Assembly (NCBI GenBank): GCA_026417375.1
Contig: JAOADJ010000037.1
Span: 1-64,000 of the forward strand
DNA length: 64,000 nucleotides
Direction of reading: 5' to 3'
Source of the DNA: Melioribacteraceae bacterium
Lineage (GTDB): Bacteria; Bacteroidota; Ignavibacteria; Ignavibacteriales; Melioribacteraceae
The notes below the pieces were generated by a model. The model saw only the letters and a program-made list of their open reading frames with translations. It did not search any database and was not told the origin of the DNA. Position numbers and translations under genes: made by a program. Shown here piece after piece: positions 1 to 64,000 of this stretch. How positions within the stretch are numbered: the stretch's first letter is position 1; each line of letters starts with the position of its first letter.

Positions 1-423
1 TAAAGGTAAATCTGTTATTTCAAATGATGCAACTTTATAAGCTGGAACGTTAATACCTTCTAAAAAATCAACAGCTGATTTATCAAATGGAGATGAAAAG
101 CAAATTAGTCCTAAACTTTCGGCATATTCTTTTAATTTTGGCTGCCATTCCCATGGAGTATAAGCTTGTTTGTACAATTCATAAAGAGTTGTGCCATCCC
201 AAATTGTACCTTGCTTTATTTGAAAATATTCTTTTTGTGAATCAATTGTAATTGTATCTGGTGTATAAGTTTGAAGTTTAACAGCATCTGCGCCACATTC
301 TTTTATTGCTTTTATGCTTTCGAGAGCTATTTCAAAATCTTGATTATGATTTGCAGAAAGTTCTGCAATTATAAATGTGGGTTCATCGTTACCAATGTAT
401 TTATTACCAATTTGTATTTTCAT
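1..423 (-). CDS. pseI: Pseudaminic acid synthase PseI (partial, C-terminus beyond the window)
   Basis: Only the first 141 residues are visible; the frame is open to base 1. They belong to the NeuB/PseI sialic-acid-synthase family, which condenses phosphoenolpyruvate with a 6-carbon amino sugar to make a nonulosonic acid. Visible marks are the IIAELSANHN start of the TIM barrel, the GADAVKLQTY strand, a KQGTIWDG segment and the GLICFSSPFD strand; the KQGTIWDG type of wording favours PseI over NeuB. The ATG overlaps the stop of the upstream pseG-pseH fusion by four bases (ATGA), so the two are translationally coupled. Gene order pseB, pseC, pseG/H, pseI supports the pseudaminic acid assignment. 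What is known of the family and the neighbours agree; the substrate itself is inferred. Confidence 0.9.
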   Translation of the reverse strand, partial: MKIQIGNKYIGNDEPTFIIAELSANHNQDFEIALESIKAIKECGADAVKLQTYTPDTITIDSQKEYFQIKQGTIWDGTTLYELYKQAYTPWEWQPKLKEYAESLGLICFSSPFDKSAVDFLEGINVPAYKVASFEITDLPL

Positions 424-1883
424 TTTTTTAATTGATATAATAAAAATTCTTCATCATTAATTATTTCTTTACCAATTAGTTTATATCCCGATTTCATAAA
501 TGCTTTTATTGATGGAGTATTATTTGGACGAATAATTGCATTGATGAAATTTATGTTTGGTTTATCATGAAACAACTTATAACTGGCTGAAAAAATTAAT
601 TGTTTAGAAAAACCTTTCCCGCGAAAATCTTTATCAATGCTAATATTAATTTCTGCGTAATAACCTTTAATATCAAAACGTACTTGTCCAATAAATTGGT
701 TTGTTGGAGTAAAAGCTAAAAGAAAATAACAATTATCATCAAGCAATTTACCGGAGAACCAATCTAAGTGGTCGCCCCATTTTATAGGTTCTGTGTTAAT
801 TGAATTTGCTCTAACCAAACGATCGTTTGAAAGATTAAAAATAATTGTTGCATCTTTTGAAATAGCTTGTCTGAAGTAGAAACCAGATTTTCCTACATGC
901 TTATCAATTATATATTGAATTACTCTTTTGGCACCATTACCATCAATTTTTTGCTTTCCGATTTTTGAAATTACTTCTCTTACTTGCTTTTTTCTCAAGT
1001 TGGATATTAATAATGATAATCTATGTTCAAGGTTTGGTAAGTCATAAGATAATTCTTGTTGTAAAAATTTTTCTTTAACCCATCCGGCAAGTTGAATTTT
1101 TTGATTATCAGCAGTTGCTATTGCTATCGTTGGAATTCCAACTCTTGCAAGTTCATTTAAAGTTTGTCCTCCAGAGCAAATTGCTAAATCCGTGTCATAT
1201 AAAATTTTTAGTAATTCTGTAGGAGTTGGTGAATTATATATTTCTGTGTTTGAATCTTTTACTTCTTCAATTTGTGAAATGGTTTGAAATGATTGTGTAA
1301 CAATTACTCTTTTTTTAATCGAAGGATAATTGCGTGTTAAAAGTCTTAATACTCGTGTAGTTAAATTAAGTTGGTCACTTCCTCCAAAAGTTAAAATAAT
1401 ATTTTGAATATCTAATCTTAATGGTTTTTCAAAAATTTCCCAAAATTCTTTTCTGAGTGGTAAAAATTTTAATCCTAACAAATATTCATGTGTTAATGTT
1501 TTTTTGTATGGTAAAGTTTCGGCATTAACAGCGCCATTTAGAATTATTCCCGATGGATAATCAAGCCGAAGAGTGTCGTCAAAGTAAAGTGGTATCAAAG
1601 TCATTTTTGAAATTGTTTCATAAAAACTAATATCAGCAATGTATGAATCAACTATAATTGCATCACTATTTTTAATTTTTCTTAAAAGATCATTTTTGTT
1701 TTCAAGCCAATCAAACATTTCATAATTAATTTCTTCTAAAAAAGGTAAAACGGAATCATCACCATTTAAATAAATTTTGGGAATAATGTTTCTTTCTTCA
1801 AATGCCTGATATAAAGAAATACATCTTGTTAAATGACCAAAACCAGTATTTTTATTTGCTTCTGTAATTATCGAGATTTTCAT
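420..1883 (-). CDS. pseG: Fused PseG (UDP-sugar hydrolase) and PseH-like N-acetyltransferase
   Basis: The 487-residue protein has two domains. Residues 1 to about 330 match PseG, the GT28-like hydrolase that removes UDP from UDP-2,4-diacetamido-2,4,6-trideoxy-L-altrose; the GFGHLTRC motif puts the expected catalytic histidine at position 17, and a GG(S)DQ loop and a CSGGQT nucleotide-binding loop follow. Residues from about 338 to the end form a GNAT acetyltransferase with an RGKGFSKQL acetyl-CoA loop, as in PseH, which acetylates the 4-amino group one step earlier. The two activities are consecutive in pseudaminic acid synthesis and are separate proteins in Campylobacter and Helicobacter. 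The gene overlaps its neighbours by four bases on both sides. Domain calls are strong; the order of action is inferred from the pathway. Confidence 0.88.
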   Translation of the reverse strand: MKISIITEANKNTGFGHLTRCISLYQAFEERNIIPKIYLNGDDSVLPFLEEINYEMFDWLENKNDLLRKIKNSDAIIVDSYIADISFYETISKMTLIPLYFDDTLRLDYPSGIILNGAVNAETLPYKKTLTHEYLLGLKFLPLRKEFWEIFEKPLRLDIQNIILTFGGSDQLNLTTRVLRLLTRNYPSIKKRVIVTQSFQTISQIEEVKDSNTEIYNSPTPTELLKILYDTDLAICSGGQTLNELARVGIPTIAIATADNQKIQLAGWVKEKFLQQELSYDLPNLEHRLSLLISNLRKKQVREVISKIGKQKIDGNGAKRVIQYIIDKHVGKSGFYFRQAISKDATIIFNLSNDRLVRANSINTEPIKWGDHLDWFSGKLLDDNCYFLLAFTPTNQFIGQVRFDIKGYYAEINISIDKDFRGKGFSKQLIFSASYKLFHDKPNINFINAIIRPNNTPSIKAFMKSGYKLIGKEIINDEEFLLYQLKK

Positions 1884-3064
1884 CTATAACTATCTAAAGT
1901 TTTTTTAATTGCATTGGTAATAAAAACTAAATCTTTTTTTGTTAAAGTAGGATAAATTGGAATCGAAATTTCTCTTTCATAAAATTTTTCTGCAATTGGA
2001 AAGTCGCCCAATTTAAAACCAAATTTTTTTCTATAAAATGGTTGCAAATGAACAGGTATGTAATGAACTTGAAAAACAACCCCGTTTTCTTTTAATCTAT
2101 AGAAAAATTCTTTTTTATCAATTTTCAATTTATCAAACTTAATTTGCAAAGGATAAAGATGGTAAGCGTGTTTAACATTTTTTTCTACAGATGGAATTAT
2201 TACCCGATCATCATTATTGAAAAATGAATCGTAATAATTTGCAATTTTTCTTCTTGCAGAAATAAATTTTTTCAGTCGTTTAAGTTGATTTATTCCTAAG
2301 GCACATTGGAAATCAGTTATTCTGTAATTAAAACCAACTTCATGCATTTCATAATACCAAGGTCCATCATTTTTTTCTAATAGATTTTCATCTTTTGTCA
2401 TACCATGAGTTCGCAACATTTTAACACGTTTATCAATTTGTTCATCATTTGTTAAAACAGCACCACCTTCACCAGTTGTAATATGTTTTACAGGATGAAA
2501 ACTAAAATTCACAGCATCTGCATATTTAACGGCATATTGAATATCATTATTAAATTCAGCACCTAATGCATGACAAAAATCATTTACTAATTGAAAACCA
2601 AATTTATTTTTTAATTCAAATAAAGATTTCCAATCGGAAGGATGTCCCGCAAAATCAACTGCTACAACTGCTTTTACTTTTTTATTTTGATTTTTATAAT
2701 CTATTAATTTTTTTTCAAGTTTGTTTACATCTATTGTGTAAGTTTTAGGGTTAATATCAACAAAATCTACTTTAGCACCAACAAAAATTGCACAGTTAGC
2801 ACTTGATAAAAAAGTAATTGGTGAAGTGATAATAATATCATTCTTTTTCCAACAGAGAGCTAAAGCAATCATATGCAAACTTGCTGTTCCATTGGCAACA
2901 ACAGAAGCATAATTAGCCCCAAAAAATTTTTTTAATTCATTTTCAAACTCAACCGATACCGGTCCTTGTGTTATAAATTGACTTGGCAAAATTTTACAAA
3001 CTGCTTCAATATCAGATTGTTCAATAGTTTGTTTTCCATAATAGTATATTTTATTGTTCTTCAT
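1880..3064 (-). CDS. pseC: UDP-4-amino-4,6-dideoxy-N-acetyl-L-altrosamine transaminase PseC
   Basis: This 394-residue protein is a DegT/DnrJ/EryC1 family PLP-dependent sugar aminotransferase, of normal length. The PLP lysine is expected at residue 193 in the FHPVKHITTGEGG motif; other family marks are TASLHMIAL near residue 60 and NYRITDFQCALG near residue 245. PseC converts the 4-keto sugar made by PseB to the 4-amino sugar with glutamate as donor. The gene lies five bases after pseB and overlaps the pseG-pseH fusion by four bases, so it belongs to one transcription unit with them. Other DegT aminotransferases in O-antigen loci look similar, but the flanking pse genes make PseC the best name. 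Confidence 0.9.
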   Translation of the reverse strand: MKNNKIYYYGKQTIEQSDIEAVCKILPSQFITQGPVSVEFENELKKFFGANYASVVANGTASLHMIALALCWKKNDIIITSPITFLSSANCAIFVGAKVDFVDINPKTYTIDVNKLEKKLIDYKNQNKKVKAVVAVDFAGHPSDWKSLFELKNKFGFQLVNDFCHALGAEFNNDIQYAVKYADAVNFSFHPVKHITTGEGGAVLTNDEQIDKRVKMLRTHGMTKDENLLEKNDGPWYYEMHEVGFNYRITDFQCALGINQLKRLKKFISARRKIANYYDSFFNNDDRVIIPSVEKNVKHAYHLYPLQIKFDKLKIDKKEFFYRLKENGVVFQVHYIPVHLQPFYRKKFGFKLGDFPIAEKFYEREISIPIYPTLTKKDLVFITNAIKKTLDSYR

Positions 3065-3069
3065 AATAG

Positions 3070-4089
3070 TTAAATATTTTTTATAAGATTAATTAATTCG
3101 TCAACTGTTAAAAACCAAGGATTTGTACCGCTATTATATTTAAAACCATAATCACAAAACTTGCCCGGTTTAGAGTTACTTGTTAATCTAAATTTTTCGG
3201 TATCCCATAATTTAAGTGATTGATTATCACCTAGTTGAACAGAAGGAAGAATAACATAATAATCGTCGAACTCAATTGTATTAATAGCATCAGCTTCAGT
3301 AATCATTTCTTCATGAATTTTTTCTCCGGGACGAATACCAACAATTTCTGTTTTACAATCCGGAGCAATTGCTTTAGCTAAATCAGTAATTCTATAAGAT
3401 GGAATTTTAGGTACAAATAATTCACCACCCCACATTATTTCAAAACATTTTAAGACAAAATCAACACCTTCTTGAAGCGTAATATTAAAGCGGGTCATTC
3501 TTTCATCGGTGATTGGAATTACACCAGTTTTTTTCTTTTCTAAAAAGAAAGGAATTACAGAACCACGACTTGCCATTACATTCCCATAACGAACAACAGA
3601 AAATTTAATATCGTGTGAACCTTTGTAATTATTAGCCGCAATGAAAAGTTTATCGGATGTTAATTTTGTTGCTCCATAAAGATTAATTGGAGCAGCTGCT
3701 TTATCAGTTGAAAGAGCAATTACTTTTTTAACATTACATTCAAAACAAGCATCAATTACATTTTGTCCACCAATAATATTTGTTTTAACAGCTTCAAAAG
3801 GATTATACTCTGCCGCAGGAACTTGTTTTAGTGCTGCTGCGTGTACAACATAATCAACTCCGGTCATTGCACGAATTAATCTTTCTTTATCACGAACATC
3901 ACCAATAAAATAACGCATCAAAACACCTTCTTTTCTGTATTTTGATTCTTGTTGCATTTCAAATTGTTTTAGTTCATCGCGGCTATAAATAATAATTTTC
4001 TTGGGAGTATAGTTTTTTAATACTGTTTCAACAAATTTTTTCCCAAAAGATCCTGTCCCACCAGTTATTAATATGGTCTTGTTGTTCAT
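3070..4089 (-). CDS. pseB: UDP-N-acetylglucosamine 4,6-dehydratase (inverting) PseB
   Basis: A 339-residue extended short-chain dehydrogenase of the FlaA1/PseB type. The Rossmann motif GGTGSFGKKF is at residues 10-19, and the active-site region DKAAAPINLYGATK replaces the classical YxxxK context, as in PseB. The GDVRDKERL and MTRFNIT segments are also typical. The enzyme dehydrates and C5-epimerises UDP-GlcNAc, the first committed step to pseudaminic acid. A 124-base gap separates it from the upstream glycosyltransferase gene, the largest gap in this part of the minus-strand locus, so a separate promoter here is plausible. The gene starts the pse block pseB-pseC-pseG/H-pseI. Confidence 0.93.
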   Translation of the reverse strand: MNNKTILITGGTGSFGKKFVETVLKNYTPKKIIIYSRDELKQFEMQQESKYRKEGVLMRYFIGDVRDKERLIRAMTGVDYVVHAAALKQVPAAEYNPFEAVKTNIIGGQNVIDACFECNVKKVIALSTDKAAAPINLYGATKLTSDKLFIAANNYKGSHDIKFSVVRYGNVMASRGSVIPFFLEKKKTGVIPITDERMTRFNITLQEGVDFVLKCFEIMWGGELFVPKIPSYRITDLAKAIAPDCKTEIVGIRPGEKIHEEMITEADAINTIEFDDYYVILPSVQLGDNQSLKLWDTEKFRLTSNSKPGKFCDYGFKYNSGTNPWFLTVDELINLIKNI

Positions 4090-4213
4090 TTAAATTCCTT
4101 TTTGCTAATAAAACAAATACAAAAATAATTAATTCATTTTGATTATAATATAAAAAAGGTGGTTTGTATATAATATATTATGAAAATAAAAATCAACAAT
4201 TGTTTAGTAAGAT

Positions 4214-5614
4214 TCAATCTATAGTGTTTATTAATCCGATATTCTTTAATATCTCAGAATTAATGTTATGTTTTTTATAAAATTTTTGATAATAAGGAAT
4301 GTAATTTTGATAGAGCTTTTGAAGTTTTTCCATTTTATAATTTTCAAAAACCCACAAGTGTTTCTTGAGCTTCCACAATTTTGAAAATAAATATCTGTTA
4401 TAAAAAGGTGCTGCAATTCTTGTAAGAATATAAACCAGCCAATGCCAAAAATGAAAATTATATTTTGAATTAAATTCCCCTTTCTTAATTTTTTCTAAAG
4501 TATGATTAAAATAATAACATGCTCTTATATGATTAAATCCATCTCCAAAACCAATAATATCTTTAGTTAAATTTTTTCTTATCTCCTCTTTTTCTTTTGA
4601 AAAATATTCATCAATTCTATTTGTTTTGTAATATTCATTTATTAAAGTTTGGAGTTCAAAGTAGTTTTTAACTAATGGAGAACCTTTGTAAAGTGGGTCA
4701 CGATTAAAATTTGGATCTGGATTTATAAAAATTGTTTGCTTTCCCATTAACCAACATTCCAAAGCTGTAGTTGATTCAAAGCAAGTCCAAATATCACAAA
4801 CACTAATTAAGTCGTGAATTGATTCTTCATTACATAAATAAACAACATTAGAATAATGAGCTAATTCACTCATTTCATTTGTAACTGGTTCTGGTCTTTC
4901 GGGTGCATTTTCTTGTGGATGTTGTTTTAAAATAAATAGTGTGTCGGGATTATTTTCAATTGCTTTTTTTAATATATCGCGAACTAAATTCCTTTGTCGC
5001 TCAATCCATTCAAGTTTTTCTTTATCTCCTTTTGCCCAATAAAGAAGTTCTTCCCGTCCCCGCTTGTGATCTAGTTTTCCGAAAGCCCATCCGGCATAAC
5101 CAATAACTTTTTTAAAATTTTGTTTACTGTATTTTTTCAGGAAGTCCTCTTTTTTCATAAACTCATAAATTGAATATCTGTCAAAACCAACACCACCAGT
5201 TACAACAATTTTATTTTTATATGAAGGTTCTTTTTCCTTTAAAAAATTAGCAGTTCTTTCACTCCAACAGCAAATATATTCCTGATAAAATTTTTTATCT
5301 CTGTTAAATCCCCAATAATTAAATGAACCATCGGTTCTGAAATTACCTTCAGAGATTAATGCAAAGATTGGGATATTTTGTTCGTGTGCAATTTTAGAAA
5401 TTTCGAAATAAAGATTACTTCCAATTGTGTTGGCTTGTAAAATTATATCGGGCTTTATTTTATAAATCTGATGAATATCTATATTAAGAGCATGAAAGAA
5501 TTCACAGTTTAAATAATTTTCCGAGAAATATCTTATTGGGAGAAGCATTTCAACATCGCGACCAACTGCATCATCAGTAAAACAAAGTACTTTTATTTTT
5601 TTATTAACTTTCAA
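4214..5614 (-). CDS. Surface carbohydrate biosynthesis protein (glycosyltransferase B-fold-like)
   Basis: A 466-residue soluble protein. The sequence resembles the 'surface carbohydrate biosynthesis' family found in capsule and O-antigen loci, which is related to CDP-glycerol- and GT-B-type transferases. Visible features are a GAWAFGKL-like loop after a VVTGGVGFDRY segment, an FILKQHPQE segment typical of this superfamily, and a conserved ESTTALECWLMGKQT acceptor/nucleotide loop near residue 280-295. No membrane segment or signal peptide is seen. It overlaps the GT4 gene upstream by four bases. The donor sugar and linkage cannot be told from the sequence; it might act on pseudaminic acid because of its position next to pseB, but that is only inference. 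Confidence 0.6.
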   Translation of the reverse strand: MKVNKKIKVLCFTDDAVGRDVEMLLPIRYFSENYLNCEFFHALNIDIHQIYKIKPDIILQANTIGSNLYFEISKIAHEQNIPIFALISEGNFRTDGSFNYWGFNRDKKFYQEYICCWSERTANFLKEKEPSYKNKIVVTGGVGFDRYSIYEFMKKEDFLKKYSKQNFKKVIGYAGWAFGKLDHKRGREELLYWAKGDKEKLEWIERQRNLVRDILKKAIENNPDTLFILKQHPQENAPERPEPVTNEMSELAHYSNVVYLCNEESIHDLISVCDIWTCFESTTALECWLMGKQTIFINPDPNFNRDPLYKGSPLVKNYFELQTLINEYYKTNRIDEYFSKEKEEIRKNLTKDIIGFGDGFNHIRACYYFNHTLEKIKKGEFNSKYNFHFWHWLVYILTRIAAPFYNRYLFSKLWKLKKHLWVFENYKMEKLQKLYQNYIPYYQKFYKKHNINSEILKNIGLINTID

Positions 5615-6918
5615 TTAGAATTTATCCTTATAATTTCATCGAAATAACTTGCAAGCTTCTTTGTAAGATTTCTGTTTGAATATTGTGAAATATCAGTTTG
5701 ATTAGATGTTAACTTGCCTTGTTTATATTTTTCGAAAAGAAGTCGTATAGTTTTTATTGTTGTTTCTAAATCATTAAAATTACAGGTTAAACCAGCATTA
5801 GCATTTTCTACTATTTTTGAAGCGTCACTTTCATTTGGTCCAATTACTAAAATAGGTCTTCTTGTTGCAAGATATTCAAATAATTTTCCTGGTAGTCTGC
5901 CATTTACATTTGGCATATCATTAAGAATTAAAAGAAGAACTTGTGAACTATACATTTTTTCGATTGTTTCTTTACGTGAAATATGATCCAATAATTTTAA
6001 GTTTTCTTTTAATCCAAGTGAATTCAATTCATCTAAAATAGCGTGACCAATAAATCCAGCCAATTCAATTTCAAGTTGATTTGCAAAATCTGAATTTTCT
6101 TTTTTAATAATTGATAAAGCTTTCCATAAAGTTTTTGCATTTCTATCAGGACCTAAACTTCCATAATGACTTAATTTGAATTTATCAGATAATGGAACGT
6201 TTATATTGTTAAAATCATTTTCATCATATCCCCAAACAATTACACCAACATCTTTTGCCCCAATTGATTCAAGATCTTTTTTCCATGTTTCACTGCAAAT
6301 AGTAACTTTATCAGCATATTTAAAAACACGTTGTTCCATCATTTTATGAATTTTTAATGAAACTGGATTCAACATTAATTGTGGGAAATAATCAACCTGT
6401 GTCCAGGGATCCTGAAAATCAGCATGCCAGGGAATATTAAATTTTTTTTTCAATTTATATGCAATCATGTGATTAGTTTGAGGAGGACCATTAGTAAAAA
6501 GAAGATCAACTTTATTTTCATTTAAATATTTTTTTAGATTAGTTACACTTGGTCTAATCCAAAATTTTCTTGCATCGGGAATAAAAATATTTCCTCGAAT
6601 CCAGATTCCCAGTTTGTGAGCAAATGTTGGTTTTTCTTCTTCTAAAAAAACATTATGAATTCGTTCTTCTTTCTTTTTACCAGTGATCAATTTAAACAAA
6701 TTAAAAGGTTCCCAAATTTTTGTTTTAATAACTTTTAAATTTTCAGGAACATCTTTGAAATTGTTTTCATCAAGGACAGGATATTCTGCGTCATCTGCAG
6801 TATGTACAATTGGTTCATATCCAAATTCGCGTAAATATTTTACAAACTTCAAATTTCTATGAACAGCAATTCCACCAGCTGGTGGCCAATAATATGTTAT
6901 GAATAAAACCTTTTTCAT
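5611..6918 (-). CDS. Glycosyltransferase family 4
   Basis: A 435-residue GT-B-fold retaining glycosyltransferase. The N-terminus shows the GT4 opening ITYYWPPAGG, followed by a TNGPPQTNHM loop near residue 140 and a HADFQDPW segment. The C-terminal half has HYGSLGPDRNA, and the LPGKLFEYLATRRPIL loop that binds the nucleotide-sugar, with the expected Glu. This pattern is common in O-antigen and exopolysaccharide loci. It overlaps both neighbours by four bases and is therefore part of the same operon as the flippase gene. Donor and acceptor are not predictable from sequence alone. Confidence 0.85.
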   Translation of the reverse strand: MKKVLFITYYWPPAGGIAVHRNLKFVKYLREFGYEPIVHTADDAEYPVLDENNFKDVPENLKVIKTKIWEPFNLFKLITGKKKEERIHNVFLEEEKPTFAHKLGIWIRGNIFIPDARKFWIRPSVTNLKKYLNENKVDLLFTNGPPQTNHMIAYKLKKKFNIPWHADFQDPWTQVDYFPQLMLNPVSLKIHKMMEQRVFKYADKVTICSETWKKDLESIGAKDVGVIVWGYDENDFNNINVPLSDKFKLSHYGSLGPDRNAKTLWKALSIIKKENSDFANQLEIELAGFIGHAILDELNSLGLKENLKLLDHISRKETIEKMYSSQVLLLILNDMPNVNGRLPGKLFEYLATRRPILVIGPNESDASKIVENANAGLTCNFNDLETTIKTIRLLFEKYKQGKLTSNQTDISQYSNRNLTKKLASYFDEIIRINSN

Positions 6919-8399
6919 TTATTTATTCCAATTATTTCTTTTATAAATGAAAACAATTTTTCTTTTGATGTTAAAACTTCAAGCTCCGCTTTTTCATAAA
7001 AGTTAAATATGTATAATAAAAAGGGAAACAAAACAGAAATAAATATTTTTATGAAGATATATTCATATTTGATTTCATTCATAAAATAAATTGGTATGGT
7101 TAACAGGCAACCAATTGTTATCATCATAATCAATTTTGAAATTTCATAGGGGATATTGTAATAATTATTTGAAACCAGATGAGTAACAATATAGAAAATA
7201 ATAAATGAAATGAGCGTATTAACTGCAGCTGCTATTATTCCATAAATAGGAATGAAAATTAAGTTGAGTAATATATTTAATAATGCAGAACCTAATGTAA
7301 TCCATGCAATATGTTTTGTGTTTTTGGTTAAAAGCATTCCTAGTTGAGCAGTTAATCGCATTCCACTAAAAACATACGAAAGTAATATAACAGGAGTTAC
7401 ATAAAAGGAATCGGTATAATTACTTTTACCTGCAAAAATATATATTAACTCAGGTGTGAAAAGTGAAAGAGCTACAAAGCCCCAAACAAAAAAATAAGTT
7501 GAATATGTCATTAACTTAGAATAAAATCTTTTATCATTTTCTTTCCCGAAATATTTATAAGCAATAGGTAACAAACCTAAATTAAATGGTAATATTAAAA
7601 ACATATTTAAAACGCCAGCAATTCTATAACCCAAACCATAAATTGCTACATATTTAGCTCCTAATAACCATTTGATAATATACCGATCACTTAAATTCAG
7701 TAACATGAATCCAACAGAACTTAATACTAAAGGTAATCCAAACAAAAGAGCAACTTTTAAAATATTATAGTTGAATTTGAATTGGATTTGTGAGAAAGTT
7801 TTTATTGTTAATAGAAAAACAATAATTATTTCGGAAATTAAAAAACTTGTTAATGCTCCATAAATTCCATTTCTTTTAATTGATACAAAATAAATTGTTA
7901 ATGAAATAATTAATATTATTCTTAAAATATTTAGTAGTGTATAATTTTTTGCTTCCTCTTCGGCTCTTAATTTTGAAAAGAAAAGATTTGATATAACTCG
8001 TAATAAAATTATGTAAGATGAAATTCTTAAATAATCAAAATTGATTAATTCACAATTAAAAAGATTTGGATATATGTGATTAACAATTTCACTTAATGAA
8101 ATGATGAGTAATATTATTGATACCAAAAAAATAATAATAGTAAAAAGAGCAGAAGATTTTTCTTTTTTATATTCATCAGAGTTGTTTATAAAAATTAATG
8201 CACTTGCCTGACCTAGTATTAGAATTTCTGCAAGTATTTGAATTGATGTATCTAATAAATCCCAAACACCAAATTGTGTAATGGTGAAATATCTTAAATA
8301 AATTGGAAGAAGTATAACACCAGAAACTTTTAACGCAATGTTACTTAAACTATAAACAAAAGTTTGTTGAATAGTATTTTTTAATTTATCAAGCATCAA
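6915..8399 (-). CDS. Wzx-like polysaccharide flippase (MOP superfamily)
   Basis: A 494-residue polytopic membrane protein with about 12-14 hydrophobic segments and an N-terminal TFVYSLSNIALKV stretch typical of RfbX/Wzx and MurJ-like exporters. Such proteins flip undecaprenyl-linked oligosaccharide units across the inner membrane. A central GLPLVLSSVGFMLLNLSDRY segment is the usual seventh-helix region with a charged pair. Its place between glycosyltransferase genes and a YfhO protein supports a role in exporting the glycan made by this locus. It overlaps both neighbours by four bases. No Wzy-type polymerase is obvious next to it. Confidence 0.85.
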   Translation of the reverse strand: MMLDKLKNTIQQTFVYSLSNIALKVSGVILLPIYLRYFTITQFGVWDLLDTSIQILAEILILGQASALIFINNSDEYKKEKSSALFTIIIFLVSIILLIISLSEIVNHIYPNLFNCELINFDYLRISSYIILLRVISNLFFSKLRAEEEAKNYTLLNILRIILIISLTIYFVSIKRNGIYGALTSFLISEIIIVFLLTIKTFSQIQFKFNYNILKVALLFGLPLVLSSVGFMLLNLSDRYIIKWLLGAKYVAIYGLGYRIAGVLNMFLILPFNLGLLPIAYKYFGKENDKRFYSKLMTYSTYFFVWGFVALSLFTPELIYIFAGKSNYTDSFYVTPVILLSYVFSGMRLTAQLGMLLTKNTKHIAWITLGSALLNILLNLIFIPIYGIIAAAVNTLISFIIFYIVTHLVSNNYYNIPYEISKLIMMITIGCLLTIPIYFMNEIKYEYIFIKIFISVLFPFLLYIFNFYEKAELEVLTSKEKLFSFIKEIIGINK

Positions 8400-10894
8400 G
8401 ATTTATTTTTTCTTTTTCCTAAAACAAGAGCAATAATTCCGGCAAATAATAAAATATTTAAACTCAGTGAAATCATCTTTCCAATTGCAAATCCTTTAGG
8501 TTCGTAAGAAAATTCAACATTGTGATTTCCTTCAGGAATAATAACTCCAATGAAACCATAATTTGTTTTATAAGTTTTAGTTTCAACTCCGTCAATATAA
8601 GCTTTCCATGCGGGTAAATAAGTTGTACCGAAAAATAAAAATCCTTTTCCATTAGATTTTGTTTCAATTGAAATTTTTTCGTCTGAGTATTTTTTTATTG
8701 TAGAGGTTGCAGATGTATCAAGAGAAAAATCAAAATCTTTTTCTTCAACAAAAGCAATTTTACTTGGCTCAAAAGAGTCATTCTTTATTAATTCAAGAAT
8801 CTCTTTGCCACTTTTCTTTTCTACTTTATCGACAAAATAAACACGTGGTAAAGCTTTTTCATTTTTATAAACAAACTCATTTTCAATTTGATTAACTAAA
8901 GTAAAACCATCAACACCATAAGGTTGTTCAGTAACTATATATTTAACACCTAACATTTTCCAAAGAGTAGTGTTAACAGGACCAACAACATCCATTATGT
9001 CCTGATAACTTCTTGGTTTAACGGCAGAATAACCATAGAAATCTTCTAATAAAAAGTAAACATTGAAATTAGAATTTTGAGAAACAGAACCCATTCCTTG
9101 TCTCTTTAAATTGAGAATTCTGAATGGACTGCTTTCATTTTGCTGTTTTATTACCCGAACATAATTTGGTTCTGTAAATAATTGATCAATTTGTGATTTA
9201 TCAATGTATGATGCACCACGTGAACTAATTCTGAAAAGATCAAACAAACTAAATACAATTACACCAATTATTAATAATTCCTTATTTATTTTTTTTGTTA
9301 AATAGATGTAAACAATACCAAAAGTTAATGCTAACAAAACCAAAGCTATTTGTAAATCGCCGGCAAACATATTGCTCATATAATCAGATAAAGCGTTAAA
9401 CATTTGGGCTTCTTGTTGATTGCCTAAAGTTGAAGAATAATTTAATACACGATTTGAAAACCAACTTTTAAGTGAATCATTTGCAAGAATAGAAATAATA
9501 AATAAACCACTAAATGTGAAGAATAAAATTTTTACAGTTTTATTTATCGAAAAATTATTTTCTTCTTTTAGTTGAATTATTTTCATTAATCCAAGTCCAG
9601 CTAAAATTGGGAAAACAATTTGCAAAACATGTAAAATCATTGAGGGGGCTCTGAAATTATCAAATTGAGGAAAGTAGTAATAAAATAAATTATAGAGTAA
9701 TGGAAAATTTTTACCGAATGATAATATCAGAAATAATAAAACAATAATTCCAAGGAATTGAACCAAAGGTTCTTTTCTTCTGGTTACCAAAGCAAACAAT
9801 GCTAAAGCAAATACAATAATTCCCATGTACATTGCTGTATCAACAAATGGCATCTGACCAAAATATGTATTTACTTCAACTTCCTGATTTTGTGTAAGTT
9901 CTCCTTTGTAAGTCGATTTTCCAAATCCATAATAACTTGGAATTATAAAAGTCATCACTTCTTCCGGTGAGAAAGACCAGTTAGTTGCATATTCATATGA
10001 ATTATTTTGTGCCGGTGTATTAGTGTTGTGTGTTTCGGTTATACTTTTTGTTCCGCGTGTAGAATATGGTTTGTATTCTAAAATTTGTGAATATGTATCA
10101 AATGACATCAATAATGCTATAATTCCAACAGCAACTGTTATTCCCAAAGATTTTAAAATATTATTTCTTAATTCAATATTTTTTTTAACTACTGAATAAA
10201 TAGTAAAATAGATAAAATAAATTGCAGCCAATAAAGCAAAATAAAAAACAATCTGAACGTGAGCGTTTAAAACAAGTAGATGCATTCCTAAAGTAAAAAG
10301 TAAAACATCAATTAATTTTATTTCTTTTTGAAATTTGAATAACATCATTAATATGAAAGGTAAGATTGAAAGACTCATCAACTTTGTAATATGACCAATG
10401 TAAAAAAGTACAGTAATGCCGGTACTAAAAATTAAAGAAGCAGAAACAAGAAAACTTAATAAACGATTAGCTCCAAGACTTCGCATCATAAAAAAGGAAG
10501 CAAATGCAAGTATTACAAAGCTAAAAGTATAAATTGCATTGTAATCCTTAAATGCCGAAGAATAAATTCTGGAAGCGTATGAATAAATAGCAGCGGTTAA
10601 GTCAAACATTCTTGGAGCAGTTGATGTAACAATTGCCGGCATTCCACAAAAAATGTGAGGATTCCAAAGTGAAAATCCATCTCTTTCTTTATTTGCATAT
10701 TCACGTAAACTTTTTACCTGAATTAAATCTGCAGATGAAAGAGTTTTATCTCCAAAAGTAATTGGTGAAAAAAATATTAAAATAAGAATTAAAAGAAAGA
10801 GTAATAAAATTGGTGTTTGGAATTTTTCCGGAATTATTTTATCGATTGAAATACCCAATTCTTTTGCTTGTTGTTTTGCTTTTTGTTTCGACAT
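8396..10894 (-). CDS. YfhO family multi-pass membrane protein
   Basis: An 832-residue protein with a cytosolic lysine-rich start, about 12 transmembrane helices between residues 25 and 580, and a soluble C-terminal domain of about 220 residues before a last helix. The FCGMPAI and WNPHIFCGMP segment in the first outside loop and the C-terminal PAWKAYIDG.. motif are typical of the YfhO/BF-type family, thought to be GT-C-like lipid-linked sugar transferases; in Bacillus and Listeria YfhO acts in teichoic-acid glycosylation. It lies 19 bases downstream of a GT4 gene and overlaps the flippase gene. A role in adding a sugar on the periplasmic side is inferred. The acceptor here is not known. Confidence 0.8.
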   Translation of the reverse strand: MSKQKAKQQAKELGISIDKIIPEKFQTPILLLFLLILILIFFSPITFGDKTLSSADLIQVKSLREYANKERDGFSLWNPHIFCGMPAIVTSTAPRMFDLTAAIYSYASRIYSSAFKDYNAIYTFSFVILAFASFFMMRSLGANRLLSFLVSASLIFSTGITVLFYIGHITKLMSLSILPFILMMLFKFQKEIKLIDVLLFTLGMHLLVLNAHVQIVFYFALLAAIYFIYFTIYSVVKKNIELRNNILKSLGITVAVGIIALLMSFDTYSQILEYKPYSTRGTKSITETHNTNTPAQNNSYEYATNWSFSPEEVMTFIIPSYYGFGKSTYKGELTQNQEVEVNTYFGQMPFVDTAMYMGIIVFALALFALVTRRKEPLVQFLGIIVLLFLILSFGKNFPLLYNLFYYYFPQFDNFRAPSMILHVLQIVFPILAGLGLMKIIQLKEENNFSINKTVKILFFTFSGLFIISILANDSLKSWFSNRVLNYSSTLGNQQEAQMFNALSDYMSNMFAGDLQIALVLLALTFGIVYIYLTKKINKELLIIGVIVFSLFDLFRISSRGASYIDKSQIDQLFTEPNYVRVIKQQNESSPFRILNLKRQGMGSVSQNSNFNVYFLLEDFYGYSAVKPRSYQDIMDVVGPVNTTLWKMLGVKYIVTEQPYGVDGFTLVNQIENEFVYKNEKALPRVYFVDKVEKKSGKEILELIKNDSFEPSKIAFVEEKDFDFSLDTSATSTIKKYSDEKISIETKSNGKGFLFFGTTYLPAWKAYIDGVETKTYKTNYGFIGVIIPEGNHNVEFSYEPKGFAIGKMISLSLNILLFAGIIALVLGKRKNKS

Positions 10895-10913
10895 TTATTT
10901 CTCCTAAACTTTT

Positions 10914-12200
10914 TTAATCTTTTAAAATAGCTTTTGCATAAGTTTGCCAACTCATTTTTTCTGCTTGCTTTGCAACATTTTCCCGTGGAATAGGATTTTG
11001 TAAAAATTGTTTCATCGTTTCATACATTGAATCAATATTTTCTGCTTCTGCTAAATAACCATTGAAACCATGTTTTATGGTTTCCGGAAAATGACCAACT
11101 TTTGTTGCTAATGATGGCAGTTTAAAATTATATGCCATTGATTCAACACCACTTGGAGTTGCAACCAAATAGAATAATAAATTACAATCTGCCACCTGAA
11201 AAAATTTCGGCACTTCTTCGTTACCAACATAACGATTTACAACTACAACTTTATCATTAATTTTTAATTCATCAATTAAGTCCAAAGGACGATAATTACT
11301 TTCATCATCTTTGGAACGAACGAGTATTTTCTTTATTGAACCAAAAATTATTTTTTTAATCTTTGTAGAAAATTTACTTTCATCTAAAGTATTCCAAAAA
11401 GATTCACCAACAATTAGTAAAGAAACATCATCTCTTTCATTAGCAAGTTTTGCGAATGATTTTATAACATTGTGTAATCCTTTATACTTTCTTATAAATC
11501 CAAAAAAAAGAAAAACATGTTTACGCAATCCTAATTCCTTTTTCACTTTTTCTTTGTCAAAATTCGGATCTGGTTCAAACATGTCATAAACAGGATGAAA
11601 TAATTTTATAACTTTTTGAGATTTAGATAAATCTAAATTATTTCCTTCTATAATTTCTTTTTCTTCATTATAGAGAATAAAATTTTTATGTGGGAAAACT
11701 TTTTTTAATTCATCAAAAGTTTTTAATGAGTGGACAATAAATGTATGAGGTTTAGATAAAGCATATTTCAAAAGAAAGTTATCAATTAAGCTACCTTCTT
11801 TTTGAGCAACAACGTGAAGGTCAAAAATAATTTCAATATTTGATTTTTGTTTTAACTTTTTTGCAATCCAACCCATAGGCAATCCTTGTATAGAAATTGC
11901 CCACTGAAAAACAATTTTATCCGGGTTTAATTTTAAAATAAAATTAACAGTATTATTCCAGGTAAATGGGTTATTATAATTTGTAATATATTCAACATTA
12001 ATGTTTGTGTTTTCAAGTAAATTTTTTTTTGAAGTGCGGTCTATAAAATCACGGGGAATAATAGATGGATATTGTTGTGTCCAGGAAACAATATAAACTT
12101 TTGCATCAAGTTTATCTAAAGCTTTTGCAAGTGATGTAGTATAATTTGCTATTCCTCCTTTAAATTGTGGACCAGGGCCAAAAATTACAATTTTCTTCAT
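10914..12200 (-). CDS. Glycosyltransferase family 4
   Basis: A 428-residue GT-B glycosyltransferase. The start IFGPGPQFKGGIANYT is the glycine-rich GT4 donor loop, and the C-terminal half carries LFFGFIRKYKGLHNVI followed by a TPSGVESMAYNFKLPS nucleotide-sugar loop with the conserved Glu (the EX7E pattern is partly kept). No signal or membrane segments are present. It is the second GT4 enzyme of the minus-strand glycan locus. The upstream gap of 155 bases to the SDR gene contains a hairpin, so transcription may be partly separate. Sugar specificity cannot be assigned. Confidence 0.85.
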   Translation of the reverse strand: MKKIVIFGPGPQFKGGIANYTTSLAKALDKLDAKVYIVSWTQQYPSIIPRDFIDRTSKKNLLENTNINVEYITNYNNPFTWNNTVNFILKLNPDKIVFQWAISIQGLPMGWIAKKLKQKSNIEIIFDLHVVAQKEGSLIDNFLLKYALSKPHTFIVHSLKTFDELKKVFPHKNFILYNEEKEIIEGNNLDLSKSQKVIKLFHPVYDMFEPDPNFDKEKVKKELGLRKHVFLFFGFIRKYKGLHNVIKSFAKLANERDDVSLLIVGESFWNTLDESKFSTKIKKIIFGSIKKILVRSKDDESNYRPLDLIDELKINDKVVVVNRYVGNEEVPKFFQVADCNLLFYLVATPSGVESMAYNFKLPSLATKVGHFPETIKHGFNGYLAEAENIDSMYETMKQFLQNPIPRENVAKQAEKMSWQTYAKAILKD

Positions 12201-12282
12201 TAGATGTATCCGACATATTAATTTTATTTAATAACAAATTTTTAGAAAAAATCTTTTAGTAAAGTATTAATAATAAACAAAT

Positions 12283-12307
12283 TCATCCCTCGATAAATCC
12301 GGGATGA
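12283..12307 (-). terminator. REP-like hairpin downstream of the SDR gene
   Basis: Seven-base arms TCATCCC and GGGATGA flank an 11-base loop that itself contains a short GAT/ATC pairing. Seen on the minus strand it follows the stop of the SDR gene by about 50 bases and is followed by a T-rich stretch. It may be a transcription terminator or a copy of a dispersed GTCATCCCGGA-type repeat, which it resembles. Confidence 0.45.
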
Positions 12308-12355
12308 CAATTGCAAAAATTCATTATCAGTTTATTGAACCATTATGACTATTAT

Positions 12356-13414
12356 TTAAACCTTTTGACTTTTTAATCTTTCAACAGCCACATCATAAAC
12401 ACGTTTCATTCCTTCTTCAAGAGAAATTTTAGGCATCCAACCTAAATGTTCTTTTACAAAACTCATATCAGAATAACGAGAATGAACACCCATCGGTTTA
12501 TCAATCAATGGTTTTATTTCTGGTTCATATCCGGCAAACTTTGTAAAAACTTTTATTAAATCTATAAATGATGTCAATTTTCCTGAGCCAATGTTTATTG
12601 CAGTTCCATCATGAATTTTATCCATTGCTAAAAACATACAATCCATTACATCATCAATGTGAACAAAATCTCTTCCTTGTTTTCCAGTTCCCCAAACTTC
12701 AAATGGATTTTCTTTTTTTGCTGCACGCATTGCAATTGCAGGAACCGGATAAGTTAAATCCTGATCTTCACCATAACCACTAAAAGGACGAATACAGACA
12801 ATTGAAATTCCATAATTTCTTGCTGCTATTTTTGCTAAAAATTCGCCTGTCATTTTTGTCCAACCATAGGTTAAATCGGGCATACCAAGAGTAAAACCAT
12901 CAATATTTATATCACTTTCTTTAAGAGCTACTGCATCATTTTCGGTTTGCATATTTATCGGGTAAGCCGCCGAAGAACTTGGATATAAAACTCTTTCTGG
13001 TTTTGCTTTTGCTATCCAGTTAAAAAATTCTGCATCAATAGAAAGATCAAGAGCAACAGCCATAGGATCACCTTCTATTTTAGCTCTTCCTCCAACAATA
13101 GCAGCAAAATGAAATGCATCAGCAAATCTATCAATCTTTAAACCATATTCATTTTCTAACCATTTTGGTTCTTCCTGAAGATTAATCAGAAATTTTCTGA
13201 AATCCATCTTAAAGAAAAATAATCTTTCATCTTTCCCGAAAATTTCAATGTCTTTTAATTTTTTTGAAAAAGGATCATCTAACCATGTTGAAGGGTGAGT
13301 TCCTACAGAAAGATCATCAACCATTATGACAAAATCATTTGTTCTTTTTAATAATTGTTTCACAGTATTTCTACCAACAAATCCACATGCTCCAGAAACA
13401 AGATGAAATTTCAT
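12356..13414 (-). CDS. NAD-dependent sugar epimerase/dehydratase (extended SDR)
   Basis: A 352-residue extended SDR enzyme with Rossmann motif GACGFVGRNTV at residues 8-18, the catalytic YGWTKMTGEF segment (Tyr-x-x-x-Lys) after a SSSAAYP serine loop, and the RDFVHIDDV segment typical of nucleotide-sugar epimerases. It resembles GDP-mannose 3,5-epimerase / GDP-fucose synthase-like proteins found in LPS loci. The product is a nucleotide sugar for the glycosyltransferases that follow on the same strand. The exact substrate is not clear. Start ATG at 13414 is preceded by an AGGAATTT stretch. Confidence 0.75.
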   Translation of the reverse strand: MKFHLVSGACGFVGRNTVKQLLKRTNDFVIMVDDLSVGTHPSTWLDDPFSKKLKDIEIFGKDERLFFFKMDFRKFLINLQEEPKWLENEYGLKIDRFADAFHFAAIVGGRAKIEGDPMAVALDLSIDAEFFNWIAKAKPERVLYPSSSAAYPINMQTENDAVALKESDINIDGFTLGMPDLTYGWTKMTGEFLAKIAARNYGISIVCIRPFSGYGEDQDLTYPVPAIAMRAAKKENPFEVWGTGKQGRDFVHIDDVMDCMFLAMDKIHDGTAINIGSGKLTSFIDLIKVFTKFAGYEPEIKPLIDKPMGVHSRYSDMSFVKEHLGWMPKISLEEGMKRVYDVAVERLKSQKV

Positions 13415-13484
13415 TTTTAAATTCCTTGTAGGTTATGTTTTAATTGTATTTATGAAGTTTATTGAATTGAATACATATTAAATT

Positions 13485-14576
13485 TTATTTCTTTTCTTTT
13501 ATTACATATTCTTTTTCATTTTGAGTATTGTGTACTATTAATTCACCAATTAAACCAATAGCAAAAAATTGTACGCCAACAATTATTAACAAAATAGATA
13601 GAAAAAATATAGGACGATTATTTATGCCAATATTATAAAATAATTTTTCAATGGTTAACCAGGCTGCAATTCCAAAACCGGCAATAGAAAGAATCAAGCC
13701 AATAAAACCAAATAAATGCATTGGTCTTTTAATAAATCTTATAGTGAATATGACTGTTATTAAATCTATAAATCCTTTAAAAAATCTGCTTACACCAAAT
13801 TTTGTTGTTCCAAACTTTCTTGGATGATGTTTTACTATTATTTCAGAAATTGTAAACCCTTTCCAATTAGCAAGAACAGGAATATAACGGTGCATTTCTC
13901 CATAAACATCAACGGTTTGAACAACAGCTTTGCGATAAGCTTTTAATCCACAATTAAAATCATGAAGTTTAACACCTGTTAAAATTCTTGTAACAAAATT
14001 GAAAAACTTAGAACTGAATTTTTTAATGAAAGGATCGAATCTTTTTTTCTTCCAGCCACTTACTAAATCAAAACCTTCATCAAGTTTTTTAAGAAGATTT
14101 GGTATTTCAAGAGGATCATCTTGTAAATCTGCATCCATTGTAATAATTGCATCACCGGTTGCATTTTTAAAACCAATTTGCAATGCGGCACTTTTACCAT
14201 AATTAGTTCTAAAACTGAAATATTTTATTTTGTTATCAAATTTTGCTAAATCTTTAATAATAGAAAGTGATTTATCTTTACTTCCATCATCAATAAAAAG
14301 AATTTCATAATCACAGTTAACAGATTTTAAGCCCTTCTTTATTTCCTGATATAATGGTTTTAATGATTCTTCTTCATTAAATAGTGGAACTATGATTGAA
14401 ACTTTTTTGAAACTGACATTTAAAGTTTGTTGATTTTGCTGCTGAGTGTTAGCATTATTTTGTTGATTCTGATTTTTTCTGAAATTTCTTCTGTAATAAT
14501 GTTTTCTGAAATGTTTCTTTTGCTGATTATTGTTCAAATCTTGTTTGTTTTGATTCTCATTCAAATTTTCTTCCAT
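13485..14576 (-). CDS. GT2 glycosyltransferase, DPM1/GtrB type, with Asn/Gln-rich N-terminus
   Basis: A 363-residue GT-A glycosyltransferase with two C-terminal transmembrane helices, as in GtrB, ArnC and bacterial DPM-synthase-like enzymes that load a sugar on a polyprenyl phosphate. Seen motifs are VSIIVPLFNEEESL near residue 58, the IDDGSKDKS turn, the TMDADLQDDP metal site near residue 145, and the GFGIAAWLT and FFAIGLIGEL helices. The first ~55 residues are unusual: a low-complexity tract rich in Asn, Gln, Lys and Arg that is absent from most relatives. It is the first gene of the minus-strand glycan locus, divergent from the histidine kinase. Confidence 0.85.
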   Translation of the reverse strand: MEENLNENQNKQDLNNNQQKKHFRKHYYRRNFRKNQNQQNNANTQQQNQQTLNVSFKKVSIIVPLFNEEESLKPLYQEIKKGLKSVNCDYEILFIDDGSKDKSLSIIKDLAKFDNKIKYFSFRTNYGKSAALQIGFKNATGDAIITMDADLQDDPLEIPNLLKKLDEGFDLVSGWKKKRFDPFIKKFSSKFFNFVTRILTGVKLHDFNCGLKAYRKAVVQTVDVYGEMHRYIPVLANWKGFTISEIIVKHHPRKFGTTKFGVSRFFKGFIDLITVIFTIRFIKRPMHLFGFIGLILSIAGFGIAAWLTIEKLFYNIGINNRPIFFLSILLIIVGVQFFAIGLIGELIVHNTQNEKEYVIKEKK

Positions 14577-14718
14577 CTAAATATCCTGTTATAAAAATTT
14601 TCATTATGTAAATCAAAGTTAAAAGTAATGCAATCTAAAATCAATTTGACTTTTGATATAATTGAATTATTTTAAATTATTATAATCAAAAAGGTTTTAT
14701 GAATTTCATGGGTGGTAA

Positions 14719-15573
14719 ATGAGGGAAATATTGAATCTTGATTCGAAAAGTGAATTTGAAAAGTTTACTAAAGAAGTTGAAGAATTAAGAGATATTTGGA
14801 ACAGTTATCAGGAATTGCTATTAAGTTACAAAGCAAGCGAAGAAGAAGTAAAAAGAAAAAATGAAGAATTAAAAGAAGCCAATGAAACAAAAGACATTTT
14901 ATTTTCAATTATATCTCACGATTTAAGATCCCCATTTCAAGGTTTATTGGGGATTTCAAATTACCTTCTGGATGAATTTAATTCCTTAACAAATGATGAA
15001 ATCAAAGAATTAATTCAGTCTCTTAATGATGGTTTAAAAAATCAATATAAATTTCTAGATGATTTACTTAATTGGTCAAGACTACAATCCGGCAAGTTAC
15101 AAGTTGAAAGAAGTGATTTTAATTTATTTGAACTGGTTGAAAAAGTTAAAGAATTATTTATCAATAATTTAAATGCAAAAAAAATTTTATTCGTAAATAA
15201 TTTAAGAAGAGAAAAAATCATTAATGCAGATGAAGATTTAATTTACATTCTAATAAGAAATTTAATTTCAAACTCTATAAAATTCACGAATGAAAATGGT
15301 AAAGTAGAAGTTAATTCAATCTCATTTGAAGATTTTGTTCAAATCTCCATTTCAGATAATGGTGTTGGAATCAAGCAGGAAAACATAGACAAAATATTTA
15401 AAGTTGAAAATCATTTTACAACTCGTGGAACACATAATGAAAAAGGAAATGGATTTGGTTTAGCCCTTTGCAAGGAAATAGTATTAAAACACAATGGTAA
15501 AATTTGGTTAAAAAGCGAATTTGGCAAAGGAACAACATTCTTTTTTACAATACCTCATAAGATTGAACTTTAA
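14719..15573 (+). CDS. Orphan soluble sensor histidine kinase
   Basis: A 284-residue kinase with no membrane segment. Residues 1-58 are heptad-like and rich in Glu and Lys, probably a coiled coil. The HisKA domain carries the phospho-acceptor His67 in ISHDLRSPFQ. The HATPase domain shows the N box (IRNLISNSIKFT), G1 (ISDNGVGI) and G2 (GNGFGLALCK). No response regulator gene is adjacent, so its partner is elsewhere. It is divergent from the glycan locus and upstream of pruA, but a functional link to either is not shown. The lack of a sensor domain other than the coiled coil suggests control through a partner protein. Confidence 0.9.
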   Translation: MREILNLDSKSEFEKFTKEVEELRDIWNSYQELLLSYKASEEEVKRKNEELKEANETKDILFSIISHDLRSPFQGLLGISNYLLDEFNSLTNDEIKELIQSLNDGLKNQYKFLDDLLNWSRLQSGKLQVERSDFNLFELVEKVKELFINNLNAKKILFVNNLRREKIINADEDLIYILIRNLISNSIKFTNENGKVEVNSISFEDFVQISISDNGVGIKQENIDKIFKVENHFTTRGTHNEKGNGFGLALCKEIVLKHNGKIWLKSEFGKGTTFFFTIPHKIEL

Positions 15574-15621
15574 CCCACAAAAATTTCGTTTCAAATAATA
15601 AACAATAAAGAAAGGTAGATT

Positions 15622-17259
15622 ATGGCAAACGCTGTATTTCATCATCCAATGCCCTTAAATGAACCAGTGAGAACTTATGAACCGGGTTCAAAAGAAAGAG
15701 AGGCATTAAAATCCAAATTAAAAGAGATTGAAAATCAATACTTAGAAATTCCGTTGATAATTGGAGGAAAAGAAATTCATACAGGTGATACTGAAGAAAT
15801 TTCTATGCCTCATAAACACAAACATAAATTAGGTAAGTATCATAAAGCCGGAAAAAAAGAAGTTCAAATGGCAATTGATTCATCTCTTGAAGCATGGAAA
15901 GTCTGGTCAAATATGGAATGGCAAGATCGGGTTGCAATTTTTCTCCGTGCAGCAGATATGATTACTCTTACAGATTGGCGTTATACGATATTAGCAGCTA
16001 CAATGTTGGGACAAAGTAAAAATGTTCATCAAGCAGAAATTGATGCAGCTTGCGAAACTGCAGATTTTTTCAGATTTAATGTTCACTATGCATATAAATT
16101 ATATCAGGGACAACCACCACATTCGCCTCATGGAATGTGGAACAGAATGGAATATCGTGCATTAGAAGGATTTATTTTTGCAGTAGCTCCTTTCAACTTT
16201 ACTACTTTTAATGCAAACTTACCCGGTGCACCTGCTATTATGGGAAATGTAGCTTTATTAAAACCAGCTGCAACTAGTGTGCTTTCTGCTTATTATATTG
16301 TTAAATTACTTGAAGCTGCAGGTTTACCACCAGGCGTTATTAATTTTATTCCCGGATCAGGACAAAAAATTGGTGATGTCGTTTTTAATAATCCAAATTT
16401 TGCAGGTTTACATTTTACAGGAAGTACTCAGGTTTTTCAATCAATGTGGAAGATAATAGGAAACAACATAAATAAATATAAAACCTACCCAAGAATTGTT
16501 GGAGAAACAGGAGGAAAAGATTTTGTTTTTGCTCATTCAAGTGCAAATGTAAAAGGATTAGCAACAGCTTTAATTCAAGGTTCATTTGAATATCAGGGAC
16601 AAAAATGTTCTGCCGCTTCCCGTGCGTATATCCCGAAATCTATTTGGCCAGAATTAAAAGAAATATTAGTAGAAGAATTAAAAAAATTAAAAACAGGTCC
16701 GGTTACAGATTTTACAAATTATAATAATGCAGTAATAGATAAAGCAGCTTTCGATTCTATTGTAAGTTACATTGAATTTGCAAAAAAATCTGACGAAGCA
16801 AAAATTATTGTAGGTGGAAAGTACAATGATAAAGTCGGTTATTTTATTAACCCAACTGTAATTGAAACAACAAACCCGAAATTCAAAACAATGGAAGAAG
16901 AAATTTTCGGTCCGGTTTTAACTGTCTATGTTTATGATGATAATAAATATGAAGAAACATTAAAGCTTTGTGATGAAACTTCTCCTTATGCTTTAACAGG
17001 TTCAATCTTTGCCGAAGATAGGTTAGCAATTGTAACTGCAGATAAAATTTTAAAACACTCAGCAGGCAATTTTTATATTAATGATAAACCAACGGGTGCG
17101 GTAGTTGGTCAGCAACCATTTGGTGGAGCAAGAGCAAGTGGAACTAATGATAAAGCCGGAAGTTTCTTAAATATTGTGCGTTGGGTTTCTCCAAGAACAA
17201 TTAAAGAAACATTTATACCAAGAAAAGATTTCAGATATCCATTTATGAGTGAGAAATAA
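15622..17259 (+). CDS. pruA: L-glutamate gamma-semialdehyde dehydrogenase (P5C dehydrogenase)
   Basis: A 545-residue ALDH4-family enzyme of usual length. It oxidises glutamate semialdehyde, the open form of pyrroline-5-carboxylate, to glutamate with NAD+. Catalytic Cys329 is in GQKCSAAS and the general base Glu295 is in VGETGGKD; PFNFTTFNANL and FTGST are further family marks. An AAAGGTAG ribosome site stands 8 bases before the ATG. ALDH4 enzymes also oxidise 4-hydroxyglutamate semialdehyde, so this gene would serve both the HypD route and the hydroxyproline dehydrogenase route encoded at 34080-42702. It is followed by a perfect palindromic terminator. Confidence 0.96.
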   Translation: MANAVFHHPMPLNEPVRTYEPGSKEREALKSKLKEIENQYLEIPLIIGGKEIHTGDTEEISMPHKHKHKLGKYHKAGKKEVQMAIDSSLEAWKVWSNMEWQDRVAIFLRAADMITLTDWRYTILAATMLGQSKNVHQAEIDAACETADFFRFNVHYAYKLYQGQPPHSPHGMWNRMEYRALEGFIFAVAPFNFTTFNANLPGAPAIMGNVALLKPAATSVLSAYYIVKLLEAAGLPPGVINFIPGSGQKIGDVVFNNPNFAGLHFTGSTQVFQSMWKIIGNNINKYKTYPRIVGETGGKDFVFAHSSANVKGLATALIQGSFEYQGQKCSAASRAYIPKSIWPELKEILVEELKKLKTGPVTDFTNYNNAVIDKAAFDSIVSYIEFAKKSDEAKIIVGGKYNDKVGYFINPTVIETTNPKFKTMEEEIFGPVLTVYVYDDNKYEETLKLCDETSPYALTGSIFAEDRLAIVTADKILKHSAGNFYINDKPTGAVVGQQPFGGARASGTNDKAGSFLNIVRWVSPRTIKETFIPRKDFRYPFMSEK

Positions 17260-17285
17260 ATTGATTAGTGTTTGATGATTTTAAT

Positions 17286-17311
17286 TTGCCGTTCACTTAA
17301 GTGAACGGCAA
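17286..17311. terminator. Perfect 26-bp palindrome, bidirectional terminator
   Basis: Two 13-base arms (TTGCCGTTCACTT and its exact complement) meet without a spacer between the convergent pruA and S46 peptidase genes. A and T runs are short, but the position between two convergent 3' ends fits a shared terminator. Confidence 0.7.
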
Positions 17312-17326
17312 TAAATATTAAACTAA

Positions 17327-19447
17327 TTAATCCATCTTACCATTTTTTAATTCATTTGAAACACGCGTTGCCTTATAAACTTTTTCAATTGCATAAACCA
17401 TAGCTCTTGAATCTACAGCTACCATTCTGTTGTTGTAAGGAATGTAGATATAATTCCCGATAATACTATCAATATTTCCATCGAAAGCTAAACCAACAAC
17501 TTCAGCATTTTTATTAATAACTGCGCTTCCAGAGTTTCCACCAACAATATCATTATTTGAAACAAAGTTGAAAGGAGTAGCTAAATCAAAATCAGCTGGC
17601 ACTTTTTCCCAAATTTTGTGTAAATCCCATGGATATTTTTTGTAGAATGAATGCCATCTATCATACATTCCATAAAATGTTGTAAAATAAGGTGCAACAG
17701 TTCCATTATATTCAAAAGCTTTTAAAGTTCCATCACTTAATCTCAATGTAAAGTTTGCATCAGGTGGAAGTTCAGTTCCATAAACTTCAACAATAGCTTG
17801 GCCTAACATATCATCATAAATTCCTTCAGTATCTGTTACTTCTTGCATTTGTTTTTGAAGTTCAGGCATTCTTTTGTCAACTTCTTTTACATAAAAAAGA
17901 ATAGGATCTTCAGATTTCATAATTGCTTCTGCGCCTTCTTTAGCAAGGTCAATTACATCATCACGGTCACCAAAAATTGAATTGTCTAATAACCATTTTG
18001 CTATTTCTTTTCCTTTTTTACCACCAGATAATTTTTTAACTAATGGATCATTCCAACCTAAATTTAAAGCCATGTATTCAATATTGATCCACAATTTAGT
18101 GTTTTCTAAAAGTTCATCAATTTTTTCCGGGAATAATGCCTTTAAAGTTGAATCTAATTTTTCAGCTTTGTATTGAGCAGCTCTTTGATCTTCTGGTTTT
18201 TGCAATTCTTTTGCTACATCAAGTAATGATTTTGCCATTCCGAAATATCTTGAACCAAACATTCTGTTTTGAACAAAAGAAAAAGATGCCATTTGTGGAG
18301 CAATTTTTCTTGCTTCGTTTCTTGTGCTTTCAATGTTTTCCCAAACCTTACCATATTTTTCTTTTAATGAAGAGTTTTTGTTTACAGCTTCTTGTAATTT
18401 TTTTTGGAAATCAACTTTCTTTGCATAAACGTATGGATCTTTTAACCCTTTTAATGTAGTTGAAATTACTTTCTGACTGTTTCCAAGTTGAACTCTTAAA
18501 TCTTCAAATTCTTTTGCTCTGGAAGGATCTTCTTTTTTCAAATCTTCAAGTGCATAATAATATGAATCAAATAAGAAGGCATTGTTTCTGTAAGTTATAT
18601 CTCTTGCAAATTCTAATTGAGCAACAGTTTTTAATCTGTTTGTTGTGCCAGGATTTCCAACTGTAAAAATTGGTTCGCCGGGTTCAATTCCATTTAAAGA
18701 GAATTTAAAATAATTAGTTGATTTAACCGGTTTATCATTTTCATAAGCGCGATAGAAAGTACAATCAAGATTATAACGTGGATATGTGAAATTATCATAA
18801 TCTCCACCGAAATATGCAACTTGCATTTCAGGTGCAAACACTAAACGTATATCTGTATAACGTTTATAACCATAAAGTGAATATTTACCACCATTGAATA
18901 GTGGTATAATTTGAATTTGCAAACCAGTTTCTTTCTGATATTTATCAGATAATTCTTTAATCTTTGCTTTTTTCTTTTCTGCTTTTTCTTTTACTGTAGT
19001 TCCTTCTTTTTCAGCATTGTGAATATCTTCAGTAACATCTTTAATCAATACAAGCTGATCTGCATAGTAATTAGGAATTTTTCTCTCTTCAGCTAATGTT
19101 TTTGCGAAGAAGCCATCTTTAATTAAATCTTCACCTTCTTTTTTTAATCTTTCTAATAATCCACGAGCACAGTGATGATTTGTCATCATTAAACCATCTT
19201 CAGAAACAAAAGAAGAAGTACAACCCGGTAATCTTAATGCAGAAAGACGAATATCTTCAAACCATTCTTCATTTGTTTTTAAATTGTAAGTTTTTTTAAG
19301 ATAGTCAACTGGTGGGTAATCAAATGCCCATTGTTTTCCATTATCATGTTTTTGAAATTTGACTGTATCTAAATTTAACTGAGCATTAAGTGGAATAACA
19401 AATGAGAACAATAACAAGAATGAAATTAGTTGATAAAGTTTTTTCAT
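17327..19447 (-). CDS. S46 family dipeptidyl-peptidase (DPP7/DPP11 type)
   Basis: A 706-residue secreted serine exopeptidase with an N-terminal signal peptide (hydrophobic LISFLLLFSFVIPLNA). It cuts dipeptides from the N-terminus of oligopeptides in the periplasm. Catalytic His is in MMTNHHCARG (His91/92), Asp in GGDYDNFTYPR, and Ser639 in GGNSGSAV. Eighteen residues after the serine, where DPP11 has the Arg that selects Asp/Glu, this protein has Gly (Gly657, in AFDGN), as in DPP7, so a preference for hydrophobic P1 residues is inferred. Length is normal for S46. An AAGGTG ribosome site precedes the ATG. The genomic setting near pruA and the hydroxyproline genes fits peptide feeding. Confidence 0.93.
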   Translation of the reverse strand: MKKLYQLISFLLLFSFVIPLNAQLNLDTVKFQKHDNGKQWAFDYPPVDYLKKTYNLKTNEEWFEDIRLSALRLPGCTSSFVSEDGLMMTNHHCARGLLERLKKEGEDLIKDGFFAKTLAEERKIPNYYADQLVLIKDVTEDIHNAEKEGTTVKEKAEKKKAKIKELSDKYQKETGLQIQIIPLFNGGKYSLYGYKRYTDIRLVFAPEMQVAYFGGDYDNFTYPRYNLDCTFYRAYENDKPVKSTNYFKFSLNGIEPGEPIFTVGNPGTTNRLKTVAQLEFARDITYRNNAFLFDSYYYALEDLKKEDPSRAKEFEDLRVQLGNSQKVISTTLKGLKDPYVYAKKVDFQKKLQEAVNKNSSLKEKYGKVWENIESTRNEARKIAPQMASFSFVQNRMFGSRYFGMAKSLLDVAKELQKPEDQRAAQYKAEKLDSTLKALFPEKIDELLENTKLWINIEYMALNLGWNDPLVKKLSGGKKGKEIAKWLLDNSIFGDRDDVIDLAKEGAEAIMKSEDPILFYVKEVDKRMPELQKQMQEVTDTEGIYDDMLGQAIVEVYGTELPPDANFTLRLSDGTLKAFEYNGTVAPYFTTFYGMYDRWHSFYKKYPWDLHKIWEKVPADFDLATPFNFVSNNDIVGGNSGSAVINKNAEVVGLAFDGNIDSIIGNYIYIPYNNRMVAVDSRAMVYAIEKVYKATRVSNELKNGKMD

Positions 19448-19599
19448 TTTACACCTTAATTATTTGTAAGATTAACCAAAAAATAAAATAGTTGATATTC
19501 ATAACCAAAATAGATTTTATGTATTACGAACAATTTTGATAATTCTTTTCTTATTGATAAAAAAAAGTTACATTTATTCGGAATATTTTTGAGGTATGT

Positions 19600-20676
19600 A
19601 TGAAGAAAAGATTTAAAGTTGTTATAATATACTGCCTCTTACTTATAATTATAATTTCATGTTCAGCACAAAATTCAATAGAAAAAGTTTTACCAAGTTT
19701 AAGTGACGGGAAATATGATAGCGAATTTCCATATAGAAATTCATCAGAACAGCTGGAAGAAATTTCAAATAATATAAGGTTAATTAATAGTATTGCTTTT
19801 TATACAAGTTATGTTTTTGCAGAAGAAAGTAAGATTACACGGGGACAATTATCTAATTTAGATTTTAAAACAAAAGCAATTCAAGAAATTACATTTAATA
19901 GAACAGCATCCGGAACAGCAACTATAATAAGCAATAAAAATGCTGCAGTGGTTTTATTAACCGCTGCTCATGTTGTTTCTTTTGAAGATACAATTTATTC
20001 ATATTTCATAAATAAAGATGGAACACCTACAAATTATATTCAAAGCATATCTGTTAAAACAAAACAGACAACTTACATTCCCGATTTTCCTGATAATGGT
20101 GAAGTAGATATAATATTAAGTGATAAAACACTTGATGTTGCATTGTTGGGAAGACAATTTTTAGGAAATCATGCAACTAATCTTTCACCATTTAAATTTG
20201 CTTGGGGTAATTCGTCCGAACTAGAATGGGGAACATTTATTTATGTTTTTGGTTTTCCGATGAATTATAAAATGATTTCAAAAGGAATTGTGAGTAATCC
20301 AAACAAAGATAAAAATACATTCTTAATTGATGCGGTTTTTAATCGTGGATCAAGTGGTGGAATTGTTTTGGCAATTCGTGATGGTGTTCCTAATTTTGAA
20401 CTTGTTGGTTTGGTAAAATCTGTTCCGGCAGAATATCAACTTAATGTTCATCCTTTATCTACTGTAAATGAAATTGATTTCAATCCGATGATTCCATACA
20501 AAGGGGAAATTTATGTTGAACGTGAACAGGTTTTAAGAACGGGAATTACAAAAGTTATAGGAATAGAAGCAATTAAAGATTTTATAATAAAGAATAAAGA
20601 AAAAATTTTGATGCAGGGTTATACAATTCCAAATCTTTTTGAAGATGAAAAAACTAAACTTATTAATGTTCATTAA
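19600..20676 (+). CDS. Trypsin-like serine protease lipoprotein
   Basis: A 358-residue protein with a lipoprotein signal (positively charged start, long Ile/Leu stretch and an IIISC lipobox near residue 21). The chymotrypsin-fold triad is visible: His in LTAAHVV, Asp in TLDVALLGRQ, and Ser in NRGSSGGIVL. The FGFPMNYKMISKGIVS segment is typical of DegP/trypsin-2 type domains. No PDZ domain follows. It is divergent from the S46 peptidase gene and 60 bases upstream of the CotH gene, on the same strand as the latter. The substrate is not known; it is probably held on a membrane facing the periplasm or outside. Confidence 0.78.
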   Translation: MKKRFKVVIIYCLLLIIIISCSAQNSIEKVLPSLSDGKYDSEFPYRNSSEQLEEISNNIRLINSIAFYTSYVFAEESKITRGQLSNLDFKTKAIQEITFNRTASGTATIISNKNAAVVLLTAAHVVSFEDTIYSYFINKDGTPTNYIQSISVKTKQTTYIPDFPDNGEVDIILSDKTLDVALLGRQFLGNHATNLSPFKFAWGNSSELEWGTFIYVFGFPMNYKMISKGIVSNPNKDKNTFLIDAVFNRGSSGGIVLAIRDGVPNFELVGLVKSVPAEYQLNVHPLSTVNEIDFNPMIPYKGEIYVEREQVLRTGITKVIGIEAIKDFIIKNKEKILMQGYTIPNLFEDEKTKLINVH

Positions 20677-20736
20677 AACTTAATTAGCATATCGAATTTC
20701 TCTTTTCTAACTTAGAAATTAAAATAGGAACTATTA

Positions 20737-23055
20737 ATGAAAAAAATATTTCTTCTTTTCCTTATATGTATTTCAAATAATTTATTGTTATCACAAACAA
20801 ACGATAAAAGCTGGATGTTATTCGATGACACAAATTTATTAGAAGTAAGAATTACGATGGATAAAAATGCTTTTGATTGGATGATGGCTAACCCTTTGAG
20901 TGATTCTATGCACGTTTGTTCTGTTAAATTAAAGAACAAACATTTCGATTCAACTCTTACAAACGTTGCTATAAGAATAAGAGGAAATACTAGCAGAACT
21001 GCTCAGAAAAAATCATTTAAAATTTCTTTTAATACTTTTCAAAAAGGAAGAGAATTTTATGATGTTGAAAAACTAAATCTTAACGGAGAACATAACGATC
21101 CATCAATAGCGCGCTCGAAGTTGTCTTGGAATCTTTTTCAAAAAAATGGATTTATTGCAAGCAGAGCCAATCATGCTTTGGTTTATATAAATAATACTTT
21201 TATGGGAGTTTATATAAATGTTGAAAATATTGATGATGAATTTTTAAAGAAAAGATTTGGTGATGATAGTGGTTATTTATTTAAATGCTTATATGGTGCT
21301 TCACTGGCACCCGGAAGTAATAATTATGAACCTGAAACGCACGAAGAAAATCCTGACTTTTCTCAATTAAACAGATTAATTAAAATATTAGATCAAACTC
21401 CATTAATTAATTTGCCCGATTCATTAGAAAAAATTTTATGTGTTGATGAATTTTTAAAGTATGAAGCAATGAATGTATTAATTGGTCAATGGGATGATTA
21501 TTGGTCAAATATGAATAACTATTACTTATACTTTGATACACAAATAAATAAATTCAGATGGATTCCTTACGATTACGACAATACCTTTGGCATTGATTGG
21601 TTTAATGTAGATTGGGCAAAAGTTAATCCTTATACTTTTTATAAAATTGATAAATCAAAAAGACCTTTAATTGAAAAACTTTTTTCCATTGCTCAATACA
21701 GAGATCTGTACACTCACTTTCTTCAATTCATTAAAGAAAAAACTTTTCAGTATTATATGCTTTCTTCTGAAGCTTATAAAATTAAAGGATTAATCCAAGA
21801 TTATGTATTAAAAGATTCTTACCGAAGAAAAGATTATGGATTTACAGATGAAGATTTTGAAAACTCATATGGTTCTGCCAGTTACCAAAAACTTCATGTT
21901 AAGAAAGGAATACTTCAGTTTGTAAATGAAAGGAATGAATATTTTAAAAATTCAGTAGTGTTTTCTTACTATAATTCACCACCAATTGTTTATAAAATTG
22001 ATTATGAACCAAAAAATCCCGGTCCAAACGATTCGATAAAAGTAATTGTTTCTGCATTTGCATCTGCAGGAATTGAAAACATAAATATTCAATTTCATCC
22101 CGGTTTATTAACTGTCATTTATTTTTATAAAATGAAATATTCAGGAAATAATTCAACAACAAAAGTTGATGAGTTTAATCAATGGGTAGGTGTTATTCCT
22201 CCATTAGGTAAAAATGGATTTGGAAGATTCAAAGTTGAAGTTAAAGACAGAAACGGAATTTCAATGTTATATCCACGCTCTGAATTTATTAATCTTAAAA
22301 CAAAAGAAGTATCAACAGATTTAAATAAAGTATTAATAAATGAACTTATGGCTGACAATACTAAAACAATTAAAGATCCTTCTAACACATCTAAAGATGA
22401 ATATGACGATTGGGTTGAATTATATAATCCAACTGAAAATGAAATTGATTTAAGCGGATATTTTTTGACAGATGATCCCACAAAATTAAATAAATGGAAA
22501 ATCCCAAATATTAAAATAAAATCTAAAGAACATTTATTGTTTTGGTGCGATGAACAAGAAACGCAAACAGGATTACATACAAATTTTAAATTATCAAAAA
22601 GTGGAGAATATATTGCTTTAGTTTCAAAGGATGGAAAAACAATTATTGATGATTATACATTCGGTGCTCAACAATCTGATATTTCATTTGGTAGAATTCC
22701 AAGTGGTGGAACAGTTTGGAATTTTATGAATCCAACACCCGGAAAACCAAATGTTACAACCAATATTCAAAAAGAAGAAATCCCGGGTGAATTTAATCTT
22801 TATCAAAATTTTCCAAATCCATTTAATCCGGAAACGACAATCTCTTATCAAATTCCAATTTCAGGAATTACTACATTAAAAATATTTGACTTATTAGGAA
22901 ATGAAATCGCAACATTAGTAAATGAATATCAAAATGCAGGATTTTATAGATATCAATTTTCAATCAATAAATATCAATTAACATCAGGCATTTATTTCTA
23001 TCAATTAAAAAATGGAAATTTTGTTGAAACGAAAAAAATGATAATCGTTAAATAA
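20737..23055 (+). CDS. Secreted CotH-family protein with lamin-tail domain and T9SS sorting domain
   Basis: A 772-residue exported protein with signal peptide ([15 protein letters not shown]). Residues about 30-400 form a CotH domain; CotH proteins are atypical protein kinases, and the [14 protein letters not shown] segment matches their metal-binding DxD region. A lamin-tail (LTD) domain follows at about 525-665 ([27 protein letters not shown]). The last ~80 residues are a type IX secretion C-terminal sorting domain, with [16 protein letters not shown] and a GIYFYQL motif. So the protein is taken across the outer membrane and attached or released. What it phosphorylates, if anything, is unknown. 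The sorting domain is the best taxon marker in the window. Confidence 0.9.
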
Positions 23056-23066
23056 ACGGAGATTAC

Positions 23067-23528
23067 ATGAACACACACGAAGTAATAAAAATGAAAAAAA
23101 GAAAAAGAATTGCTTTGGTTGCACATGACCATCAAAAAAAAGAATTAATTGAATGGATTGAATTTAATAAAGGAAATTTATCTGAACATGAACTTTATGC
23201 AACAGGAACAACAGGAAAATTAATCGAAGAAAAAATCGGCTTGAAAGTAAATAAATTAAAAAGTGGACCATTAGGTGGCGATCAGCAAATAGGAGCTAAA
23301 ATTTCTGAAGATGAAATTGATGTGTTAATATTTTTCTGGGATCCGCTTGAACCACAACCACACGATCCGGATGTTAAAGCTTTACTCAGAATAGCAGTTG
23401 TTTGGAATATTCCAATTGCGTGCAATAGAGCTTCGGCAGATTTTATTTTTTCTTCACCTTTAATGAAAGAAGATTACGAAAGAATTATTCCTCAATTCGA
23501 AAATTATTTAAAACGTGAAATTGCTTAA
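23067..23528 (+). CDS. mgsA: Methylglyoxal synthase
   Basis: A 153-residue protein very close in pattern to Escherichia coli MgsA, which turns dihydroxyacetone phosphate into methylglyoxal and phosphate and so bypasses lower glycolysis when phosphate is short. Seen motifs are [32 protein letters not shown] and the [20 protein letters not shown] region (split here into FFWDPLEPQ and [10 protein letters not shown]) with the catalytic aspartates. The ATG at 23067 has a GGAG site 6 bases upstream, so it is preferred over a second in-frame ATG at codon 9. It sits 11 bases after the CotH gene. Confidence 0.96.
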
Positions 23529-23579
23529 GGACTTGTAACAAAATTAATTTTAAAACGACTAATTAGTTGAAATAAAAAA

Positions 23580-23906
23580 ATGATGATGAAAAGGATTAAA
23601 AAATATTTGTCTTATATTGAATTGGAAGCATTAATGTGGCTTGTTGCTTTACTGTTTTTATTTTTTATTAATCCTTATGAAACACAACACTTTACTTTAT
23701 GCCCATATAAAAACATTGGAATAGATTTTTGCCCGGGTTGTGGAATAGGAAAATCAATTTCATTTTTATTTCATTTTGATTTAGTGAATTCAATTAAAAA
23801 TCATCCTTTGGGAATTTTTGGTTTATTTGTAATAACGTACAGAATATTCTATTTGCTCAAAAGAAAATATATTAAACAAAATAAAAACGAGGTGGTATAT
23901 GGCTAA
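23580..23906 (+). CDS. DUF2752 family small membrane protein
   Basis: A 108-residue protein with two hydrophobic helices, at about 20-35 and 75-92. Between them is the FCPGCGIGKS motif typical of DUF2752, a family of unknown function in which a CPxCGxT/S-type loop faces a membrane surface. Three ATG codons in a row open the frame. The 3' end overlaps the TM2-domain gene by eight bases, so the two are probably co-translated. The pairing of DUF2752 with TM2 proteins is frequent in Bacteroidota-like genomes as far as I recall; function is not known. Confidence 0.75.
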   Translation: MMMKRIKKYLSYIELEALMWLVALLFLFFINPYETQHFTLCPYKNIGIDFCPGCGIGKSISFLFHFDLVNSIKNHPLGIFGLFVITYRIFYLLKRKYIKQNKNEVVYG

Positions 23907-24249
23907 CGTGTACGAATTAATTCCTGAAATTACTGGTGAAGAACAATTTTATATTGATAGTATTATAAAAAATATGGACGATAATAAAGCAAAACAATTT
24001 GCAAATATTTATCGTGCAAGAAGAAAAGACCCTCAAATGATTTTACTTGTTACTTTAGTCGGATTTTTAGGTATTGCAGGAATACAAAGATTTATAACAG
24101 ATCAACTTGGAATGGGAATTTTATATTTATTAACAGCAGGTTTATGCTGGATAGGAACTATAATTGATTTAATTAATTATAAGAAAATTGCTTTTGAGTA
24201 TAACCAAAAAGAAGCACATCAGATTGTAGCTTTATTAAGAAACAGTTAG
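23899..24249 (+). CDS. TM2 domain protein
   Basis: A 116-residue membrane protein. After a ~50-residue soluble N-terminus it has the TM2 domain: two helices joined by a short turn, with GFLGIAGIQRF and the G-x-x-x-x-L-x-x-x-T-x-G pattern (LGMGILYLLTAGLCWIGTIID, seen as LGMGILYLLTAG then CWIGTIID). TM2 proteins are widespread, of unknown function. A GAGGTGG ribosome site inside the end of the DUF2752 gene drives its start. Confidence 0.78.
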   Translation: MANVYELIPEITGEEQFYIDSIIKNMDDNKAKQFANIYRARRKDPQMILLVTLVGFLGIAGIQRFITDQLGMGILYLLTAGLCWIGTIIDLINYKKIAFEYNQKEAHQIVALLRNS

Positions 24250-24352
24250 AAAATTATTTTTCATTTAAAAAAATAATTTACTAAGTTTCGCACCGCATGG
24301 TTGAAGTTTGCTATGCAGATATTTATTAGTAAAACTTTAAGGAGTAATTTTA

Positions 24353-24565
24353 ATGGCAGAACGCGAAAACGGAACCGTAAAATGGTTTAATGCTGCAAAA
24401 GGTTACGGTTTTATTGAGCGAAGTCAAGGAGGAGATGTATTCGTTCATTTCTCATCAATTCAATCTGAAGGATACAAAACACTTGAAAAAGGTCAAGCTG
24501 TTGAATTTTCTGTTGGAGATGGACCTAAAGGACCACAAGCTCAAGAAGTTAAAGTTGTGAAATAA
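24353..24565 (+). CDS. Cold-shock domain protein (CspA family)
   Basis: A 70-residue single OB-fold RNA-binding protein, with RNP1 KGYGFIER and RNP2 VFVHFSSI motifs. It binds single-stranded nucleic acid and acts as an RNA chaperone. The gene has its own AAGGAG ribosome site and a strong terminator just downstream, so it is monocistronic. The upstream stretch of 103 bases holds a 5' region that may include a structured leader, as in other csp genes, but I cannot show it. Confidence 0.95.
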
Positions 24566-24586
24566 TAAAATTTATTATGTAACAAC

Positions 24587-24612
24587 AAAAGCGGCTTATT
24601 CAAGCCGCTTTT
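24587..24612 (+). terminator. Rho-independent terminator of the cold-shock gene
   Basis: Perfect 11-base stem AAAAGCGGCTT / AAGCCGCTTTT with a 4-base ATTC loop, followed by a run of T. It begins 21 bases after the csp stop and separates this gene from the cysteine unit. Confidence 0.92.
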
Positions 24613-24670
24613 TTATTATTAGAACTTTTGATTAAATATTTCTGTTTACCGTTTATAAATTTTTATTAAA

Positions 24671-24766
24671 ATGAAAAAATATTTTCAAATATCGTTACTT
24701 AGCATTTCGATAAGCATACCTTTTAATTCAGCAACCCAATGTTGCACTTCTTGTTGTTGTAACTAA
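24671..24766 (+). CDS. Cysteine-rich leader peptide upstream of cysE-cysK (candidate)
   Basis: A 31-codon frame, too short for usual gene finding, opens with ATG 24671 and stops at 24764-24766, 50 bases before cysE. Its first 22 residues are MKK followed by a weakly hydrophobic stretch; its end is QCCTSCCCN, five Cys codons in seven positions just before the stop. Placed directly ahead of the two genes that make cysteine, this is the classical layout of an amino-acid-responsive attenuator leader, and polycysteine leaders that act in this way are known in mycobacteria. A TATAAA box at 24654-24659 would put the transcript start only a few bases before the ATG. Expression and regulation are inferred. 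An alternative is a small secreted or metal-binding Cys peptide. Confidence 0.6.
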   Translation: MKKYFQISLLSISISIPFNSATQCCTSCCCN

Positions 24767-24811
24767 TCCAAATTTTAATCTACAAATTTATATAATATCT
24801 ATTTTAGGATT
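24765..24811 (+). promoter_or_regulatory. Possible stem that hides the cysE ribosome site
   Basis: AATCC at 24765-24769, overlapping the leader stop codon, can pair with GGATT at 24807-24811, which is the only Shine-Dalgarno-like site before the cysE ATG; AAA and TTT next to them add three pairs around a one-base bulge. A ribosome stalled at the Cys codons would cover the left arm and free the site. The stem is short and AU-rich, so this is a weak structural suggestion. Confidence 0.3.
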
Positions 24812-24816
24812 TTATT

Positions 24817-25674
24817 ATGAAAAAGAATCAAAATGAAACTTTATATTTTTTTGCAAATGAACTTATCCAAAAAAGAAAAACACATTTTTATAATGCACCT
24901 TTAAAAACCGAAGCAATAAAATTTTTGGAAAATATGATAGGGTTTTTATTCCCTCATTTTTCAAATAAAATATATTATAATGAAGAAGATGTAATTTCAA
25001 AATTACAATTATTAAAACGGGATCTGATTGATTTATTGAAACTGTTAAATAATCACTTTAAACATGATCCGGAAAAATTAGCAGAAAAATTTTCGAGTAC
25101 TTTACCTAAACTTCATAAAGTATTATGGAATGATGCTGAATTTATTTTTAATGGAGATCCCGCAGCAGAAAACTTAGATGAAGTCATATTAGCATATCCC
25201 GGTTTTATGGCAATTTTGATTTATCGTATTTCTCATGAATTATATTTACTGGATGTTCCAATAATACCAAGAATTTTAACAGAGCATGCACATCAAATAA
25301 CCGGGATTGATATTCATCCTGGAGCAACAATTGATTCACCTTTTTTTATTGATCATGGAACTGGTATTGTAATTGGCGAAACAACTGTTATTGGAAAAAA
25401 TGTGAAAATTTATCAAGGTGTAACATTAGGAGCTTTGAGTGTGGATAAAAAAATGAGTGAGAAAAAACGTCATCCAACAATTGAAAACGATGTTATTATT
25501 TATGCACAAGCTGTGATTTTAGGTGGTGATACTGTTATTGGTAGTAATAGTATTATTGGAGGTAATTCATGGATAACCGAAAGTATTCCTTCAAACTCAA
25601 TTGTTTATCATAAAAGTGAAGTTAAAGTAAGATCAAATTTAAGTACAAATAATTTTTTTGATTTTGTCATTTAA
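24817..25674 (+). CDS. cysE: Serine O-acetyltransferase
   Basis: A 285-residue hexapeptide-repeat transferase that acetylates serine to O-acetylserine, the precursor of cysteine. The N-terminal ~130 residues are the helical domain. The left-handed beta-helix follows with GIDIHPGATI, the catalytic DHGTGIVIGE (His180) and the VTLGALS loop. The pattern resembles the longer serine acetyltransferases of Bacteroidota and plants more than E. coli CysE. The stop is followed 15 bases later by the cysK ATG, so the two form an operon. A short Cys-rich frame lies just upstream and may control it. Confidence 0.94.
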   Translation: MKKNQNETLYFFANELIQKRKTHFYNAPLKTEAIKFLENMIGFLFPHFSNKIYYNEEDVISKLQLLKRDLIDLLKLLNNHFKHDPEKLAEKFSSTLPKLHKVLWNDAEFIFNGDPAAENLDEVILAYPGFMAILIYRISHELYLLDVPIIPRILTEHAHQITGIDIHPGATIDSPFFIDHGTGIVIGETTVIGKNVKIYQGVTLGALSVDKKMSEKKRHPTIENDVIIYAQAVILGGDTVIGSNSIIGGNSWITESIPSNSIVYHKSEVKVRSNLSTNNFFDFVI

Positions 25675-25689
25675 TTGAAAGGAATAATT

Positions 25690-26601
25690 ATGAAACTAAA
25701 TAATATATTAGAAGCTATTGGAAACACTCCACACTTAAAAATAAATAAATTGTTCGGTAATAATCATGAAGTTTGGATCAAATTAGAAAAAAATAATCCG
25801 GGCAATAGTATCAAAGATAGAATTGCTCTTTCAATGATTGAAGACGCAGAAAGAAGAGGTATATTAAAGAAAGGGAGCATTATTGTTGAACCAACTTCAG
25901 GTAATACAGGAATTGGTTTAGCAATGGTTGCAGCAGTAAAGGGATATGAATTAATTTTAGTAATGCCTGAATCAATGTCCATTGAGCGTAGAAAAATTAT
26001 GGCAGCTTATGGTGCAAAATTTGAATTAACTCCTCGAGAACTTGGAATGAAAGGTGCAATTGAAAAAGCAAATGAAATTGCAAACAATAATTCAAAAGTT
26101 TGGATTCCGCAACAGTTTGAAAATCCGGCTAATGTTGAAGTTCATATAACAACTACTGCTCAAGAAATATTAAATGATTTTCCGGATGGATTTGATTTTT
26201 TAATAACAGGTGTTGGCACTGGCGGACATATTACAGGAGTATCAAAAGTATTAAAAGAAAAATTTCCACATATAAAAATTTTTGCTGTTGAACCCGAATT
26301 ATCTCCGGTTATTTCTGGTGGAAAACCATCACCACATCCGATTCAGGGAATCGGTGCAGGATTTATTCCAAAAAATTTAGATACAAGTTTGTTAGATGGA
26401 GTAATTAAAATCTCTAAAGATGAAGCATTTGAGTTTGCAAAAAGAGCTGCTAAGGAAGAAGGTTTATTTGTTGGAATTTCAACCGGTGCATCATTAGCCG
26501 CTGTTGATAAAAAACTGTCAGAAATTCCGGGCGGTAAAAAAATACTTACTTTTAATTATGATACGGGTGAAAGATATCTTTCAATAGATGGATTGTTTTG
26601 A
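25690..26601 (+). CDS. cysK: Cysteine synthase (O-acetylserine sulfhydrylase)
   Basis: A 303-residue fold-type II PLP enzyme that makes cysteine from O-acetylserine and sulfide. PLP Lys42 is in NPGNSIKDR; the [10 protein letters not shown] substrate loop and the [10 protein letters not shown] phosphate-binding loop are present. I chose the ATG at 25690, not the TTG five codons upstream, because AAAGGA lies 6 bases before the ATG and homologues begin at this point. The C-terminus ends with DTGERYLS as usual. It is the second gene of the cysE-cysK unit. CysK and CysM are hard to tell apart; the sequence fits CysK-type enzymes better. Confidence 0.94.
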
Positions 26602-26621
26602 AGTAATTAAAAATTAATTTG

Positions 26622-26655
26622 TTCACTGAATTGCAGATTAATGCAATTCAGTGAA
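26622..26655. terminator. Bidirectional terminator between cysK and the Yip1-like gene
   Basis: A perfect 14-base inverted repeat (TTCACTGAATTGCA and complement) with a 6-base loop stands between two convergent genes. A-rich and T-rich flanks on both sides allow it to work in both directions. Confidence 0.85.
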
Positions 26656-26670
26656 TTAAATAATAAAAAA

Positions 26671-27498
26671 TTATCCTCCGAACCCTGCTAAAAATGGAAA
26701 TTGTTTTCCCAATAAGAAAAGTAAAAAACCTATTATAATCCAAACAGCTAAAACAACAATAATATATTTCTTAACATCATCAGATTTGCTAAACTTTGCT
26801 AAACCAATACCAAAAATAATATAAAACCAAATTGAAAACGGATTTAATTTACCTAAAAAGAATCCGCTGATTGTATTCTTTTCAATGCCCATTAAATCTG
26901 CAACGCTAACCCCGGTTAAAAATTTGCTCATTGCTAGTGCTAAAATTGCCATTACAATTGTTTCAATTGCAGCTATGTACATTGTTAAACCATAAGAAAC
27001 CATTACACCGCTATATGTAATATCAGAACGCAATCCAAACTTCATTACTAATAAAAAGAAACCTGTTACAACAAAAAATACAATAAACATTCCAAAGGGC
27101 ACACCAACTATTATTCCAATTGTTTGGAAAATATTAGCTTGCCCCATGTTTTCTTGCATTGCCTCTAATTGAGTATCTGCCTGTTCTTTTGTCATTTGTC
27201 CTTTTTTAACAGCTTCATCAAATTGCTTTTCAACTCTTTCCATCATTTTGTCTTGTTGTTGTCTTTTTATTTCAGGATTGCTCAACATTAAAAACTGGGA
27301 AAGAATAACAAAAACAATCACAATTAAAATTGGTATTATCCAATCAACAGTTTTTGTAGGAAATTTAGAAATCTTATCAAATGTTTTTACGGGCTCTGTA
27401 AAAATTCCAACTAACTTATCTGTGTGTGTAAGTTCTAATTCTTCTACTTCATCAATAGAAGACATTTTTGGTAATTCTTGATTTTGATTTTCTTCCAT
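26671..27498 (-). CDS. Yip1-domain membrane protein
   Basis: A 275-residue protein with a soluble N-terminus of about 50 residues, then five hydrophobic helices typical of the Yip1/YIF1 domain (about residues 50-270), broken by a charged, Gln/Glu/Lys-rich loop at about 75-115. The EPVKTFDKISKFPTKTVDWIIPI start of the domain matches bacterial Yip1 proteins, whose function is not known. It is a single gene, convergent to cysK and divergent from tnaA. An AAAGGAGAG ribosome site precedes the ATG. Confidence 0.75.
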   Translation of the reverse strand: MEENQNQELPKMSSIDEVEELELTHTDKLVGIFTEPVKTFDKISKFPTKTVDWIIPILIVIVFVILSQFLMLSNPEIKRQQQDKMMERVEKQFDEAVKKGQMTKEQADTQLEAMQENMGQANIFQTIGIIVGVPFGMFIVFFVVTGFFLLVMKFGLRSDITYSGVMVSYGLTMYIAAIETIVMAILALAMSKFLTGVSVADLMGIEKNTISGFFLGKLNPFSIWFYIIFGIGLAKFSKSDDVKKYIIVVLAVWIIIGFLLFLLGKQFPFLAGFGG

Positions 27499-27644
27499 TT
27501 AACTCTCCTTTAAAAAGTAATTGGTAATTGTAAATTAATGAAAAAATATTTTTGTTCAATTAAAAAGAAATTAATTTCTAAAAAAGTAATCATTCATTAA
27601 CTAGTTATTATTTATTAATTTTCTTTCAAAAAATCAGGGAAAAA

Positions 27645-29018
27645 ATGAAAACAATTATTGAACCATTCAAAATCAAATCTGTTGAACCAATTCGATTTAC
27701 TACAAAAGAAGAAAGAAAAGAAATTTTGAAAGAAGCTGGTTACAATCCATTTCTAATTCATGCAGATGATGTTTTAATTGATTTATTAACTGATAGTGGA
27801 ACATCTGCAATGAGTTCAGAACAGTGGAGTGGAATAATGAGAGGTGATGAAAGTTATGCCGGTGCAAAAAGTTATTATCGATTTGAAAATGCAGTAAGAA
27901 AAATTACTGGTGATAAATTTATAATTCCAACTCATCAAGGGCGTGCTGCAGAAAAAATTTTATTTTCTGTAATTGGTGGTAAAGGAAAATATTTTGCAGC
28001 AAATACATTTTTTGATACAACAAGAGCAAATATTGAATTTACTGGTGCAGAAGCATTTGATTTGTTAAATGAAATTGGAAAGAATCCTCAAATTAAAGCT
28101 CCTTTCAAAGGCGATATGGATGTTGAAGCTTTAGAAGCATTTATTAAAAAATATGGAAAAGAAAATATTCCTTTAGTTGTTTTAACTGTTACAAATAATT
28201 CAGGTGGTGGGCAACCGGTTTCGATGAAAAATATAAAAGAGGTATCAGCTGTTTGTAAGAAGAATAATATTCCTTTCTTTCTTGATGCTTGCAGATTTGC
28301 CGAGAATGCTTATTTCATTAAACTAAGAGAAGATGGATATAGAGATAAATCCATTCTTGAAATTTGTCAGGAAATGTTTTCTTATGCTGATGGTTCAACA
28401 ATGAGTGCAAAAAAAGATGCATTAGTTAATATTGGTGGTTGGCTTTCTTTAAATGATGAAGAGTTAGCAATGAAATGTAGAAACATTTTAATTGTTACAG
28501 AAGGATTTGTTACTTATGGTGGTTTAGCTGGAAGAGATTTAGAAGCAATAGCTCAAGGTTTGGAAGAAGTTGTTGATGAACATTATCTTCAATATAGAAT
28601 TCGAAGCACAGAATATTTAGGAGAAAAATTAATTAATAATGGAATTCCGATTATTGATCCACCGGGAGGTCATGCAATTTATATTGATGCAAAAAGATTT
28701 GCACCTCATATTCCGGTTGAACAATTTCCGGGTCAATCTGTAACTTGTGCAATTTACGAAGAAGGAGGAATTCGGGCTTGTGAAATTGGTAGCGTAATGT
28801 TTGGAAAGTATGATGAAAATGGTAAACTTATTCCCGCAATGATGGAATTAGTTCGTTTAGCTATTCCAAGGAGAGTTTACACTCAAAGCCATATTGATTA
28901 TGTAGCTGAAGTTATTATTGAGGTGTTTAACAAAAGAAATAATTTAAAAGGATTTCAGATTACATATGAAGCACCAATGCTTCGTCATTTCACTGCAAGA
29001 TTTAAAGAGATAGAATAA
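27645..29018 (+). CDS. tnaA: Tryptophanase (L-tryptophan indole-lyase)
   Basis: A 457-residue fold-type I PLP lyase that splits tryptophan to indole, pyruvate and ammonia. PLP Lys257 is in MSAKKDALVN. The family is shared with tyrosine phenol-lyase, so I compared the diagnostic sites: where that enzyme has Arg381 and Phe448, this protein has Ile381 (RACEIGS) and His448 (LRHFTARF), both as in tryptophanase. It opens an apparent operon with a DUF4905-like gene (ATG overlaps its stop), AMMECR1 and MEMO1. No TnaC-type leader with a Trp codon was noticed in the 146 bases upstream. Confidence 0.93.
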   Translation: MKTIIEPFKIKSVEPIRFTTKEERKEILKEAGYNPFLIHADDVLIDLLTDSGTSAMSSEQWSGIMRGDESYAGAKSYYRFENAVRKITGDKFIIPTHQGRAAEKILFSVIGGKGKYFAANTFFDTTRANIEFTGAEAFDLLNEIGKNPQIKAPFKGDMDVEALEAFIKKYGKENIPLVVLTVTNNSGGGQPVSMKNIKEVSAVCKKNNIPFFLDACRFAENAYFIKLREDGYRDKSILEICQEMFSYADGSTMSAKKDALVNIGGWLSLNDEELAMKCRNILIVTEGFVTYGGLAGRDLEAIAQGLEEVVDEHYLQYRIRSTEYLGEKLINNGIPIIDPPGGHAIYIDAKRFAPHIPVEQFPGQSVTCAIYEEGGIRACEIGSVMFGKYDENGKLIPAMMELVRLAIPRRVYTQSHIDYVAEVIIEVFNKRNNLKGFQITYEAPMLRHFTARFKEIE

Positions 29019-29839
29019 TGACAAATCATTTTAAATATGTTTCAGAAAAACAGCTTTGGAGAATTTTAATTTCTGATACAGATAAGCTGATATTGGAAAA
29101 TCGAAATCAGGGATCTAAAGAAGTATTTTTTCAATGCATCGATTTACAAAATGGAAATGTAATTTTAAAAGATTTTCAATTTGAAGAAAAAAATTGGATT
29201 GGGATAGAAGCAATTTACAAGGACATAATATTTTTTCATCGTTATCCTCAAAGAGATTTACCAAATCATAAAGAAATAATAGCTTTCGATATAGCATCTC
29301 AAAAAATTTTATGGCACAATAATGAACTAACTTTTTATTTCGTTGATAACAATCTTGTATATTCTTTTGTTCAAGGTTTTGAAGATAGATTTTTTTATTC
29401 TTTAGATTATTTAACAGGAGAAATAGTTGAAGAAATTGGAAACAATTTTGCTGTTGTTAATCTTTTAAAAAACGAAGCCGATTTAAAGAAGAACTGGAGT
29501 AATTATATTTATCCGGAAGTAAAAAAAATTGGTGATTTTATTTATGAATCAAAACTTTCTGAATATTTATTAAAATACCCGGTTGTTGGTGAAATTGAAG
29601 AAATTGAATTAAATGATTTAAAATTTATTTCTTTTCATATAAAAGAAGATGACCAAACATTAACAAATAATTTTGTTGTTTTTGATAATTTAAATAAGAA
29701 CATACTTAAAAAAGAAATATTGAATAAAAAAGTTAAAAACTTTTTAACGGATTCATTTTTTATTTATAAAAATTTTCTTTTTGTATTAAAAGGCAAAAAT
29801 GAAATTGAACTTTACAAATTAGAAAATAATCTGAGGTGA
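29018..29839 (+). CDS. DUF4905-like hypothetical protein
   Basis: A 273-residue soluble protein without signal peptide. The pattern LWRILIS, NWIGIEAIYKDIIFFHRYPQRDLPNHK and EIIAFDIASQKILWHN looks like DUF4905, a Bacteroidota/Chlorobi family of unknown function that reads like a degenerate beta-propeller; I am moderately sure of that assignment. The start ATG overlaps the last base of the tnaA stop (TAATG) and the end overlaps the AMMECR1 region, so it is co-transcribed with tnaA and the AMMECR1-MEMO1 pair. No function can be given. Confidence 0.6.
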   Translation: MTNHFKYVSEKQLWRILISDTDKLILENRNQGSKEVFFQCIDLQNGNVILKDFQFEEKNWIGIEAIYKDIIFFHRYPQRDLPNHKEIIAFDIASQKILWHNNELTFYFVDNNLVYSFVQGFEDRFFYSLDYLTGEIVEEIGNNFAVVNLLKNEADLKKNWSNYIYPEVKKIGDFIYESKLSEYLLKYPVVGEIEEIELNDLKFISFHIKEDDQTLTNNFVVFDNLNKNILKKEILNKKVKNFLTDSFFIYKNFLFVLKGKNEIELYKLENNLR

Positions 29840-29841
29840 AA

Positions 29842-30408
29842 ATGAAAATAAGCACCGAAGAAAAAGTTATTTTGTTAAATGCAGCTCGTGATTCTATAAA
29901 ATCTGAATTTGACGAAGTTGAAATTCAAATACCGGACTATAACAAATTTCCATTGTTAAAATCGAAATGTGGTGCATTTGTAACTATTACAGAAAACAAA
30001 AATTTAAGAGGTTGTATAGGTTATATAATTTCAAACAAAAAATTATTTGAAACAGTGTGTGACGCCGCAATTCAAGCGGCTTTTCATGACCCAAGATTTT
30101 ATCCTCTTCAAAAAAATGAATTAGAAAAAATAAAAATTGAAATTTCGATTTTATCAGAACCATTTCCTCTAAAAAGTTATGATGAAATTCAATTAGGTGT
30201 TCATGGTTTAATTGTTGAAGAAGAAGGTAGAAGAGGATTATTGCTTCCGCAAGTGCCTGTTGAACACAAAATGAATAAAGAACAATATTTAGATGCAATT
30301 TGTCAAAAAGCTGGACTACCAAAAAATTTATGGAAAGAAAAACAAATTAAGTTAAATGGTTTTACTGCAACAGTTTTTGATGAAGAAACAATTAAAGAAG
30401 GTAAGTAA
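29842..30408 (+). CDS. AMMECR1 domain protein (AmmeMemoRadiSam system protein A)
   Basis: A 188-residue AMMECR1-family protein: KCGAFVTI, the hallmark LRGCIGYI, the FHDPRFYPL segment and VHGLIVEEEGRRGLLLPQVP are present. In many bacteria and archaea this family occurs with a MEMO1 homologue and a radical SAM enzyme (the AmmeMemoRadiSam set), whose biochemical role is not settled. Here the MEMO1 homologue follows after three bases, but no member of that radical SAM family is next to it. I use the ATG at 29842 rather than the GTG six bases upstream because GAGG stands 5 bases before it. Confidence 0.9.
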   Translation: MKISTEEKVILLNAARDSIKSEFDEVEIQIPDYNKFPLLKSKCGAFVTITENKNLRGCIGYIISNKKLFETVCDAAIQAAFHDPRFYPLQKNELEKIKIEISILSEPFPLKSYDEIQLGVHGLIVEEEGRRGLLLPQVPVEHKMNKEQYLDAICQKAGLPKNLWKEKQIKLNGFTATVFDEETIKEGK

Positions 30409-30411
30409 AAA

Positions 30412-31230
30412 ATGAAAGTAGTAAGAGAACCAGCAGTAGCCGGTATGTTTTACTCCTCATCAAAAAATAAACTTCTTAATGATATAGAATTTCTTTTCAA
30501 AGAAGTTAAATTAAATGAAACATATGAAAACATTTTAGGAATTGTTTCGCCCCACGCAGGTTATGTTTATTCAGGAAAAACAGCAGCTTATGCTTATTCA
30601 ATTTTAAAAGGGAAAAAAATCAATAGAGTAATTATTATCTCTCCAAGTCACCGTGAATATTTTCCCGGAATTTCGGTTTATAATGGTGATGCTTACAAAA
30701 CGCCACTCGGTGAGCTTGAAGTTGATAAAGAGTTTGTTAACAAATTAATTGATGGTGAAAAATTAATTTTCGTTGGTATGAATGGTCACAGAAATGAACA
30801 TGCTCTTGAAGTTCAACTTCCTTTTTTACAATATGTGTTAAATGACTTCAATATTGTTCCGGTTGTAATGGGAGATCAAAGAAAAATATTTGTTGATGCA
30901 TTAGCTAAAAAAATATCAGATATTATTGATGATAAAACAATAATTGTTGCTAGTTCAGATTTATCTCATTTTCATTCGAAAGAAAAAGCAACAAAATTAG
31001 ATTCGATAGTTGAAGAAAAAATTAAAAAGTTAGACGCCGATGGATTAATGCATTCATTAGAAAATAATTTGTGTGAAGCTTGTGGTGGCGGACCAATTGC
31101 TACTTTAATAAAAACAGCTAAGCAAATGAATTTTGATAAAGTTAAAATTTTATCAAGAACAGATTCAGGAGATGTAACAGGAGATTCTTCTGAAGTTGTG
31201 GGATATTTATCAGCTGTATTTTATAAATAA
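30412..31230 (+). CDS. MEMO1 family protein (AmmeMemoRadiSam system protein B)
   Basis: A 272-residue protein of the MEMO family, related in fold to LigB extradiol dioxygenases. Family marks are REPAVAGMFY at the start, VSPHAGYVYSG near residue 45, SPSHREYFPG, EHALEVQLPFLQY, SSDLSHF and the EACGGGPIATL segment. The histidines in PHAGY, EHALE and DLSHF are in the expected metal-site positions. It sits three bases after the AMMECR1 gene and closes the operon that begins with tnaA. The role is unknown; the constant pairing with AMMECR1 suggests a joint one. Confidence 0.92.
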   Translation: MKVVREPAVAGMFYSSSKNKLLNDIEFLFKEVKLNETYENILGIVSPHAGYVYSGKTAAYAYSILKGKKINRVIIISPSHREYFPGISVYNGDAYKTPLGELEVDKEFVNKLIDGEKLIFVGMNGHRNEHALEVQLPFLQYVLNDFNIVPVVMGDQRKIFVDALAKKISDIIDDKTIIVASSDLSHFHSKEKATKLDSIVEEKIKKLDADGLMHSLENNLCEACGGGPIATLIKTAKQMNFDKVKILSRTDSGDVTGDSSEVVGYLSAVFYK

Positions 31231-31237
31231 AATTTTC

Positions 31238-31267
31238 TTGAACAAAAAAATATTTTCGGTTACTTTG
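31238..31267 (+). promoter_or_regulatory. Bacteroidota-type promoter ahead of the 31306 gene
   Basis: TTG at 31238-31240, a 20-base spacer and TACTTTG at 31261-31267, close to the Bacteroidota -33/-7 consensus (TTG and TAnnTTTG). The ATG follows at 31306. The same arrangement with the same spacing is found before the ATP-grasp gene at 62546. Confidence 0.5.
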
Positions 31268-31305
31268 CAAGTGCCTTTCAAATGTTTAATTAGTTTGGAG
31301 TAAAT

Positions 31306-31803
31306 ATGAAGTTAAATTTATTTATTATAATAATTTTATTTTTATTTAACACAATAACTAAAACGCAAACAATTTTTAGCTGTAATATAGATGGAGATGA
31401 ATTTGTTGCAAAAACTTTTGAAGCAACACAAATTAAAATGTTAAATACAGATTATATCCAAATAAAATTAGAGAATAATGGAAAAATACTTTTCCTTTAT
31501 TTAAAGTTGGACAAGTTGAAAAAAGAATTGCCCTCAAAACTTGAATATTCAGAACCAAAAGAAAATCAAATTCCCGATGTTGAATTAATTTGGGCTCCTA
31601 ATCAGGATGAACCACAGTGGAATTCGATAGAAGGTAAAGCAGTTATAAATGAGTTTAATGAAGAGAATAAAACTATTTCAGGCACTTTTGAATTTGTAGT
31701 TGAAAAAATGGAATATGGCACTAAGAAAAAGAAACCTCGTCTGGATATTGAAAATGGTGTTTTCAAAAATATAACTTATAAATTAGAAGAGACTGCAAAT
31801 TAA
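31306..31803 (+). CDS. Exported hypothetical protein (DUF6252-like)
   Basis: A 165-residue protein with a clear signal peptide (MKLN followed by a long Ile/Leu/Phe core ending near TKTQ). The mature part is beta-rich, with a FSCNIDGDEFVA start and a TISGTFEFV strand near the end, a layout shared with small lipocalin-like Bacteroidota proteins such as DUF6252; I am not sure of the family. It has its own promoter-like sequence and is followed by two small Cys-containing genes. No function can be given. Confidence 0.55.
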   Translation: MKLNLFIIIILFLFNTITKTQTIFSCNIDGDEFVAKTFEATQIKMLNTDYIQIKLENNGKILFLYLKLDKLKKELPSKLEYSEPKENQIPDVELIWAPNQDEPQWNSIEGKAVINEFNEENKTISGTFEFVVEKMEYGTKKKKPRLDIENGVFKNITYKLEETAN

Positions 31804-31848
31804 TTTTATAATATGGTTAAACTATGATTATGTTTAGCCGGGAATATA

Positions 31849-32169
31849 ATGGGACATTTAATTTTTTGGGCAATCATTCGGACTGCGATTTTAATTCCAA
31901 CTTTATGGTTGCTTTATGAATTTATTGAATATAAATATTGGTGGTGGTTTGCTATTCTTTCAATTTATGGAGTAATAGTTCATCCATTGGTAATTCAATA
32001 TCGAATGTTTTTTGAGTCAAATAAAGAACTAATTGAAAATACTTTATGTTCTTCATGTAAATATTTTGATAAAACAGCAGTGCTTTGTATGAAACATGAT
32101 GTTCATCCAACATTAGAGAATTTACCTTGCGATGGAATAGATTGGGAACCAAAAGAAAATGACAAATAA
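31849..32169 (+). CDS. Small membrane protein with C-terminal Cys motif
   Basis: A 106-residue protein with two hydrophobic helices at about 3-20 and 28-50, then a soluble tail carrying CSSCKYFDKTAVLC and LPCDGIDWEP. Four Cys and one His in about 35 residues suggest a metal or Fe-S site facing the cytosol. I know similar small proteins from Bacteroidota genomes but no function. The gene overlaps the next one by 11 bases, so the two are coupled. Confidence 0.6.
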   Translation: MGHLIFWAIIRTAILIPTLWLLYEFIEYKYWWWFAILSIYGVIVHPLVIQYRMFFESNKELIENTLCSSCKYFDKTAVLCMKHDVHPTLENLPCDGIDWEPKENDK

Positions 32170-32398
32170 AAAACATAAATACAGTAAAGAAGAAGATTTA
32201 AAAAAAGAAATTCTTTTTTGTACAGAATGTGGTGAAGATTTATCCAATTTTGGAATTGAAAATAAAATAGATAAAAAAGAAATTGAAGAAAGACATCAAA
32301 AGTGTAAACAAAAAGGAAAGTTTAAAGGTGATATGTGTTCAATGATTTTTATTTCTAGTGATTCTGAACCGTTGCCTCCGATTGATGAACTTGATTAA
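32159..32398 (+). CDS. Small zinc-ribbon-like hypothetical protein
   Basis: A 79-residue acidic and lysine-rich protein with CTECGEDL near residue 21, a His-x-x-Lys-Cys near residue 46 and one more Cys near 60, which together look like a small zinc ribbon. The start overlaps the previous gene by 11 bases and the end overlaps the convergent ABC-transporter-type lipoprotein gene by 44 bases. Function unknown. The overlap and conserved Cys spacing make it likely to be a real gene, but it is short. Confidence 0.5.
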   Translation: MTNKKHKYSKEEDLKKEILFCTECGEDLSNFGIENKIDKKEIEERHQKCKQKGKFKGDMCSMIFISSDSEPLPPIDELD

Positions 32399-33251
32399 AT
32401 AATTTTTCAACTCCTTCAACAAATCTTGGTCCTGGTCTTGTAAATAAATCTCTATCAACAAAAATCACATTGTTATTTTTTATTGCTTTTAAGTTTTTCC
32501 ATTCAGGATAAACTGAAATAATTTTTTCAATACTATCACTTCCATCAGTAGGAAAAATTATTAAATCAGGATTTCTTTTAACTATTTCTTCACGATTAAA
32601 AATCGGATAATTCAAAGGTGAATCTGACGCAATGTTTTTTAATCCACAAATTGTAAGATACTCATTTAAAAAAGTATTTGGTCCAACTATCATTAATGGT
32701 GAAAGTTGAACCACAAACATTGCAGATTTATTCAAATTAACAGACGAAATTTTAATCTTATTAATAATTGAATCCCACTTAGCAATTACTAAATTGCTAT
32801 TGATATTAAAAATTTTAGAAATATCACTATAAGTTTTTTTAATTCCTTCATAATTTCTTGGATTAGAAACAAAAACTTTTAAACCAAGTTCTTTAAATTT
32901 ATCATAGGTTTCTTTTGTGTTGCCTTCAACGGTTATAAAAATTAGATCTGGTTTTAAGGAAACTATTTTTTCAAAATTAAATGTAAGCATATCCCCAACT
33001 TTAACAATATTTTTTGCTTCATTTGGATAGTCGCAATAAATTGTGTTACCAACTAAATGCTTCTCTAAATTCAAGGAATAAATCATCTCTGTAATATTAG
33101 GCGCTAATGAAATTATTTTTTGAGGAGAATTTGTAAATGAAAATTTATTTCCTAAATCATCAATTATAACATTCCCGTCGTAGTTAAAATTTTGTTTGTC
33201 TGTACAACTAATTAAAATAAATAATAAAAGAAAAACTGAAAACTTTTTCAT
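32355..33251 (-). CDS. Substrate-binding lipoprotein, BtuF/FhuD-type helical-backbone receptor
   Basis: A 298-residue-class periplasmic binding lipoprotein. I place the start at the ATG at 33251 (MKKFSVFLLLFILISC, lipobox Cys at 16), not at a TTG five codons upstream. The mature part has the two-lobe TroA/BtuF pattern: SLAPNITEMIYSL, NTIYCDYPNEA, LKPDLIFI and NREEIVKRNPDLIIFP. Such proteins bind cobalamin or a ferric siderophore for an ABC importer, but no permease or ATPase gene is adjacent. The 3' end overlaps the convergent zinc-ribbon gene. Ligand not known; cobalamin is the first guess from the CDYPNEA wording. Confidence 0.82.
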   Translation of the reverse strand: MKKFSVFLLLFILISCTDKQNFNYDGNVIIDDLGNKFSFTNSPQKIISLAPNITEMIYSLNLEKHLVGNTIYCDYPNEAKNIVKVGDMLTFNFEKIVSLKPDLIFITVEGNTKETYDKFKELGLKVFVSNPRNYEGIKKTYSDISKIFNINSNLVIAKWDSIINKIKISSVNLNKSAMFVVQLSPLMIVGPNTFLNEYLTICGLKNIASDSPLNYPIFNREEIVKRNPDLIIFPTDGSDSIEKIISVYPEWKNLKAIKNNNVIFVDRDLFTRPGPRFVEGVEKLFNQVHQSEATVQNH

Positions 33252-33355
33252 AAATTCCAATTGCAATAATTGTTAATACAAATTTAACAAATACTTAATT
33301 ACATTTTTGAAACTGATTTTTATGTTTGAATGTTTCTAAAAGAAAAAATAATAAT

Positions 33356-34009
33356 ATGAAAAAAATATTTTTGTTATTACTAGTTCTGGTTTATAATACA
33401 AATGCAACCGATAAATCAAAAAAATTATATGGTAAAGAATTATTTCCTCTTAGTGCAACAAAAGAATATATATATAATTCAACATTTGGCGATACAAAAG
33501 TTAAAGCGTTTATTCAGAATGATTTAATTAACACAAAATCGGAATCTGAAAAATTTAAATATTATCAAAAACTAGAACTTAAAAATGATGGAATTTTTGT
33601 TAACAACACTTATCAATGGGTAAAAGTTTTTCTGTTTATTAATCAAGAAAACACAATAACTTATTTAAAACCATTACGAAGATATGCTTTGCCTCTTTTT
33701 GTCGGGCTAGAATGGAAAGATGAAACCACAGAATTTATTGATGATGAAGGTAATCCGGTAAAATTATCAGCTAAAGTTTTAGCAGAAGAAACTATTAAAA
33801 CAGAGGCGGGTACATTTAATACTTTGAAAATTCAGACAATTGTTGAATCTAAAGGTGGTTCAAAAAATATTGTAACAGAATGGTTAGCAGAAAATATTGG
33901 AATGGTTAAAACACATATTGAAATTCAAGGTGGTGGATTAACTGGAATGTTGAGAGATCTTCTTGGTTTTGGAACAGTTGATTTTGAATTAAAAAAAATA
34001 ATTCAATAA
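33356..34009 (+). CDS. Exported hypothetical protein, TapB/DUF3108-like
   Basis: A 217-residue protein with a signal peptide (KKIFLLLLVLVYNTNA). I prefer the ATG at 33356 to a TTG ten codons earlier because the signal peptide starts there. The mature part is predicted beta-rich; AGTFNTLKI and TEWLAENIGMVKT are typical of small periplasmic proteins of the TapB/DUF3108 kind. A TATGTTTG at 33321-33328 is a good match to the Bacteroidota -7 promoter box. It precedes the hydroxyproline operon by 70 bases but need not be part of it. Confidence 0.6.
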   Translation: MKKIFLLLLVLVYNTNATDKSKKLYGKELFPLSATKEYIYNSTFGDTKVKAFIQNDLINTKSESEKFKYYQKLELKNDGIFVNNTYQWVKVFLFINQENTITYLKPLRRYALPLFVGLEWKDETTEFIDDEGNPVKLSAKVLAEETIKTEAGTFNTLKIQTIVESKGGSKNIVTEWLAENIGMVKTHIEIQGGGLTGMLRDLLGFGTVDFELKKIIQ

Positions 34010-34079
34010 AATTCTTTCAGATTTGCTTTCCTATCTCACTTTGCTATTTTAATCATATCAAAAAATTAATTTATTAAAA

Positions 34080-34889
34080 TTGAATAATAACTACGCATTT
34101 ATTTTTGATATTAAAAAATATTCTGTTAATGATGGACCTGGAATTCGAACAACCATTTTTTTCAAAGGGTGCCCATTAAATTGTTTTTGGTGTCATAACC
34201 CTGAAAGTCAAAATTATAATCCTGAAGAAATTCAAGACTGTTCCTTTAGGTGGAGACCTGCAAATAATTATTCTAATTCTAATACTATTGGTTATAAAAT
34301 ATCTTTGAATGAACTTTTGAGGGAAATAGAAAAAGATAATTTGTTTTATGAAGAATCACGTGGAGGTGTAACTTTTTCAGGTGGTGAACCAATGTTACAA
34401 ATTGATTTTCTTCAAAATATTTTATGTGAATCAAAAAATAGAAATATAAACACAGCAATTGATACAACTGGTTATGCCAAATATTCAGACTTCGAAAAAA
34501 TTATTAAATACACCGATATATTTCTATACGATTTAAAATTAATGAACGATGATCTTCATAAATATTATTGCGGTGTTTCAAATAAAATTATCCACGAGAA
34601 TTTGATAAAGCTTTCAAACGACACAAAAAAAATTATTTTAAGAATTCCAATAATTCCCTCAATTACTGATACCGAAGAAAATATTAATTTGATGATAAAC
34701 TTTATTTCAAAACTCAATAACATACTTGAAATAGATTTATTACCATTTCATAACACGGCAAAATCTAAGTATGAAAAAATGAAAAAAGAAAATAAAGTTG
34801 CTAATTTAGTTCCACCAAATGCTGAACATATGCAATTAATTAAAAATAAATTTTCTGTGTTGAATATTCCGATTAAAATCGGAGGTTAA
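34080..34889 (+). CDS. Glycyl-radical enzyme activating protein (radical SAM), HypD activase
   Basis: A 269-residue radical SAM activase that would install the glycyl radical on the HypD dehydratase encoded two bases downstream. The N-terminus has SVNDGPGIRTTIFFKGCPLNC and the CX3CX2C cluster motif GCPLNCFWCHNPE (given here in two overlapping parts), then the GGEPMLQ segment. Activases for this class usually have a ferredoxin-like insert with two more Cys clusters right after CHNPE; here the insert is about 30 residues with a single Cys, so the extra clusters are missing. The only start in range is a TTG at 34080 with no clear ribosome site. It begins the hydroxyproline operon. Confidence 0.88.
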   Translation: MNNNYAFIFDIKKYSVNDGPGIRTTIFFKGCPLNCFWCHNPESQNYNPEEIQDCSFRWRPANNYSNSNTIGYKISLNELLREIEKDNLFYEESRGGVTFSGGEPMLQIDFLQNILCESKNRNINTAIDTTGYAKYSDFEKIIKYTDIFLYDLKLMNDDLHKYYCGVSNKIIHENLIKLSNDTKKIILRIPIIPSITDTEENINLMINFISKLNNILEIDLLPFHNTAKSKYEKMKKENKVANLVPPNAEHMQLIKNKFSVLNIPIKIGG

Positions 34890-34891
34890 TT

Positions 34892-37255
34892 ATGACCGAT
34901 AGAATAAAAAAATTAAGAGACCAATCTTTAACGGCAATTCCAACAATGTCCCACGAAAGAGCATTACTATTAACTCAATTTTATAAAAGCAGTGAAGCTC
35001 AAAAATATTCTGTGCCGGTTACTCGTGCATTAGCTTTCAAATACATTTTAGAGAATAAAGAACTTTGTATAAACGATGGTGAACTTTTTGTAGGTGAAAA
35101 AGGACCCGAACCAAAAGCAACACCAACTTATCCGGAACTATGCATTCATTCAAAAGAAGATTTAGAAATTTTACACAACAGAGAAAAAGTTTGGTTTAAA
35201 TCTTCTGAAGAAACAAGAGAAATTATTTTAAATGAAGTTGCACCATTTTGGAAAGGTAAAAGCATAAGAGAAAAAATACTTTCAGAAGTTGATCAGGAAT
35301 GGATTGATGCTTACAAAGCAGGTGTGTTTACAGAATTTATGGAACAAAGGGCGCCGGGGCATACTGTTGCAGATGATAAAATTTATAAAAAAGGAATGCT
35401 TGATTTTATTCAAGATATAAGAAGTTCAGTTTCTAAATTAGATTTCTATAACGATCCTGAAGCTTTTAATAAAAGAGAAGAATTAAAAGCAATGGAGATT
35501 TGTGCAAATGCATTAATATCATTTGCAAAAAGATATTCAAAAAAACTTTATCAGCTTGCAGAAACTGAAAAAGATTCAATTCGTAAACTTGAATTAGAAA
35601 CTATGGCCGGAATTTGTGAACGTGTGCCGGCTAACGCTCCAAGAACATTTTGGGAAGCATTGCAATATTATTGGTTTGTTCATATCGGTGTTACTACTGA
35701 GTTAAACACTTGGGATTCATTTAATCCCGGAAGATTAGATCAACATTTATATCCTTTTTACAAACGTGATATTGAAAGTGGTTTATTAACAGAAGATTTT
35801 GCTCGTGAATTACTTCAATCATTTTGGATAAAATTTAATAATCAACCTGCACCACCTAAAGTTGGTGTAACAGCACAAGAAAGTAATACATATACAGATT
35901 TTTGTTTAATTAATGTTGGTGGTGTTAATGAACTTGGAGAAGATGCAACAAATGAAATGACGTATATTCTTCTTGATACAATAGAAGAAATGAGATTATT
36001 GCAACCAAGCTCGATGGTTCAGGTGAGTAAAAAAAATCCTGATAGAATTTTAAAGCGGGCTTTAAAAATTATTCGTACAGGATTTGGTCAGCCATCTATT
36101 TTCAATACCGATGCAATAATTCAGGAATTGACACGACAAGGAAAATCAATTATTGATGCACGATTAGGAGGAGCAAGTGGTTGTGTTGAAGCTGGTGCTT
36201 TTGGAAAAGAAAGTTATATCTTAACAGGATATTTCAACATTCCTAAAATTCTTGAACTTACACTCAACAATGGATTTGATCCGAGAACAAATAAGCAAAT
36301 TGGAATTAAAACTGGTGAATTAAATTCATTTAAAGATTACGATGAGTTTTATAAAGCTTTTGAAAAACAACTTAACCACTTTATAGATATTAAAATAAAA
36401 GGAAATTTAATTATAGAAAGAATTTATGCTGAATATATGCCTGCACCTTTTATGTCAATATTAATTGATGATTGTATCGCAAAAGGAAAAGATTATAACA
36501 ATGGTGGCGCAAGATATAATTCATCATATATTCAGGGTGTTGGAATTGGAACAATAACTGACTCGTTAGCTTCAATAAAATTTAATGTATTTGATAAAAA
36601 ATATTTAACTCTCGAAGAACTAAAGAAAATACTTGATAATAATTTTAACGATAATGATTTCATTCGTAAAATGTTTTTATATGAATCTCCTAAATATGGA
36701 AATGATGATGACTATGCCGATAATATAACAAGACAAGTTTTCGAATCTTATTTCAAAGCGATAGATGGAAGACCAAATACTAAGGGGGGGCATTTTCGTG
36801 TAAATCTTTTGCCAACTACTTGCCATGTATATTTTGGAAATGTTTTAGGTGCAACTCCTGATGGAAGATTAGCAAAAGAACCAGTAAGCGAAGGAATTTC
36901 ACCGGTTCAAGGTGCTGATGTTAATGGTCCAACAGCTGTTATAAAATCGGCAAGTAAAATTGATCATTTAAGAACAGGTGGAACTTTATTAAATCAAAAG
37001 TTTACACCAAATTTTTTATCAACTGAGGAAGGAATTGAAAAAGTTTTATATTTAATCAGAACTTATTTTAGAATGGATGGGCATCATATTCAATTCAATG
37101 TAGTAAATGCAGAAACTTTACGAGATGCTCAAAAACATCCGGAAAAATACAGAGACCTCATTGTTCGTGTTGCAGGTTATAGCGATTATTTTGTAGATCT
37201 TGGTGAAGATCTTCAAAATGAAATTATTCGCAGAACTGAACACATGAACTTATAA
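34892..37255 (+). CDS. hypD: trans-4-hydroxy-L-proline dehydratase (glycyl radical enzyme HypD)
   Basis: A 787-residue glycyl radical enzyme that dehydrates trans-4-hydroxy-L-proline to pyrroline-5-carboxylate. The thiyl Cys431 and base Glu433 lie in GGASGCVEAGAFGKE, Asp275 is in NTWDSFNPG, and the radical Gly762 is in RVAGYSDYF. All are at a constant offset of three from the positions I recall for Clostridioides difficile HypD (434, 436, 278, 765), and the wording separates it from choline lyase, glycerol dehydratase and PFL. A GGAGG site precedes the ATG. The product feeds PruA or a P5C reductase. It works only without oxygen, as the glycyl radical is oxygen-labile. Confidence 0.95.
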   Translation: MTDRIKKLRDQSLTAIPTMSHERALLLTQFYKSSEAQKYSVPVTRALAFKYILENKELCINDGELFVGEKGPEPKATPTYPELCIHSKEDLEILHNREKVWFKSSEETREIILNEVAPFWKGKSIREKILSEVDQEWIDAYKAGVFTEFMEQRAPGHTVADDKIYKKGMLDFIQDIRSSVSKLDFYNDPEAFNKREELKAMEICANALISFAKRYSKKLYQLAETEKDSIRKLELETMAGICERVPANAPRTFWEALQYYWFVHIGVTTELNTWDSFNPGRLDQHLYPFYKRDIESGLLTEDFARELLQSFWIKFNNQPAPPKVGVTAQESNTYTDFCLINVGGVNELGEDATNEMTYILLDTIEEMRLLQPSSMVQVSKKNPDRILKRALKIIRTGFGQPSIFNTDAIIQELTRQGKSIIDARLGGASGCVEAGAFGKESYILTGYFNIPKILELTLNNGFDPRTNKQIGIKTGELNSFKDYDEFYKAFEKQLNHFIDIKIKGNLIIERIYAEYMPAPFMSILIDDCIAKGKDYNNGGARYNSSYIQGVGIGTITDSLASIKFNVFDKKYLTLEELKKILDNNFNDNDFIRKMFLYESPKYGNDDDYADNITRQVFESYFKAIDGRPNTKGGHFRVNLLPTTCHVYFGNVLGATPDGRLAKEPVSEGISPVQGADVNGPTAVIKSASKIDHLRTGGTLLNQKFTPNFLSTEEGIEKVLYLIRTYFRMDGHHIQFNVVNAETLRDAQKHPEKYRDLIVRVAGYSDYFVDLGEDLQNEIIRRTEHMNL

Positions 37256-37276
37256 TTTTTATAAACAGGAGAATTT

Positions 37277-38671
37277 ATGTTCAAAGCAAAAACTTATATT
37301 CAACGTAGAGAAGAATTAAAAAAGAAAATTAAAACAGGATTAATTTTATTTCTTGGAAATAGTGAAGCACCAATGAATTATGCTGCGAACACTTATCATT
37401 TTCGTCAAGATAGTACATTTCTTTATTACTTTGGATTAGACAGAGCAGATTTAGCTGCAGTAATTGATTTAGATGAAAACAAAGAAATAATTTTTGGTGA
37501 AGATTATACTATTGATGATATTGTATGGATGGGTCCACAAAAAACAATTAAACAAGAAGCATTGAGATGTGGAGTTAAAAAGACAGGTAACTTTTCAGAT
37601 TTAGAAAAAATATGTGAAGATGCTTTTAAACGTGGAAGAAAAATTCACTTCATTCCTCAATATCGTTATGATAACATTTTAAAGATACATAAACTTCTTG
37701 GAATTGCTCCAAAACATAGTAATGATTATGCATCAACTGAATTAATAAAAGCAATAGCCGAACAAAGATTAATAAAAACTCAGGAAGAAATTAATGAAAT
37801 TGAAAAAGCAATTGAAATTGCTTATGAAATGCAAACCACTGCTATGCGTTTTGCAAAACCGGGGATGTATGAAAAAGATGTTATGGGATTCATTTCGGGA
37901 TTAGCAATGTCTTTAGGTAGCGGGCTTTCTTTTCCGGTTATTTTTTCCCGTCATTCGGAAATATTACATAATCATTATTATGGAAATAAATTAAAAGATG
38001 GCGATTTAGTTGTTAACGATTCTGGTGCAGAATCTTCGTTGCATTACGCAAGTGATATTACAAGAACATTTCCGGTTAATGGTAAGTTTAGGTCAATTCA
38101 AAAAGATATTTATGAAATTGTTTTAATTACACAACTTGTGGCAATTTCAGAAATTAAACCAAATATTACATATTATTCTGTTCATCTTAAAGCTGCAGAA
38201 ACAATTGTAGAAGGATTGAAATCAATCGGTTTGATGAAGGGTAATACAAAAGATGCTGTTAAAGCTGGCGCACATGCACTTTTCTTTCCACATGGGTTAG
38301 GGCATTTACTTGGTCTTGATGTTCACGATATGGAAAATTATGGTGAAAATAATTTTGGTTACGATGAAAAACATAAACGAAGCACTCAATTCGGATTAAA
38401 ATATTTGCGTTATGCTAAACCATTAAAAGAAAACGTTGTTTTAACTGTTGAACCTGGAATTTATTTTATTCCTGCTTTAATTGAAAAGTGGCAAAGTGAA
38501 AATAAACATGTGGATTTTATTAACTATGATAAAGTAAAGGAATTTAAAAATTTTGGTGGTGTTCGTATTGAAGATGATGTTGTTGTAACAAAAGATGGTG
38601 CGCGTGTTTTAGGTAAACCAATTCCAAAAGCAGTTGAAGATGTTGAAGAAATAGCTGGCAACAAAATTTAA
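37277..38671 (+). CDS. Xaa-Pro aminopeptidase / prolidase (M24B family)
   Basis: A 464-residue metallopeptidase of the aminopeptidase P type. The N-terminal creatinase-like domain (FRQDSTFLYYFGL) is followed by the pita-bread domain with all five metal ligands in place: Asp in VNDSGAES, Asp in SDITRTFP, His in GLGHLLGLDVHD, Glu in TVEPGIYF and Glu in GGVRIEDD. No signal peptide, so it is cytosolic. It removes an N-terminal residue before (hydroxy)proline, which collagen-derived peptides need. It lies between hypD and the 3-hydroxyproline dehydratase, with gaps of 21 and 6 bases, which supports this role. Confidence 0.93.
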   Translation: MFKAKTYIQRREELKKKIKTGLILFLGNSEAPMNYAANTYHFRQDSTFLYYFGLDRADLAAVIDLDENKEIIFGEDYTIDDIVWMGPQKTIKQEALRCGVKKTGNFSDLEKICEDAFKRGRKIHFIPQYRYDNILKIHKLLGIAPKHSNDYASTELIKAIAEQRLIKTQEEINEIEKAIEIAYEMQTTAMRFAKPGMYEKDVMGFISGLAMSLGSGLSFPVIFSRHSEILHNHYYGNKLKDGDLVVNDSGAESSLHYASDITRTFPVNGKFRSIQKDIYEIVLITQLVAISEIKPNITYYSVHLKAAETIVEGLKSIGLMKGNTKDAVKAGAHALFFPHGLGHLLGLDVHDMENYGENNFGYDEKHKRSTQFGLKYLRYAKPLKENVVLTVEPGIYFIPALIEKWQSENKHVDFINYDKVKEFKNFGGVRIEDDVVVTKDGARVLGKPIPKAVEDVEEIAGNKI

Positions 38672-38677
38672 TTTAAA

Positions 38678-39730
38678 ATGACTTTTACATCTCACTTTAA
38701 AAAAATAGCTGATTGGATTCATCCAGATGATTGGATTGAAATTGAAACAATTGATGCACACACCGCTGGCGAACCTTTAAGAATTATTTTAAGTGGATTT
38801 CCTGAAATAAAAGGAAAAACAATCCTGGAAAAAAGAAAATATTTTAAAGAGAATTATGATTATCTAAGAAAATTATTAATGTATGAACCACGCGGGCATG
38901 CTGATATGTATGGTTGTGTTATTACTCCACCGGTTTCTGATGATTCCGATTTTGGAGTAATATTTATTCATAATGAAGGTTATAGTACAATGTGTGGTCA
39001 TGGAATTATTTCTTTAACAAAAGTTGTACTTGAAACAGGTATGTATGATAAAATAGAACCAATAACAAAAATAAAAATTGATACACCTTCAGGACTTGTT
39101 ACCGCTTATGCTAAAATAGTTAACCAAAAAGTTGATTCAATTTTTTTTGATAATGTTGAGTCATTTATTCTTTCAGAAAATAAAATCATTGAAATACCCA
39201 ATCTTGGAAAAATAAATTATGATGTTGCTTTTGGTGGAGCTTTTTATGCTTTTGTAAATGCAGACGAAATTGGACTTGAACTTGTAGAAAAAAATTACCG
39301 AGAGATCATTGAAAAAGGAATGATAATCAAAAATGAAATTATGAAGAATTGTGAAATAAAACATCCAACAAATGATGAGTTAAGTTTTTTATACGGGACA
39401 ATATTTTACTCAAAACCCAAAAATGAAAGTAATTTCAGTAGACATGTTTGTGTTTTTGCAAATGGAGAAGTTGATAGAAGTCCAACCGGTACAGGTGTAA
39501 GTGCAAGAGCAGCAATTTTATATAGCAAAAATCAAATTGGTTTAAATCAAAAAGTAACGATTGAAAGTATAATAGATACTTCATTTTCTGTTGAAGTTAT
39601 AAAAGAATCGGATAATCATAAATATAAAGCAATTATTCCTCGTGTAGAAGGAAATGCATTTATAATAAGCAAAAATACTTTTTACTTAGATCCGGAAGAT
39701 CCATTAAAAAATGGTTTCTTTTTAAGATAG
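38678..39730 (+). CDS. trans-3-hydroxy-L-proline dehydratase (proline racemase family)
   Basis: A 350-residue member of the proline racemase superfamily. The first catalytic Cys is kept (Cys106 in GYSTMCGHG), but the second is Thr270 in DRSPTGTG, where racemases and 4-hydroxyproline epimerases have Cys. This Cys/Thr pair is the mark of trans-3-hydroxy-L-proline dehydratase (human L3HYPDH has Cys104 and Thr273). Other stretches that resemble the human enzyme are EPRGHADMYG, GGAFYAFV and the DPLKNGFFLR end. The product is pyrroline-2-carboxylate, which is reduced to proline by another enzyme. It is the fourth gene of the operon. Confidence 0.9.
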   Translation: MTFTSHFKKIADWIHPDDWIEIETIDAHTAGEPLRIILSGFPEIKGKTILEKRKYFKENYDYLRKLLMYEPRGHADMYGCVITPPVSDDSDFGVIFIHNEGYSTMCGHGIISLTKVVLETGMYDKIEPITKIKIDTPSGLVTAYAKIVNQKVDSIFFDNVESFILSENKIIEIPNLGKINYDVAFGGAFYAFVNADEIGLELVEKNYREIIEKGMIIKNEIMKNCEIKHPTNDELSFLYGTIFYSKPKNESNFSRHVCVFANGEVDRSPTGTGVSARAAILYSKNQIGLNQKVTIESIIDTSFSVEVIKESDNHKYKAIIPRVEGNAFIISKNTFYLDPEDPLKNGFFLR

Positions 39731-39740
39731 GGGAAATAAA

Positions 39741-40667
39741 ATGAATATATCTCGAACTATTCTTCTTTGGATGTCAGAAAATTCATTACTTAAAAACAAA
39801 ATTCCTAAACTCAAATTTGTTCGTAAAGCAATTAAAAAATTTATGCCCGGTGAAACAGAGTATGAAGCTATTTTAGCAGCAGAAAAATTATTAAAAGATG
39901 ATATCGGAGTTACATTTACAAAACTTGGCGAAAACATTACTCAAATTGCTGAAGCTGAAAAAGTAAAAAATCATTATTTGCAACTGATACAAATAATTAA
40001 AAACAAAAAATTAAACATTGAGCTTTCCATCAAATTAACTCAACTTGGTTTCGATTTAGATGAAGAAGTTTGTTTTAAATATTGTGAAGAGATTATTAAT
40101 AGCGTGAAATTAAATTTAGGGAACACACTTTTTATAGATATGGAGGGAAGTTCTTACACTCAGCGCACAATTGATTTTTATAAAAGATTAAAAACAATAA
40201 ATCAAAATGTTGGTATATGTTTACAAGCTTATCTTTACAGAACACAAAATGATTTGAGCGATTTATTAGTTGAAAATTCAAAAATACGCTTAGTAAAAGG
40301 TGCTTATCGTGAAGCTAAAGAAATTGCTTATCCCTTAAAAAAAGATGTTGATAAAAATTATTTGGATTTATCTAAAAAAATGTTGATGAAAATAAAAGAA
40401 AATTCTATAAGAATAATTTTTGGTACACACGACGACATTTTAATTGAAAAAATTATTAAAGAAGCGAAGTATTTAAATATTTCAAAAGAGCATCTTGAAT
40501 TCCAGATGTTATATGGTATTAAGAATGAATATTTAAAAGATTTAGTAAAACGTGGTTACAAAGGTTCAATATTAATTGCTTATGGTAATAGTTGGTATGC
40601 CTGGTATATGAGAAGATTAGCAGAAAGACCAGCAAATATATGGTTCGTTTTAAAAAATATTTTTTAA
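39741..40667 (+). CDS. Proline / hydroxyproline dehydrogenase (monofunctional, FAD)
   Basis: A 308-residue PRODH-family TIM barrel of the same length as Thermus PRODH. SIKLTQLGFDLDEE, RLVKGAYREAKE and WYMRRLAERPAN, with the substrate arginines at 291-292, are present. The residue that contacts proline C4, Tyr275 in Thermus and Tyr540 in E. coli PutA, is Leu278 here (ILIAYG). In mammals the same position is Tyr in proline dehydrogenase but Ser in hydroxyproline dehydrogenase (PRODH2). The loss of Tyr plus the HOGA- and AGT-like genes next door suggest 4-hydroxyproline as substrate. Proline remains possible. Fifth gene of the operon. Confidence 0.9.
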   Translation: MNISRTILLWMSENSLLKNKIPKLKFVRKAIKKFMPGETEYEAILAAEKLLKDDIGVTFTKLGENITQIAEAEKVKNHYLQLIQIIKNKKLNIELSIKLTQLGFDLDEEVCFKYCEEIINSVKLNLGNTLFIDMEGSSYTQRTIDFYKRLKTINQNVGICLQAYLYRTQNDLSDLLVENSKIRLVKGAYREAKEIAYPLKKDVDKNYLDLSKKMLMKIKENSIRIIFGTHDDILIEKIIKEAKYLNISKEHLEFQMLYGIKNEYLKDLVKRGYKGSILIAYGNSWYAWYMRRLAERPANIWFVLKNIF

Positions 40668-40689
40668 ATAAAATTATTTACAAAACAAC

Positions 40690-41577
40690 ATGAAAAATTT
40701 AACAGGAATATTTCCACCAATAACAACTCCATTTATAAATGGTGAATTATCAATAGAAAAACTGGAGTATAATATTAGTAGATACAATAAAACTGAGCTT
40801 TCAGGTTATGTTGTAATGGGTTCAAATGGAGAAGCCGTTTTTTTAAGTAAAGATGAAAAACTTAAACTTGTTGAAAACACAAAAAAATTTTCATCATCAG
40901 AAAAAAAAATTATTGTTGGAACTGGAAGCGATTCTATTAAAGAAACAATTTCCTTAACTAATGAAACAGCTGAACTTGGTGCCGATTATGCTTTGGTACT
41001 TACTCCATCTTTTTATAAATCTGAAATGAAACATAATAACTATATTAATTTTTTTTATGAAGTTGCCGATAAATCTAAAATTCCTGTTATTATTTATAAT
41101 GTTCCAAAATTCACAGGAATAGATATTGAAGTTGAAACTGTTGTGCAACTTTCATTGCATCAAAATATAGTTGGAATTAAAAATAGCACAGAAAATTCTC
41201 GGCAACTTATTGAATTTATTTCTAACACAAATGAAAATTTTAAAGTATTTGTTGGCACTGCTTCGATGTTATTCAATGGATTAACATCCGGAGCTGTTGG
41301 TGGAATAGTTGCATTAGCAAACATTGCCCCTAATCAATGTCTGGAAATTCAAAAATTAATAGAACAGAATAAACCAAAAGAAGCTTTATCCCTTCAACAG
41401 AAAATGATTCCTGTTAATAAAGCAGTAACATCGAAATATGGTGTTGCAGGTTTAAAATATGCAATGGATTTAATTGGTTATTTTGGTGGTGAACCAAGAA
41501 TTCCATTATTACCATTAAACGAAAAAGATAAAGAACAACTAAAAAACATTTTAATTGAAGCAGAAATTTTAAGGTGA
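40690..41577 (+). CDS. 4-hydroxy-2-oxoglutarate aldolase (HOGA1-like, DapA family)
   Basis: A 295-residue DHDPS/NAL-family aldolase. Schiff-base Lys164 is in GIKNS and Tyr136 in IIYNVP. The carboxylate loop is GSNGEA (Ser45-Asn46), as in human HOGA1, whereas DapA has two Thr here. Ser45, Tyr136, Lys164 and Ser166 sit at one constant offset of 32 from human Ser77, Tyr168, Lys196 and Ser198. Many stretches are shared, for example FPPITTPF, GAVGGIVALAN and the AVTSKYGVAGLK segment. The reaction would be 4-hydroxy-2-oxoglutarate to glyoxylate and pyruvate, which the following aminotransferase can use. A plain DapA or NanA role is unlikely in this context. Confidence 0.85.
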   Translation: MKNLTGIFPPITTPFINGELSIEKLEYNISRYNKTELSGYVVMGSNGEAVFLSKDEKLKLVENTKKFSSSEKKIIVGTGSDSIKETISLTNETAELGADYALVLTPSFYKSEMKHNNYINFFYEVADKSKIPVIIYNVPKFTGIDIEVETVVQLSLHQNIVGIKNSTENSRQLIEFISNTNENFKVFVGTASMLFNGLTSGAVGGIVALANIAPNQCLEIQKLIEQNKPKEALSLQQKMIPVNKAVTSKYGVAGLKYAMDLIGYFGGEPRIPLLPLNEKDKEQLKNILIEAEILR

Positions 41578-41580
41578 AAT

Positions 41581-42702
41581 ATGTTTGAATCTTTTAAACC
41601 AATAAATAGATTTTTAATGGGACCTGGTCCGGCAAATGTTCATCCGAAAGTTCTTGAAGCATTATCCAAACCAACGCTTGGTCATCTCGATCCACAATTT
41701 TTACAATTAATGGAAGAGTTAAAAAATTTATTACGATATGTATTTAAAACTAAAAATGAAAATACATTTGTAATTTCTGGTCCAGGATCACTTGGTATGG
41801 AAGCTTCATTAGTTAATATGATCGAACCCGATGATAAAATTATTGTATGCGTAGGTGGTTATTTTTCAAACCGTATGGCTCAAATTGCCGAAAAATTTGG
41901 TGCAAATGTAATTGTTGTAAAAGAAGAATGGGGAAGAGCAATTGAACCACAAAAGCTTGAAGATGCATTAAAAGAAAATAGTGATACAAAATTTGTTGCA
42001 TTTGTTCATGCAGAAACATCAACCGGTGCTTTGTCTGATGCAAAAACATTATCTAAAATTGCACATGATTACAATTCATTAGTTATTACTGATGCAGTTA
42101 CATCACTTGGAGCAGTTGATTTATATGTTGATGAATGGAATCTTGATGTAGTTTATTCATGCTCTCAAAAAGGATTGGCATGTGTTGCCGGAATGTCTCC
42201 TGTTACTTTCAGTGATGCTGCTATTCATCATATTAAAAACAGAAAAACAAAAATAAAAAGTTGGTTTAATGATTTTAACTTTTTAGAACCATATTGGTTT
42301 GGTGAAAATAAAAGAGCTTATCATCACACGGCACCAGCAAATCAATTTTATGCTTTACACGAAGCACTTTCTTTAATTAAAGATGAAGGTATTGAAAATT
42401 CTTGGGAAAGACACAAAAGAAATAGCAATAAACTAATTGAAAGACTAAAGAACGAATTACATCTTGAACCTATTGTTCCAATTGAAGAAAGAATTCCTCA
42501 TTTGCTTGCAATAAAAGTTCCGGATGGAATTGATGAAGCAAAAGTTAGAAAAGAATTGTTAGAAAAATTCAACTTAGAAATTGGTGTCGGACTTGGCGAA
42601 TTGGCTGGTAAAGTTTGGAGAATTGGGTTAATGGGTTACAATTCAAATGAAAGAATGGTTGATTACTTAATTAAAAGCTTAAAAGAAGTAATTAGCAAAT
42701 AA
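41581..42702 (+). CDS. Alanine-glyoxylate / serine-pyruvate aminotransferase (AGXT-like)
   Basis: A 373-residue class V PLP aminotransferase. MGPGPANVHPKVLEA opens the protein, Asp171 is in ITDAVTSLG and PLP Lys197 is in SCSQKGLA. The shape resembles human AGXT, including SGPGSLGMEASLVN, the YHHTAPANQFYAL loop and the C-terminal GLGELAGKVWRIGLMG. It would convert glyoxylate, released by the aldolase three bases upstream, to glycine with alanine or serine as donor. It is the last gene of the operon. Alternative substrates of class V enzymes (serine, phosphonates) cannot be excluded by sequence alone. Confidence 0.88.
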   Translation: MFESFKPINRFLMGPGPANVHPKVLEALSKPTLGHLDPQFLQLMEELKNLLRYVFKTKNENTFVISGPGSLGMEASLVNMIEPDDKIIVCVGGYFSNRMAQIAEKFGANVIVVKEEWGRAIEPQKLEDALKENSDTKFVAFVHAETSTGALSDAKTLSKIAHDYNSLVITDAVTSLGAVDLYVDEWNLDVVYSCSQKGLACVAGMSPVTFSDAAIHHIKNRKTKIKSWFNDFNFLEPYWFGENKRAYHHTAPANQFYALHEALSLIKDEGIENSWERHKRNSNKLIERLKNELHLEPIVPIEERIPHLLAIKVPDGIDEAKVRKELLEKFNLEIGVGLGELAGKVWRIGLMGYNSNERMVDYLIKSLKEVISK

Positions 42703-42765
42703 AATATTTTAGTGAAATTATAAAGTATTAAACACTGAATAATTTATAATTATTAAAAGGAAAAA

Positions 42766-43704
42766 TTAAGTTATTGAAAAAGTTTCACCAATTTCGGTTA
42801 AGCCTAAAGTCAAATTATATTTTTGGTGATCCCTTTTCATCCATTCGATTGCTTCATTAAATGGTTCGTTGCTTTGTTTGAATGTTTTGGTATGAATTGG
42901 AATAAAATATTTTGCCCCAACATCACTTGCCATTTTCATTGCTTCTTCAGGATTACAATGATTTCTTTTCCAGGGATTGTAAGCCCCAATTGGCATAATA
43001 GCTATTTCAATATTTTCATTTTTAAGTTTATTTAATTTATCAGTGTAAGCAGTGTCGCCGCCAAAAAGAATTTTTCTATTCTTATAATCAATTAAATAAG
43101 CATTAAAACTTCTACCATCTTTCAAATAACCACGTGAACGATCTTTTTCCCAAGGAAAACGCCATCCGAAATGTTGAACTTCGTTAGCTTTAAATCTAAT
43201 TCCTTGCACAAATTTCTCTTCGTCCCAATCAATTACTGTAATTGATTTCCAGGGTAATTCATCAATTACATCTTTAGTTAAGTAAGCAGTAATCACATCA
43301 ATTTGATTTGGATATTTTTCAGAAAAATATTTCAAAGTAGGATAATCCATATGATCCATATGTGCGTGCGAAAGTAAAATAATATCCGGTTTTGGAAATT
43401 CATAGAAATGCAAAGCTGGTGGTGTTAAACGTGAAGGACCAATACTTCCACCAAAAAAGTACACACCAACTCTCTCAAATAAAACAGGATCTGTTAATAT
43501 CCATTTATCAAAAAATTTTATTAAAACAGTTGAATGTCCAATCCATGAAAGGGAAATTTGATTATCCTTCCAATTAGTTGGTTCAGGTTTAAACTTAAGA
43601 GGTTTATATGATTTTGAATAAGTATTATTATTTAAAACAAATGGAGATAAAATTACCGCTGAGCTTGCTAATATACTTTTCTTTATGAATTCTTTTCTTT
43701 TCAT
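42766..43704 (-). CDS. Exported MBL-fold metallo-hydrolase (NAPE-PLD/UlaG-like)
   Basis: A 312-residue metallo-beta-lactamase-fold enzyme with a signal peptide-like start (MKRKEFIKKSILASSAVIL; one Arg only, so not a strict Tat signal). The metal motif SHAHMDHMD and the SWIGHSTVLI strand, FGGDTAYTD and the IPIHTKTF segment are as in the NAPE-PLD-like branch. These hydrolases split phosphodiester or lactone bonds; the substrate here is not known. It is convergent with the aminotransferase gene. Confidence 0.82.
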   Translation of the reverse strand: MKRKEFIKKSILASSAVILSPFVLNNNTYSKSYKPLKFKPEPTNWKDNQISLSWIGHSTVLIKFFDKWILTDPVLFERVGVYFFGGSIGPSRLTPPALHFYEFPKPDIILLSHAHMDHMDYPTLKYFSEKYPNQIDVITAYLTKDVIDELPWKSITVIDWDEEKFVQGIRFKANEVQHFGWRFPWEKDRSRGYLKDGRSFNAYLIDYKNRKILFGGDTAYTDKLNKLKNENIEIAIMPIGAYNPWKRNHCNPEEAMKMASDVGAKYFIPIHTKTFKQSNEPFNEAIEWMKRDHQKYNLTLGLTEIGETFSIT

Positions 43705-43746
43705 AATAGATAAACAAAAGTTGATTTAAAAAAATTCCTAAAGAAA

Positions 43747-44202
43747 TTAATTCAAAGTTATTTTATTAGATAACTCATTTTGATCATCTTGCTTTACAGG
43801 AAAATGTTTTTCCAAAATTTGACCAATTTTATTCAGACCAATTTTTAATCCATCTAAAAATTTTCCATTTCTAAAATTTTCTTGCATTTCATCTCGAATT
43901 GAATCCCAAGTATTTAGTTCAACTTTTTGATTTATCCCTTCATCAGCAAGAATGTAAAACTTTCGTTCTTCAAATAAAATAAATATCAATATACCTGTTT
44001 TATCTCGGGTGTTATGCATATTGAGTTTCTGAAATTCAATTTGAGCAAGTTCTTTCAAAGATTTTTTTCTTTCCGAAAAATTTTTTTTCTCTTTCATTGA
44101 AACGCGAACTTCCCCAGAAGTTTTAGATTCAATTTTTTTTATTTCATTAGAAATTCTTAAGAAATCATCATCAGAAAAAAAATTATAAATAATATTTTCC
44201 AT
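43747..44202 (-). CDS. TPM domain protein (cytosolic)
   Basis: A 151-residue TPM (TLP18.3/Psb32/MOLO-1) domain without signal or membrane segments. The SGEVRVSM start, RDKTGILIFILFEERKFYILAD strand pair (read as TGILIFILFEERKF then YILAD) and the MQENFRNGKFLDGL helix are typical. TPM proteins of this short kind are often annotated as putative phosphatases; the function is not settled. The gene is next to the MBL gene on the same strand and divergent from gpmA. Confidence 0.75.
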   Translation of the reverse strand: MENIIYNFFSDDDFLRISNEIKKIESKTSGEVRVSMKEKKNFSERKKSLKELAQIEFQKLNMHNTRDKTGILIFILFEERKFYILADEGINQKVELNTWDSIRDEMQENFRNGKFLDGLKIGLNKIGQILEKHFPVKQDDQNELSNKITLN

Positions 44203-44266
44203 TTTTTACACCTAAATTTTAAGTAAAGATAATCTAAGTAAATATGAAATCAAATTAACAATCATT

Positions 44267-44274
44267 TATATTTG
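44267..44274 (+). promoter_or_regulatory. Bacteroidota-type -7 promoter box before gpmA
   Basis: TATATTTG fits the TAnnTTTG consensus exactly, 30 bases before the gpmA ATG. The -33 element, ATG at 44244-44246 with a 20-base spacer, is only a partial match. Confidence 0.4.
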
Positions 44275-44303
44275 AATGTCAAATTAATAATTATGAGGAA
44301 AAA

Positions 44304-45050
44304 ATGTATAAAGTAGTTTTATTGCGTCACGGCGAAAGTGAATGGAACAAATTAAATCTTTTTACAGGTTGGACAGATGTAGATTTATCAGAAAAAGGAA
44401 TTGAAGAAGCAAAACAAGCTGGTAAAGTATTAAAACAAGAAGGTTATACTTTTGATATTGCATTTACATCTGTGTTAAAAAGAGCAATTAAAACTTTGAA
44501 CTTTGCTTTAGAAGAACTCGACTTACTTTGGATTCCGGTAATTAAAAACTGGAGATTAAACGAAAGACATTATGGAGCATTACAAGGATTAAACAAAGCA
44601 GAAACAGCAGAAAAATATGGTAATGAAAAAGTTAAAGTTTGGAGAAGAAGTTATGATGTTCCACCGCCAGCATTGGAAGAGAATGATGAACGTTATCCCG
44701 GAAAAGATCCAAGATATGCTGACTTAGATAAAAAAGATGTTCCACTTACCGAAAGCTTAAAATTAACAGTCGATAGATTTTTACCATATTGGTTTGATAC
44801 AATTGCTCCAACTATTAAAAGTGGAAAAAAAGTTATCATTGCGGCACATGGCAATAGTTTACGTGCATTAGTTAAATATCTTGATAATATTTCTGAAGAA
44901 GAAATTACTGAATTAAATATTCCTACAGGAATCCCTTTGGTCTATGAATTAGATGAAAATTTAAAACCAATAAAGCATTATTATTTAGGAGATCAGGAAG
45001 CAATAAATGCTGCAATTAATGCCGTTGCAAAACAAACTGAAAAAAAATAA
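44304..45050 (+). CDS. gpmA: 2,3-bisphosphoglycerate-dependent phosphoglycerate mutase
   Basis: A 248-residue histidine phosphatase-fold enzyme of glycolysis that interconverts 3- and 2-phosphoglycerate. [10 protein letters not shown] at residues 6-15 contains the phospho-histidine, and [20 protein letters not shown] and the [10 protein letters not shown] second-histidine motif are all there. The length equals E. coli GpmA. It has its own promoter-like box and a strong hairpin just after the stop, so it is probably monocistronic. Confidence 0.97.
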
Positions 45051-45090
45051 ATAATAGTCAGTCCAATTATTTATTGGACTGACTATTATT
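45050..45090 (+). terminator. Strong hairpin terminator after gpmA
   Basis: A perfect 18-base stem beginning in the last base of the stop codon (left arm 45050-45067, right arm 45073-45090, five-base loop), rich in AATAATAG at the base and GTCAGTCC toward the loop. It ends the gpmA transcript. Confidence 0.88.
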
Positions 45091-45103
45091 ATTAAAAATT
45101 ATC

Positions 45104-45132
45104 TTGAATAAATTTTTTTAATCATCTATAAT
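45104..45132 (+). promoter_or_regulatory. Sigma-70-like promoter of the PorV-like gene
   Basis: TTGAAT at 45104-45109 and TATAAT at 45127-45132 with a 17-base spacer. The -10 is a perfect match and the -35 fits four of six. It lies about 60 bases before the start codon, so the mRNA would have a leader of about 55 bases. Confidence 0.5.
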
Positions 45133-45195
45133 TGCAAAAGTAATAAGGAGAAAAGAACGATAGAATTATACTTCGTTTAAAGAAAGGAAATGAAA

Positions 45196-46221
45196 ATGAA
45201 ACGTTACATATTTATCATTTTAATTTTATCGTTCAGTTCAATATACTCTCAAACTGTTATTGGAAAATATGCAGGTGAATTTTTAACAATTGGAGTTGGT
45301 GGAAGAGCATCTGCATTGGGAAGCGCAAATATTGCAATTGTTAACGATGTAACTGCTGGTTATTGGAATCCCGCCGGATTAGCAAAATTAAATTATCCCC
45401 AAATTTCATTAATGCACGAAGAACATTTTGGAAACTTGGTAAATTATAATTATGGTGCTGTTGCAATACCTTATGAAAAAGATTTGAGTTTTGGAGTTAG
45501 TGTAATTCGTTTAAGTGTTGATGGAATCCCTGACACTCGTAATGCTCTATATGATGCAAATGGTGATGGAGTTTTAGATATTCATACTGATAGATTAGAT
45601 TATTCTAAGATTACAGAATTTAATAACTCAGATTGGGCTGCATATTTTTCTTTTGCAAAAAGACAAACAGAAAATTTTTACTGGGGTGCTAATATAAAAT
45701 TAATTGCAAGAGATATAGCTGAATTCAGTGCATTCGGAATTGGTTTTGATGCTGGTGTTTATTACAATCCATTAGAAAATATTCATCTTGCTGCAGTATT
45801 ACACGATGCTACAACTACATTGGTTGCATGGAGTACAGGAAGAAATGAATTAATAACTCCTACATTAAAACTTGGTGCTGCTTATGAACTTGAGGCATTT
45901 GCTGGTAGAATTTTACCAATAGTTGATTTTGATATAAGATTTGAAAATAGAAAAACAGCTTCTATCTTTAATATTGGTGCAATTAGCATTGATCCTCACT
46001 TTGGATTGGAATATAAATTTAAAAATCTTTTTGCTATTCGTGGAGGTTATAACGAAGTAAAACAAATTACGGTTGGTGCTGGTATATTTTTACCCAAACT
46101 TCAAATTGATTATTCATTTGCAAGATTTAACCAAAATGAATCCGAAAGATTACCCGATACTCATCGCATTTCTTTAATACTTACTTTAGAAGAACCAAGA
46201 TTTTTAAGAAAAATTGATTAA
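45196..46221 (+). CDS. PorV/PorQ-like outer-membrane beta-barrel protein
   Basis: A 341-residue exported protein with a signal peptide (RYIFIILILSFSSIYS). The mature N-terminus AGEFLTIGVGGRASALG and the NPAGLAKL segment are the marks of the PorV/PorQ (UPF0164) family, FadL-like barrels; PorV takes part in type IX secretion by shuttling cargo from the translocon to the attachment complex. I chose the second ATG of an ATG-AAA-ATG pair because AAGG lies 8 bases upstream of it. Whether this copy works in type IX secretion or has another role is not clear, as Ignavibacteria usually encode several paralogues. Confidence 0.82.
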   Translation: MKRYIFIILILSFSSIYSQTVIGKYAGEFLTIGVGGRASALGSANIAIVNDVTAGYWNPAGLAKLNYPQISLMHEEHFGNLVNYNYGAVAIPYEKDLSFGVSVIRLSVDGIPDTRNALYDANGDGVLDIHTDRLDYSKITEFNNSDWAAYFSFAKRQTENFYWGANIKLIARDIAEFSAFGIGFDAGVYYNPLENIHLAAVLHDATTTLVAWSTGRNELITPTLKLGAAYELEAFAGRILPIVDFDIRFENRKTASIFNIGAISIDPHFGLEYKFKNLFAIRGGYNEVKQITVGAGIFLPKLQIDYSFARFNQNESERLPDTHRISLILTLEEPRFLRKID

Positions 46222-46234
46222 CTAATTACTTATA

Positions 46235-46789
46235 ATGAAAAAATATTCTATATCATTTCTGATTATTTGTTTAATTCAATTAACTAAATGTTCATCCTCA
46301 AATTCAATTTATGATTCAAATGAAAAACTTAGCAACGATTATGTTATTTCAAAACACTCAAGTTTAAAACTTCAAATACCAATAGGTTGGTTTAAAGCTG
46401 AAGAGGAACAAGAAAATAACTTTGATTTTTGGCTTGTTAAAAATGATTATACGGCAACAATTAAATTATTTATAATCAATTTATCTGATGAATTAAAAAA
46501 TGATTCGTTGAAAACAGATGTAAAAAGTATTGCAGAAATAGAAATGGATTTAATCAGGAATAAATTTAAGAATAACTTTAAAGGATTTAATAATATCGAA
46601 AAGTTTAGTCTTAATGATAAAATCTGTTTTGCTTTCGAATTTTTAGATGAACACTCAAATCCAACACGCATAATAATATTTAAGTATCAAAATCAATTTT
46701 ATGAAGTATCTGCGTCAACAAAAAATATTTCCACACAACAAGAAATTTTTTCAATACAAAACACAATAATAAAATCAATTCATCTATAA
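46235..46789 (+). CDS. Hypothetical lipoprotein
   Basis: A 184-residue protein with a lipoprotein signal ending LTKCSSS (Cys near residue 19). The mature part contains a KLQIPIGWFKAEEE strand seen in periplasmic proteins of the PsbP/DUF1795-like fold, but I cannot assign it surely. It sits 14 bases after the PorV-like gene and 19 before the TonB-domain gene; the three may be one operon. Function unknown. Confidence 0.55.
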   Translation: MKKYSISFLIICLIQLTKCSSSNSIYDSNEKLSNDYVISKHSSLKLQIPIGWFKAEEEQENNFDFWLVKNDYTATIKLFIINLSDELKNDSLKTDVKSIAEIEMDLIRNKFKNNFKGFNNIEKFSLNDKICFAFEFLDEHSNPTRIIIFKYQNQFYEVSASTKNISTQQEIFSIQNTIIKSIHL

Positions 46790-46807
46790 TTAAACAAAAG
46801 AGGTATT

Positions 46808-47155
46808 ATGAAACTAAAAAGCATATTTATTTTTCTTTTACTTGCTCCAATAACATTGACAGTTTTTGCTCAAAAACAAGGTGATAAATCACCAATGCCA
46901 ATTGGTGGAATGGAAGCTGTTGCAAAAAAGGTTGTTTATCCAGATGAAATAAAAGGAAAAAATATTAAGGGGGATGTTCAGGTAATGGTAACTGTTGATT
47001 CAACAGGAGCAATACTTGCAACTAAAATTCATAAAGCATTACATCCTGCTTGCGATTCAGCAGCTGTAAAAGCTGTTCGTTCTGTTAAGTTCAAACCGGG
47101 TGAAAAAAACGGGAAGAAAGCAGTTAAAAAAGTAATTATCCCAATTAATTTCTAA
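46808..47155 (+). CDS. Exported stand-alone TonB C-terminal domain protein
   Basis: A 115-residue protein with a signal peptide (IFIFLLLAPITLTVFA) and one TonB C-terminal domain: GGMEAVAKKVVYPDEIK, GDVQVMVTVDSTG, a PACDSAAVKAVRS helix and KKVIIPINF. Unlike a real TonB, there is no N-terminal anchor and no proline-rich arm. Such solo domains may bind TonB boxes or peptidoglycan; function is not known. It is followed by a hairpin and then by a full TonB gene with a related C-terminal domain. Confidence 0.82.
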   Translation: MKLKSIFIFLLLAPITLTVFAQKQGDKSPMPIGGMEAVAKKVVYPDEIKGKNIKGDVQVMVTVDSTGAILATKIHKALHPACDSAAVKAVRSVKFKPGEKNGKKAVKKVIIPINF

Positions 47156-47159
47156 ATTA

Positions 47160-47196
47160 TGCTTGAACACAAAATAAATAATTTTGTGTTCAAGCA
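47160..47196 (+). terminator. Hairpin terminator after the solo TonB-domain gene
   Basis: A perfect 16-base stem (TGCTTGAACACAAAAT and complement) with a five-base loop, then TTTTC. It starts five bases beyond the stop codon and separates this gene from the TonB gene. Confidence 0.88.
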
Positions 47197-47241
47197 TTTT
47201 CTTCTTTATTGAAAAAAATTATTAAAACATATAAGTAAGTT

Positions 47242-47931
47242 GTGAATTTCAAAAGTAATATTAATAGTTATGGTGCGTTCGAATTAAAAAGAATTTATTT
47301 GAAAAATTATTCTTTTGGTTTTGCCATCGCTATTATAATTCATCTTATAGTTTTAATTATTTTGAATAATATATTAAAAGAAACATCTCAACAAATAGTA
47401 AAAGAAAAATATGAAGTAATAAATTATGTTGAACTTGGTCCGCCACCTTCAATAATTGAAAATATCTCACAATCAGTTCCTCAAACATCAAAACCAACTT
47501 TTGGAAATTTAAAGCCAGCAAAAAAAGGGGAAGAAACTTCAGAGTTCGAAATTCCTAAAGAATCAAATCAAATTGGGAATGTTAAAGTTGAAGAATCAAA
47601 ATTAACCGAGAAAAAAACAGAAGCTATTGATGAAACTTATTATGTTTCTGTAGATGTTATGCCAGAACCATTTGGAGGATTTGAAAAACTTCAACAAAAC
47701 GTTAATTATCCTGAAGAAGCAAAAAAAAATTCTATAATTGGAAAAGTTTTTGTCAAAGCATTTATTAATGAAAATGGAGAAGTAACAAAAACAGAATTAA
47801 TTAAAGGATTAGGTTTTGGTTGCGATGACGAAGCTATTTGGTTAATAAAAAATACCCGCTTTCGTGCCGGGAAAAAAAATGGAAAGCCAGTTAAAGTACA
47901 AATGGTTATTCCAATTACTTTTCGTCCTTAA
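47242..47931 (+). CDS. tonB: Energy transducer TonB
   Basis: A 229-residue inner-membrane protein: a short cytosolic start, one transmembrane helix at about 26-46 (FGFAIAIIIHLIVLIIL), a periplasmic linker of about 90 residues with moderate Pro and Lys content, and a TonB C-terminal domain from about 143 (EPFGGFEKLQQNVNYPEEAK) to VIPITF. It couples the ExbBD proton channel to outer-membrane receptors; exbBD are not in the window. The start codon is a GTG at 47242. The gene overlaps the convergent TonB-dependent receptor gene by 17 bases, so the two are physically paired. Confidence 0.85.
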   Translation: MNFKSNINSYGAFELKRIYLKNYSFGFAIAIIIHLIVLIILNNILKETSQQIVKEKYEVINYVELGPPPSIIENISQSVPQTSKPTFGNLKPAKKGEETSEFEIPKESNQIGNVKVEESKLTEKKTEAIDETYYVSVDVMPEPFGGFEKLQQNVNYPEEAKKNSIIGKVFVKAFINENGEVTKTELIKGLGFGCDDEAIWLIKNTRFRAGKKNGKPVKVQMVIPITFRP

Positions 47932-49726
47932 ATTCAAATGAATATTTTAGCCCTGCCGAAATCCATCTGCCTGGTAAAATAACTCCCGGAAAATCAAAAT
48001 AAGTTTTGTTAAATAAATTTGTAGCCCTGATTAGAAAAGTGAAACTGTTAAAGGATTTTAATATTTGAGCATCAACTAAAATTCTGGAAGCATAATTTTC
48101 TCTATTTTCAAATCGAATTATAAAATCAAATTCAGAGTTAAAAACAAAATTGTTATTAAATGTGAGAATAAGCTGATGTTTGAAATATTCTAATAAATAT
48201 TTTGATTCATAAATACCAGAATTTCTGTTAGAAGAAAGATATGTATAGTCAACCTTAAAATTTTTAGTTGGTATAATTTCATTTATGAATTTAGGATTTA
48301 AGTTTACAGAAATTTCAAAACCAAGAGTTTTTAAGTTAGTAACATTTTCAACTTTCCATGGATTATTTTTATTCAGTCTAACCCAATCGATAAGATTATT
48401 ACCATCCTTTAAAAAGATTGAACCATTAATTCTGTAAAAATCAGTGAAATAATCTAAACCAATTTCATAATTGTTTGATTGTTCAAATTGAAGATTTGGA
48501 TTTCCTAAGTTAGCAGGACTTACATAATAAAGTTCTGTATATGTTGGAACCCGGAATGATTTTCCTAAACTTGTGAATAGTTTTAAATTATCATTAACAT
48601 AATAACTAATATCAAGTCCAGGCCAAAACTTTAATTTTATATTTGGATATTGATATAAATACAAACCAAATGAAACCGAAAAATTATTTTTGTTAATAAC
48701 ATTATGTTCAGAAAAAAATCCAAATTGATTTCTTTTATGTTTGCCTAAATTTGAACTGCTGATTTTATCTTCAACATAATCAAAACCAAATGAAGTATTT
48801 CCTAAAGATGAATTAAAATTGAATTGAACATCAAAACCATATAACTCTGAAAAGTGAGTGTTATGATTCCAATCGGGTCGAGTGAAATCTAAATGGTAAT
48901 CATCAAAATTATTTCTGTAAAAAATTTTAGTTACAAGATTTGAATTTTCGAATTGAAAATCAGTTTTAAGATTAGCAATTCTAGTTAATGTTCTTTCGAA
49001 TTGATTTGGAAAACGATCGGAATAAAAACTATTTGCTCCAAATTTTTTATCAACATAACCAACAAAAAAATTTATAAAAGTTTTATTCGTAACAATATTT
49101 TGAGTAAACGAGAATAAATCATTTTGAAAATTTGTATTGAAGCGATAACCATCAGATTTTTTTCTTGAGATGTAAAAAGAATTATTTAATGAAGAATTTA
49201 ATGCAAATGAAATATCGAATAGACCATTTTCACCAGCAAGTGTATTTAATGAAAAACCATTTTTAAAATTTTTCTTTGTAATAAAATTTATAGCTCCACT
49301 AAAAGCATTTGCTCCAAAAACTTTTGTTCCATTTCCCCTTAAAATTTCAATTCTTTCAATATTATCAAGATTGATTGGAATATTTAAATTGTGATGACCT
49401 GTTTGAGGATCAATCATTTTGACACCATCAATAAGAATTAATGTTTGTTCAAATGTTCCACCACGAATAGAAATATCGGATTGCATTCCTTCAATTCCCC
49501 GTGTACGAACTTCAACCCCGTTGATGTATTTCAATAAATCTGAAAAATTACTTGCTGGTAAAAATTCAATTTGTTTTGAAGTTATAATAGAAACATTTCT
49601 TGATAAGTTCTCAAATTGAATTGGAATTCTACTACCTGAAATAACAATTTCATTAAAATTGTAAATTTTATTTTGTGCTGACAAAATAGAAGTAAAAAGA
49701 AAAATTATAAATGAAATTTTTTTCAT
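47915..49726 (-). CDS. TonB-dependent outer-membrane receptor (BtuB-like)
   Basis: A 603-residue receptor with signal peptide (SFIIFLFTSILSA). The NEIVISGSRIP stretch serves as the TonB box, followed by the plug domain (VSIITSKQIEFLPASNFSDLL, seen as VSIITSKQ.. then LLKYINGVEVRTRG, IRGGTFEQTLILIDG) and a 22-strand barrel ending in ISAGLKYSFEF. The length and plug wording are like BtuB/vitamin or small-ligand receptors. No cobalamin riboswitch is seen in its leader, so the ligand is open. Its 5' flank carries a large palindrome (49745-49879). The 3' end overlaps tonB. Confidence 0.88.
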   Translation of the reverse strand: MKKISFIIFLFTSILSAQNKIYNFNEIVISGSRIPIQFENLSRNVSIITSKQIEFLPASNFSDLLKYINGVEVRTRGIEGMQSDISIRGGTFEQTLILIDGVKMIDPQTGHHNLNIPINLDNIERIEILRGNGTKVFGANAFSGAINFITKKNFKNGFSLNTLAGENGLFDISFALNSSLNNSFYISRKKSDGYRFNTNFQNDLFSFTQNIVTNKTFINFFVGYVDKKFGANSFYSDRFPNQFERTLTRIANLKTDFQFENSNLVTKIFYRNNFDDYHLDFTRPDWNHNTHFSELYGFDVQFNFNSSLGNTSFGFDYVEDKISSSNLGKHKRNQFGFFSEHNVINKNNFSVSFGLYLYQYPNIKLKFWPGLDISYYVNDNLKLFTSLGKSFRVPTYTELYYVSPANLGNPNLQFEQSNNYEIGLDYFTDFYRINGSIFLKDGNNLIDWVRLNKNNPWKVENVTNLKTLGFEISVNLNPKFINEIIPTKNFKVDYTYLSSNRNSGIYESKYLLEYFKHQLILTFNNNFVFNSEFDFIIRFENRENYASRILVDAQILKSFNSFTFLIRATNLFNKTYFDFPGVILPGRWISAGLKYSFEFKDEK

Positions 49727-49744
49727 GACTCTTTTTAAAAATGA

Positions 49745-49879
49745 AAAACTCTTTTTATTGTGATCAAGAGAGTAACTTTGTGCGGGAATAAATTGAAAAA
49801 TAATTTATTCAATAACGGTAAAACGAAATTAATATTTACCGTAACACAAAGTAACTCAAAGAGCAATAAAAAGAGTTTT
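49745..49879. repeat. 135-bp multi-armed palindromic element
   Basis: The element has 16-base perfect terminal inverted repeats (49745-49760 and 49864-49879), then a second pair of arms (49771-49782 and 49845-49856, 11 of 12 paired). Inside these lie two hairpins side by side: 49786-49794 with 49802-49810 (9 of 9) and 49815-49822 with 49835-49842 (8 of 8). Read on the minus strand the arms carry CTTTGAG-TTA-CTTTGTG-TTA, a spaced repeat. It lies between rseP and the receptor gene, in the leader of the latter. It may be a MITE-like repeat, or a structured leader; no coding frame is seen. Confidence 0.75.
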
Positions 49880-49887
49880 GTTAAAAA

Positions 49888-51243
49888 TTATAAATTGATT
49901 ATGTCTGAATAAAGAATAAATGCCATTAATAAAAGTAAAAGTACAAAGCCAGTATTTTGAATTACCATTTTAACTTTCACAGGTAATTCTCTTTTCAGTA
50001 AACCTTCAATTAAAATTATGACAAAATGACCACCATCTAAAACAGGAAAAGGAAGAATATTTATAATTGCTAAACTTAAACTTAACATTGCAAGAAAATA
50101 TAAGAATGAGGTAATTCCGGTATCCGCAGATTTTACAGCGTATTGAGCAATTTTAACCGGACCACCAAAAGCCTGATTAAAAGCGAGCTTTCCAGTAATT
50201 ACATTCTTTAAGGTAACAAAAGTTAAAATAGTATATTGACCAACATTATTAATTGCATGAACAAAAGAACCGACAAAACCATATGTTTTATATTCAATTT
50301 CTCCCACAAATGCAGTTGAATGAGAAATTCCAATTAATCCTTCTGCACTAGGTTTTACATTAACTTTTATAGTGTCTTTATCTCTCAATAATAATACAGG
50401 AAATGAATTATCTTTATTTGCTTTAACAATTTTGTTTATTTCTTCTCCTTCTTTTATTAAAATGTTATTCATCGAAATAATAAAATCACCGGGCTTAATT
50501 CCTGCTTCTTGTGCAGGAGAATTTTTTATTACATCAACAACAATTGGTTTAGTTGGATGTGGAAATAAGAAGAAACCATTTTGAATACTTTTATTTAATT
50601 CTTTTCTGTCAATAATCAGATTAACGATTTGTCCATCTCTTTCTAATTCAACCTTTGAATCTTTTGAAGAATTTTTTACCATTAAATTTTCAAGAACTTC
50701 ATCCCAGTTGTAAACTTTTTTATCGTTTATAGAAATTATTTTATCGAAAGATTTAAATCCAATTTTTGAAGCAACACTATTTTCATCAATTACAGAAACA
50801 GTAGTAGTTTTAAAGATTTGTTTACCCTGAAAGAAATTAATTCCCCAAAAAATTAAAACTGCCAAAGTTAAGTTCATCATTACACCAGCAGTAATAACAA
50901 ACAATTTCGCTAAAGTTGATTTTGCTCTAAATTCATACGGTTTAGGTTCTTCGTCAATAAATTTTGTATCCAGGCTTTCATCAATCATTCCAGCAATTTT
51001 AACATAACCACCCAATGGCAATAAACATAATCTATAATCTGTGTTTCCTTGACCATCCCAATCATTTGGTAAATCGCCAAAAGAAAAACCAGTAAGTTTA
51101 TTCCAACCAAAAAGTCTTTTGCCAAAACCAATTGCAAAAATATCAACTCTCATTTTGCTTAATTTAGCAGCAGCAAAATGACCGAACTCATGAACAAAAA
51201 CTAAAATTGCAATTGTAATAATGAAATAAATGATATAATCCAT
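49888..51243 (-). CDS. rseP: RseP-type site-2 intramembrane metalloprotease
   Basis: A 451-residue membrane protease. The zinc motif HEFGH is at about 18-22 in the first helix and the third ligand is in LDGGH near residue 405. Two PDZ-like regions fill about 125-290 (second one: NSPAQEAGIKPGDFIISMN). It cuts transmembrane segments, such as anti-sigma factors or signal peptides. The gene is nine bases after dxr on the same strand, a pairing found in many bacteria. The insert after GDLPNDWDGQGNTDYRLCLLPLGGYVK (read as DYRLCLLPLGGYVK) is of the usual Bacteroidota length. Confidence 0.95.
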   Translation of the reverse strand: MDYIIYFIITIAILVFVHEFGHFAAAKLSKMRVDIFAIGFGKRLFGWNKLTGFSFGDLPNDWDGQGNTDYRLCLLPLGGYVKIAGMIDESLDTKFIDEEPKPYEFRAKSTLAKLFVITAGVMMNLTLAVLIFWGINFFQGKQIFKTTTVSVIDENSVASKIGFKSFDKIISINDKKVYNWDEVLENLMVKNSSKDSKVELERDGQIVNLIIDRKELNKSIQNGFFLFPHPTKPIVVDVIKNSPAQEAGIKPGDFIISMNNILIKEGEEINKIVKANKDNSFPVLLLRDKDTIKVNVKPSAEGLIGISHSTAFVGEIEYKTYGFVGSFVHAINNVGQYTILTFVTLKNVITGKLAFNQAFGGPVKIAQYAVKSADTGITSFLYFLAMLSLSLAIINILPFPVLDGGHFVIILIEGLLKRELPVKVKMVIQNTGFVLLLLLMAFILYSDIINL

Positions 51244-51252
51244 AAACCCTAC

Positions 51253-52398
51253 TTAATTAATAATTGATTTTAAAAATTCACGTGTCTTATAATCAGCTTC
51301 AAAAACATCATCGATTTCAATTTTATATTTTTTATCAATTTTATTCAAAGCTAATTCAATTATTTCAGGAATCTGAGTGAATTTAATTTTACCTTTCAAA
51401 AAATTATCAACGGCAATTTCATTTGCTGCATTAAGAATACATGGTGAAGTTCCACCTTCTGAAATTACATCGTATGCAATTTTAAGACATACAAATTTAT
51501 TAAAATCGGGTTCAAAAAAGGAAAGATTTGAAATTTTTTTTAAATCTGTATTTACTTTTGAATATTTAAATCTTTCAGGATAAGTCAACGCATATAAAAT
51601 TGGTAACTTCATATCAGGAGTACTCAACTGAGCTTTGATTGAACCATCTGAAAATTCAACCATTGAATGTATAATAGATTGTGGATGAATTAAAACTTCA
51701 ATTTTATCTTTAGGAAGTTGAAATAACCAAAAGGCTTCAATTACTTCAAGACCTTTATTCATCATTGTGGCTGAATCTATAGTTATTTTATTTCCCATTT
51801 TCCAATTCGGATGATTTAATGCTTCTCCGATTGTAACATTTTTTAGCTCATCAATATTTTTGTTCAAAAAAGGACCGCCTGAAGCAGTTAATATAATTTT
51901 GTTAATGTGGTTTTTATTTTCTCCCACCAAACTTTGAAAAATAGCACTATGTTCCGAATCAACCGGAATTATTTCTGCACCATATTTTTCTAAAAGTTTA
52001 ATAATTATTTCACCAGCAACTACAAGAGTTTCTTTATTTGCCAATGCGATTCTTTTCTTAAGCTTTATTGCTTCAATTGTTGGCAATAAACCAGCAAAAC
52101 CAACCAAAGCTGTAACAAGTATATCATAATTGTTTCTTTTTACTAATTCAATGATTCCTTTGCTACCAACTAAAATTTCACATTTTCCATTTATTTTATC
52201 TTTAAGTTCGTTGGCTTTAATGTCGTCGCTTACGGCTACTGACTTAATATCAAATTCTTTAATTTGTCTTTCAAGTTCTTCTGTATTTTGATTTGCAGAA
52301 AGTCCGATTATCTGAAATTTATCGGGAAAAGCTCTTACAATTTCTAAAGTGCTTTGACCAATAGAACCAGTTGAACCAAGAACTAAAATTTTTTTCAT
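51253..52398 (-). CDS. dxr: 1-deoxy-D-xylulose 5-phosphate reductoisomerase
   Basis: A 381-residue enzyme of the MEP isoprenoid pathway; it turns DXP into MEP with NADPH and a divalent metal. The GSTGSIGQSTLEIV nucleotide loop opens the protein, LANKETLVVAGE follows near residue 120, and the metal-binding PVDSEHSAIFQ and SGGPF segments are present, with ATMMNKGLEVIEA near residue 220. Length is usual. It is transcribed into rseP and follows a small membrane protein gene by three bases. Confidence 0.97.
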   Translation of the reverse strand: MKKILVLGSTGSIGQSTLEIVRAFPDKFQIIGLSANQNTEELERQIKEFDIKSVAVSDDIKANELKDKINGKCEILVGSKGIIELVKRNNYDILVTALVGFAGLLPTIEAIKLKKRIALANKETLVVAGEIIIKLLEKYGAEIIPVDSEHSAIFQSLVGENKNHINKIILTASGGPFLNKNIDELKNVTIGEALNHPNWKMGNKITIDSATMMNKGLEVIEAFWLFQLPKDKIEVLIHPQSIIHSMVEFSDGSIKAQLSTPDMKLPILYALTYPERFKYSKVNTDLKKISNLSFFEPDFNKFVCLKIAYDVISEGGTSPCILNAANEIAVDNFLKGKIKFTQIPEIIELALNKIDKKYKIEIDDVFEADYKTREFLKSIIN

Positions 52399-52401
52399 TT
52401 A

Positions 52402-52863
52402 TTAACCGAGATATCTATGAGTTATCGCAAAAAGAAAATTTAATAAAACTATAACATTAATTATGTTGTTATATATAAAAAGTTTTTTCAGAATTACTTT
52501 TGCTTCTGTTGAACTTTGGAGTTCATTACTTTTTAACATTTCATTTCTTAACTTTTTTGCAGTTGGAATAATAAAAAGAGGAATAATAAATAATATTACA
52601 ACCATTAAAATTTGTTTAGTAGCAAGCCAATGATTATCAGTCATTCTGAAAAAACCATAACCACTATTTGTAACTAAAAGAATTCCGGTAAATATAATTC
52701 CTACTGCACTTAATGAACTTAACGTATTTACAATTTTTAAATACAAATCTAAAATTTTATTTGAAGTTAGAAGATGTTTACGTAAAAACAAATCAACAAT
52801 AAAATTTGAAATCCAAATTCCGGCAAAAATTATATGAAAAGTTAAAATTGTGTAGTAATACAT
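52402..52863 (-). CDS. Small four-helix membrane protein (DUF2269-like)
   Basis: A 153-residue integral membrane protein with four hydrophobic helices at about 5-25, 43-67, 84-103 and 130-148. The FHIIFAGIWISNF start and the WLATKQILMVVILFII segment resemble DUF2269/CopD-like predicted membrane proteins that often carry haem-binding histidines; His9 could be such. It is the first gene of the unit with dxr and rseP. Function unknown. Confidence 0.6.
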   Translation of the reverse strand: MYYYTILTFHIIFAGIWISNFIVDLFLRKHLLTSNKILDLYLKIVNTLSSLSAVGIIFTGILLVTNSGYGFFRMTDNHWLATKQILMVVILFIIPLFIIPTAKKLRNEMLKSNELQSSTEAKVILKKLFIYNNIINVIVLLNFLFAITHRYLG

Positions 52864-52977
52864 ATTTTATCTCCTTTCAAAAGATAAAAAATTAAAATTG
52901 AGTTATCCAAATAATAAACTTAAAAAAAAATGATATGGTTCAAATTAAAAAGTAGATGTAAAGAAATGATAAAAAAA

Positions 52978-53016
52978 ACCCTTTAACAAATTGAAAAAAT
53001 CAAATTATTAAAGGGT
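52978..53016 (-). terminator. Rho-independent terminator of rpsU
   Basis: ACCCTTTAA at 52978-52986 pairs with TTAAAGGGT at 53008-53016; on the minus strand the stem is followed by a run of eight T. It lies 12 bases after the rpsU stop. Confidence 0.85.
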
Positions 53017-53028
53017 GATTGAAACTAA

Positions 53029-53232
53029 TTAAGAATTGCGATCTTTCATCGCTTGTTCACGAGAAGCTCTTCTTTTAGCTTTAATAGCATCCATACGTTT
53101 TTCGATAGATGGTTTTACATAGAAAGTACGCTTCTTGTATTCTTTTAGGATACCGGAACGTTCATATTTTTTCTTAAAGCGTTTTAAAGCTTTATCAATA
53201 TTTTCGTTCTCTCCGATAGTAATTCCTACCAA
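53029..53232 (-). CDS. rpsU: 30S ribosomal protein S21
   Basis: A 67-residue basic protein that matches bS21: GENENIDKALKRFKKKYERSG, read as IDKALKRFKKKYERSG, and the YKKRTFYVKPSIEKR region. S21 sits near the anti-Shine-Dalgarno end of 16S rRNA and takes part in start-site choice. The gene has its own terminator and lies 80 bases downstream of the sigma factor unit. Confidence 0.96.
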   Translation of the reverse strand: MVGITIGENENIDKALKRFKKKYERSGILKEYKKRTFYVKPSIEKRMDAIKAKRRASREQAMKDRNS

Positions 53233-53312
53233 CTTATTTCACCTGCCTTCTTGTTGTTAAAAATTTGCGGCGTAAAACTAAGAATAGAAAAGTTAATTTC
53301 AAAATTGATAAA

Positions 53313-53528
53313 CTAGCTTATTGAATTAGAAATTTTGGTTTGAATAACTTCAAATAGTTTTTTGGCGGGGCATGGTTTAACAAATCTGGTTTTTAATAAT
53401 TGCTTAACAGTTTTCTGAACGTAATATTCTTTGCTAATTATTGGGTCCGTTTGAATATCTTCTATAATTAAAGGACAAACTTTTTGGTCGCTTAAAGCCT
53501 CGTCAATATATTCTGCTAAATCTCTCAT
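53313..53528 (-). CDS. Small protein paired with the ECF sigma factor (anti-sigma-like)
   Basis: A 71-residue soluble protein with two Cys, in QKVCPLIIED and VKPCPAKKL. It starts four bases after the sigma factor stop, the place where anti-sigma factors are usually encoded. The pattern (acidic start, DPIISKEYYVQKTVKQLLK helix, then a CPAKLFEVI-like end) looks like the truncated N-terminal, zinc-type part of soluble anti-sigma proteins without a His/Cys full set. I do not recognise the family for certain. Confidence 0.5.
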   Translation of the reverse strand: MRDLAEYIDEALSDQKVCPLIIEDIQTDPIISKEYYVQKTVKQLLKTRFVKPCPAKKLFEVIQTKISNSIS

Positions 53529-53532
53529 AGTT

Positions 53533-54144
53533 TTACTTCTTTTTTGTTTTATTATTTTTATCTATGTATCCTTTATCTTTTGCATAATCATAAAGTAAAG
53601 AATAAAGCATTTTTCTTGCACGATGTAAACGTGAACGAACAGTTCCAACCGGTATATCAACAAAATCTGCTATTTCTTCGTATGAAAAACCTTCTATATC
53701 ACTTAAGATTATTACTGTTCTAAAATCTTCAGGTAATGTTGACATTACTTTTGTTATTTCATCATCAAGCAAATTGCTAAATGCATCTTGTTCAAAATGA
53801 TTTGTACTGATTTCATTTGGCTGAATGTTTTCATAAAAATTTTGAACATCTTCATAATCAACTTTATTCGGCTCTTTTACATTTTTCCGATAGTCGTTTA
53901 TGTACGAATTTTTTAATATCCGGAATAACCAAGCTTTGCAATTTGTTCCTTTTTCGAATTTGTCAAAAAATCGGAATGCTTTTAAAAAAGTTTCCTGAAC
54001 CAAATCGTTTGCATCATCTTCATCACCGGTAATTTTTAATGCATAATTATAAACAGCTTGCATATGAGGAATAGCTTCGCGTTGAAAATCCTCATATAGC
54101 TGCTTTGTTGCATTATTAATTCCAGTGTTCTCTAAAACATCCAT
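53533..54144 (-). CDS. ECF sigma factor (RpoE-like, sigma-70 family)
   Basis: A 203-residue sigma factor. Region 2 is at about 20-85 (DANDLVQETFLKAFRFFDKF, seen as DLVQETFLKAFRFF, then CKAWLFRILKNSYIND) and region 4 at about 130-185 (LPEDFRTVIILSDIEGFSYEEIA and PVGTVRSRLHRAR). It directs RNA polymerase to stress or envelope promoters. I set the start at the ATG at 54144 instead of a TTG six codons earlier, which fits homologues. A small protein likely to control it follows after four bases. Confidence 0.93.
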   Translation of the reverse strand: MDVLENTGINNATKQLYEDFQREAIPHMQAVYNYALKITGDEDDANDLVQETFLKAFRFFDKFEKGTNCKAWLFRILKNSYINDYRKNVKEPNKVDYEDVQNFYENIQPNEISTNHFEQDAFSNLLDDEITKVMSTLPEDFRTVIILSDIEGFSYEEIADFVDIPVGTVRSRLHRARKMLYSLLYDYAKDKGYIDKNNKTKKK

Positions 54145-54208
54145 TTTGTTATAATAATTCAAAATTCTTGTAGAAAATTATAAAAAATATACCGAAGAAA
54201 ATATTTTG

Positions 54209-55396
54209 TTACTCTTTTTTAATCAAAAATCCATTTTTTATTTCAATTATTGGCAATTCATTTTTGTAAATAATAAAATTTGCATCAGAATCAACCGCAA
54301 AATTTTCTTCAAAAAGTATTTCATGATTAGTTAAATCGAATTCTTCTAAGCCATAATAAATTGATAAATCTCCAATTGCTGAAATTTTACTTTCATAATA
54401 AAAAGTTTTTGAAGTAACATTAAATTTTTTTGATCTCTTAATACCAATATCAATTATGAATTTTCTATAATTAAAATTTAATGTTAGATTTCTCAAAACT
54501 AAATCAAAAAAGAGCTCATTGTTTTCCGGAATATCAAAATATTTTCCATAGAATATGTTTTGATATTCTCTTCTTGAAATTATTTGTAATGAATAAAGAA
54601 TTGAAATAAAATTTAATTTTCTAATGAAGTCTTTATTTTCATCTTTTGGAAAATAACCGGATTCAATTAAGATTGTACTTATTCCACTTTTCATTAAATT
54701 GTCGCCAAATGCTCGTGGTTCAAAATCATCTTTATATCTTGCTATATGACCATTTACAAATTGCGACAGAAAATCATTAAGTAAAGCAATCACCTGCATG
54801 CTTTTTTCTCTTGTGTAATTTATACTTTTAGAATAATCTAAAGGTGGTGCAAGAAAAGATACAGCTGCAGTTTTATTACTTCTTCCAACAGCATAATAAC
54901 TATTTTGATCATGAAGATTAAATGCAAAATCGGGTTTTAACTTTTGTGAATATTTCCAAAGTATGTTTGATTCATCGGATTGAAGCAAAACAGCATCACG
55001 ATTTAAATCAATGTTAAATGAATTTTCTCTTTTATAAACTTCAGCACCATCCGGATTTAACATTGGTATAATATGAATTTCTAACTCTTCTAATATTTCT
55101 TTTTTTATTTCATTGAATTCATCATCAGTTGAAAAAAAATTAAATAAATCAAAAAGTGCTGATGTAGCCGTTGGTTCATCGCCGTGCATTTGAGACCAGG
55201 CTAAAATTTTGGTTTTACCCTTGCCAAATTTTATTGAATAAATATCTTTACCCTTGATTGAATTGCCTATTAAAGATATCTCAAAAAAATTTTTATCTAA
55301 TTTGTTTATTGTCTTTGTAATTTGTTGATGTGAAATGAAATCAGTTCTGATTCCCGAATCTTTATATTTTTCATAAACATCAAAAATATTTTTCAA
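54209..55396 (-). CDS. M14 family zinc carboxypeptidase-like protein
   Basis: A 395-residue metallopeptidase of the M14 carboxypeptidase A superfamily. Zinc ligands are in QMHGDEPT (His-x-x-Glu) and FNLHDQ (third ligand His), the substrate residues in NPDGAEVYKRENSFNIDLNRD (read as FNIDLNRD), and the catalytic Glu in LIESGYF. No signal peptide. The C-terminal ~110 residues are beta-rich and of unknown role. Such M14 proteins trim peptides or remove peptidoglycan stem residues; the substrate is not predicted. Single gene, divergent from the thioredoxin-like gene. Confidence 0.88.
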   Translation of the reverse strand: MKNIFDVYEKYKDSGIRTDFISHQQITKTINKLDKNFFEISLIGNSIKGKDIYSIKFGKGKTKILAWSQMHGDEPTATSALFDLFNFFSTDDEFNEIKKEILEELEIHIIPMLNPDGAEVYKRENSFNIDLNRDAVLLQSDESNILWKYSQKLKPDFAFNLHDQNSYYAVGRSNKTAAVSFLAPPLDYSKSINYTREKSMQVIALLNDFLSQFVNGHIARYKDDFEPRAFGDNLMKSGISTILIESGYFPKDENKDFIRKLNFISILYSLQIISRREYQNIFYGKYFDIPENNELFFDLVLRNLTLNFNYRKFIIDIGIKRSKKFNVTSKTFYYESKISAIGDLSIYYGLEEFDLTNHEILFEENFAVDSDANFIIYKNELPIIEIKNGFLIKKE

Positions 55397-55478
55397 ATTA
55401 CACCTTGTTGATTTTATTTGTGAAATAACTAATTTAGAACTAACTCAATAATAAAATTAATAAAAAGTTGGAGATGAA

Positions 55479-56018
55479 ATGGCAACCAAAACTTTAAAGA
55501 TTGGTTCAACGGCACCAAATTTTAATTTGCAAGCAGTTGATGGTCAAATTTATAATTTAGATTCTTTCAAAGACAAAAAATTATTAACAGTAATTTTTAG
55601 TTGTAATCATTGTCCTTATGTACAGGCATATGAAGAAAGAATCAAAGCTATACAAAGCGACTATAAAGATGTTTTGCAAGTTGTAGCTATAAACTCAAAT
55701 GATGATAAATCTTATCCCGAAGATTCATTTGAAGAAATGAAAAAAAGAAGTGATGAAAAAAATTTTAATTTTGTCTATTTAAGAGACGAAACTCAAGAAG
55801 TTGCAAAAGCTTATGATGCAACTCATACACCTGAAATATTTTTATTTGATGAAGAGAGAAAACTTATTTTTCATGGTAAGATTGATGATAATTGGCAAGA
55901 TGAAAAAAATGCACAAACAAAATATTTAAGAAATGCAATTGATGAGTATCTGGCTGGTGAAGAAATTTCTGTCCCGGAAACATTTACTATTGGATGCACA
56001 ATAAAGTGGAAAAAATAA
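55479..56018 (+). CDS. Thioredoxin-like / peroxiredoxin-type redox protein
   Basis: A 179-residue thioredoxin-fold protein with an AhpC/TSA-like start (GSTAPNFNLQAVDG) and a CNHCPYVQAYEER active site (CxxC). This subgroup is common in Bacteroidota and is thought to be a thiol reductase; no signal peptide is seen, so it acts in the cytosol. The TPEIFLFDEERKLIFHGKID strand pair (read as TPEIFLFD then FHGKID) is typical with its cis-Pro. Single gene with an A/T-rich upstream region. Confidence 0.88.
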   Translation: MATKTLKIGSTAPNFNLQAVDGQIYNLDSFKDKKLLTVIFSCNHCPYVQAYEERIKAIQSDYKDVLQVVAINSNDDKSYPEDSFEEMKKRSDEKNFNFVYLRDETQEVAKAYDATHTPEIFLFDEERKLIFHGKIDDNWQDEKNAQTKYLRNAIDEYLAGEEISVPETFTIGCTIKWKK

Positions 56019-56019
56019 G

Positions 56020-56739
56020 TTATTCAACTATTTCACCAAATTCATTTTGAAATTTTTCAATTTCTTTTAATGGATTTGGTGAAATACAAAAACAATAAAC
56101 AGGATACAATTCGGTAATCATTTTTATCATTTCAAAAACTATTTTATTGCTGAAGACAATTTTTTTTGGTACTGATTTTTGTAATAAAAACATTTTAAAT
56201 TTTTCAAAAAGGAACAAATCTTTTTCTGCATCAAATTTTTTCTTTATTTCTTTTGGCTCTTTATTATCAAGCGAGTAAAGAGAATATTTATTATTGAGTG
56301 AATTTTTAAGAAAAATATTTTTAATGTCATTTTTATAAAGTTCAAAGTTTTTCTTGAAGAATAAGTTATCTCCTTTTGTGTTATTAATAAATAATCCTAT
56401 ATCAGAATTCTTTGAATCGAAATAAAGAAAAAATTCACTATCCATTTTAAATCTACCAAAATGTATTAACCAATAATTTCTATATGGATCACCTTTTGAA
56501 AATCTTAAGTCTTTATTAATTCTCATTATAGTTTCATTAAATTTTGGTTCAGTACGTATAGAAGGATTTAATCTGTTTAAGAAAGGAGATATTGAAGTTA
56601 TAAATTGTTTAGAAGGTTCTACAATAAATTTATGATAGTGTTCTCTCTTTTCATTGAACCACTTTAAATTATTGTTCTTTTCTAATTCGGCAAAGAATGA
56701 AAATAAAATTCTATTAAATCCATTAAATGAACCTTTCAT
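56020..56739 (-). CDS. DUF2461 family protein
   Basis: A 239-residue soluble protein. RILFSFFAELEKNNNLKWFNEKREHY and RINKDLRFSKGDPYRNYW (read in part as NLKWFNEKREHY and RFSKGDPYRNYW) are marks of DUF2461, a widespread family of unknown function. It overlaps the following gene by one base and is convergent with the thioredoxin-like gene. Confidence 0.75.
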   Translation of the reverse strand: MKGSFNGFNRILFSFFAELEKNNNLKWFNEKREHYHKFIVEPSKQFITSISPFLNRLNPSIRTEPKFNETIMRINKDLRFSKGDPYRNYWLIHFGRFKMDSEFFLYFDSKNSDIGLFINNTKGDNLFFKKNFELYKNDIKNIFLKNSLNNKYSLYSLDNKEPKEIKKKFDAEKDLFLFEKFKMFLLQKSVPKKIVFSNKIVFEMIKMITELYPVYCFCISPNPLKEIEKFQNEFGEIVE

Positions 56740-57383
56740 TAAAACATAGTTCCTAAACTCAAAGAAATATAAAATTGACCAAAAGATTTTCGGTATTGGT
56801 AAAATAAATTTTCAATTCCTTTACCAAATAAATTTGTGTAATAATATTTTACGTTGATTCCAACCAGATTTTTTTTACTTTCTCCAAAGTATCCACCAAA
56901 ACCAATATAACCACCTAGACCATAATGCATTTTAGCCCATTTGAATGCTGTAAAAAATTCTTCTTCATAAGGAGTTGTAACAATAAAAGTTGGACCTAAA
57001 CCAGCAGATATATAAGGACGAAGATTTTCAGTCAATGATTCCGCAAAAATTCTATATTGTAAACCTGCATTAATTGGCATTAAAAAAGCTCTGTTAACTT
57101 TAAAGGGAGTGAATGTTGTTCCCCAGTAAGGATCGTAATAATCTATTTCTCTTTCATCTTTTGTCTCAGATACAGAAAAATCAATTGTTCCGGCTAAATT
57201 TAAACTAAAATCTTTTTTGTAAAACAAACCAAAACCAAAACCGCCTTCACCAAACATAATTTCTCCGCCCCAACTATTTGGTGGAAATATTTCAGGTTCT
57301 TTGTCCGGAGCAATTTTACCAATTTTTTGAGAAAATAATGGTGTACTTATTAACAAAATAAGAATGATTAATTTTATTTTCAT
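56739..57383 (-). CDS. Outer-membrane beta-barrel protein, hypothetical
   Basis: A 214-residue exported protein with a signal peptide (KLIILILLISTPLFS). The mature part alternates hydrophobic and polar residues in strands with Tyr/Phe girdles (GGFGFGLFYKKDF, PYISAGLGPTFIVT, YGLGGYIGFGGYFG), typical of an 8-stranded OmpW/OprF-like barrel of unknown job. The next gene, DUF2461, overlaps its stop by one base. Confidence 0.65.
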   Translation of the reverse strand: MKIKLIILILLISTPLFSQKIGKIAPDKEPEIFPPNSWGGEIMFGEGGFGFGLFYKKDFSLNLAGTIDFSVSETKDEREIDYYDPYWGTTFTPFKVNRAFLMPINAGLQYRIFAESLTENLRPYISAGLGPTFIVTTPYEEEFFTAFKWAKMHYGLGGYIGFGGYFGESKKNLVGINVKYYYTNLFGKGIENLFYQYRKSFGQFYISLSLGTMF

Positions 57384-57488
57384 TTTAAAGATCCTTTTGC
57401 TAATCTTATAAATAAAGATATTGAAAGTTTATTAAAATTGTAATGCGATATTTTTTAAGATTAAACAATTAATTATGAGAAAAAGTTT

Positions 57489-57986
57489 ATGGCATTAAAT
57501 TTAGAATTAAAAATAAAAGTAAAGTCGTTTGATGAGTTCGAAAAAATTCTCAATGATATTAATGCAAATTATGTTGGTATCATTAATCAAAAAGATATTT
57601 ATTATAAGTTTAAAAACGGATTGCTGAAGTTAAGAGTTGAAAACAATTCATATACATTGATAAAATATTTAAGGAATGAAAAAAATAAAAGATGGAGCAA
57701 TTATGAATTATTAGAATTAAAGGGAAAGAATCCGGAAAAATATCTTAAAGAAATATTGCAAGAAGAAATTATTGTAAAAAAGAAAAGAAAATTATACTTG
57801 TTTAACAATACCAGAATTCATTTAGATGAAGTAAGCAGTTTGGGCAAATTTTTAGAGTTAGAAACATTATTAATTGGTGACAAAAATGATGCAACTAAAA
57901 GATTTATAGAAATAAAAAACATTTTGGGATTAAATGATTATCAAGAAATTCGCAAATCATATAAAAATTTGTTAGAAGAAAAATGA
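57489..57986 (+). CDS. CYTH domain protein (class IV adenylate cyclase-like)
   Basis: A 165-residue CYTH protein (triphosphate tunnel fold). The N-terminal motif is NLELKIKV rather than the usual ExExK, so the first Glu is Asn; later strands carry DIYYKFKNGLLKLR and LIKYLRNEKNKRWSNYEL, and the end has HLDEVSSLGKFLELE (read as HLDEVSSLG, FLELE). Class IV cyclases and thiamine triphosphatases share this fold; which activity it has is open. It overlaps the following nuclease gene by four bases. Confidence 0.75.
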   Translation: MALNLELKIKVKSFDEFEKILNDINANYVGIINQKDIYYKFKNGLLKLRVENNSYTLIKYLRNEKNKRWSNYELLELKGKNPEKYLKEILQEEIIVKKKRKLYLFNNTRIHLDEVSSLGKFLELETLLIGDKNDATKRFIEIKNILGLNDYQEIRKSYKNLLEEK

Positions 57987-60900
57987 TATTATCAAAAGAA
58001 AATATTGCAGAAATTAATATCGATGAATTGATTCAAAATTATTTGGAAAGTGGTAAGATTGAAAAAATACTTTTTATTGTTCCAACAAATAGAAAATCAA
58101 GACAATTAAAAAAACAACTTTTCGATTTTGCAAAAAACAAATCAGCACAAAAAATTAAAATAGAAACACTTGAAACAATATCAGAAAAATTGTTGAGTGT
58201 TAAAAAAATATTTCATCATATAAGTGAAGCAGCATCAATTATTTTTATAAAACGTTCTATAGAAAAAGTAAAACTAAATTATTATTCAAATTTCAGAGAT
58301 GAAATACCAAATGGTACAATTGAAAGTATAAGAAACTATATTCTAGAATTAAAAAGAAACTGTATTCCGCCGGAACAAATAGAAAATGACGATGAAATAA
58401 TTGAAGAAACAGAAAAATTAAAAGCACAAGATATTTCTAATATTTATAGAGAGTACAAATCAATTTGCAAAAGCATTGATGCTTTTGATTTAGGTGATAT
58501 TTATGAAAATCTTTTAGAACTAACCGAAACAGATTATTTAAATAGCTTTAACGAATTTTATTATGATATTGATTTTATTTTTGTTGATGGATTTAATCAG
58601 TTTGCCACACCGGAAATTAACATCATTAAAAAATTATCAAATTGCAAAAAACTATTTATTTCAATTGATTATTTCGCCGAGAATGAGAAAATATTTTTTC
58701 ATTTAAAACAAACTTATGAGAAATTAATAGCATTTGGATTTTCTGAAATAAAAGATAAAAGAATTGATGATTTAAATAAATTTAGAAAAATACTTCATCG
58801 CGGACTCTTTAGAACAAATCAAGTTAAAAAACAAAACTATGCAAATAAAATATTTGAACTTTATGGTAACAAAAAGGAAGATGAAGTTGAGTTAATTGCA
58901 TCCGAAATAAAAAAAATAATTATAGAAGAAAATGAAAAACCAAGTAATATTTGTGTTGCATTTAACTTAATTCAGGAATATTCTGAAATTGTCAGAGATA
59001 TTTTCGAAAAATATGGACTTCCATTAAACATCACTGATAGAAAATCATTAGACAAATCTCAACCAATTATTTCAATAATTAATTTTTTAGAAATAATTGA
59101 AACTGATTATTATTATCAAAGTTTATATAGAGCATTAAATAGTAATTATGTATCAATCAATAATATTGATATTACAAATCTTCAATTAGTAGCCCAAGAA
59201 TTTAAAATTATTTCCGGAAAAAATAATTGGATAGATGCTTTAAAAATTGAAAACTTAGAAAACGATGAAGAAACAAAATTAACTGATGAAAATATCAAAA
59301 AAGCAAAAGAAGATTTTGTATTAATCTCGGATTTATTATCACCATTCGAAAAGAAATTAACCATCAAAGAATTTATTGATAATTTAATCAGACTGATAAT
59401 TGAATTAAAAATTCCATTTAACATTTTATCATATGGCAAAGAAGAAAACAATTCACGTGCATTAAGTTTATTTATTGAAAATGTTAAAGAGGTTTTCGAA
59501 CTGTTAGAAAAAGAAGAAAATGAAAAGCAAACTTATTCAATAGATTTTTATTTAAATCAATTAAGAACACTATGCAATTGGGCTAGATATAATTTGAAGG
59601 AAAAATCAAATTATGGAATTTTAGTTACAACATTAGAAGAAATAAGAGGACTTAATTTTAATTTCCTTTTTATCGGCGGAATGGTTGAAGGATTAATGCC
59701 AACTAAATATTCTCCGCAAGTATTTCGTGCAAGTTCATTTAAAAACAAAATAAAAGAACATTACTCTGAAGAAAAATATCTTTTTTATAAAGCAATAACT
59801 TCTTTCAAGAAAAAATTATTTTTAAGCTATCATTTAACAACAAACAAAAGCGAAGTTGTTAAATCAAACTTTTTAACCGAACTATCAAATCTTGTTGATA
59901 TAAGTGTAATTACATCAAATAGTTATTCAGATATTTTATTTACAAACGAAAAAGCACAAATCAATTACAAATTAATTCCAACAGAAAAAAATATAATTGA
60001 AAAAAGTGTAATACAAAACGCAGAAAATGCAATTGATATATATAAGATTAGATCTAAAACTCCACCAGAGAAAAATATTTATAATGGATTTCTGATTAAT
60101 GAAAAAACAGAAAATGATGTTATAAATCATTTTAAAACAATTAAAGAAAAACAGTTTTCTGTAACGCAATTAGAAAGATATGCCGCATGTCCGTTTAAAT
60201 ATTTTTTAGAAAACATTTTAGATGTTAAAAAAATTGAAGAACCTACTGAAGAAATTGAACCGATTGAGATGGGAAGAGTTTTGCATAAAATACTTTTTGA
60301 ATTTTATACTCAAATTCGGAAGGAAAAAATTGTAATACAAAACTCCGATGACGAAACATTTAATAAAGCAAAAAAAATATTAATTGAAATTGCTAACAAA
60401 AATGTTGACGATTCAATATTTAAATCCCCATTAAATTTTTATGAGAAAGAAAAAATATTAGGAATCGAAAACAATTTTGAAAACTCAATTTTATATCAGT
60501 TTTTAATTGAAGAAAGAAAACCGAGCGAATTTATTCCAAAATATTTTGAAGTTGCGTTTGGTAAATTAAAAAAAGATGGTTCAGATGAAGATTTGATTTC
60601 AACAAAACCAATTGAAGTTGATGATATTAAAATTGGTGGAAAAATTGATAGAATAGAAATCAACGAAAAAGCAAAATCATTTAACGTTGTTGATTATAAA
60701 TTAGGTGGGAAAAAACCGACCAAAAATGATTTGAAAGATGGTATTTCGCTACAATTGCCATTTTATCTTTATGCAACAAAAGAGTTACTAAAACAAAAAT
60801 TTGAAGAAGAATATTTTCCAAATCAAATGATAATTTATTCACTAAAGTATAAACAGGAAAATTTCGGAAAAGATATTGTTGCTTTAAGTAAGGAAATGAA

Positions 60901-61093
60901 TATTAGTGATGTGATAAACAATACTATTAGTTACATAAAAAATTATGTTGAATCAATATCTAATGCTGAGTTTAATTTATCAAAACTCAAAAACAGAGAA
61001 CAAGTAATATGTAAATATTGTGGTCACAGATTAATTTGCCGAGTTGATGATTTAAAGAATGAACCCGTTAATGAAATTGAAAATGAAGAATAA
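57983..61093 (+). CDS. AddB-like PD-(D/E)XK nuclease/helicase-like protein
   Basis: A 1036-residue protein that looks like the AddB subunit of AddAB recombination nucleases. The N-terminal part (LFIVPTNRKSRQLKKQL) is a helicase-like fold without a Walker A motif. The C-terminal nuclease domain shows GGKIDRIE, FNVVDYKLGG and QLPFYLYA. Four Cys for an iron-sulfur cluster are in YAACPFKY and in CKYCGHRLIC. A partner AddA (UvrD-type helicase) would be needed for end resection, but no such gene is next to it. Start overlaps the CYTH gene by four bases. Confidence 0.85.
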   Translation: MILSKENIAEINIDELIQNYLESGKIEKILFIVPTNRKSRQLKKQLFDFAKNKSAQKIKIETLETISEKLLSVKKIFHHISEAASIIFIKRSIEKVKLNYYSNFRDEIPNGTIESIRNYILELKRNCIPPEQIENDDEIIEETEKLKAQDISNIYREYKSICKSIDAFDLGDIYENLLELTETDYLNSFNEFYYDIDFIFVDGFNQFATPEINIIKKLSNCKKLFISIDYFAENEKIFFHLKQTYEKLIAFGFSEIKDKRIDDLNKFRKILHRGLFRTNQVKKQNYANKIFELYGNKKEDEVELIASEIKKIIIEENEKPSNICVAFNLIQEYSEIVRDIFEKYGLPLNITDRKSLDKSQPIISIINFLEIIETDYYYQSLYRALNSNYVSINNIDITNLQLVAQEFKIISGKNNWIDALKIENLENDEETKLTDENIKKAKEDFVLISDLLSPFEKKLTIKEFIDNLIRLIIELKIPFNILSYGKEENNSRALSLFIENVKEVFELLEKEENEKQTYSIDFYLNQLRTLCNWARYNLKEKSNYGILVTTLEEIRGLNFNFLFIGGMVEGLMPTKYSPQVFRASSFKNKIKEHYSEEKYLFYKAITSFKKKLFLSYHLTTNKSEVVKSNFLTELSNLVDISVITSNSYSDILFTNEKAQINYKLIPTEKNIIEKSVIQNAENAIDIYKIRSKTPPEKNIYNGFLINEKTENDVINHFKTIKEKQFSVTQLERYAACPFKYFLENILDVKKIEEPTEEIEPIEMGRVLHKILFEFYTQIRKEKIVIQNSDDETFNKAKKILIEIANKNVDDSIFKSPLNFYEKEKILGIENNFENSILYQFLIEERKPSEFIPKYFEVAFGKLKKDGSDEDLISTKPIEVDDIKIGGKIDRIEINEKAKSFNVVDYKLGGKKPTKNDLKDGISLQLPFYLYATKELLKQKFEEEYFPNQMIIYSLKYKQENFGKDIVALSKEMNISDVINNTISYIKNYVESISNAEFNLSKLKNREQVICKYCGHRLICRVDDLKNEPVNEIENEE

Positions 61094-61094
61094 A

Positions 61095-61652
61095 CTATTT
61101 TACAATTTTTGAAATAGCTTTAAACTCATCTGTGCCGCAAACATTTAATAATTCAAACAAGATAGATTCAGTAGTAGTTATTTCTGCTCCGTTACTTCTC
61201 ATTCTATTTAATGCTATATCAAAGTCAAATTTTCTTCGTGAAGAAACTGCATCAGCAGAAACAACAACCTGAAAATTATTTTCAATTAAATCCAAAACAG
61301 TTTGTTGAACACAAACGTGGCTTTCAATTCCACAAACCACAACCTGCGAAATATTTTTTGACTTCAATTCATCAAATAAATTTTCTGCTCCACAACAACT
61401 AAAAGTCATTTTCTGAATTGAATTAATATTCTCCAATGCTTCTTTTATTCTTTTTACTGTTGGTCCTAATCCTTTGGGATATTGTTCGGTATAATAAATT
61501 GGAATGTTTAAAATTTTAAAGCCGTTAATTAATTTTAATGTATTCTGAATAACATTTTCAATTTCATTAATTACAGGCAAAATTCTTTCTTGAATGTCAA
61601 TTATTAATAAAGCTGTTTTTTCACGTTGTAGTAATTTAGAATAGCGTAACAT
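61095..61652 (-). CDS. Isochorismatase-family hydrolase
   Basis: A 185-residue cysteine hydrolase of the isochorismatase/nicotinamidase fold. The triad is visible: Asp in LLIIDIQER, Lys in IQKMTFSCC, and Cys in GIESHVCVQQTV. The YTEQYPKGLGPT loop is as in the YcaC-like branch. Substrate not known; this branch often lacks nicotinamidase activity. It is 16 bases downstream of the C39-like gene on the same strand. Confidence 0.87.
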   Translation of the reverse strand: MLRYSKLLQREKTALLIIDIQERILPVINEIENVIQNTLKLINGFKILNIPIYYTEQYPKGLGPTVKRIKEALENINSIQKMTFSCCGAENLFDELKSKNISQVVVCGIESHVCVQQTVLDLIENNFQVVVSADAVSSRRKFDFDIALNRMRSNGAEITTTESILFELLNVCGTDEFKAISKIVK

Positions 61653-61668
61653 TTAACTCTCCGAAAAA

Positions 61669-62505
61669 TTAATAAATTTTATTCATCCCATATTTGCCGC
61701 AAGCATACATCATTAAAATAGAAGCAATATCAATTAAAGCTTTTTTTTCTTCATCTTCGGGAATAATCAAATCATAAACTTCAGCAACAAACTTCATATT
61801 GGCTAAAATTTTTTTTAATTCAGAATAAGTTGGTTCACCATGCCAGTTAGCAATTCTTTTAACAAGATTTTGTTCATTTCTTCTTAAAAACTCTGAGAAA
61901 GTAATTACATTCAAACTCAACTTTGTTCTTGGTTTACATATATTAATCAAATCATTTGTGTACTGATCCCATTTGTTTGCAAGCTCTTCATTCTTATCGT
62001 ACATCAGAAGTTTTGCTTTTTCTATTGTAAACTGAGCATGTGTATATGCTTTAAATTTTGGTATTAAAACATAACCATCATAACTAACTATTCCTGTATC
62101 TTCTTCAATATATTTCCATCTTTTTAAAAGTTTTTGAGTTGTTTGAACATTAACAACTTTATCAAGTTCACTATCAATAACAACAAATTTTCCTTTTTGA
62201 TAATTAACAACTGTGCACCAGTGTTCCCAATTTTTTACACTTAAAATACAAGGGTAACCTTTCTTTAAATGTTGCACTAATAATTTTCGTGCATCATTTG
62301 GATTACTTGATTGAAAATGTTTTAACTGACAATTAAATCTACGAGCCGCACGAGTTAAACCAAATTCATCTGTTCCAGCCCACCATGTACTACCAGCAAT
62401 TATTCCAATTTGATCTTCACCTTTGAAAACACCAAGCATTACAAGTGCATACTTTAAAGCAAATGGACCGCATTGATATTTATTTGGTTGAGGATAAAAA
62501 CTCAT
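61669..62505 (-). CDS. Papain-like peptidase, C39-like family
   Basis: A 278-residue protein whose N-terminal ~120 residues are a C39-like cysteine peptidase domain: PQPNKYQCGPFALKYAL gives Gln11-Cys12, KNWEHWCTVV gives the His, and FVVIDSEL the Asp. No signal or transporter domain. The C-terminal ~130 residues are helical and not recognised (HAQFTIEKAKLLM, then VITFSEFLRRNEQN). It is divergent from an ATP-grasp ligase gene 92 bases away. Role not known; a peptide-trimming role is one idea. Confidence 0.7.
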   Translation of the reverse strand: MSFYPQPNKYQCGPFALKYALVMLGVFKGEDQIGIIAGSTWWAGTDEFGLTRAARRFNCQLKHFQSSNPNDARKLLVQHLKKGYPCILSVKNWEHWCTVVNYQKGKFVVIDSELDKVVNVQTTQKLLKRWKYIEEDTGIVSYDGYVLIPKFKAYTHAQFTIEKAKLLMYDKNEELANKWDQYTNDLINICKPRTKLSLNVITFSEFLRRNEQNLVKRIANWHGEPTYSELKKILANMKFVAEVYDLIIPEDEEKKALIDIASILMMYACGKYGMNKIY

Positions 62506-62545
62506 TTATCGCCCTAATAGATTGGAAACAAAAATAACAAATCTT

Positions 62546-62575
62546 TTGAAATGGCAAACTAATTTCTTTACTTTG
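62546..62575 (+). promoter_or_regulatory. Bacteroidota-type promoter of the ATP-grasp gene
   Basis: TTG at 62546-62548, a 20-base spacer and TACTTTG at 62569-62575, the same layout as the site at 31238-31267. The ATG follows 22 bases downstream. Confidence 0.5.
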
Positions 62576-62597
62576 TGCCCAAAATTTTAGAGAAATT

Positions 62598-63659
62598 ATG
62601 AAAGTTGCAATAGTTTATAACGAATCATCTCCAGAAATTTACAATAAAGTAAAAGAAGATTTAAAGAAAGTACATTTTGAACCAAATTTCGATTTAGAAG
62701 CACCAGATCCAATTTCTGAATTTAATTTTATGGTTGAAGCTTTGGAAAAAGAAGGGTATCAAGCTTATACCTTAAACATTAAAGATGATTTTTTTACTTT
62801 TATAAAAGATTATGAAAAAAATAAACCTGACGTTATTTTTAACTTAGTTGAATTATATAAAGAGCAGCCAAAACTTGAAATGAATTTTACCGGGTTACTT
62901 GAATTAATGGGAATTGCCTATACTGGTGCAACACCAATAGCTTTAGGAACTTGTCAAAATAAAACTTTAACCAAAAGATTAATAAGTACTTTGAATATTA
63001 GAACTCCTAAATTCAAGTTCATTAAAAATATGAATCAATCTTTTCGTTTAGGGTTAAACTATCCATTGATTGTTAAACCAGCTTATGAAGATGCTAGTGT
63101 TGGAATAGATAATAATTCAATTGTTAATAATGCAAAAGAATTAAAGAAAAGGGTTGAATATGTTTTTAATTCATTTCAACAACCGGCTTTAGTTGAAGAA
63201 TTTATTGAAGGCAGGGAATTAAATGTAGCTGTTTTTGGTGATAAAGAATTACAAGTATTGCCAATAAGTGAAATTGATTTTTCTGAAATGCCAAAAAATT
63301 TATATCCTATTGTAAGTTTTCAAGCAAAGTGGGATCCATTTCATGAAGCGTATCATAAAACTATTCCAGTTTGCCCGGCTCAACTACCAAAAGAAATAGA
63401 AGATGAAGCAAAAGAAATTGCAATGCAATGTTTTCGTGCTGTTGGTGTTAGAGATTATGCAAGGGTTGATATGCGTCTTTCAAAAAAGGATAATAAACTT
63501 TACGTCTTAGAAGTAAATCCCAATCCCGATTTACAAGAAGGTGCTGGGTTTATGCGTTCAGCTCATCAGGCTGGATATTCTTATTCTAAAATGTTGTCTT
63601 TAATTGTTGAATTAGCTTATAAAAGAAAAAGTGAAATAGATAAGAGATTCAGAAATTAA
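62598..63659 (+). CDS. ATP-grasp ligase, D-Ala-D-Ala ligase-like
   Basis: A 353-residue ATP-grasp enzyme similar to D-alanine-D-alanine ligases. The NLVELYKEQPKLEMNFTGLLELMG region (read as NLVELYKEQ) and TGATPIALGTCQNKTLTKRL loop are typical, then LIVKPAYEDASVGI, the VEEFIEGRELNVAVFG lid, and metal ligands in DYARVDMRLS and LEVNPNPDL. Insertions differ from true Ddl, so a peptide or amino-acid ligase other than Ddl is also possible. It is divergent from the C39-like peptidase gene. The stop overlaps that of the convergent HAD gene by two bases. Confidence 0.85.
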   Translation: MKVAIVYNESSPEIYNKVKEDLKKVHFEPNFDLEAPDPISEFNFMVEALEKEGYQAYTLNIKDDFFTFIKDYEKNKPDVIFNLVELYKEQPKLEMNFTGLLELMGIAYTGATPIALGTCQNKTLTKRLISTLNIRTPKFKFIKNMNQSFRLGLNYPLIVKPAYEDASVGIDNNSIVNNAKELKKRVEYVFNSFQQPALVEEFIEGRELNVAVFGDKELQVLPISEIDFSEMPKNLYPIVSFQAKWDPFHEAYHKTIPVCPAQLPKEIEDEAKEIAMQCFRAVGVRDYARVDMRLSKKDNKLYVLEVNPNPDLQEGAGFMRSAHQAGYSYSKMLSLIVELAYKRKSEIDKRFRN

Positions 63660-64000
63660 AACTTTTGTTTTAAAATATTTATTACTTCTTCTAAATCATT
63701 TACAATAAAATCTGGTTTTGCTTTTTCAATTATTTCTTTCGGAATATTTTTTTCTGAATTGAAAAATATTGTTTCAGCGCCGAGTTTTTTTGCGGGTTCT
63801 ATGTCAGTTTCAATGTCATCGCCAATCATTATAAACGGATCATTAATTTCAAGATTAAATAAACTTAAAGCAGATGCAAAATAAAGTTCAGAAGGTTTAC
63901 CAATTATTGTTGCTTCTTTTTTGGTTGCATATTCAATTGCAACAACGAATGGACCTACATCAAGCAAAAGACCATCTTCAGCAGTTTTCCAGGAACGTTT
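63656..64000 (-). CDS. HAD-IIA family phosphatase (partial, N-terminus beyond the window)
   Basis: The last 114 residues of a haloacid dehalogenase-like hydrolase; the frame stays open to base 64000, reading KRSWKTAEDGLLLDVGPF at the edge, so an internal TTG start would be wrong. IIGKPSELYFASAL (with the conserved Lys) and MIGDDIETDIEPAKKLGA (Asp pair) place it in the HAD-IIA group with LHPP- or NagD-like enzymes. The first motif (DxDGT/V) lies outside the window. Substrate unknown. Confidence 0.85.
   Translation of the reverse strand, partial: KRSWKTAEDGLLLDVGPFVVAIEYATKKEATIIGKPSELYFASALSLFNLEINDPFIMIGDDIETDIEPAKKLGAETIFFNSEKNIPKEIIEKAKPDFIVNDLEEVINILKQKF

What the first reader, a model, noticed from the sequence alone, without database searches (positions are those of the whole stretch)
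34080..42702. Seven-gene operon for collagen hydroxyproline breakdown that joins an anaerobic and a vertebrate-like route
The order activase, HypD, Xaa-Pro aminopeptidase, 3-hydroxyproline dehydratase, (hydroxy)proline dehydrogenase, HOGA-like aldolase and AGT-like aminotransferase has gaps of only 2, 21, 6, 10, 22 and 3 bases. HypD gives pyrroline-5-carboxylate without oxygen. The last three genes match the mammalian mitochondrial path: hydroxyproline dehydrogenase, 4-hydroxy-2-oxoglutarate to glyoxylate and pyruvate, then glyoxylate to glycine. L3HYPDH handles the 3-isomer of collagen. I know of no described bacterial operon with this full set. Seen: gene order and motifs. Known: family reactions. 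Inferred: that one cell uses both routes, perhaps chosen by oxygen.
Basis: partly seen in the sequence, partly recalled or inferred. Interest (0 to 1): 0.88.

Follow-up and report, generated by a model that had tools for sequence, protein, structure and literature searches.

The report
Bacterial operon with two hydroxyproline routes
A bacterium related to Ignavibacteria carries a compact gene set that appears to break down hydroxyproline, a building block of collagen, both by an oxygen-sensitive radical enzyme and by a route like the one in human mitochondria, for which I found no description in bacteria.

Summary
The seven genes and six gaps are as described. HypD is firm: over its curated cut-off, 10 of 10 published active-site residues kept. 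The dehydrogenase belongs to a clade in which the tyrosine at the PutA-540 place is leucine in 81 of 81 distinct sequences; the genome's second copy keeps tyrosine. The aldolase groups with human HOGA1, apart from DapA. Of 80 public loci with the leucine-type dehydrogenase, 46 have the aldolase just downstream, and 34 of those 46 the aminotransferase; none of the other 34 has the aminotransferase. Stygiobacter electus keeps the syntenic operon without activase and HypD, with no HypD match in its genome, so the routes are separable modules. Best reading: catabolism of collagen-type peptides by an anaerobic HypD branch and a respiratory, mammal-like glyoxylate branch. Substrates, induction and the oxygen switch are inferred, not shown.

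The parts
34080..34889 (+). HypD activase, radical SAM, TTG start; compact form without the two ferredoxin-type clusters
   Evidence: NF043069 best model (319 bits, under its 425 cut-off), TIGR02494 264 bits over its 174 cut-off; CX3CX2C at Cys31/35/38 and only 6 Cys
34892..37255 (+). HypD, trans-4-hydroxy-L-proline dehydratase (glycyl radical enzyme)
   Evidence: NF043068 1319 bits over 1100; 6vxc 1097 bits, 456 of 782 aligned positions identical, H157 D275 S331 D336 F337 C431 E433 Y447 T642 G762 all kept (residues named in PMC7077986 section 8)
37277..38671 (+). M24 Xaa-Pro aminopeptidase/prolidase type
   Evidence: PF00557 and PF05195 over cut-off; no NCBIfam equivalog cut-off reached
38678..39730 (+). 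probable trans-3-hydroxy-L-proline dehydratase (proline racemase fold, Cys/Thr pair)
   Evidence: best NCBIfam NF045511 375 bits (cut-off 540, not reached); 6r76 488 bits (named proline racemase in the PDB listing), sequence MCGHG and DRSPTGTG; Thr in 9 of 9 aldolase-linked copies, the L089 copy, not aldolase-linked, has Cys
39741..40667 (+). leucine-type proline/hydroxyproline dehydrogenase, proposed L-hydroxyproline dehydrogenase
   Evidence: PF01619; Leu278 and Trp288 in 84 of 84 rows of its clade (81 distinct: L036, L038, L040 are second fetches of L075, L083, L081), Tyr/Tyr in the genome's second copy; own clade SH-aLRT 99
40690..41577 (+). HOGA-type 4-hydroxy-2-oxoglutarate aldolase
   Evidence: human HOGA1 3s5n/3s5o 209 bits against 142 bits or less for the other chains listed; GSNGE motif, tree with HOGA1 apart from DapA; TIGR00674 dapA 197 bits, under its 206 cut-off
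41581..42702 (+). alanine-glyoxylate-type class V aminotransferase
   Evidence: 1vjo 380 bits, 3kgw alanine-glyoxylate aminotransferase 261 bits; PF00266; NCBIfam equivalog cut-offs not reached
15622..17259 (+). L-glutamate gamma-semialdehyde (P5C) dehydrogenase; the missing step, operon-linked in relatives
   Evidence: TIGR01236 800 bits over 613.6; the L036 and L038 copies also over the cut-off; lies beside the operon in L036 and L038, and in L035 by the look of a partial ORF at the contig end; within 10 kb of the dehydrogenase in 19 of 46 aldolase-linked loci
14719..15573 (+). sensor histidine kinase beside the P5CDH; in L036 and L035 a similar kinase lies between P5CDH and the activase
   Evidence: kinase models; hits of 55-56% identity next to P5CDH in L057 and L075; neighbourhoods

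Best explanation
This is a catabolic operon for peptides rich in hydroxyproline (collagen or similar). The M24 peptidase frees imino acids from Xaa-Pro/Xaa-Hyp peptides. Trans-4-hydroxy-L-proline can then go two ways. Without oxygen, HypD and its activase dehydrate it to P5C, which P5CDH takes to glutamate or ProC to proline. With a respiratory quinone acceptor, the leucine-type dehydrogenase oxidises it to 3-hydroxy-P5C; P5CDH makes 4-hydroxyglutamate; a transaminase makes 4-hydroxy-2-oxoglutarate; the HOGA-type aldolase splits it to pyruvate and glyoxylate; the AGT-type enzyme turns glyoxylate into glycine, which a glycine cleavage system could use. The trans-3 isomer goes through the racemase-fold dehydratase to P2C. 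Shown here: gene families, order, conservation, active-site residues, modularity. Inferred: the substrates of dehydrogenase, aldolase and aminotransferase, the oxygen-dependent choice, the unidentified transaminase and the P2C reductase.
For: HypD residues 10 of 10 and curated cut-off. Dehydrogenase: Leu/Trp in place of Tyr/Tyr in 81 of 81 distinct sequences of its clade. Of 24 genomes sampled from the 80 loci, the 12 with an aldolase-linked copy each hold exactly two family members, the other one tyrosine type; the window's genome is the same. Aldolase next to the dehydrogenase in 46 of 80 loci; among those 46, AGT 34, P5CDH 19, HypD 12, M24 18, racemase-fold dehydratase 9; among the 34 without aldolase the counts are 0, 0, 0, 1 and 0. 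Aldolase groups with human HOGA1 and not with DapA or the S. meliloti candidate deaminase. Extra genes in relatives fit peptide use: POT peptide transporter and second M24 peptidase; a cluster found in 9 loci whose one scanned member is an S37 peptidase. Stygiobacter electus has the same flanks and genes 3-7 but no activase/HypD, and no HypD match in its genome; G019 and G028 have HypD but no DHDPS-family match. Two PF00115 genes, two PF01571 hits, 311 and 81 bits, one P5CR_dimer hit.
Against: No enzyme or expression data. P5CDH lies 17 kb away in this genome. For P2C from the trans-3 isomer no reductase was found: PF02423 only under cut-off (22.3 against 24 bits), PF02615 none. Activase, racemase-fold dehydratase, M24 peptidase and aminotransferase stay under the equivalog cut-offs of their best NCBIfam models. 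Leucine-type dehydrogenases also stand without the aldolase, in Chloroflexota, Gemmatimonadota, Acidobacteriota and some Ignavibacteriales loci, and 4 of 12 such genomes sampled have only the leucine type, so leucine alone does not prove hydroxyproline as substrate. Of 12 dehydrogenase-aldolase loci with at least 9 kb on either side plus the rest, HypD is present in only 12 of 46 (10 of 29 with at least 9 kb upstream), so the pairing of the two routes is a minority arrangement. Promoter-like and terminator-like sites were fewer than in shuffles (38 against 50.5; 1 against 3.2). No S37 peptidase in this genome (in which no control rang).
Confidence: 0.7

Rival explanations
1. The dehydrogenase is a second L-proline dehydrogenase. 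HypD and the trans-3 dehydratase feed P5C and P2C/proline, the dehydrogenase and P5CDH take proline to glutamate, and the aldolase and aminotransferase serve another purpose.
For: Same Pfam family and overall match to Thermus ProDH; NCBIfam offers only proline dehydrogenase models; leucine-type copies exist without the aldolase, and are the only family member in 4 of 12 such genomes sampled.
Against: A tyrosine-type proline dehydrogenase is already present in this genome and in 12 of 12 aldolase-linked genomes sampled; the aldolase follows the dehydrogenase in 46 of 80 loci, which a pure proline route does not need.
Confidence: 0.15
2. The DHDPS-family gene is DapA (lysine/diaminopimelate synthesis) or a Pyr4H2C deaminase of the D-hydroxyproline route.
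For: It is the only DHDPS-family gene found in this 99% complete genome; dapA model TIGR00674 scores 197 bits, close to its 206 cut-off.
Against: 16 of 33 relatives in its own family have no DHDPS-family match at all, 12 of those 16 at least 90% complete, so DapA is not required there. Order-level relatives carry DapA-type genes (GTTGE, 268-304 bits), and five of them (G037, G041, G048, G055, G056) also a second match of 171-196 bits, in the range of the operon type, though these second copies were not put in the tree. The gene groups with human HOGA1. For the deaminase: the S. meliloti candidate has GSMGD and lies on the DapA side of the tree on a long branch, and none of the seven genes is a Cys/Cys epimerase, D-Hyp oxidase or KGSA dehydrogenase.
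Confidence: 0.08
3. A neutral neighbourhood: two or three unrelated amino-acid gene sets that happen to lie together.
For: The composition varies between relatives: HypD, the trans-3 dehydratase, P5CDH and the transporter come and go; unrelated genes can sit inside (restriction-modification pair in L060/L062, glycosidase in L058/L059).
Against: Seven genes with gaps of at most 22 bases; same order in three genomes (window, L036, L040); most variable parts fit hydroxyproline peptide use.
Confidence: 0.05

Closest known systems
HypD pathway of gut Clostridia (PMC7077986, passages and section 8 read)
   Same: HypD with its activase; 10 of 10 active-site residues
   Different: There HypD lies near a P5C reductase and feeds proline to Stickland fermentation; here no P5CR is among the seven genes, and an oxidative branch follows. 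The activase lacks the two extra cluster motifs.
Mammalian hydroxyproline route (HYPDH/PRODH2, ALDH4A1, GOT2, HOGA1, AGXT; HYPDH passages in PMC13155685, the rest recalled)
   Same: Same reaction classes and the same families for dehydrogenase, P5CDH, aldolase and aminotransferase; aldolase 108 of 285 aligned positions identical to HOGA1
   Different: Dehydrogenase nearest to bacterial monofunctional types, with Leu (PRODH2 recalled Ser); genes in an operon; no GOT2 counterpart identified
Bacterial D-hydroxyproline route (S. coelicolor HypR regulon PMC6608401; Colwellia collagen cluster PMC7883544; passages read)
   Same: Gene clusters for collagen/hydroxyproline use with a proline-racemase-fold and a DHDPS-like protein
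   Different: Those epimerise to D-Hyp and end at alpha-ketoglutarate via Pyr4H2C deaminase and KGSA dehydrogenase; here the racemase-fold protein has Cys/Thr, the DHDPS-family protein is HOGA type and none of the seven genes is a D-Hyp oxidase

Membership tests
trans-4-hydroxy-L-proline dehydratase (HypD) | curated equivalog score | tested here: met
   1319 bits against 1100
trans-4-hydroxy-L-proline dehydratase (HypD) | residues H160 D278 S334 D339 F340 C434 E436 Y450 T645 G765 | tested here: met
   10 of 10 (residues)
trans-4-hydroxy-L-proline dehydratase (HypD) | activity on hydroxyproline | not testable with these tools
   -
trans-3-hydroxy-L-proline dehydratase | Cys and Thr (not Cys) at the two catalytic places | tested here: met
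   MCGHG, DRSPTGTG; the rule itself is recalled
trans-3-hydroxy-L-proline dehydratase | curated equivalog score NF045511 | tested here: not met
   375 bits against 540; therefore named probable only
hydroxyproline dehydrogenase (HYPDH) | loss of the tyrosine that favours proline (PutA Y540) | tested here: met
   Leu278 here, Tyr in E. coli PutA 540 and in the second copy; the role of Y540 is recalled, its paper was not held
hydroxyproline dehydrogenase (HYPDH) | orthology to PRODH2 | not tested
   no PRODH2 sequence was in the tree
hydroxyproline dehydrogenase (HYPDH) | higher activity on hydroxyproline than on proline | not testable with these tools
   -
4-hydroxy-2-oxoglutarate aldolase (HOGA1 type) | grouping with HOGA1 rather than DapA | tested here: met
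   the branch between the DapA side and the side of the operon type plus HOGA1 has 98/86; HOGA1's own node is weak, 85/55
4-hydroxy-2-oxoglutarate aldolase (HOGA1 type) | aldolase activity | not testable with these tools
   -
alanine-glyoxylate aminotransferase | best solved relatives are AGTs; PLP lysine and carboxylate arginine kept | tested here: met
   alignments (SQK, RIG); residue roles recalled; NCBIfam has no cut-off reached
L-glutamate gamma-semialdehyde dehydrogenase (P5CDH) | curated equivalog score TIGR01236 | tested here: met
   800 bits against 613.6
D-hydroxyproline (LhpA/HypE) route | Cys/Cys epimerase | tested here: not met
   second place is Thr

The most novel reading that the evidence does not exclude
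The leucine-type dehydrogenases next to HOGA-type aldolases are a new family of bacterial L-hydroxyproline dehydrogenases, and the neighbouring AGT-type enzyme uses 4-hydroxyglutamate itself as amino donor: 4-hydroxyglutamate + glyoxylate gives 4-hydroxy-2-oxoglutarate + glycine, and the aldolase regenerates the glyoxylate. The operon plus P5CDH would then be a self-contained loop that splits hydroxyproline into pyruvate and glycine with no outside transaminase, run beside an oxygen-free HypD bypass.
Probability: 0.25. Interest if true: 0.78.

Novelty: new variant of a known kind. Interest (0 to 1): 0.62.

Why it matters
It would give bacteria a second, mammal-like way to use hydroxyproline that ends in glyoxylate and glycine instead of alpha-ketoglutarate, pair it with an oxygen-sensitive radical route, and supply bacterial models for the enzymes behind primary hyperoxaluria. 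The leucine/tyrosine pair in one genome makes substrate choice in proline dehydrogenases directly testable. It would also suggest new names for genes that general models call proline dehydrogenase or DapA in Ignavibacteria and relatives.

Tried and rejected
DapA and Pyr4H2C deaminase readings of the aldolase: weighed and rejected on the lack of any DHDPS-family match in 16 of 33 family relatives and on the tree. A first aldolase tree misread loci whose match was on the minus strand; it was discarded and redone. Promoter and terminator scan: fewer sites than in shuffles. The dehydrogenase tree left out, before counting, L036, L038 and L040 and nine leucine-type loci as duplicates. Literature: five full-text searches aimed at a bacterial hydroxyproline route through glyoxylate or at Ignavibacteria: 4 of 4 papers listed; 8 of 8; 20 of 115; 1 of 1; 15 of 5,620; no listed title or abstract start described it. 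Only listings were read there, except the passages named, and the library lacks most subscription papers, so absence from print is not shown. Searches served HypD and PRODH background. One search (Stygiobacter/Melioribacter with collagen/hydroxyproline; 15 of 10,305 listed) showed only collagen and hydroxyproline papers. Passages of PMC12398946, PMC5335563 and PMC12899673 gave nothing that I used. No structure prediction was run.

Full report
OBSERVATION. The seven ORFs and the six gaps are exactly as described. All ten residues mutated in the C. difficile HypD study (section 8 of PMC7077986) are kept in the window protein, 456 of 782 aligned positions identical.

WHERE IT IS. The window is part of a 2.83 Mb, 58-contig genome given as 99.0% complete.

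THE MISSING STEPS. The mammal-like route needs two steps between the dehydrogenase and the aldolase. One, P5C/3-hydroxy-P5C dehydrogenase, is in the window but 17 kb upstream at 15622-17259 (TIGR01236 800 bits, cut-off 613.6), next to a histidine kinase. In relatives the gene sits at the operon: divergent, beyond a kinase, in L036 and (a partial ORF at the contig end) L035, and directly behind the aminotransferase on the same strand in L038. The other step, a transaminase for 4-hydroxyglutamate, was not identified and not searched for. So the seven genes are not the full set, but the P5CDH linkage in relatives strengthens the pathway reading.

THE DEHYDROGENASE. In E. coli PutA residue 540 is Tyr (checked on K-12). 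That this tyrosine favours proline over hydroxyproline, and that human PRODH2 has Ser there, is recalled; the paper I had in mind is not held. The operon protein has Leu278. A scan of genome contigs with four operon-type dehydrogenases gave 117 confirmed relatives, of which the best 80 were kept. Leu is found in 80 of 80; with the window, 81 of 81 distinct (the script's 84 rows include L036, L038 and L040, second fetches of L075, L083 and L081). A second position, aligned with PutA Tyr552, is Trp in the same 84 of 84 rows against Tyr in the genome's other copy; its role was not tested. The scan's two search motifs contain neither position, but they are typical of this clade, so the count says the residues are fixed within the clade. 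The leucine type is one group in the tree (SH-aLRT 99), apart from 25 tyrosine-type rows (quick method). I searched 24 of the 80 source genomes: the 12 chosen from the 46 aldolase-linked loci each have exactly two family members, the other one tyrosine type; of 12 chosen from the 34 others, 8 also have a tyrosine type and 4 have the leucine type alone. Against my reading: these lone leucine types show that the residue alone does not settle the substrate.

THE ALDOLASE. Best solved relative is human HOGA1 (209 bits; next 142), 108 of 285 aligned positions identical. It is the only DHDPS-family gene found in the genome, which raised the rival that it is DapA. But 16 of 33 relatives of the same family have no such match at all (12 of the 16 at least 90% complete), while order-level relatives have genes of 268-304 bits, five of them with a second match of 171-196 bits. 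In a tree of 47 proteins the operon type (GSNGE) lies with HOGA1, and the 268-304-bit group (GTTGE, with E. coli DapA) lies with the S. meliloti candidate deaminase (GSMGD) on the other side of a 98/86 branch. HOGA1's own node is weak (85/55), the bootstrap had not settled, and L165, L166, HOGA1 and the S. meliloti row have long branches. How the window's family obtains diaminopimelate is unexplained.

GENE NEIGHBOURS. In the 80 loci, 46 have the aldolase within 2.5 kb downstream. Of these 46: AGT 34 (24 of 29 with at least 6.5 kb downstream), P5CDH within 10 kb 19 (10 of 16 with at least 9 kb on both sides); upstream within 10 kb: HypD 12 and activase 12 (10 of 29 with at least 9 kb upstream), M24 18, trans-3 dehydratase 9, second M24 8, POT transporter 4. 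Of the 34 without aldolase: 0, 0, 0, 0, 1, 0, 0, 0; 11 of those 34 have under 3.4 kb of downstream sequence. The aldolase-linked dehydrogenases fall in one part of the tree, 53 rows with 6 unlinked, of which L072, L082 and L088 end within 900 bases and L090 within 1.2 kb; L089 and L105 are unlinked with room to spare. Other neighbours fit peptide use: a cluster in 9 loci whose scanned member (L061) is an S37 peptidase, and an S8 protease cluster in L078/L092, scanned in L078.

TWO MODULES. Stygiobacter electus (L054) has the same flanking genes and genes 3-7, with about 160 bases in place of activase and HypD, and no HypD match in its genome. G005, a 99% complete same-genus genome with an aldolase indistinguishable from L054's in the tree, has none either. 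Of 11 genomes checked that have the dehydrogenase-aldolase module but no HypD in the fetched locus, 6 have no match, 1 only a 30% match, and 4 have matches of 53-82% elsewhere; some of these may be contig-break effects. Conversely G019 and G028 have HypD but no DHDPS-family match. So each route occurs alone, and the window has both; HypD accompanies the aldolase-linked dehydrogenase in a minority of loci.

MECHANISM. As in Best explanation. Supporting genome content: two PF00115 oxidase-family genes, one P5CR_dimer match, two PF01571 hits. Not found: a P2C reductase of the two families tried (PF02423 under cut-off; PF02615), so the fate of trans-3-Hyp is open.

NOVELTY. Described bacterial clusters in the papers I read in passages go through D-hydroxyproline to alpha-ketoglutarate (PMC6608401; PMC7883544) or through HypD to proline (PMC7077986). 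Five searches (two of them with capped lists) showed no bacterial HYPDH-HOGA-AGT operon, within a library that lacks most subscription papers. I rate it a new variant of a known kind: known reactions in a combination and host group for which I found no description.

Noticed in passing
window 34080-34889; L036, L040, L041, L042, L045 versus L047, L048, L050: Activases beside HypDs of 66% or more identity (6 looked at, the window's included, of 13) lack the eight-Cys ferredoxin-type insert, while those beside the 53-55% HypDs (3 looked at of 4) keep it.
   Followed up: partly
genome G000 and family f1 relatives: No DHDPS-family match above about 205 bits was seen in the window's genome or its 33 family relatives, and 16 of the 33 have none at all. 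The source of diaminopimelate and lysine there is unknown.
   Followed up: no
L060:7427-9924, L062: A restriction endonuclease (PF09545) and DNA methylase pair, scanned in L060, sits inside the catabolic gene row between M24 and the dehydrogenase.
   Followed up: no
L058:2664-5120, L059: A family 2 glycoside hydrolase, scanned in L058, lies between aldolase and aminotransferase; possibly for glycosylated hydroxyproline peptides.
   Followed up: no
window 17327-19447 (-): The only NCBIfam match is dipeptidyl-peptidase Dpp7 (224 bits, under its 1200 cut-off); the gene lies next to the P5CDH.
   Followed up: no
L036:12917-13210, L035:4363-4677: A small protein (97 aa in L036, no Pfam or NCBIfam match; a look-alike of about 104 aa in L035, not scanned) lies between M24 and the trans-3 dehydratase in two same-genus relatives; the 6-base gap in the window leaves no room for it.
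   Followed up: no
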